From Candidatus Neomarinimicrobiota bacterium (GTDB lineage: Bacteria > Fidelibacterota > UBA2242 > B5-G15), in NCBI GenBank assembly GCA_017656425.1, contig JACDNV010000034.1, positions 1-5,404 on the forward strand: a DNA stretch of 5,404 nt, in the 5' to 3' direction. Position numbers and translations under genes: made by a program. Shown piece after piece: positions 1 through 5,404 of this stretch (its first letter is position 1; each line of letters opens with the position of its first letter). The notes under the pieces were generated by a model. It was not told where the DNA came from, ran no database searches, and saw only the letters and a program-made list of their open reading frames with translations.

Positions 1-543
1 AATGTAATAAAACCCTCCTACACTTCCCCAGTTAATTTGAATTAGTATAATATCGTTTAAAGTAATTTCAGCAAATGGCTTATATTCATCATTAATTCTT
101 TGTATAATTGGTTTATATTTTTTCCACAACTCCTTTACTTTTGCTTTCTCATAAAAATCTCTGTAAAGATCATCAAGACCATCATATTCTTTTAAAAAAT
201 CCTTTTGTTTTAATGTATCGTATTTAATAATGAATTTTGGTGGTTCAGATAATAATAATGCATATATACCATATGAACTAAAATCACCACCCCCATATTG
301 TTTATAGAAATCATTCATTTTTGCTTTAAATTCACTACAAAGATTTCTATCAAGATAGTCGCGTATTTCAACCCTGATTTGATGCATTTCACTCCAATCA
401 TGATTAAATCCTGCAGCATTCATAAAAGCATAAGCAGTAAATAAATTCTCGTTAGCATCAAAGCAATATATTGAATTTTCTTCCGAGTAACAAATGCTAT
501 AGAAAAGTACTATAATAATTGATAACAGATTAAGTTTTTTCAT
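1..543 (-). CDS. Exported protein of unknown function (3' end beyond window)
   Basis: An open frame of 181 codons starts at ATG 543-541 and leaves the window without a stop, so only the N-terminal part is visible. The first ~22 residues have two lysines, then a hydrophobic stretch (LLSIIIVLFYSICYS), which reads as a Sec signal peptide; the cysteine context is not a good lipobox. The mature part is mixed polar and aromatic, with a FNHDWSEMHQIRVEIRDYL segment near residues 46-64 and YALLLSEPPKF near residues 95-105. This pattern vaguely resembles exported hypothetical proteins that carry a metallopeptidase-like region further on, but no HExxH is present in the visible part, so no function is assigned. 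The start is supported by GGAG six bases upstream (550-553). The gene begins about 30 bases after the attC R' box at 569-574, as expected for the gene of cassette 4. Confidence 0.85.
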   Translation of the reverse strand, partial: MKKLNLLSIIIVLFYSICYSEENSIYCFDANENLFTAYAFMNAAGFNHDWSEMHQIRVEIRDYLDRNLCSEFKAKMNDFYKQYGGGDFSSYGIYALLLSEPPKFIIKYDTLKQKDFLKEYDGLDDLYRDFYEKAKVKELWKKYKPIIQRINDEYKPFAEITLNDIILIQINWGSVGGFYYI

Positions 544-567
544 TAGTGATCTCCATTTATTTTTTTT

Positions 568-699
568 GCATAACGCTACGGCTCAGGGGCGGCAAACATG
601 CAGGGCAACCAACTATAGATTAGCACCAGATTTTATGCGGGGCACTGACTTCGAAAAAGCGCCACGCTGTTTGCCGTCCTTTGCAGCCGATTGTTATGT
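568..699 (-). other. attC recombination site (~130 bp) of the Mrr-like nuclease cassette
   Basis: Read on the minus strand, an R'' box (CACATAAC, 694-699 region) and an R' box (GTTATGC, 568-574) flank imperfect inverted repeats: AGCCG 685-689 with CGGCT 579-583, and GTTTGCCG 669-676 with CGGCAAAC 590-597. The outer CATAAC (569-574) and GTTATG (693-698) are exact complements. The arms are interrupted by unequal unpaired bases, as in attC sites, and the ~70-base centre is the variable terminal structure. The size is like that of Vibrio cholerae VCR-type sites, but the sequence differs. The site starts 13 bases after the stop codon of the nuclease gene, the normal place for a cassette's attC. 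Predicted strand exchange is G|TT at 574/573. Confidence 0.85.
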
Positions 700-1593
700 G
701 AATGCTTTTTACTATTCATCGTCTCCTAATTCGTTCAAATATTTTTCGTATTCTTTTTTGTTCAAATAAAAATGATGCGTATCATCAGATTCATATATAA
801 ATTTTTCTATATTATTTATACTGTTAATCCATTTTGTTATTCTAAACCTATCTAATCGATTGCTAAAACACATTTCTAAATCACTCGGAAAACATGGAAG
901 CGGAAAAGTTTCCATTTTTCTTTCATGGAAATTAATAATAAAATAATTACCCTTATAATAATCTACACAATGCGAAGTATCATTTTTAAGTTTGGGAATT
1001 TTGCCAATCATAATCTCATAATGAGTATCAGCACCATCGCCGATTCCTAGTTCCAAATTAAGTAACTTACCTATAGCATGACCTAACGACTCATTATTTG
1101 CAAAGAATTCCTTATAGTACTTATGATAAATATGGAAATTATGCTCTTCTTTGAGCATGTCCTCAATGTCATCCCAAAATATAATTTCAAATCTAAATTT
1201 ATTCTGCCTGCTAAGTCGATTGTTAATTTCTCTTGCAATTTCTTGTAATTTAACATCCCTATGCAGAGTTGTGGCTAAAATATAATGGTCTAGTTTTGGA
1301 TTGAATTCTAATGCCTTATTTATTTCTGTTTCTATCTCTTTTTTACTTAACATGTTAGATGTATTTCTCGCCTTACACTGAATACCAAACCATTTCTGTG
1401 AATTTATTTTTCTTCCGAAAATATCAACTCCATTTTGTGGTTGACCAGGACGACCGTTGAATGCAACAAGTTCGTTATTATTGCTGTCATTGTCCCAAAT
1501 ATCACGACATAGATATTCAAACTTTTTCCCATCTGCTATTACTGGAATCTTCACCGTTCTTAAATCGTTCATTATTATTTCATACTCACATAA
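574..1593 (-). mobile_element. Gene cassette 3: Mrr-like nuclease plus attC
   Basis: Bounded by the G|TT points of the R' boxes at 1589-1594 and 569-574. It holds one gene (712-1572) and its attC at the 3' end, a standard single-gene cassette of about 1.0 kb. Boundaries are inferred from the core boxes. Confidence 0.7.
712..1572 (-). CDS. Standalone Mrr-like PD-(D/E)xK endonuclease, putative defence protein
   Basis: A 286-aa protein. Residues ~10-150 match the restriction-endonuclease-like (Mrr-cat) domain seen at the N terminus of many Avs/STAND and other defence proteins. It has E19 in the first helix (FEYLC), the signature NGRPGQPQNGVD ending in catalytic-type D50, and the GIQCK strand with Q65 and K67. 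Then come a KEIETEINKA helix (~78-87), the strand HYILATT (~96-102) and FWDDIEDML (~132-140), all typical of this family. It probably cuts DNA. In place of a fused NTPase or TIR module there is a ~130-aa C-terminal region (KGNYFIINF, FPLPCFPSDLE, NNIEKFIY) that could be a target-sensing part; I cannot name it. A longer frame opens at 1620, but its first 16 codons lie in the upstream attC, so the ATG at 1572-1570 is preferred (MNDLRTVK). No strong ribosome site is visible. The stop is TAG at 714-712. Confidence 0.85.
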   Translation of the reverse strand: MNDLRTVKIPVIADGKKFEYLCRDIWDNDSNNNELVAFNGRPGQPQNGVDIFGRKINSQKWFGIQCKARNTSNMLSKKEIETEINKALEFNPKLDHYILATTLHRDVKLQEIAREINNRLSRQNKFRFEIIFWDDIEDMLKEEHNFHIYHKYYKEFFANNESLGHAIGKLLNLELGIGDGADTHYEIMIGKIPKLKNDTSHCVDYYKGNYFIINFHERKMETFPLPCFPSDLEMCFSNRLDRFRITKWINSINNIEKFIYESDDTHHFYLNKKEYEKYLNELGDDE

Positions 1594-1740
1594 CGATAGC
1601 ATCAGCCGTTGAAACCGCATAAGACAAAACTTGAGAAATAAACAAAACTTGATTTCTGCTTAAAACTCTAAAAAAAGCACAGCGGTTTAAATCGGCTGAA
1701 TGCACTATTTTTTAAACCGTTTATTGCCAAATTGTTACAT
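1588..1740 (-). other. attC recombination site with degraded R'' box
   Basis: The R' side is intact: on the minus strand, GTTATGTG (about 1587-1594). The long arms GCATCAGCCGTTGAAACCGC (1599-1618) and 1682-1703 (GCGGTTT...CGGCTGAATGC) are complementary over about 20 bases with two extra bases on the outer arm, typical of attC. Where the partner R'' box should follow, at about 1704-1711, the sequence is ACTATTTT instead of GTTATG. A possible replacement, ATGTAAC on the minus strand, lies further out at 1734-1740. The centre has an 11-base direct repeat, ACAAAACTTGA, at 1624-1634 and 1642-1652. The inner arm also matches TTTAAACCG at 1711-1719. The site follows the lipoprotein gene, closing cassette 2. 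The fold is convincing; the outer limit is uncertain. Confidence 0.7.
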
Positions 1741-1788
1741 CAAGTATTTGAATGAACATACCTGTCTTAGTTTTACATAGTACTATTT

Positions 1789-2274
1789 TCATTTCAAACT
1801 TTGGTCAATTTTAGAACTAGTCAGGCTTGTTTTCCATGTTGTTCCATCGTCAAATGCGACTTTTTCAAGATATGTAAACAAAAACGCTCCTTTTCCAAAA
1901 TCCAGTTTTCTTGAATAGACTTTGTGATTATTGTCTTGCCTTGGCTTTGTGAAATCAATCTCAGAATATCTGACTGTGGTAATCTTTTCTTTGAAGTCAT
2001 CATAGATGGGAAAGAGGACATCATATCTTTTGATTCCCTTACTACTAACATTTTGAATTCGCACAGCAAAGCGCCATTCCGAAAGCCCGTACTTACCTTT
2101 GGTTTCACCAGCCAGTACTTCTATAATTCTGATAGGCGCATCCCTTGTGTTTATTATAATTGCTTTCATCAGGTTGTGTTCTGACTCGATACCTGTTAAA
2201 GTATCAACACCTTTTACGAATTGTTCATTTGTGCAACCGATTAGCAAAAATAAACTTGTGAGAAAAAAAATCAT
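1789..2274 (-). CDS. Putative lipoprotein with an FxLYD/DUF5780-like beta-sandwich domain
   Basis: A 161-aa protein from ATG 2274-2272. It begins with a hydrophobic segment ending in the lipobox LLIGC (Cys14), so it should be lipidated and anchored to a membrane outside the cytoplasm. The mature part contains WRFAVRIQNVSSKGIKRYDV (~67-86), PIYDDF (~88-93) and VAFDDGTTWK (~139-148). This pattern resembles the FxLYD/DUF5780 type of small Ig-like domain (inference from motifs only). The annotated ATG has no ribosome site and gives a signal peptide without a basic n-region. An ATT codon at 2295-2293 lies seven bases after a strong AGGAG (2307-2303) and would add NILKIA, including a lysine, making a standard 20-residue lipoprotein signal; the true start may be there (168 aa). 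It lies 75 bases downstream of the membrane-protein gene in the same cassette. The stop is TGA at 1791-1789. Confidence 0.8.
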   Translation of the reverse strand: MIFFLTSLFLLIGCTNEQFVKGVDTLTGIESEHNLMKAIIINTRDAPIRIIEVLAGETKGKYGLSEWRFAVRIQNVSSKGIKRYDVLFPIYDDFKEKITTVRYSEIDFTKPRQDNNHKVYSRKLDFGKGAFLFTYLEKVAFDDGTTWKTSLTSSKIDQSLK

Positions 2275-2298
2275 CGCTATTTTTAGTATGTTAATGTT

Positions 2299-2347
2299 AA
2301 AGCTCCTCTTGTTTGTTTTGCATAGTGGTGTATAATCATAGAGCTTT
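2299..2347 (-). promoter_or_regulatory. Possible hairpin masking the lipoprotein ribosome site
   Basis: In the minus-strand mRNA, AAAGCTC (2347-2341), just after the upstream stop codon, is complementary to GAGCTTT (2305-2299), which overlaps the AGGAG ribosome site (2307-2303). A ribosome finishing the upstream gene would sit on the first arm and free the site, which would couple the two genes. The stem is only 7 bp with a 35-base loop, so its stability is doubtful. Confidence 0.3.
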
Positions 2348-2349
2348 CA

Positions 2350-2652
2350 TTACTGCGAAGAATTTTTTGTAAATACGTCATGCGATATTTTGAAACCTAA
2401 ACCACCAATTACAGCTACTAACAAGGCAACAAATAACTGGTCTTTTATAAAGTTCAAGGCTCTGGTTAGCAAGACAAAAGATAAAATTAAAATCGCATAA
2501 AAGTTAAATAGATGCTTCAACGAAACGAGTCTCTTTCCCTTAGCATCATCGCCAAATTTGCCGATGTTTTTCATAGTCGTATTGGTTACCCAAGCAGAAA
2601 GTATCATACCAATTAAACAGACGATAGAGGTCACCAAGATTATTTCGTTCAT
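2350..2652 (-). CDS. Small three-helix inner-membrane protein, function unknown
   Basis: A 100-aa protein starting at ATG 2652-2650 behind a strong ribosome site, AAAGGGGGA (about 2657-2665). Three hydrophobic stretches are visible: residues ~3-23 (IILVTSIVCLIGMILSAWV), ~48-66 (LFNFYAILILSFVLLTRAL) and ~72-88 (LFVALLVAVIGGLGF). A short basic/polar loop, KNIGKFGDDAKGKR, separates the first two. The C-terminal tail is short and polar. No catalytic motif or known family is recognised. It is the first gene of cassette 2, starting about 30 bases after the attC R' box, and is followed by the lipoprotein gene. The two may form a membrane/lipoprotein pair, but nothing in the sequence proves it. The stop is TAA at 2352-2350. 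Confidence 0.8.
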   Translation of the reverse strand: MNEIILVTSIVCLIGMILSAWVTNTTMKNIGKFGDDAKGKRLVSLKHLFNFYAILILSFVLLTRALNFIKDQLFVALLVAVIGGLGFKISHDVFTKNSSQ

Positions 2653-2676
2653 GAAAATCCCCCTTTCGATTTACCC

Positions 2677-2736
2677 GTATAACGCTGCTAATCAGCCGCG
2701 CGGCTTTTTGCGTCGGCTGAATTAGCCTGGTTATGT
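2677..2736 (-). other. attC recombination site (60 bp, canonical)
   Basis: The clearest attC in the window. On the minus strand the order is R'' ACATAAC (2730-2736), L'' GCTAATTCAGCCG (2726-2714), a short centre, L' CGGCTGATTAGC (2698-2687) and R' GTTATAC (2683-2677). L'' has one extra base relative to L', the extrahelical base that orients the folded bottom strand for the integrase. The layout is close to that of the classic aadA7 attC. The centre includes the palindrome GCCGCGCGGC (2695-2704). It overlaps the 3' end of the upstream coding region, whose stop codon lies in L'. Confidence 0.93.
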
Positions 2737-3241
2737 GGGACATTCCTTTCTTCTTTCTCGTCTTTCTTATTTTGCATTCGAATTGCAAAAAAAGTTACTA
2801 CCGAACTTGATAAGACTCCTATGAAAAATGAAATAAGAATTTCAAGCCAGGCTCGTCTGCCTTCTACAGCAGCTTGGTAATCGAATAATGCATTTATTTT
2901 CTCTCTATCAATTTGTAAAATCTTCTCTATTTTTTCTCGTTCCTTTTCAAGTTCGAGTTTCTCCACAGACAGTTTCTTTAAACTGTTTTGTTGATTTTCT
3001 ACATATGTGTCTAACGTGGACAGAGCGGTTCTAATTTCATTTAATTCTTGGATTTTTTGTTTAATGTCGGACGAAACAGTAGGCTGAATAAAAAATGCCA
3101 TAAGGCCAAAAATGGCTCCTATGAGAGAAAAGAATGATGATAAATAGCTCCATTTCGAAGATGCCGACCATTTCAACCATTGTTTACGATTCGGTATTAA
3201 TCCCATTATTATCTTTTAGACCTTTTGCTGATTGCACATAA
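2683..3241 (-). mobile_element. Gene cassette 1: TM-coil-TM protein plus attC
   Basis: Bounded by G|TT of the candidate R' box at 3236-3242 and of the canonical R' box at 2677-2683. It is about 0.56 kb and carries a single gene (2688-3206) that starts 36 bases after the left junction, similar to the other cassettes here (about 20-35 bases). The left boundary depends on the weaker site at 3236-3323. Confidence 0.55.
2688..3206 (-). CDS. TM - coiled coil - TM membrane protein with attC-encoded tail
   Basis: A 172-aa protein starting at ATG 3206-3204. After an amphipathic start rich in tryptophan, lysine and serine (residues 1-20), it has a hydrophobic helix at ~22-40 (LSSFFSLIGAIFGLMAFF). A long charged coiled-coil region follows (~46-105, rich in Glu/Lys/Leu, with EKLELEKEREKIEKIL), then a second membrane helix at ~121-143 (LEILISFFIGVLSSSVVTFF) and a charged tail. 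With two membrane passes the coil probably lies outside the cytoplasm, with both ends inside; oligomerisation through the coil is an inference. Residues ~158-172 (HNQANSADAKSRAAD) are read from the attC, a common result of cassette genes running into their recombination site, so this tail is unlikely to be functional. Only a weak AAAAGG lies upstream. No family is recognised. The stop is TAG at 2690-2688, inside L'. Confidence 0.8.
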   Translation of the reverse strand: MGLIPNRKQWLKWSASSKWSYLSSFFSLIGAIFGLMAFFIQPTVSSDIKQKIQELNEIRTALSTLDTYVENQQNSLKKLSVEKLELEKEREKIEKILQIDREKINALFDYQAAVEGRRAWLEILISFFIGVLSSSVVTFFAIRMQNKKDEKEERNVPHNQANSADAKSRAAD

Positions 3242-3375
3242 CATAAGATTAGGTGTGCTAATGAAAAAAGCAAAAGTTGCTCTTCATGACTACCTAATCC
3301 ATGTCGCTCATTAATTGTTATCTGTTTATTACTTATAAATTTAATCACATTAGTACAAAACATAGTCGTCTCCAT
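3184..3375 (-). CDS. Doubtful 63-codon ORF crossing an attC-like junction
   Basis: The frame can be read from TTG at 3441 (85 aa), but codons before 3375 are the shifted remainder of the integrase pseudogene. From ATG 3375-3373 there is a reasonable ribosome site (GGGAGAAAAGG, 3381-3391), giving 63 aa (METTMFCTNVIK...). The middle of the frame (about 3236-3300) is the attC-like fold, and the end overlaps the start of the next gene by 23 bases. It is therefore probably the 3' tail of a truncated cassette gene, or chance reading across a recombination junction, rather than an intact gene. No family is recognised. Confidence 0.25.
   Translation of the reverse strand: METTMFCTNVIKFISNKQITINERHGLGSHEEQLLLFSLAHLILCYVQSAKGLKDNNGINTES
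3236..3323 (-). other. Weak attC-like site (or attI-like junction)
   Basis: On the minus strand an R'-like box, GTTATGT (3242-3236), is preceded by a long imperfect hairpin. The outer arms are GATTAGGT/ACCTAATC (plus-strand positions 3247-3254 and 3292-3299). Inner stems are TGAA/TTCA (3262-3265, 3283-3286) and AGCAA/TTGCT (3269-3273, 3277-3281) around a three-base loop. A candidate R'' box, AGATAAC, lies at 3317-3323, further from the arm than usual. The next gene starts 36 bases beyond the R' box, as expected for a cassette start. The irregular R'' spacing keeps this tentative. Confidence 0.45.
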
Positions 3376-3533
3376 AATTTCCTTTTCTCCCATTTCAAGA
3401 GGATGCTTTTTGTTATGAAAAAAGATAGACTTCTTATCCAATTGATGTAAGATTATTTAGTTCCCAAGCTGTAATTCTTGACCAGAATATCTCGCCTTAC
3501 TTGATCTAACAATTTAGCTTTATTCTCTGTCAT
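3376..3533 (-). pseudogene. intI: Integron integrase remnant (5' part of intI, broken and truncated)
   Basis: From ATG 3533-3531, behind AAAAGGA (about 3537-3543), the frame reads KAKLLDQVRRDILVKNYSLGTK and stops at TAA 3455-3453. In the same frame it continues as SYINWIR, then must shift by one base at about 3430-3435 to continue as SIFFHNKKHPLEMGEKEI, ending at about 3376. Joined, this matches the N-terminal SAM-like domain of integron integrases, which runs KLLDQVR..HYS.RTE.AY..WI.RFI.FH...HP..MGE.EI. The TAA replaces a Gln or Lys codon by one base change, and one base is missing after WIR. Everything after residue ~53, including the catalytic Arg/His/Tyr domain, is absent, so no recombinase is made. 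It points the same way as the cassettes, as in the reverse-integrase integrons of Treponema. The IntI assignment rests on the characteristic FHNKKHPLEMGEKEI block. Confidence 0.85.
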
Positions 3534-3708
3534 ATAATCCTTTTACTTCTCAAAAATCTTAACGATAATGTTTAGCTATATGCATAGTACTGGATTTACA
3601 GAGACCGAGATCTCATTAGACGATACAAAACCTGACTAAATTCCCAAAACCTAAATGCTAAGCTGAACAAACACATTTTATATATATCATGTTGTTCCGT
3701 CATATATT
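3534..3708. other. Intergenic region upstream of the intI remnant
   Basis: This holds no convincing gene. It should contain the old integrase promoter, but no clear -35/-10 pair or LexA box is visible. A palindrome, GAGATCTC, lies near 3607-3614. A minus-strand ORF of 35 codons (3596-3703, MTEQHDIYKM...) starts six bases after the preceding stop codon but lacks a well-placed ribosome site and resembles nothing known. TAACGATAATGTTTAGC at about 3560-3576 and GCTAAGCTGAAC at about 3658-3669 are loosely attC-like but too imperfect to call. Confidence 0.4.
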
Positions 3709-3953
3709 TTAAGACTTCACTCCAATTTCAGCTTTAATTCCAAAATCGTTTTTATAAACTTCAGATGTCAATAAACGATCATATATCCCAATTCCAAATG
3801 TAATTCCAGAATTCAACCTCGGTATGTAATATATCCCTTGAATCGGTGCTAATTCAATTAAATAATTTTTGGCTTTATTTCCGTTAAAATCGATCAATGT
3901 CTCATTTCCAATTAGAATTAAGAGTGTCAAATTTCCATAAAAATTATCATTTA
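3709..3953 (-). pseudogene. 3' fragment of a beta-strand-rich, possibly outer-membrane barrel gene
   Basis: The open frame runs from after a TGA at about 3967 to TAA 3711-3709. The recognisable part starts at LNDNFYGNLTLLILIGNE; the first usable initiator is TTG 3930-3928. Alternating hydrophobic residues suggest about four strands: NFYGNLTLLILIG, NYLIELAPIQGIYYI, SGITFGIGIY and DFGIKAEIGVK. This resembles the last strands of an outer-membrane barrel, although the protein ends in serine rather than phenylalanine. It is too short to be a complete barrel. A one-base shift near 3953 would join it to the 35-codon ORF just upstream (3951-4058), so the two may be one broken gene. It lies outside the cassette array. 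The family is not identified. Confidence 0.4.
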
Positions 3954-4058
3954 ACTTTCTAAATCACTTTTTCCGAACATCCAATAATTTAATTTGGCTT
4001 CTTGATATCCAAAAAATTTCTTTGTTTGTTCCTTAACCAAATTTTCGACAGTACTCAT
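3951..4058 (-). CDS. Small 35-codon ORF, possible real peptide or broken gene start
   Basis: From ATG 4058-4056 the frame encodes MSTVENLVKEQTKKFF and continues to SDLES, stopping at TAA 3953-3951. The frame also extends upstream to TTG 4082-4080 (LNEILINV), nine bases after the stop of the 322-aa gene, so it could be translated from the same message. The composition is plausible for a charged helix. No ribosome site is strong. It could be a small protein, or the upstream half of the gene whose 3' part lies at 3709-3953 in another frame. Not recognised. Confidence 0.35.
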   Translation of the reverse strand: MSTVENLVKEQTKKFFGYQEAKLNYWMFGKSDLES

Positions 4059-4091
4059 TACATTAATTAGTATTTCATTCAAATTCTATCT

Positions 4092-5060
4092 TTAGCACTT
4101 ATAATAATCACCTTTTTTATAAAGGATCGCTATCCTTGCTAGTAATTTCATTATATAATTATCTTTTATTATAGTAAAATAATCTCTAGAAAAATCTTGT
4201 TTTTTTACTTTTATCCCATGTGCAACTCCACACCGGTTTATATGGTAAAGATAGTCTGCTATTCTTTCATTCGTTCCAAACTTTTTTCTCAAATACTTCA
4301 AACGACTCACAGCTTTCCTCTTGTATAATTGCATTAAGTTTTTACTTGGTCCTCCCTCTATATCAGTAATTTTTATATACCCAAAATCAAATGCTTCTAT
4401 TTTGTCAATATTAGAAACTACAAAATCTTTCCATTTTTTTGATTTGTAAGTATTTAGACAACTTTCAATTACCTTACTGTATTCTAAAAATTCACTCAAA
4501 AAATCGGGCTGCCTTAGCGCTGTTCCATACAACAGCAGCTCTTTAGCTACTTTGCTATATTGCTGTGTATAATCTAAATTTATTGGATCAAATTTGCCCT
4601 CACCATAAAAGTGAACTGTACCATAACCTAATTTTAATGATACTGTATACTCTAATATAGCGATATAATCATAAATAAATTTTTGAAGATTTCTTTTCTT
4701 ATATTTCCCTAAACCAAAAATTGGAGAATAATTTATTGAATAGCGATTACTACAATAAACAAACGTTGGTAAGTCAAGTTCAAATGAAATACAGTTAGCA
4801 TAAAAAAGTGTCTGTTCGAGGGACGGATGTTTTTGATTCTTAAATGGATATAGACATAAATCATATCTAGTATGTTGCTGGGATATAGCTATTTTATTAT
4901 CTATTGTAACATCAAAGAAAGAGTCGTTGGCTAATCCAACTACGGCTATAACAAATTTTGCAGGCTTGTAATTTTTAAAAAAATATTTTTTTTCTTCTTC
5001 AAATATTTCTTTTTGTAGTTTTTTTAAGCCCTCTCTAAAATTTTTATTAGATTTTACCAT
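4092..5060 (-). CDS. HEPN-like domain protein, possible ribonuclease or defence protein
   Basis: A 322-aa cytoplasmic protein with no signal peptide or membrane helix. The N-terminal half (residues ~30-160) is mixed alpha/beta and unrecognised (KFVIAVVGLANDSFFDV, LPTFVYCSNRYSI). The C-terminal half (~165-315) is helical: FLSEFLEYSKVIESCLN (~187-203), YKRKAVSRLKYLRKK (~246-260), then IADYLYHINRCGVAHGIKV. The last segment contains R276-x4-H281, the Rx4-6H motif of HEPN ribonucleases, followed by the usual glycine. The layout loosely recalls MauJ-like and ApeA-like HEPN proteins. RNA cleavage is an inference, and some HEPN domains are inactive. The start at ATG 5060-5058 has no ribosome site, but a 13-codon leader ORF ends across it. 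The gene is very AT-rich. It lies upstream of the intI remnant, outside the cassette array, with no attC. The stop is TAA at 4094-4092. Confidence 0.7.
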   Translation of the reverse strand: MVKSNKNFREGLKKLQKEIFEEEKKYFFKNYKPAKFVIAVVGLANDSFFDVTIDNKIAISQQHTRYDLCLYPFKNQKHPSLEQTLFYANCISFELDLPTFVYCSNRYSINYSPIFGLGKYKKRNLQKFIYDYIAILEYTVSLKLGYGTVHFYGEGKFDPINLDYTQQYSKVAKELLLYGTALRQPDFLSEFLEYSKVIESCLNTYKSKKWKDFVVSNIDKIEAFDFGYIKITDIEGGPSKNLMQLYKRKAVSRLKYLRKKFGTNERIADYLYHINRCGVAHGIKVKKQDFSRDYFTIIKDNYIMKLLARIAILYKKGDYYKC

Positions 5061-5095
5061 CTAATTGATTTTATCTTTTTAATTTTAATTTCCAT
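5054..5095 (-). other. Candidate 13-codon leader ORF overlapping the HEPN-like gene start
   Basis: ATG 5095-5093 follows GAAGGTGG (5104-5097) and encodes MEIKIKKIKSIRW, ending at TAA 5056-5054. That stop lies just past the ATG (5060-5058) of the 322-aa gene, so the two frames overlap by seven bases. Because the main gene lacks its own ribosome site, translation could be coupled through this ORF. The peptide is low in complexity and may be chance in AT-rich DNA. Confidence 0.3.
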
Positions 5096-5404
5096 ACCAC
5101 CTTCAACCGAACAAAAATACTTAAATTTATTTTATCGTTATATATTAATGCTTTGTCTGAAAATACAAACATTTTATCTATAAATTCTGTGTCTTATATT
5201 CATTCAATTGTCTCAAAAAGAAATTTAATCCATAAAGTAATACATATAAAATACAAGTACTGTTTTTTTATCTTTTTAATACTCACACCTAACATAATGT
5301 TTAATTATTAATTATATTATAATAAAAAGTCAAGCTAAATTTTAAAATTGGCAATGCAATAGAATTCTGTTGAAATTAGCAAGCATAGATAAAGGTCCCC
5401 CTGT
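5061..5404. other. AT-rich leader region without a gene
   Basis: There is no plausible protein gene on either strand apart from the 13-codon leader ORF. The region holds a candidate minus-strand promoter at 5305-5333. A 15-base direct repeat, TTTTATCTTTTTAAT, occurs at 5069-5083 and 5266-5280 but is low in complexity. GTTAGGT occurs on the minus strand at about 5285-5295, resembling a lone attC R' box without a paired arm. Confidence 0.6.
5305..5333 (-). promoter_or_regulatory. Candidate sigma-70-type promoter
   Basis: On the minus strand, TTGACT (5333-5328) is followed after 17 bases by TAATAA (5310-5305). The -35 match is good; the -10 is fair and lies in an AT-rich tract where matches come easily. 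It would drive the 322-aa gene with a leader of about 240 bases. Confidence 0.4.

Follow-up and report, generated by a model that had tools for sequence, protein, structure and literature searches.

Integrons whose integrase gene (intI) runs in the same direction as the cassettes, termed reverse integrons, are known in Treponema (PMC3607928, PMC7691350), and an inverted-integrase group of integrons has been recognised (PMC10500605). The decay of integrons is also documented. T. phagedenis carries an integron remnant that lacks intI (PMC3607928). Pseudogenes make up about one third of intI genes, and one in five integron carriers has more than one intI (PMC2426708). An active integrase can carry a cost, and its loss has been observed experimentally (PMC3510236); progressive loss of the integron has been reported in Xanthomonas (PMC12444791).

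The locus considered here is best explained as a sedentary reverse integron that is now dead, a reading to which we assign a probability of about 0.85. It lies in a window of 5,404 bp that constitutes the complete contig C34 of a 2.80-Mb genome assembly (50 contigs, 99.66% complete). Since the window is the whole contig, the array cannot be traced below position 1. A search of the assembly for a 16S rRNA gene found none; with such an assembly, and with a 5.4-kb contig that ends within the fourth cassette, the neighbours of the array are out of view.

The integrase remnant and the cassettes

The features of interest are all on the minus strand and follow one another from right to left as a broken intI (3533-3341), a conserved block (3351-3239) and four cassette units, with every attC site located 3′ of a minus-strand ORF or of intI. 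An Rfam search of the window gave no match. The individual features are as follows.

4092-5060, minus strand: ORF of 322 aa in the flank upstream of intI (ORF list), with no family from a domain search
3341-3533, minus strand: intI pseudogene in which residues ~1-58 (3533-3370) are joined to residues ~302-313 (about 3380-3341), from tblastn with the intact IntI of relatives and from TIGR02249
3239-3351, minus strand: conserved attI-like block of ~113 bp, from identity to contigs C6 and C20, copies in genomes G036 and G006, and a fold z of -4.1
2688-3206, minus strand: ORF of cassette 1, 172 aa, coiled coil plus membrane segments (ORF list; weak matches only)
2677-2736, minus strand: attC of cassette 1, canonical short form (covariance model, 21.5 bits; fold z -4.4)
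2350-2652, minus strand: first ORF of cassette 2, a 100-aa membrane protein (ORF list)
1789-2274, minus strand: second ORF of cassette 2, a 161-aa putative lipoprotein (ORF list; lipoprotein-type start from sequence)
1588-1699, minus strand: partly decayed attC of cassette 2, with an extra base in the L boxes, R′ intact and R″ degenerate (stem plus R′ score; fold z -1.6)
712-1575, minus strand: ORF of cassette 3, 287 aa, of Mrr-like (PD-(D/E)xK) endonuclease type (PF13156, phrog_8991, plasmid homologues)
568-699, minus strand: probable attC of cassette 3, long form, 132 nt (stem scan; fold z -2.2; arm similarity to other attCs)
1-543, minus strand: ORF of cassette 4, truncated by the contig end, with a signal peptide at its start (ORF list)

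Residues 1-58 of the relatives' intact IntI align by tblastn to 3533-3370, a piece that matches the integron-integrase family TIGR02249 (E 8.8e-9) and contains one in-frame stop and one frameshift. The ORF of the remnant continues with METTMFCTNVIK, a match to the ETTM-YTHVI end of IntI. Over 40 bp the intI DNA of the window shares 80% identity with the 3′ coding end of the intI pseudogene on C20. The preliminary description of this DNA was right to see an integron integrase here; because C-terminal codons are also present, however, the remnant is a gene that lacks its middle and more than the 5′ fragment that was proposed. The motif TGATTAA occurs twice on C20, once where intI ends and again ahead of the block, the copies being 99 bp apart, and in the window as a single joined copy, which suggests a deletion between short repeats. 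The integrase gene would have been lost by deletion of its middle, about residues 59-301; a stretch of about 100 bp that separated intI from attI was probably deleted between the two TGATTAA copies, and the gene would also have gained its stop and frameshift. On the plus strand, 19 of 21 bases at 1726-1746 are intI-like, a match treated as chance (E about 0.4).

A complete, divergent intI next to the array had been named beforehand as a finding that would speak against the same-direction reading. The genome was searched for an intact IntI and gave no IntI-grade match at E 1e-30. The integrase gene expected of an integron is present as pseudogenes only, with the pieces in the window and on C20 matching TIGR02249, and the collapsed gene together with the absence of an intact IntI from the genome leaves no functional integrase, so that the locus is a remnant rather than a working integron. 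The array would be frozen, in that nothing encoded in the genome should move its cassettes, with the putative attI block and the cassette genes persisting.

The attC sites were assessed with a covariance model of 21 aligned sites, none from the window, that a structural scanner had collected from other genomes. Shuffled sequence, 304 kb in all, gave this scanner no match at a score of 13 or above. The sole convincing match of this model in the window is the site at 2677-2736 on the minus strand (21.5 bits, E 0.0019), and its stem score of 14 was equalled in none of 400 shuffled windows. The model was made from the arms alone, with a short centre, and therefore serves long attC sites poorly; stem tests were used for these instead. 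For the site proposed at 568-699 the scanner returned exactly these ends with a score of 11.5, a modest result in that 3.75% of shuffled windows score as high. The scanner called this site on the plus and not the minus strand; it is taken as a minus-strand site on the likeness of its putative arms, CTGCAAAGGACGG...CCGCCCCTGAGCCGTAGCGTTATGC, to other attCs such as CTCCAAGGGACG...CGCCCCTGAGCTCCACGTTAGCC at locus L066. At 1588-1699 the stem and R′ score is 14.5 (2% of shuffles reach 12 or more), with an intact R′ box, GTTATGT, and L boxes that carry an extra T; R″ has degenerated and no outer stem forms, such that the site first drawn at 1588-1740 holds up in its L boxes and R′ only. The three sites are graded as strong (2677-2736), probable (568-699) and partly decayed (1588-1699).

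Cassettes that end in attC, the mark of membership in an integron array, are thus found once by the model and twice by the stem and R′ tests. When the two sites missed by the model are counted, the window in effect holds the at least two attC sites, with no functional integrase nearby, that define a CALIN. The same model run on the whole genome found only C6 and missed the window site itself, and this first pass was therefore non-exhaustive. A search with the R-box pattern gave 16 places (9 and 7 per strand) against 14 and 18 in a backward control, and by eye these were attC-like only at C6 and in the window. The run of an attC model that had been recommended, having yielded no match in the window beyond 2677-2736, is equivocal when taken alone, and the case is carried by the stem and R-box tests and by the sister loci.

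The predicted crossovers, at the G of GTT, are at 3242, 2683, 1594 and 574 and delimit units of about 559, 1,089 and 1,020 bp. Cassette ORFs start 13-30 bp past each site, and a short gap of this kind is usual in integron cassettes. No attC was seen between the two ORFs of cassette 2. The cassette 3 protein matches PF13156 with an E of 0.0013, which is below the family cut-off, and phrog_8991 with 1.8e-18, and it has homologues on plasmids with identity up to 41%. The cargo outside cassette 3 consists of small proteins of membrane, lipoprotein or exported type, none with a confident family assignment; the ORF at 1-543 had a weak restriction-enzyme match, dismissed in view of the signal peptide with which the protein opens. 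Unrelated cargo had been singled out as informative, but mixed cargo is usual for integron cassettes.

The attI-like block

The block at 3239-3351 is 90% identical to a copy on C6 and 77% identical to a copy on C20. A further copy in G036, a genome from a different family of the phylum, matches the C6 copy at 78%, and a partial copy is present in G006, which brings the count to five loci in three genomes. At four of them (the window, C20, G036 and G006) the block is located 3′ of an intI remnant, following the C-terminal residues 204-323 of an IntI (with SPAD at the end) in G036 and the few last intI codons in G006, and on C6 it heads the array alone, without intI. Similarity among the copies ends at GTTA in all five loci. 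GTT(A) is the point where an integrase would join a cassette, and in the window an R box (GTTATGT, 3242-3236) places the predicted crossover between G3242 and T3241. From its recurrence 3′ of intI remnants and from the common end of similarity at GTTA, the block is read as the putative attI of the reverse integron.

Part of this block, 3236-3323, had been described as a weaker attC. It does form a real, if imperfect, hairpin (fold z -4.1) with attC-like boxes; three of the four copies retain this hairpin (pairing in 91.7% of cells, versus 36-56% when slid), and one might suppose that the block is an attC left behind by a first cassette without a gene and now lost. Covariation of the hairpin in the four sequences was not above that of shuffles, however, and the other attCs of the genome differ from this recurrent block, which makes such an origin unlikely. 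The hairpin region is most likely part of the attI docking site, as judged from sequence comparison, and not a fourth attC. A promoter search in and around the block found no excess. It is a speculative and rather doubtful suggestion that the block still serves the cassettes, for example as a promoter, and hence outlives the integrase in the phylum; with its attC-like hairpin it may represent a structured attI, in contrast to the attI sites known from earlier studies.

Sister loci and the direction of the integrase

Two more intI pseudogenes are present in the same genome, on C19 and C20, together with the intI-less array on C6. The C20 pseudogene has lost residues ~47-247, and the block stands 3′ of it on the same strand, as it also does in G036. 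The C19 pseudogene keeps residues 30-148 and traces of residues 217-250, the region specific to integron integrases. On C6 the block is followed, in the same direction, by an attC of 21.9 bits. The same-direction layout of intI and cassettes is found in the window, on C20 and on C19, and in intact form in two relatives of the same order: G016, with intI at 7432-8409 and attCs at 6062-6194 and 5327-5456, all on the minus strand, and G015, with an attC at 265-330 (minus) and a weaker one at 1582-1667, on the strand of its intact intI. The original proposal of a decayed integron with this layout is borne out by these loci.

Of 80 loci in named genomes, most of those in which attCs could be detected have the divergent layout, the same-direction exceptions being L088, L103 and L111. 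In a tree of IntI proteins the same-direction label requires two changes, a count as low in 2 of 500 shuffles, and the same-direction IntIs from Spirochaete, Cyanobium, Acidobacterium and G015 are near each other. The IntIs nearest to the window pieces, those of G016 and G005, form their own branch, and the window pieces are too short for placement in the tree. A single origin of the same-direction layout is no more than possible.

It is very improbable that the platform retains activity in trans, supplied by XerC/XerD or by an IntI from a replicon out of view. The window attC still folds well, the attCs of C6 and the window score well with the model, and the assembly is in 50 contigs; yet the genome is nearly complete and without an IntI-grade match, and the tyrosine recombinases that are full-length, at C5 and C10, resemble Xer. 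Clusters of attC without an integrase are common, occurring in about half of Xanthomonas genomes (PMC12444791), but a CALIN-type cluster that never had its own integrase and lies beside an intI scrap by coincidence is hardly credible here: the intI remnant, the block and the first cassette keep register with one another in the window, on C20 and in G036.

Several further observations were made at these loci. On C19 (L176:1-2600) the pseudogene is followed by plus-strand genes with a degenerate attC near 1833-1900, and a transposase-like gene (2668-3663) lies beyond. The C6 array holds more decayed attC-like sites (L027:9060-9140 and 11030-11100) and a cassette, at 9156-9617, with G+C clearly above that of its neighbours; the 51 bp just upstream of the C6 block are 82% like DNA beside an Xer-like remnant at C8. 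Short Xer-like recombinase remnants occur at L029:8417-8566 and L030:7519-7617. In the one-contig genome G036 of the phylum (L183:9253-9612, minus strand) the C-terminal third of intI alone remains, then the block and then a gene. In relatives of the same order or family (L143, L144 and L145, from G014, G018 and G001), intI is divided between two ORFs, broken by two TAA, or has four stops. A conserved ~112-aa protein without a Pfam family (31-49% identity) is a neighbour of IntI at seven loci; in five its gene follows immediately 3′ on the same strand, and in the other two it is upstream and divergent (L031:7084-7422, minus; L033:584-934, minus; L032:2398-2739, plus; L037:3249-3590; L042:6978-7298; L072:342-653; L050:254-568); it is a possible partner of IntI.

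Comparison with described integrons

The host order of the window's genome is probably not Treponematales, judging from its small size (23 genomes in the set), and this is probably a second lineage, besides Treponema, in which dying reverse integrons can be followed. Its stages of decay occur together, from intact (G016, G015) through split or interrupted (G014, G018) and collapsed (the window, C20, C19) to the docking site only (C6, and G006 save for the few last intI codons). The apparent sequence of decay, with the integrase lost first and attI last, could be examined across the phylum.

The likeness to Treponema denticola drawn in the preliminary description stands as to direction, but Treponema is not the only group with reverse layouts, and a dead example had already been described in T. 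phagedenis (PMC3607928). As in T. denticola, intI and cassettes run in one direction with attI, here putative, between intI and the first cassette (PMC3607928, PMC7691350), a likeness taken from published descriptions; the T. denticola integron, in contrast, is intact, judged active, and has a long array. The remnant of T. phagedenis is similar in that attC sites and cassettes outlast intI in a lineage of reverse integrons (PMC3607928), and differs in that no intI was found there, whereas here an intI scrap and the attI-like block are seen, and at several loci. As for the inverted-integrase group of integrons (PMC10500605), the G015 IntI falls near other same-direction IntIs, whereas those of G016 and G005 stand apart. 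As with intI pseudogenes and CALINs elsewhere (PMC2426708, PMC12444791), the integrase is lost and the cassettes are kept, and more than one intI per genome is common; the present loci are distinguished by large internal deletions of intI and by retention of the attI-like block. Both the architecture and its fate are thus already known, though uncommon, and the additional value of this locus is in sister loci at different stages of decay and in a block that outlasts the integrase.
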